Below are positions 1 through 11,609 of a DNA stretch of 11,609 nucleotides, in pieces. Source of the stretch: Microcaldota archaeon (GTDB lineage: Archaea; Micrarchaeota; Micrarchaeia; Anstonellales; Bilamarchaeaceae); assembly GCA_013331535.1 (NCBI GenBank), contig DUGF01000078.1:489-12097 (forward strand), written 5' to 3'. Each line of letters begins with the position of its first letter. Position 1 is the first letter of the stretch. A program made the translations under genes and the position numbers. A model generated the notes under the pieces. That model had not been told where the DNA came from. It did no database searches and was given only the letters and a program-made list of their open reading frames with translations.

Positions 1-684
1 ACCCAATTCATAGAATTCTTAGTCACAAGCGGTGCAATAAAATTCGGAGACTTCACACTCAAGAGTGGAAGGCAGAGCCCGTTCTTTATTTCCACAGGAG
101 TTCTATGCGATGGTTTGTCCAGTTATGAGCTTGGCAAGGCATATGCGGCAAAGATCAATGAAAAATTCGTCGCAGGAAGTGGAAGTGGCGGAGTAAGCGG
201 CAGCAGTGGTTTTGATATAATCTTCGGACCCGCATATAAGGGAATTCCGCTCGCGGTTTCTGTTTCTGTTGCTCTTCAAAAGGAATTCGGAGTAAATAAG
301 CCCTGGCTTTTCGACCGCAAGGAAAAGAAAATCCATGGGGATGCAGGTGTTTTCGTAGGTTGCGAATTGGACAAAGATTCGCGTGTTGTTCTTGTTGATG
401 ACGTGATGACTACTGGCGAAACAAAATTCGAGGCAATCGATAAGATAAAATCCTATGGCGCAAAGGTAGTTGGAATTGTAATCGCGGTTGATAGGATGGA
501 AAAGGGAATCCGTCTAAATGCAATAGAGGAATTCACGAATAAGTGCGGGGTTCCGGTTTATCCGATAACCAATGTAAAGGAGATATTTGACTATTTGAGA
601 AACAGAAATGTTGGTGGAAAGGTTTACGTAACAGATAAAATTTACCAGAATTTTATAAAATATAGGGAGAAATATGGGGTTTAG
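1..684 (+). CDS. pyrE: orotate phosphoribosyltransferase, 5'-truncated by window edge
   Basis: Joins orotate to PRPP to make orotidine 5'-phosphate in de novo pyrimidine synthesis (cytosolic). The frame is open from base 1, giving 227 residues. The visible N-terminus (FIEFLVTSGAIKFGDFTLKSG, split by no stop) matches the start of the PyrE fold, so only about 5-10 residues are probably missing. The PRPP-binding loop VVLVDDVMTTGET lies at about partial residues 129-141, with the two acidic residues and TTGET in place. A further sign is FGPAYKGIPLA, the conserved substrate-side loop. An internal TTG at 115 is not the start, because conserved PyrE sequence continues upstream of it. Unusual: a Gly/Ser-rich insert (GSGSGGVSGSSG) at about residues 59-70, just before the FGPAYKG loop. 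The gene converges on the next one, and the ends overlap by 4 nt. Confidence 0.95.
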   Translation, partial: TQFIEFLVTSGAIKFGDFTLKSGRQSPFFISTGVLCDGLSSYELGKAYAAKINEKFVAGSGSGGVSGSSGFDIIFGPAYKGIPLAVSVSVALQKEFGVNKPWLFDRKEKKIHGDAGVFVGCELDKDSRVVLVDDVMTTGETKFEAIDKIKSYGAKVVGIVIAVDRMEKGIRLNAIEEFTNKCGVPVYPITNVKEIFDYLRNRNVGGKVYVTDKIYQNFIKYREKYGV

Positions 685-1079
685 TCGCTAGCTGCTCGTT
701 GCTTTCGTTCAGATCCTTGTCTTCGTAAGCTATTATCACACTCTCTTTCTCTGGCACTGCATCTAAAAATATTAGTGTAATATTTATTTCTCGTTTGTCT
801 TGCATCTGGTGTGAGAGGATTAATATTTTCCCAAGCATTTCTCCATCCGTACTCCGCAAAAGCATATCCCCTCCGAGCTTTTTCCCAATCATTGCTTCGT
901 AAGAATGTATCTGCGTCTGATTCCCATCCTTGAGCTTCTGCGTGTTCTTTTATTCGGGTTCTTTCCAGTTTTTGATATCTTTCCATCTGCTCTTCCCTGC
1001 ACGCAGTTCTCCATGCTATAAATCCTGTGAGTATTCTGACCGGAGAAAGCTTTGCAACAGTTGTTTTAAATGAAGTCAT
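681..1079 (-). CDS. small helical hypothetical protein (132 aa)
   Basis: I do not recognise this with certainty. The ATG start lies about 26 nt downstream of a TATA box (1101-1110), which fits leaderless transcription and supports it as a real gene. The middle (residues ~32-90) looks alpha-helical and aromatic-rich, with NDWEKARRGYAFAEYGWRNA. This is loosely reminiscent of archaeal DUF357 helical-bundle proteins, which carry a 'xxY..A...A.GW.DA' pattern; the resemblance is weak and is inference only. The C-terminal ~25 residues are rich in R, K, E and Q with little hydrophobic content, so the tail may be disordered. It ends 4 nt inside the convergent pyrE gene. A shorter start at Met32 is possible, but the promoter spacing favours the start given. 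Confidence 0.55.
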   Translation of the reverse strand: MTSFKTTVAKLSPVRILTGFIAWRTACREEQMERYQKLERTRIKEHAEAQGWESDADTFLRSNDWEKARRGYAFAEYGWRNAWENINPLTPDARQTRNKYYTNIFRCSARERECDNSLRRQGSERKQRAASD

Positions 1080-1100
1080 GATAATTAATGTATTAGGATG

Positions 1101-1110
1101 GATTTATAAT
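1101..1110 (-). promoter_or_regulatory. TATA box for the 681-1079 gene
   Basis: On the minus strand this reads ATTATAAATC, centred about 26 nt upstream of the ATG at 1079. The spacing places the transcription start at or next to the start codon (leaderless). Confidence 0.5.
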
Positions 1111-1140
1111 TATGACGGAGATTGGTAAAATTACCCCAAC

Positions 1141-1149
1141 CTTTTAATT
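1141..1149 (+). promoter_or_regulatory. TATA-like box for nre
   Basis: CTTTTAATT sits about 32 nt upstream of the ATG at 1178. There is no Shine-Dalgarno match between it and the start, consistent with a leaderless or very short-leader mRNA. Confidence 0.4.
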
Positions 1150-1177
1150 TCTCAACTGCTATCTAACCAAGATTCCG

Positions 1178-2488
1178 ATGAAACCACCCAACAAGGCGAG
1201 GCGACCCGAAGCGTCTGGTTCTGGTGCTGTCAATGAAAATATTTGTGCGCAGCACTCACCTCACCTTGTTACAGCAGATTTATGCGTCCGATGCAAGGCA
1301 ACCAAAAAGCTTTGCGGGCTTTCGTTCTGCCCTCTTCTGAGCAAGATTAAGGCGCAGTCCTCAATGTCCAAATCTATCGGATTGGATATGTTCGGACCTT
1401 CAAACGAACTATTCGTAGGCAGCGCATTCTATCCTGATGTTTATGCAGGGCCGCTTGTTTCCGCTGTTTCCGCGGAAAGCCAGACCAATGCTGCGGAAAC
1501 CCGGACACAATCTATTGAAAGCCCGCGTGACCTTTACGGCAAAAGCTATGAGGAGATAATCCGTAATTTCTCTGCAATTCTTCGCGGAAAACAAAAAACT
1601 ACGGTTACGCGGCGTGTTTCTGATGAAATGCAGGAAGTATCTATCAGCATCCGCGCAGTGGATGTTGAAGTAAAATTCTCAAAAGTTCCAAAATTCGATA
1701 TGCAATTCTCTTCAGTTCTCCAGCCAATGGGTGCAAGTGCTCCGCTCAGGGAATTCCATCAGGCGGAAAATCCGAAAATTCCTGGAAAAGTTGATTCTGT
1801 TATTGGGGAAGGACTTAAGGCAACCGAGGCGCTTTGCGAACTTTCCAACGCGGGCTTTGATAATTATTATCTTTCGCGGATTCTTTCATCCGGTGCGCTC
1901 GGAAAAAAAGAAAACCGAAAATTGGTTCCTACGCGATGGGGGATAACCGCAACCGATGACATGCTCGGAAAGCAGATACTTGGAGAGGTGAGGGAGTTTC
2001 CTGAGCAAAACGAATTTTTGTTATTCCACAATGAGTTCCTTCATAACCGCTTTTTCGTTCTTTTACTGCCTGGGGCATGGGAGTTTGAAAACTTTGAATC
2101 CTGGGCGCCGGAATCTGTCTGGGCCAAAGGAGCAACTGATACGATAACTACTGAAGAATATGAGCCGCATGAAGGCAGGACCACCTATGCGGACAAGCAG
2201 GTTGGTGCGTATTACGCAGTTCGTTTGGCAGTTGCGGAATACCTAAACAAAATCAGAAGGCAAGCACGGGTCGTTGTTATCCGCGAGATTGGAGAGGGTT
2301 ATATTGTTCCTGTAGGTGTCTGGGAGGTAAGAGAGAATGTAAGGCACGCTCTTTTGTCAGCTCCGGAACGTTTCGGTTCCCTGTCAAAATTGTTCACCGC
2401 TCTTTCTTCATCTATACGCGTTCCGCTTTCTCGCTATCAGTCTATGAGCAAGATCATGCGTCAGACGAGGTTGGGAGATTTTTTCTGA
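1178..2488 (+). CDS. nreA: Nre family archaeal DNA repair protein with C-terminal PIP box
   Basis: Archaeal Nre proteins (DUF650/DUF651 families) take part in repair of DNA damage such as crosslinks, working with the sliding clamp PCNA. Seen here: a Cys cluster C36-x2-C39-x6-C46-x4-C51 near the N-terminus, which probably binds zinc. It is followed by the family-typical SIGLDMFGPSNELFVG (residues ~66-81) and a Y-P-x-V-x-x-GP stretch. The last eight residues, QTRLGDFF (429-436), are a textbook PCNA-interacting motif (Q-x-x-L-x-x-F-F). At 436 aa it is near the usual family length, so it appears complete. The ATG was chosen because it lies just upstream of the Cys cluster and 32 nt past a TATA-like box. 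It stands alone on its strand between divergent neighbours. The A versus B subtype is not certain. Confidence 0.9.
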   Translation: MKPPNKARRPEASGSGAVNENICAQHSPHLVTADLCVRCKATKKLCGLSFCPLLSKIKAQSSMSKSIGLDMFGPSNELFVGSAFYPDVYAGPLVSAVSAESQTNAAETRTQSIESPRDLYGKSYEEIIRNFSAILRGKQKTTVTRRVSDEMQEVSISIRAVDVEVKFSKVPKFDMQFSSVLQPMGASAPLREFHQAENPKIPGKVDSVIGEGLKATEALCELSNAGFDNYYLSRILSSGALGKKENRKLVPTRWGITATDDMLGKQILGEVREFPEQNEFLLFHNEFLHNRFFVLLLPGAWEFENFESWAPESVWAKGATDTITTEEYEPHEGRTTYADKQVGAYYAVRLAVAEYLNKIRRQARVVVIREIGEGYIVPVGVWEVRENVRHALLSAPERFGSLSKLFTALSSSIRVPLSRYQSMSKIMRQTRLGDFF

Positions 2489-2503
2489 CATGAAAACCCA
2501 ATC

Positions 2504-2512
2504 CTTATAAAC
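2504..2512 (+). promoter_or_regulatory. TATA box for the 2536 gene
   Basis: CTTATAAAC is centred 28 nt upstream of the ATG at 2536, the standard archaeal TATA-to-start distance, again with no leader and no Shine-Dalgarno. It lies just after the nre stop codon. Confidence 0.55.
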
Positions 2513-2535
2513 TATCTCCACTATAAATCTCTGTC

Positions 2536-3150
2536 ATGCCAATGACACCGGCACATCTAAGGGCAGCGCCTCCAAAAGAGGTAATTGCCAGATACAACTC
2601 CTTCAGAAGTAAACTTCCAGAATCAGACAAAGTTTTTGTTCCTGATTTTTCAAGTGGAACAGTTTCTTTTATCGGAGAAGGTTCCATACGCTATGTTTTT
2701 CGCATTCCATCAGATGAAACACAGACTAAAACAGCTGTTTTGAAAATAGGAAAAGAGTTCTTTCTGCAAACAGAAGCTGATGCAATAAAAGCTAATTTAG
2801 GTACTCTGGCATGGCTTGGGTTAGATGCAATTGTAGTTCCAGAAGTTCTTTATGTAATCGGAGATCAGAGAACCGGAGAGCCTGGGCGGGATTATGGTCT
2901 GATAAAAACTGATCTTACAGAAGGCGGTTTATATCTGCTTGAGGATGTGACTACTTCTGGCTCTGTTCCAGTGCGCTTACTCACAAAAAAATTCCATGAT
3001 GATGCTAATACCATAGACCAGGTTTTTGGCCTGGATAAAATAAATATTTTTGCTGCATTAGCCATCAGAAAACTTCTGGACGGGACACCACACTCTCTTT
3101 GCTTTTCGGATATGGATAATTTCAGGATAGAATCTGTGGTCAAGGCATAG
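2536..3150 (+). CDS. hypothetical protein resembling a kinase-fold N-lobe (204 aa)
   Basis: No family recognised outright. Residues ~42-140 follow the order of a protein-kinase or aminoglycoside-kinase small lobe. There is a glycine-rich loop GEGSIRYVF (47-55) and a beta-3-like AVLKI with Lys70 in the ATP-lysine position. A helix follows with Glu80, then strand-like VVPEVLYVIGD (100-110), then GLYLLEDV (131-138) where a beta-5/hinge would fall. The C-lobe is much too short: only ~65 residues follow, and there is no clear HxD....N catalytic loop or DFG. The nearest thing is FSDMDNF (190-196). So it may be a nucleotide-binding relic, a partner protein, or an unrelated fold. It starts leaderless from the TATA box at 2504-2512. 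Its 3' end overlaps the convergent hydrolase gene by 11 nt. Confidence 0.7.
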   Translation: MPMTPAHLRAAPPKEVIARYNSFRSKLPESDKVFVPDFSSGTVSFIGEGSIRYVFRIPSDETQTKTAVLKIGKEFFLQTEADAIKANLGTLAWLGLDAIVVPEVLYVIGDQRTGEPGRDYGLIKTDLTEGGLYLLEDVTTSGSVPVRLLTKKFHDDANTIDQVFGLDKINIFAALAIRKLLDGTPHSLCFSDMDNFRIESVVKA

Positions 3151-3670
3151 TCTTTCGCGCATTGTTTGCAGCAGGCCTTTCAAAAGTCCATTCAATTATC
3201 TTTTTCGCGGATTCCTGGAATTCCGCTCCGTTCATTGTTCCGCATAAATCTGTCAGTACCTTCACCGTAAAGCCAAGGTCAAACCCATCATAAGCCGAGG
3301 AAAGAACGCAAGCTTCCGTATCCGTTCCGCACAAATGAATCTCATTTATTCCTTTCTTGCGGAGCACATCAACCAATCGTTGATTCTTAAATGCTGAAAA
3401 TGTGTCCTTTTCAAATACGTGCGAGTTTCCGTTGTTTGCAAGTCTGGCAAGAGTAGGATGTATGTCTGTTTCCGGAGGTTCGGTACATTTATCCCATCCA
3501 TGCGCGAGGAAAAAATTCGATTTTTCATTGTTTACGAATTTAGTGAACAGAACCGCACCATATTCGCTTCCATTCCTGCCAATATACTCTGCAATTCTAC
3601 TAGGTATGTGTGCCGTATGCTCGTTTATGAAATAGTTCTGAACGTCAATTACAATAAGGGCCTTTTTCAT
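3140..3670 (-). CDS. isochorismatase-like cysteine hydrolase
   Basis: Cytosolic alpha/beta hydrolase of the isochorismatase/nicotinamidase superfamily. The catalytic triad is visible: Asp9 in LIVIDVQN, Lys88 in FEKDTFSAF, and nucleophile Cys121 in CGTDTEACVLSSAYDGFDLGF (read across residues 114-134). The acidic and small residues before the Cys match the conserved cis-peptide region. Length (176 aa) is typical and the protein looks complete. The substrate cannot be assigned. A metal-binding DxH motif in the position used by nicotinamidases is not apparent, so I would not call it PncA. It shares a divergent promoter region with the 3756 gene, and no Shine-Dalgarno is obvious. Its end overlaps the convergent 2536 gene by 11 nt. 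Confidence 0.88.
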   Translation of the reverse strand: MKKALIVIDVQNYFINEHTAHIPSRIAEYIGRNGSEYGAVLFTKFVNNEKSNFFLAHGWDKCTEPPETDIHPTLARLANNGNSHVFEKDTFSAFKNQRLVDVLRKKGINEIHLCGTDTEACVLSSAYDGFDLGFTVKVLTDLCGTMNGAEFQESAKKIIEWTFERPAANNARKTMP

Positions 3671-3702
3671 AGAAATCGTGCGGTTTACTTCTCTGCGCTA
3701 AT

Positions 3703-3714
3703 GTATTTAAAGAT
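3703..3714. promoter_or_regulatory. shared divergent TATA element
   Basis: GTATTTAAAGAT contains a nearly symmetric TATTTAAA core between two divergent genes. On the minus strand (CTTTAAATAC) it lies 33-44 nt upstream of the hydrolase ATG at 3670. On the plus strand it lies about 45 nt upstream of the ATG at 3756, leaving a leader of about 20 nt that holds a Shine-Dalgarno. One element may serve both directions. Confidence 0.4.
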
Positions 3715-3745
3715 AATCTGTATATGCTCTCCAGAATTTATTTGT

Positions 3746-3752
3746 GGTGATC
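3746..3752 (+). promoter_or_regulatory. strong Shine-Dalgarno for the 3756 gene
   Basis: GGTGATC is complementary to the conserved archaeal 16S 3' end (ATCACCTCC) and ends 3 nt before the ATG. This fixes the start of the small gene and shows that leadered, SD-dependent initiation coexists with leaderless genes in this window. Confidence 0.6.
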
Positions 3753-3755
3753 TAA

Positions 3756-4058
3756 ATGGAAGACTTTTACTTTGACGGCCGTTCAATTCACAAAAGCGGC
3801 GGGGAGTATATCGGGAAAATTGAGTCAAACGCAATCTGCGATGCAACTGGTGGTGAACTTATCTGGATAAAAGAGAACTCAGTTTGCAACAGATATGGAA
3901 CTGCCCTTGCTACGGTTGAAAAGGGGAATATCTTAAGTACAAGCGGCGGAGAGCTTTCCAGCCTGGGTAATGCAAGGCGCTATTTCGGGAATAGCAACGA
4001 CACCGAGGATATTTACGTTGCAGCTGCATGGATGTGCTTTGTAAAAGGAATCCGCTAG
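3756..4058 (+). CDS. small glycine-rich beta-strand protein (100 aa), function unknown
   Basis: Not recognised. The start is well supported by GGTGATC immediately upstream. The sequence looks like three or four short beta-hairpin repeats, each turning on a GGE motif: SGGEYIGKI (~14-22), TGGELIWI (~31-38) and SGGELSSLG (~63-71). The first two are followed by hydrophobic strand residues. A tail with DIYVAAAWMCFVKGIR follows. There is no signal peptide and no membrane segment long enough to be convincing. The stop codon lies inside a nested hairpin (4050-4095). It is divergent from the hydrolase gene and upstream of the tRNA. Confidence 0.75.
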   Translation: MEDFYFDGRSIHKSGGEYIGKIESNAICDATGGELIWIKENSVCNRYGTALATVEKGNILSTSGGELSSLGNARRYFGNSNDTEDIYVAAAWMCFVKGIR

Positions 4059-4095
4059 CGAGATACACTTGCGCTTCGCATCTGCTCGTGCGGAT
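4050..4095 (+). terminator. nested three-helix hairpin spanning the stop codon
   Basis: Stacked inverted repeats: ATCCGC (4050-4055) pairs with GCGGAT (4090-4095). CGAG (4059-4062) pairs with CTCG (4085-4088). TGCG (4070-4073) pairs with CGCA (4077-4080) around a CTT loop. The structure includes the TAG stop (4056-4058) of the preceding gene. T-rich sequence follows only ~30 nt later (4122-4136). A transcript-end or stability structure is the simplest reading, but a terminator role is inferred. Confidence 0.4.
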
Positions 4096-4158
4096 CAGAC
4101 TCCCAAATCTGCGATAGGGGTCATTTTTATCTTTTTCTCATTATACTCAATAAAACTT

Positions 4159-4286
4159 GCGACTGTAGTCTAGCAAACCTTTTTCGGAAAAGAAAGAACG
4201 AATGCAAATAGAAAGAAAAGGTTTGGACAGTGGTAGGATTCGAGATTGCCAATCTCGTGACCCGGGTTCGAACCCCGGCGGTCGCA
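4159..4286 (+). tRNA. tRNA-Gly(GCC) with an intron in the D-loop
   Basis: Once 57 nt are removed, a complete 71-nt cloverleaf remains. The acceptor is GCGACTG (4159-4165) with CGGTCGC (4279-4285), with A4286 as discriminator. The D-stem is GTCT (4168-4171) with GGAT (4236-4239). The anticodon stem is CGAGA/TCTCG (4241-4245 and 4253-4257) with loop TTGCCAA, so the anticodon is GCC at 4248-4250. The T-arm is CCGGG-TTCGAAC-CCCGG (4262-4278). CCA is not encoded. The D-loop (AG then TGGTA) is split by the intron, so the A-box is interrupted. The mature sequence closely resembles euryarchaeal tRNA-Gly(GCC). The gene stands alone between two protein genes. Confidence 0.93.
4173..4229 (+). other. tRNA intron at a non-canonical D-loop position (57 nt)
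   Basis: The intron ends form a 10-bp helix: CAAACCTTTT (4174-4183) pairs with AAAAGGTTTG (4216-4225). GTC of exon 1 (4168-4170) pairs with GAC (4226-4228) at the intron 3' end, leaving a 3-nt bulge TAG (4171-4173). This is the exon helix, bulge and intron helix expected for the 5' cut of a bulge-helix-bulge substrate. The 3' side lacks a firm outer helix, so the motif is relaxed. AG occurs at both junctions, so boundaries can shift by one base either way (4172-4228 to 4174-4230) with the same mature tRNA. The loop (4184-4215) is purine-rich and has no ORF. Confidence 0.85.
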
Positions 4287-4507
4287 AAATTTGTTTTATA
4301 ACTTTTGGGAACTTCCGAACAAAATTTTATTTCGGTCCTATTGCCTTAAATGTTCAGGGCAAACTCTCCAGCTAGGCTGAACTATAGTAATTGACATAGT
4401 AGTAAATGATATAAAAAAGAGTATTTAAATTCGAGGGTCTATGGGGTTTCAGGAAATCAACTATTATTTTACTCAAAAAACTGGGTTTATGCCGCCCTTT
4501 ACATTTC
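4287..4507 (+). other. gene-free spacer between the tRNA and pepA
   Basis: AT-rich, with no convincing ORF. It holds a 6-bp hairpin, GTTCAG (4352-4357) with CTGAAC (4377-4382) around a 19-nt loop, and a TATA-like AGTATTTAAAT near 4421-4431 that has no gene at the right distance on either strand. A small RNA is conceivable but nothing in the sequence establishes one. Confidence 0.3.
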
Positions 4508-4548
4508 CTTATAAATTTTCTTTTTGTAATAGATTGTGTTAAGGTGAT
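4508..4548 (+). promoter_or_regulatory. pepA promoter and Shine-Dalgarno
   Basis: A TATA box, CTTATAAAT (4508-4516), predicts a transcription start near 4538-4542. GGTGAT (4543-4548), the archaeal Shine-Dalgarno core, ends 5 nt before the ATG at 4554. Both elements agree on the annotated start. Confidence 0.65.
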
Positions 4549-4553
4549 TTTCA

Positions 4554-6035
4554 ATGCAGGTTACTGTGAAAAAAGGAAATTTTGATATTCCGTGCGATTT
4601 GCTCGCTGTTCCGATATTTCAAGGTGTTCAACTTCCAAAGGAGCTTTCCGAGTTTGCAAAGTCAATCCGCAAGGAAGTTTTTGATGGAAAGGAAAACCAG
4701 GTTCTTCTTCTGGATACCCTGGGAAAAGGAAAATGGAAATATCTTCTCCTATTCGGACTTGGGGAAGAAAAAGAATTGTTGCTTGACAAGTTCCGTGCAT
4801 TCGCAGGTTCAGCAGTTCGCGCTTCAAAATCAACTCAATCTACGATTGTTTGCGCAATAGTTCCGGAAATCAAAACCTTCCAGAAAACCGAAATCTCACA
4901 GGCAATATCTGAAGGCGCTTTGCTTTCAAACTACAAATGCACAAAGTTCAAATCAAAGAAAGGCGAAGGTGCAGATAAAGAGCCGGAGTTTGAACCAAAG
5001 GAATTTTCAATTGTTTCCGCGGATATAAAGGGAGTCGAAGCAGCAGTAAATCGGGGTTCAATTCTTGCAGGTGCGCAGAATTACGTGCGGGATATAAATG
5101 AGAACCCGGCCAATATTGTAACTCCGCAAAAACTCGCGGAATCTGCAAAGGAGCTATCCAAAAATCCAAACATTTCCTGTACAGTCTATGAAAAGGATGC
5201 GTTGAAAAAAGCAGGAATGAACGGAATTCTTGCAGTAAATCAAGGTAGTGATCTACCCCCAGTTCTCATCATGCTAGAATACAATAAAGACAAGAAACTG
5301 CCGCATTATTGCGTTGTTGGAAAGGGAATAACCTTTGATTCCGGTGGTATTTCAATCAAACCAAGCAAAGGAATGCACGAAATGAAATATGATAAAACAG
5401 GTGCTGTCTGCACACTTGGAATAATTAAAGCTGTGGCAGAGCTTGGGCTTCCAATCCGCCTTACCGGACTAATGCCAGCAACCGAAAACATGCCTTCCGG
5501 GAGTGCGCAAAAACCAGGCGATATAATCACGATGTATAATGGAAAAACCACAGAAGTCCTTAACACGGATGCTGAAGGCAGGCTTATTCTTGGAGATGCA
5601 CTTGCATTTGCAGCTGAGAAAAAGCCGGATGCAATAATTGACTTGGCAACGCTTACTGGTGCAATCATCGTTGCGCTTGGGCCTCATGCAGCCGGGTTAT
5701 TCAGCAATGACGACGAAGTTGCCTCAGCGCTGATGAGTGCGGGAGAGAAGACACATGAACGCGTTTGGAGAATGCCGTTATGGAAAGACTATGCTGAAAT
5801 GATAAAGGGAGATTTTGCGGATATAAAAAATATAGGTAGCGAAAGCGGGGAGGCGAGTTCCATCACTGCAGCAAAATTCCTTCAGGAATTCGTCGGAGAA
5901 TGCAAATGGGCGCATCTTGACATCGCAGGTGTTGACAATATCAAGGCTGCACATCCTTATATGGAAAAAGGTGCGAGTGGAATTGGCGTGAGACTCGTGG
6001 TTTTAGCGCTTGAAATGCTTGCGGCTAAGAAATAA
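4554..6035 (+). CDS. pepA: leucyl aminopeptidase, M17 family (cytosol aminopeptidase)
   Basis: Removes N-terminal residues from peptides in the cytosol using two metal ions. All active-site residues expected from the E. coli PepA pattern are present at a constant offset. Metal ligands are Lys257 and Asp262 (VGKGITFDSGG), Asp280 (MKYDKTGA), and Asp339 and Glu341 in the family signature NTDAEGRL. Catalytic residues are Lys269 and Arg343. Residues ~1-160 form the N-terminal macro-like domain and ~165-493 the catalytic domain. At 493 aa it is full length. The start is fixed by GGTGAT five bases upstream. The ferredoxin gene follows after 31 nt and may be co-transcribed. M17 enzymes are common in bacteria and eukaryotes and patchy in archaea, so transfer is possible, but base use looks like the neighbours. 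Confidence 0.97.
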   Translation: MQVTVKKGNFDIPCDLLAVPIFQGVQLPKELSEFAKSIRKEVFDGKENQVLLLDTLGKGKWKYLLLFGLGEEKELLLDKFRAFAGSAVRASKSTQSTIVCAIVPEIKTFQKTEISQAISEGALLSNYKCTKFKSKKGEGADKEPEFEPKEFSIVSADIKGVEAAVNRGSILAGAQNYVRDINENPANIVTPQKLAESAKELSKNPNISCTVYEKDALKKAGMNGILAVNQGSDLPPVLIMLEYNKDKKLPHYCVVGKGITFDSGGISIKPSKGMHEMKYDKTGAVCTLGIIKAVAELGLPIRLTGLMPATENMPSGSAQKPGDIITMYNGKTTEVLNTDAEGRLILGDALAFAAEKKPDAIIDLATLTGAIIVALGPHAAGLFSNDDEVASALMSAGEKTHERVWRMPLWKDYAEMIKGDFADIKNIGSESGEASSITAAKFLQEFVGECKWAHLDIAGVDNIKAAHPYMEKGASGIGVRLVVLALEMLAAKK

Positions 6036-6066
6036 TCAAACAAATTATTGTTCGGGGTCTGTTTAT

Positions 6067-6342
6067 ATGGCAAAGATTACTGTAAAAAATGACGATGTTT
6101 CGTTTGAAGTTCCTGATGGTTCAGCTCTGAAAAATTCCCTACAAACGAATTCCTCATTAATGTTCGGTTGCGGGCAGGGAAAATGCGGGATCTGTATCTG
6201 TTCACTGACGCGTGGTGCGGAGAATATTGCTCCAAAAACCCAGGATGAGATAAATCTTCTTTCCAAAAGAAATGCGAATCCTAACCAGAGATTGGGGTGC
6301 CAGTTGAGAGTAATAAAAGGGGAAGTGGGGATCGAGTATTGA
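6067..6342 (+). CDS. plant-type [2Fe-2S] ferredoxin (91 aa)
   Basis: Small soluble electron carrier. The cluster ligands fit C35-x4-C40-x2-C43 plus C78, the plant-type ferredoxin pattern, in FGCGQGKCGICIC and RLGCQLRV. The preceding VPDGSALKNSL and the distal RLGCQ are also family-typical. An extra Cys45 sits beside the third ligand. The ATG at 6067 is chosen because the domain begins directly after it; an upstream in-frame ATG at 6010 would add 19 residues that overlap pepA and have no domain match. No reductase or oxidoreductase partner is visible nearby. It lies 31 nt after pepA, probably on the same transcript. GGGGT just upstream is at best a weak Shine-Dalgarno. Confidence 0.93.
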   Translation: MAKITVKNDDVSFEVPDGSALKNSLQTNSSLMFGCGQGKCGICICSLTRGAENIAPKTQDEINLLSKRNANPNQRLGCQLRVIKGEVGIEY

Positions 6343-6412
6343 TTCTAAGGCATATCAAAAAAATAAAACTTCAAAAGACAGAAAATTCAAAATAAAGAAA
6401 TTTCGCTGAATT

Positions 6413-6448
6413 TTAGCGATTAGCCACTTGCCAATAGCTAACCGCTAA
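6413..6448. terminator. hairpin between convergent genes
   Basis: TTAGCGATTAGC (6413-6424) pairs with GCTAACCGCTAA (6437-6448), 12 positions with one mismatch, around a 12-nt loop. A second, overlapping small hairpin (TCGCT 6403-6407 with AGCGA 6415-6419) is possible. It sits in the 119-nt gap between the convergent ferredoxin and cupredoxin genes, where a two-way transcription end would be useful. The terminator role is inferred. Confidence 0.4.
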
Positions 6449-6461
6449 CAGCAATAGATCT

Positions 6462-7193
6462 CTACTTCACTGCAATTCTTCCCTTCATATTCGGGTGGAA
6501 CGTGCAGCTGTATTCGTATGAACCAACCGTGGTCATCTTTACAGCCTTGGATTCCCCGCTTTTTATAGAACCCGTGTCAAAGCCATCCTTACCATTCTTC
6601 GTGGCCGTGTGGGGCATCTTTCCAACGTTTTCCCATACAATTGTATCCCCGACTGCAATGGTTATGTCCTTTGGCTCATAGCTGAATTCATTTACCTTTA
6701 CTTTGAAAACCTCTCCTTCCTTTGGTTTTGCCTTTTCAACAGTAAAAGCAGCGGTTTTCATTATTTTCGGGATGTAGGATGTGTGATCATTGTTTACCAG
6801 TTCCACATTGAGAGTATGTTCCCCTAATTGAATATTCTGAAGCGTGTATGTCTTGCTTGCAACCACGATTGATTTTCCATCATCTACCCAGATATGGAAG
6901 TGCCCTTCTCCTGCTTTTGCCTTTCCACTAGGGTTTTTTATAATGAGTCCGATGGTGCCGAGTGTTACTTTTACGTCTGCTGTTTCTCCATCTGTTGTTA
7001 TTGTTTCACCGCCATCTGGAGACATAATTGTGAATACCGGCCTTTTTGCAGTCGGAACGCTTTCGCTTCCACCGGTTTTTCCGGTTTTGTCCGTGGTTTT
7101 CGCAGTTTCCTGCGGTCCACCAAGGTTTATACATCCAGCCAATAAAATTCCAAAAACAAGCAAAATCGCTACAAGCAGCTTTCCATTGTTCAT
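6462..7193 (-). CDS. cupredoxin-domain lipoprotein (blue copper protein, two domains)
   Basis: Membrane-anchored extracytoplasmic copper protein, probably an electron carrier. The signal peptide has N-terminal MNNGK, a hydrophobic run, and lipobox LLAGC with Cys21 as the lipidation site. A low-complexity Thr/Lys/Gly linker follows (~28-50). Domain 1 (~53-152) carries GEGHFHIWVDDGK and GEHTLNVELVNNDH, resembling DUF4399-type domains of copper-related proteins. Domain 2 (~161-243) is plastocyanin-like with type 1 copper ligands His195 (MPHTAT), Cys230, His233 and Met236 (YSCTFHPNM). The ATG at 7193 was chosen over one 22 codons upstream because it directly precedes the signal peptide and follows a GGTG Shine-Dalgarno (minus strand, 7199-7202). 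It is divergent from endA. Confidence 0.92.
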   Translation of the reverse strand: MNNGKLLVAILLVFGILLAGCINLGGPQETAKTTDKTGKTGGSESVPTAKRPVFTIMSPDGGETITTDGETADVKVTLGTIGLIIKNPSGKAKAGEGHFHIWVDDGKSIVVASKTYTLQNIQLGEHTLNVELVNNDHTSYIPKIMKTAAFTVEKAKPKEGEVFKVKVNEFSYEPKDITIAVGDTIVWENVGKMPHTATKNGKDGFDTGSIKSGESKAVKMTTVGSYEYSCTFHPNMKGRIAVK

Positions 7194-7234
7194 AATAACA
7201 CCAATCCTTATTCTTTCTAATCTCTCGCACCAAT

Positions 7235-7246
7235 GTTTTTTAATCC
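7235..7246. promoter_or_regulatory. shared divergent TATA-like element between cupredoxin and endA
   Basis: GTTTTTTAATCC reads as TTTTTAATC about 27 nt upstream of the endA GTG (leaderless), and as GATTAAAAAAC on the other strand about 42-53 nt upstream of the cupredoxin ATG (leader ~15-20 nt, room for its GGTG). It is the only TATA-like candidate properly spaced for both genes. Confidence 0.4.
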
Positions 7247-7267
7247 TGTCGTCCCACATTTATACTT

Positions 7268-8449
7268 GTGATTAGGTTAGAACTTAACCGGAAAAGCGGG
7301 GAGATATGTGTTAAGGAAGCAGAAGACGTTTCTTCCCTTTCAAACGGTTTTTACGGGCGTATGCGCAAAGGTATAATCTATCTTGAACCAGAAGAAGTAT
7401 TGTATATAATGGATATCCGCAATGGCAAATGCTTTGACGAAAGCGGAAACACATTTTCATTCAACGATGTAGCCGAATTTTATGCAAAAAATCCAAAAGC
7501 GCTTGCCCGCTATCTTACGTATAAGGATTGGCGTGACAAAGGCCTTATTCTTCGCAATGCTACTGAAGTTAAAAGTGACGGGAGCTATGGCCGGGGCGGC
7601 GCAAAGCGGTACAAATCAGAAAAATTAAAACTGGATTCTTACTCATTCACCGGTCTCTTTTTCCCTGATGATCTTCTTACGATTGTTGATGATGAGCTTG
7701 TTGGAAAAGACCTTTACGAAAAATACTGGATTGGCCAGTTCGGAACATACAAAGCCGCGCATCGCGGGAAAATCGCCAAGCTTGATGTATATGAAACGAT
7801 TTACCTTGCAAAACATGGAGGCCTGAGTCTGAGAAACGCGAAGCTTGATTCGGTAATCGCCGCGGCCGACGAGCGCATCAAATATTTTGAAGACATGTAC
7901 GCGGTTTATGAGGACTGGCGCAAGCGTGGGTATGTAATCAAAACCGGTTTCAAATTCGGAACCCATTTCAGGATTTATTTCCCAGGGGCATCTCCAATTC
8001 GCGAGGGGGATGAATGGATGCATTCCCGCCATGTTATTCACGTGTTCCCGCGAAAAAGCAAATTGATTATTTCAGAATGGGCGCGCGCGATTCGTGTTGC
8101 GCATTCAGTGAAAAAAACATTCATTCTTGCGATTCCTGGAAAAAAACTCGACATAAAAGTAAATCCTAAGCATCCGCGCCTTGATTTTCTCCTCTACCAT
8201 CGTAAAAAAGATGGAATAGAAAATCCAAAGGAGAATTCGCCCAAATATTTCATGCTATCGCTTACCGAGGATGAGTATATCGGCGGAGAGGAATTAGCCA
8301 AGGCATTGTTTGAATGCAAACATTTTGAATTGGATATGCTGATGGCAATTTCAGACCGGGAAAGTTCAGTTACGTACTATGCAATAAAACGTCTTGATCT
8401 TCCCGGAAGCGAGTATGAATATTTTGAGATTGAATGGGTCCAGCCGTGA
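7268..8449 (+). CDS. endA: tRNA splicing endonuclease, three-unit (epsilon2-type)
   Basis: Cuts bulge-helix-bulge motifs to remove introns from tRNAs. The 393 aa are far longer than the ~180-aa homotetrameric form and match the ARMAN-type epsilon2 layout. A non-catalytic alpha-like unit (~1-125) includes GFYGRMRKGIIYLEPEEVLY and YLTYKDWRDKGLILRN. A catalytic alpha unit (~150-292) includes YWIGQFG, YEDWRKRGYVIKTGFKFGTHF, Tyr237 in FRIY, His252 in HSRHVIHVF and Lys282/283 in AHSVKKTF, the Tyr-His-Lys triad. A beta-like C-terminal unit (~300-393) ends in FEIEWVQP. The two YxDWRxxGxxI blocks show internal duplication. The start is a GTG spaced 27 nt from the TATA element, with no ATG alternative upstream. 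The last 26 bases recur 58 bp downstream. Confidence 0.94.
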   Translation: MIRLELNRKSGEICVKEAEDVSSLSNGFYGRMRKGIIYLEPEEVLYIMDIRNGKCFDESGNTFSFNDVAEFYAKNPKALARYLTYKDWRDKGLILRNATEVKSDGSYGRGGAKRYKSEKLKLDSYSFTGLFFPDDLLTIVDDELVGKDLYEKYWIGQFGTYKAAHRGKIAKLDVYETIYLAKHGGLSLRNAKLDSVIAAADERIKYFEDMYAVYEDWRKRGYVIKTGFKFGTHFRIYFPGASPIREGDEWMHSRHVIHVFPRKSKLIISEWARAIRVAHSVKKTFILAIPGKKLDIKVNPKHPRLDFLLYHRKKDGIENPKENSPKYFMLSLTEDEYIGGEELAKALFECKHFELDMLMAISDRESSVTYYAIKRLDLPGSEYEYFEIEWVQP

Positions 8450-8453
8450 GCTG
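8428..8453 (+). repeat. direct repeat copy 1 (3' end of endA)
   Basis: First copy of a 26-bp repeat (23/26 identical to the copy at 8486-8511). It encodes the last residues IEWVQP, the TGA stop and four following bases of endA. Confidence 0.85.
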
Positions 8454-8485
8454 GCCCCATGCTCTCGAAAATCCCCGAGTTTCTC

Positions 8486-8511
8486 GATTGAATGGGTGCA
8501 ACCGTAAGCTG
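8486..8511 (+). repeat. direct repeat copy 2: orphan duplicate of the endA 3' end
   Basis: Reads as IEWVQP plus a TAA stop in its own frame (offset 58, not a multiple of 3). The three differences from copy 1 are GTC/GTG (Val), CAG/CAA (Gln) and TGA/TAA (stop), so all are synonymous. Upstream of the copy, endA similarity fades after a few bases (a preceding Phe codon region), so it is not a functional gene. It looks like a leftover tail of a second or replaced endA allele. Confidence 0.75.
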
Positions 8512-8516
8512 ATCTG

Positions 8517-8534
8517 CTTGAACTGCGGTTCAAG
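8517..8534 (+). other. perfect 7-bp hairpin downstream of endA
   Basis: CTTGAAC (8517-8523) pairs perfectly with GTTCAAG (8528-8534) around a TGCG loop. It is one of two hairpins in the 143-nt gap between the convergent endA and 8593-9333 genes. Confidence 0.5.
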
Positions 8535-8552
8535 TCTCTCGAGCATAGCTCT

Positions 8553-8570
8553 CGATCCGTGGATCGTTTT
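8553..8570 (+). terminator. hairpin with T-tract, likely endA terminator
   Basis: CGATCC (8553-8558) pairs with GGATCG (8561-8566) and is followed directly by TTTT. A 5-bp stem with a 4-nt loop is the realistic fold. It sits between converging genes, 23 nt from the stop of the minus-strand gene, fitting a transcription end for endA. Confidence 0.4.
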
Positions 8571-8592
8571 GCGTTTCCAGTTTCGGATGTTT

Positions 8593-9333
8593 TCAGTCTT
8601 CCTTTGCCATTTCTTTGACTCTTTTTACAAACTCCCGTTTATCTACTTCCACCGAGAAGTTTGCTGGAAATTCTGCTTCAAGAATAGTTTCGCACATACG
8701 CATTTCAAGGAAGAAACCAGCATACTGCGCTATTCTTCTTATTTTAGTGAATCTTTCTGCGATTTTTTCAATCTGCACAGCCTGTTCCTCGGGAGGATTT
8801 GTTTGTATTCCGTAGGCTATCCCTATTTTTCTTAAGTCACGTCCATCGTGAAATCCTGCGAGATGTCCATATTCGTATTCAAGATAAAGAAAATACTCGT
8901 TACCCCACCCATTTGGCGGCGCTTTGTTATATGGAAACTCCCTGACAAGGAGGTCACTAAGTTGTTTGGTGGTGAGTACAGTTCTCTGTTTCTTTGCGTC
9001 ATCCAATATAGAATTAAGCCGTCTTCCGAAGGCGAACACATCGACTTCTTGTGCTGCAGGTTCTTTCTGCCGTATTCTACGCAAAGGTGCGTTATCTTTA
9101 TTTTCACACAATGTGCAATCTGCCAGAAGTCCAGTTACGAATTCTCTTTGTTCATTAGTTAGCGCTGAAAACGGCTTTATAGGATTTCTATCAAGCATTC
9201 TTTCATAAAATAAGTCCTCTATTCTTTCTAACTGCGCTCCCCGCGCCAAAATTCGCAATGAACGTATGCGCGTTTCGCATCTTCCAAACCAGATCGAGCC
9301 GCCCTCGGCTACTTGCAATCTTTTGGCAAGCAT
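8593..9333 (-). CDS. hypothetical protein (246 aa), unrecognised
   Basis: I do not recognise a family. The long open frame has ordinary protein composition. Visible features: Arg-rich helix-like segments (~19-47); a CxxC pair, Cys73 and Cys76 in DCTLCENK (~72-79), which alone is too little to claim a zinc site; and a central stretch LTTKQLSDLLVREFPYNKAPP (120-140) that could be a helix-turn-helix-like or helical unit. An aromatic region WGNEYFLYLEYEYGHLAGFHDGRD follows (143-166). The end is charged and helical (KREFVKRVKEMAKED). There is no signal peptide and no membrane segment. The start is the first ATG. No close TATA is obvious; a TATA-like run near 9394-9402 would give a ~35-nt leader. 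It is convergent with endA and divergent from the 9427 gene. Confidence 0.65.
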   Translation of the reverse strand: MLAKRLQVAEGGSIWFGRCETRIRSLRILARGAQLERIEDLFYERMLDRNPIKPFSALTNEQREFVTGLLADCTLCENKDNAPLRRIRQKEPAAQEVDVFAFGRRLNSILDDAKKQRTVLTTKQLSDLLVREFPYNKAPPNGWGNEYFLYLEYEYGHLAGFHDGRDLRKIGIAYGIQTNPPEEQAVQIEKIAERFTKIRRIAQYAGFFLEMRMCETILEAEFPANFSVEVDKREFVKRVKEMAKED

Positions 9334-9393
9334 GATTCGTTTATGTTCAGGTAGTTTCTAAATGACTTTCTTAATCCCCTCGTGTCTATCAAC

Positions 9394-9402
9394 GTTTAAA
9401 AA
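9394..9402 (+). promoter_or_regulatory. TATA box for the 9427 gene
   Basis: GTTTAAAAA is centred 29 nt upstream of ATG 9427, which decides that start over a TTG seven codons further upstream (9406), because transcription would begin near 9423-9427. Confidence 0.5.
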
Positions 9403-9426
9403 TGTTTGTCATTAAATGAATCGAGT

Positions 9427-9885
9427 ATGTCATCGACCTATATGCTCGCAGAAAGGAATTTTAGAAGTACTGTTCAGGCCGGCATGCCGCGAACTGCGCG
9501 CGCCCTTAACGATTTACAACGATTTCTTTTGGACCGAACGACTAGATTTGGGTGCATTGCCATTAAACCTGGGGATGCAGCGCAAGTACGCGAAACCATT
9601 ACTGAAGCCAGAATTGCCTGCAGCGCTGAAAGGAAGATAGTTCTTGATTCCATTAGATCAACTGAAGTAACGGGTGTGCCTTTAGTATGTATGAAAGGTA
9701 CTGGTGACTCGATTTCCGGAACCGAAATTCTAGAACCAGTAATCAAAGATTCAGGTAAGTGGGCATTACCATTTCGTCTTCTTATTGGACATCAAACTTT
9801 AGATGGTTTCGGAACAATGATCGAGAGAATCGCTCGAAGAATAGAACGTGATCTAAAAACGATTGAGGAAAGGCTCGAACGATAA
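9427..9885 (+). CDS. hypothetical protein (152 aa), unrecognised
   Basis: No family recognised. The start is ATG 9427 because it lies 29 nt from the TATA box; a TTG at 9406 would extend the frame by 7 residues but would lie upstream of the predicted transcript. Seen: mixed alpha/beta character in residues ~35-120 (GCIAIKPGD, RKIVLDSI, GVPLVCMKGTGD), then a C-terminal helix of ~30 residues rich in Arg and Glu (TMIERIARRIERDLKTIEER), probably amphipathic or coiled-coil. There is no signal peptide, membrane segment or catalytic signature. It is divergent from the 8593-9333 gene with a 93-nt gap. Codon choice seems slightly less uniform than in the housekeeping genes to the left, but I have not quantified this. 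Confidence 0.65.
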   Translation: MSSTYMLAERNFRSTVQAGMPRTARALNDLQRFLLDRTTRFGCIAIKPGDAAQVRETITEARIACSAERKIVLDSIRSTEVTGVPLVCMKGTGDSISGTEILEPVIKDSGKWALPFRLLIGHQTLDGFGTMIERIARRIERDLKTIEERLER

Positions 9886-10031
9886 ATCCCTTCCACAGCA
9901 ACTATCCAATAAATAAAATATAATATTGATTTTAATAAAGATGCGCCATCTCAGAATCGCGAAAAATGCGGCTTTAGTTTTTAGTGCGTGAAATGATAAA
10001 TTGGAGCATAGTCTGTTTTAGGTTTCGGTTT
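9886..10031. other. AT-rich intergenic stretch
   Basis: It holds a TATA-like AAAATATAATATTG near 9916-9929 but no start codon with a credible frame at the expected distance. The long plus-strand frame from 9984 is antisense to the lipoprotein gene and looks like a shadow. No tRNA or clear box C/D RNA was found. Confidence 0.3.
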
Positions 10032-10589
10032 TCATTTTCTTTCAGGAACAAACTTTACGATTCTTTCTGCCCCAGCCTCGCTTTTCACTTTCATTACGCA
10101 GCCATTGTCCCCCGAGCAGCCTATGAATGCGACATCCTTTCCACGAACCAATGCGATTTCGTATTCCCTGCTTTCTCATGTATACGGGAACATTGCCAGT
10201 TCTTTGCCCGAATCCTCAAAAGCCCTGATTCTATAGAGGCTACTCCCGCCTCGGGTAAAATAATATATCCAACCCTCGGCCGTGAGAAGAAAGACCTTGT
10301 TTCTGCTTTCTGTTGCACTCACAATCGTCCCGATAATGAAGTTTTTTTCCGGGGTGTTCTTCCATTCTCTCCAGTTTTCCCCAATTTTTCTTGCCCGTAT
10401 CATTCCCGGAGTTGCTATTACCATGAGGTCGTCATTCGGATTCATAGGATGATAGATAAATCTCTTGGCGTTTGCTTGATTTGTTCCGGCACTTTCAATT
10501 AATCCCGGATATTGTGGCATAACAGTTGGCTTTGAAGTTCCGCATGCCATAGCCGCGGCAACAGCCGTTCCAAGTAAAATCCTGCGCAT
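10032..10589 (-). pseudogene. lipoprotein gene with an in-frame TGA (broken or recoded)
   Basis: Encodes a short signal peptide, MRRILLGTAVAAAMAC, with Cys16 as a likely lipidation site, so the product would be a surface-exposed lipoprotein. Translation to the first stop gives 137 aa ending at a TGA (10176-10178). The same frame then continues for 47 protein-like codons (EYEIALVRGKDVAFIGCSGDNGC, then KSEAGAERIVKFVPERK) to a second TGA at 10032-10034. Strand-and-turn patterns such as RKIGENWREW, NKVFLLTAEGWIYYF and SLYRIRAF recall beta-propeller-like repeats; this is a loose impression. TGA ends other genes here (nre, ferredoxin, endA), so it is a real stop codon in this organism. Nonsense mutation is the simplest explanation; readthrough or sequencing error are alternatives. 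It may also simply be a shorter intact gene, 10176-10589. Confidence 0.6.
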
Positions 10590-10610
10590 GATATACGTTG
10601 TTTTACAATA

Positions 10611-10620
10611 TGGTTAAATC
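10611..10620 (-). promoter_or_regulatory. TATA-like box for the lipoprotein gene
   Basis: Minus-strand GATTTAACCA is centred ~27 nt upstream of ATG 10589, the spacing seen for leaderless genes elsewhere in the window. The promoter appears intact even though the reading frame is interrupted. Confidence 0.4.
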
Positions 10621-10635
10621 TCTTTCTTATTTACA

Positions 10636-10719
10636 TCAAGAAATAATTTTTTCTATGCCATCCAGGTAATCATTCGGCCATTTCATCTCAAAATTACCAG
10701 TCGAGGTTGAACGTTTCAT
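10636..10719 (-). CDS. possible 27-aa small ORF or gene relict
   Basis: An ATG preceded by GGG opens a 27-residue frame that ends with TGA and contains NFEMKWPNDYLDGIEKIIS, an unusually protein-like stretch for spacer DNA. The frame is open 11 codons further upstream without a start. The minus-strand reading of the TATA element at 10752-10760 lies ~37 nt upstream. KWPND is also a biotin-protein ligase signature, but nothing else of that enzyme is present. Could be a microprotein, the tail of a decayed gene, or chance. Confidence 0.25.
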   Translation of the reverse strand: MKRSTSTGNFEMKWPNDYLDGIEKIIS

Positions 10720-10751
10720 CCCAGCGTTAGAAAATAGCGCTGAGAGAAAAC

Positions 10752-10760
10752 GTTATAAAC
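10752..10760 (+). promoter_or_regulatory. TATA box for the nucleotidyltransferase gene
   Basis: GTTATAAAC is centred ~25 nt upstream of ATG 10781, nearly the same sequence and spacing as the element at 2504-2512. No Shine-Dalgarno lies before the ATG, so the transcript is probably leaderless and begins the two-gene unit 10781 to beyond 11609. Confidence 0.55.
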
Positions 10761-10780
10761 CTGTGCGTTGAATACTTATA

Positions 10781-11422
10781 ATGAACATTCACGAAATGAA
10801 GTATAATCTTGCCATTGGTGCCGCAAGAGTTATCTTTACAGAAATCAAAGGTGCGATATTTTGCGGAGGAACAGCACTGAATACTTTTTATTTGAACTAT
10901 CGCTATTCCGAGGATCTTGATATCGGATACATCTCAGCAAATCCGAAAGCGCGGATAGAAACCCTGCTTGAAAAAAACGGTTACAAAATCGGAAGAACAG
11001 GGATGAAGATACGCGATATTATCACAGGTGAAGGCACGGAAATCAAAATGGATATCTTTGAATACGAGCCGATTACCGGTATCGTTAGCAAGGATTTGCA
11101 GGGTGTGAGCGTCAACACGTTGTCGTCAGAGGAATTCACGCTTTCAAAAACAATTTCTTTTATGACACGCGAGGACAAAAACGGATTGGTAAGGGACGCG
11201 TATGATTTGTATAAACTTAGTGATATCCTGAATGTTTTTAGTGTGGTTAAAAAATACAAAACAAAAATTCGTCGTAAGGTTGATGTAGTGCAGCACAACT
11301 TCATGACGTTCTATGAGAATCTCAAGTATGCGTCTATTGCAGTTGAACCGCTGCTCAAAAGCCCTGTTGACCATGATGCAGTAGAGAATTTCATGAGAAA
11401 GATCGAAAAGTTGATGCTATGA
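10781..11422 (+). CDS. AbiEii/AbiGii-type nucleotidyltransferase (toxin-like)
   Basis: Belongs to the nucleotidyltransferase family that includes AbiEii toxins of type IV abortive-infection systems, whose members can modify tRNA or other targets. Motifs seen: CGGTALN with Gly29, Gly30 and Thr31; RYSEDLDIGY (41-50) with catalytic acids Asp45 and Asp47; KMDIFEYE with a third acid at Asp91; Lys123 in LSKTISF; and RDAYDLYKL (138-146), the conserved RDxYDL motif. The C-terminal ~65 residues are helical and basic. At 213 aa it is a compact member. Its stop overlaps the next start (ATGA, 11419-11422), indicating translational coupling. No AbiEi-like antitoxin lies upstream, where one is usual; the coupled downstream gene is the only candidate partner. 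Function as a toxin is inferred from family and context. Confidence 0.87.
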   Translation: MNIHEMKYNLAIGAARVIFTEIKGAIFCGGTALNTFYLNYRYSEDLDIGYISANPKARIETLLEKNGYKIGRTGMKIRDIITGEGTEIKMDIFEYEPITGIVSKDLQGVSVNTLSSEEFTLSKTISFMTREDKNGLVRDAYDLYKLSDILNVFSVVKKYKTKIRRKVDVVQHNFMTFYENLKYASIAVEPLLKSPVDHDAVENFMRKIEKLML

Positions 11423-11609
11423 ACAGATCTGTGCAGATAAAAGTTATGCCGATAAGCGGCTCAATAGTCACAAAACTCGAGTTGATCCATATCGTGGGGG
11501 CTAAAATTGCTAAAAAGATGTGCGACGAGCTTGCAGTTTTTCCAACCCAATTCAAAGGCGTTTATTATATTCCGTTTGAAACCGAAAGAAAGGCATTCTA
11601 TATTACATA
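11419..11609 (+). CDS. unrecognised protein coupled to the nucleotidyltransferase, 3'-truncated
   Basis: The ATG is part of the ATGA overlap with the preceding stop, so the two genes are almost certainly co-translated. The frame is open for all 63 visible codons to the window edge. The sequence starts MNRSVQIKVMPISGS, has a helix-like LELIHIVGAKIAKKMCDELAV (20-40), and then strand-like GVYYIPF and KAFYIT. I do not recognise a family from this fragment, and no wing-helix-turn-helix of the AbiEi type is evident. Position suggests a partner or antidote for the nucleotidyltransferase, but that is inference. Confidence 0.7.
   Translation, partial: MNRSVQIKVMPISGSIVTKLELIHIVGAKIAKKMCDELAVFPTQFKGVYYIPFETERKAFYIT

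Follow-up and report, generated by a model that had tools for sequence, protein, structure and literature searches.

A probable bulge-helix-bulge intron in the D-loop of a tRNA-Gly(GCC) gene from an intron-rich archaeon of the Micrarchaeota

The window analysed here, an 11,609-nt stretch of DNA from an archaeon of the Micrarchaeota, contains a tRNA-Gly(GCC) gene at positions 4159-4286 of the forward strand. Its 128-nt precursor carries an insert of 57 nt in the D-loop, between tRNA positions 15 and 16, the removal of which would give a mature tRNA of 71 nt (Table 1). All stems are intact once the precursor is spliced, and ARAGORN recognizes the spliced 71-mer as tRNA-Gly(gcc) with a score of 119.4. 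The same program finds no tRNA in the unspliced precursor, nor in the unspliced window, and the Rfam search of the window gave a weak partial tmRNA match over the 3' part of the tRNA gene, with nothing better there. A sequence-only reading made earlier had proposed a tRNA-Gly(GCC) gene with a D-loop intron, and its coordinates, the three lengths and the intron site were all borne out. At the end of the window (10781-11422), an AbiEii-type nucleotidyltransferase (PF08843) is encoded, and the next open frame is cut by the edge. In the following, G000 denotes this archaeon's own genome and other G numbers its relatives, and L numbers denote loci.

Table 1. Position of the tRNA-Gly(GCC) gene parts, of the endonuclease gene and of some pseudoknot copies (window positions, unless a locus is given).
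Feature	Position	Strand	Basis
tRNA-Gly(GCC) exon 1: acceptor 5' strand, nt 8-9, D-stem 5' strand, nt 14-15	4159..4173	+	ARAGORN on spliced product; D-arm match to L088
D-loop intron, 57 nt, between tRNA positions 15 and 16	4174..4230	+	BHB scan, shuffles
tRNA-Gly(GCC) exon 2: rest of D-arm, anticodon arm, variable loop, T-arm, acceptor 3' strand, discriminator A	4231..4286	+	sequence, ARAGORN
Exon strand GUCU of the BHB central helix; doubles as 5' strand of the mature D-stem	4168..4171	+	BHB scan
Intron strand GGAC of the BHB central helix	4225..4228	+	BHB scan
5' bulge AG^C, predicted cut 4173/4174	4172..4174	+	BHB scan
3' bulge AG^U, predicted cut 4230/4231	4229..4231	+	BHB scan
Outer intron helix, 5' strand AAACCUUUU; 9 Watson-Crick pairs, then one U.G	4175..4183	+	sequence, BHB scan, fold
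Outer intron helix, 3' strand AAAAGGUUU	4216..4224	+	sequence, BHB scan, fold
Anticodon GCC	4248..4250	+	sequence, ARAGORN
Epsilon2-type tRNA splicing endonuclease, 393 aa, enzyme expected to cut the Gly intron	7268..8449	+	PF01974, PF02778
Pseudoknot copies, among others	L157:1511-1578, L159:1432-1499, L032:1430-1497, L078:85-152, L163:1752-1819

Every pair of cuts in the precursor was scored for bulge-helix-bulge (BHB) geometry, and the top structure (score 27) has exactly the cuts 4173/4174 and 4230/4231. This register shows the standard succession of a 3-nt bulge, 4 bp and a 3-nt bulge, with each cut behind the second nucleotide of its bulge; the central helix GUCU/GGAC has four pairs, of which the terminal one is a U.G, and nine Watson-Crick pairs plus a U.G form the outer helix. 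The runner-up (score 26) lies one nucleotide inward at both ends and would give a 73-nt tRNA. With the site kept fixed, none of 2000 dinucleotide-shuffled introns reached a score of 27. The 10-bp helix CAAACCUUUU/AAAAGGUUUG, the GUC/GAC pairing and the 3-nt bulge UAG, as described in the sequence-only reading, are all present in the sequence and correspond to the top-scoring structure moved by one pair. Beyond the 3' bulge no exon-exon helix forms, as judged by sequence, so the motif is of the relaxed hBH form, rather than the strict hBHBh'.

Considering the route of splicing, exon nucleotides 10-13 (GUCU) would pair in the precursor with GGAC at the 3' end of the intron, and a 9-bp helix would close the intron on itself. 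The endonuclease encoded 3 kb downstream would then cut each 3-nt bulge behind its second nucleotide, RtcB would join the exons, and nucleotides 10-13 would re-pair with nucleotides 22-25, giving the mature D-stem. As the exon strand is used twice, by the intron and then by nucleotides 22-25, cutting and joining would have to precede the re-pairing. The fold switch upon splicing that had been expected is supported, since exon nucleotides 10-12, when paired with the intron, exclude the mature D-stem, as seen in the sequence and in the isolated D-arm segment, which folds as proposed; 41 of 200 shuffles fold equally well (z -0.63). Regarding the whole precursor, the nearest-neighbour minimum fold (-39.4 kcal/mol, compared to -32.6 kcal/mol for the cloverleaf-plus-BHB fold) lacks the BHB. 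For the BHB to prevail over the minimum fold of the naked precursor, transcription-coupled folding or a bound protein would have to shift the balance towards it.

The endonuclease encoded in the window matches EndA of ARMAN-2 (4fz2) over query residues 3-393 (E 1.7e-136), and the residues opposite Y236, H251, K282 and the loop residue K161, counted by eye on the alignment, are identical; the roles of these residues are described in an excerpt of PMC6379350. An excerpt of PMC4033280 reports that the ARMAN epsilon2 enzyme cuts BHL introns and those of the relaxed hBH form at various tRNA positions and, by analogy with ARMAN-2, the enzyme of the window probably has a broad specificity. Its relatives in named genomes are labelled Candidatus Micrarchaeota in 23 of 24 loci and Candidatus ainarchaeum in the remaining one, which points to a micrarchaeal host. 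In addition, RtcB ligase is present in the archaeon's own genome (PF01139 over the cut-off, G000:C83). This RtcB (locus L152) has an insert, intein-like by eye, within a single open frame (GGIGYDIN/CLPGD ... HNFIANGCVVSN/CGVRLL). Second, weak endonuclease-like matches in short open frames of 164-213 aa were observed beside the epsilon2 gene in 8 of 31 genomes (G001, G002, G003, G006, G010, G013, G014 and G019).

The 3' part of tRNA-Gly(GCC) was sought in 31 genomes, including the archaeon's own, with a match in 28 and a readable D-loop in 25. An intron at this site of the D-loop is found in eight of the readable genomes (G000, G001, G003 with two copies, G004, G005, G009, G012 and G014) and is absent in 17, among them G018 and G019, which carry a T-loop intron instead. 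The spliced 15-nt D-arm GTCTAGTGGTAGGAT is identical to that of the intronless 71-nt tRNA-Gly(GCC) gene of G010 (L088), and G009, from another genus, has the identical 71-nt mature sequence with a different intron of 81 nt. When 12 Gly D-loop introns at this site were compared, drawn from GCC, CCC and TCC genes in nine genomes, the helix between exon and intron had 4/4 pairs in ten and 3/4 in two. Eleven of these introns beat 95% of their own shuffles, those of G005 (P 0.04) and G001 (P 0.0475) barely, and the intron of G004 is not significant (P 0.125). Counted strictly from the fixed register, the outer helix has at most two pairs in six of the 12. The intron interiors differ widely by eye, the closest to that of the window being the tRNA-Gly(CCC) intron of G001, as both hold AAACCUUUUU...GGUUUGGA. 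In G004, the tRNA-Gly(GCC) gene (L107:1426-1672) has by eye at least three introns, located at the D-loop, the anticodon loop and the T-arm or T-loop.

A minimum of three changes is required to explain the D-loop intron of tRNA-Gly(GCC) on the endonuclease tree of 30 genomes. All eight carriers sit in one subclade of 13 members (support 100/98), the other five being three without the intron and two unread, and this distribution fits one gain and two losses. The three members without the intron (G006, G015 and G028) have a different D-arm, GTCTACC.., so that gene replacement is possible.

From the sequence evidence, the window very probably holds a working tRNA-Gly(GCC) gene with a bulge-helix-bulge intron in its D-loop. 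The cloverleaf, the BHB at the cuts, the intronless relative, the endonuclease and RtcB make a functional relaxed BHB intron the most likely identity of the insert, which belongs to the already known archaeal BHB (EndA-type) tRNA introns. The precursor would also give the same mature RNA if it were cut one or two nucleotides further 5' (14/15 or 13/14), as the AG is repeated, but these registers score -8 and 0, respectively, compared to 27 for the cut at 15/16, and removal by such shifted cuts, or through a different fold, is highly unlikely.

It can also be asked whether the gene is a dead copy, in which an old tRNA-Gly gene was broken by an insertion and the pairing is a remnant. The predicted minimum fold of the whole precursor, which is not the BHB, would agree with this, as would an assembly that is 84% complete, in which another GCC gene could be missing; this reading is nonetheless most unlikely, considering that the stems are all intact after splicing, that the mature sequence recurs unchanged in another genus (G009) around a different intron, and that the pairing at the splice sites recurs in relatives despite differing intron interiors. 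A second intact tRNA-Gly(GCC) gene, named beforehand as a sign of a dead copy, is not among the own-genome matches, although, at 84% completeness, one is possible: the DNA search gave the gene of the window, a tRNA-Gly(CCC) gene with D- and T-loop introns of its own and a short contig-end fragment, and the TCC gene came from the Rfam search. Concerning a self-splicing intron, 57 nt are too short for group I or group II, the geometry for splicing by proteins is complete, and the window has no Rfam match to group I or II intron families at E up to 1. The probability of such an intron is negligible, even if the paper "Group I introns are widespread in archaea" (PMC6125680, excerpt) mentions Micrarchaeota.

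Among 22 tRNA genes that could be delimited in the archaeon's own genome, 21 have at least one intron, located in the D arm in 16, in the anticodon loop in 14 and in the T-loop in five; the uninterrupted one is tRNA-Val(CAC). All three tRNA-Gly isoacceptors found in this genome have a D-arm intron. The remark of the sequence-only reading that D-loop introns are uncommon may hold for archaea at large but does not describe this genome, nor the Gly site, given the above counts of 16/22 genes and 8/25 genomes. In this genome, 84% complete, five tRNA genes exceed the cut-off of the general Rfam tRNA model, and the number of RF00005 matches (E up to 0.001) varies between 2 and 45 across 16 genomes of the same family. 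As the model sees few of the genes, an inventory of tRNAs in such archaea can fall badly short.

The 22 genes were reached through relaxed Rfam matches, T-arm plus D-arm patterns and flanking stretches, giving an incomplete inventory that favours genes whose T-arm is intact, that have an Rfam score or that contain the word GTAGCTCAG. An automatic splice solver was dropped, as it left 4 of 18 candidate genes unsolved and treated others oddly, and the genes were therefore delimited with hand-chosen anchors; their anticodon-loop boundaries are approximate. ARAGORN, applied to the 22 spliced genes, called the expected isotype in 12, an unresolved anticodon in six, another isotype in two (Val-GAC and x32, the latter since reinterpreted as Ile-GAT with different boundaries) and none in two (Trp and Ala-CGC). 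Loci L034, L037, L038, L039, L040, L043, L063, L157 and L163, as well as more in L208-L211, were left out because of contig ends, N, long variable arms, permutation or unclear boundaries.

Inserts near the variable loop were also seen in one Met-like and two Arg-like tRNA genes (L163 1669-1740; L041 about 1500-1600, reverse strand; L009 5757-5970), where a TTGAAC...GTTCAA hairpin lies between directly repeated exon sequences (AAATCTGGAGGTTCGG at L163:1669 and 1724). Moreover, the T-loop of the tRNA-Ala genes at L159, L161, L157 and L166 starts with UGCGAG instead of UUCRA, and the D-loop of L161 is AGAAGCA, without GG; a swap of elbow pairs is possible in these tRNA-Ala genes.

Introns of different tRNAs in the family share the signature U(4-6)G-[17-20 nt]-CA(4-6), which belongs to an H-type pseudoknot of about 70 nt that recurs in D-, anticodon- and T-loop introns. 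The element comprises helix A (UUUUG/CAAAA with a covarying flank), a loop of 17-20 nt, a crossing helix B and a conserved AAAA before the 3' strand of the latter. From 132 regex matches, 19 candidates were picked by eye and 17 tested, the hairpins of L087 and L101 being omitted. The U-run and the A-run are of equal length in all 17 of these eye-picked copies (permutation P < 0.0001), and for the flanking stem and helix B the pairing is better inside a copy than across different copies (P 0.0004 and 0.0017, respectively). In the alignment of 16 sequences, both helices together pair in 87.3% of cells, compared to 78.8% after shuffling, a value reached by none of 500 shuffles.

These 16 sequences (L019 omitted), with helix A as the sole structure, form model R1, which finds at least 16 matches in the archaeon's own genome and has matches in 9 of 21 genomes, namely 9 of 13 within the family and none of eight outside. 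As 150 first-look candidates were scored per genome, the copy numbers are lower bounds. Among the relatives' copies outside the model, 23 of 26 were kept for a run-length check (L197, already a seed, and two duplicate L204 rows were omitted), and the U- and A-runs are equal in 22 of the 23. Covariation was measured on 24 distinct rows, including the seed L197. Helix A pairs in 99.0% of cells, in an alignment fitted to this helix, with compensatory changes at three pairs; helix B, which is outside the model structure, pairs in 78.5%, with its clearest covariation at columns 26-56 (UA, GC) and 28-54 (GC, CG), and its two outer pairs fail in 11 and 13 of the 24 rows. The covariation score of the element is 0.406, compared to 0.108 in shuffles, and cells changed on both sides number 53, compared to 17.9, neither value being reached by any of 500 shuffles. 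Two of the five covariation measures were no better than shuffles, which matched the number of pairs with both-side changes in 278 of 500 cases and that of further pair types in 141 of 500.

Regarding the location of the element, the flanks, as read by eye, place 12 of 16 own copies in tRNA introns (five D, four anticodon and three T); two others abut tRNA exons and two have no tRNA in view. Over 13 genomes of the family, those with more copies have fewer Rfam-visible tRNAs (Spearman -0.74, p 0.004; kinship ignored). Outside the family, G018 (11) and G023 (9) are tRNA-poor by Rfam, yet have no match to the element, so that spreading introns would not all be of this kind. The Gly intron of the window was rejected as a member of the pseudoknot family, as it scores 3.2 bits (E 9.8) against model R1 with filters off. 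The intron of G009 at the Gly site is a seed of the model (L083), a weak one with a helix B score among the lowest and a poor flank stem.

Known RNA families were likewise rejected as the identity of the element or of the window's intron, as Rfam gave nothing beyond tRNA, the weak tmRNA match and a sub-threshold snoRNA; ten loci with the element, searched at E up to 5, gave only tRNA and this one snoRNA. The titles and abstract openings listed by the literature searches contain no survey of tRNA introns for this family and no family of pseudoknot tRNA introns, and the pseudoknot fold of the sibling introns appears to be undescribed so far.

One further gene, at L157:1464-1715 (G000:C61), is a candidate for a circularly permuted tRNA-Ala(GGC), with the 3' part followed by a 17-nt spacer and the 5' part. 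The upstream part TCCCTCCGAGTCCA (L157:1464-1477) equals the 3' end of two tRNA-Ala genes in cis (L159 and L161) and begins 27 nt downstream of the stop codon of a gene for an LSM-domain protein (PF01423, E 1.4e-20). The 5' part (L157:1495-1715) has D and anticodon introns and ends in the T-loop, and no 3' part follows it on the same strand within the locus. The acceptor strands pair 7/7, and the T-loop ends offer UGCG/CGCA with the bulges AG^C and AU^U. For the joined tRNA, 25 combinations of anticodon-intron ends were scored, the best being tRNA-Ala(ggc) with 119.3 and the third-ranked Ser(gga) with 117.8. As the candidate comes from one contig of one assembly, a misassembly is possible.

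Two patterns applied to 40 and 118 genomes, own included, gave no further permuted case. Twelve of the 13 matches of the first pattern were scored, and permuted status was rejected for 11 other loci, whose acceptors pair in 3 to 5 of 7 positions; the 13th (G000:C88) is the cis gene of L159, with its acceptor strand absent upstream. The second pattern had three matches, two of which (L228 and L230) pair 5/7 and were rejected, the third being G000:C61 again.

The pseudoknot element is a candidate for something that spreads among tRNA genes. It may be, with a probability a little below even, that a mobile H-type pseudoknot of about 70 nt colonises the tRNA genes of the family, landing in D, anticodon and T loops and being spliced as an intron by the epsilon2 endonuclease of the host. 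Unrelated or decayed introns, such as that of the window, would then be remnants at such sites or alternate with them, as at the site in G009 with its apparent weak copy, and the same process may have made the permuted tRNA-Ala.

Among known systems, the archaeal non-canonical BHB introns of Thermoproteales, Atabeyarchaeia and Freyarchaeia are similar in their sites outside 37/38, their BHB-type ends, the several introns per gene and the large share of tRNA genes affected. Introns are present in 92-95% of tRNA genes in Atabeyarchaeia and Freyarchaeia and in 70% in Thermoproteales (PMC11291895, excerpt). The present archaeon differs from them in its phylum, Micrarchaeota, and in the distribution of its introns given above (D-arm 16, anticodon-loop 14, T-loop 5), from a sample biased to intact T-arms. 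ARMAN-1 and ARMAN-2, for which tRNAs with multiple introns are listed (PMC4033280, excerpt), are comparable in that the endonuclease of the window is a near full-length relative of the ARMAN-2 enzyme 4fz2; this archaeon is another lineage of the phylum.

As for the permuted gene, tRNA-iMet and tRNA-Tyr of Thermofilum pendens and tRNAs of Cyanidioschyzon merolae are permuted with a junction at 59/60 (PMC3218864, excerpt). The candidate tRNA-Ala(GGC) resembles them in having the 3' part upstream of the 5' part and a join in the T-loop; unlike them, it is a tRNA-Ala with a 17-nt spacer and additional D and anticodon introns, seen here in the sequence of one contig.

Transposition of tRNA introns was described in Thermoproteales, where similar intron sequences occur in different tRNA genes (Fujishima et al. 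2010, as cited in other papers). The pseudoknot element is comparable in occurring across several isotypes, in introns of the D-loop, the anticodon loop and the T-loop, but what is shared here is a covarying pseudoknot, and the intron of the window is outside that family. Beside Thermoproteales and some Asgard archaea, this lineage seems to be another one whose tRNA genes are mostly occupied by introns, distinguished by its epsilon2 enzyme and by relatives of the same family that seem to have few tRNA introns. With intron-rich and seemingly intron-poor members in one family, the gain, loss and spread of tRNA introns become testable.
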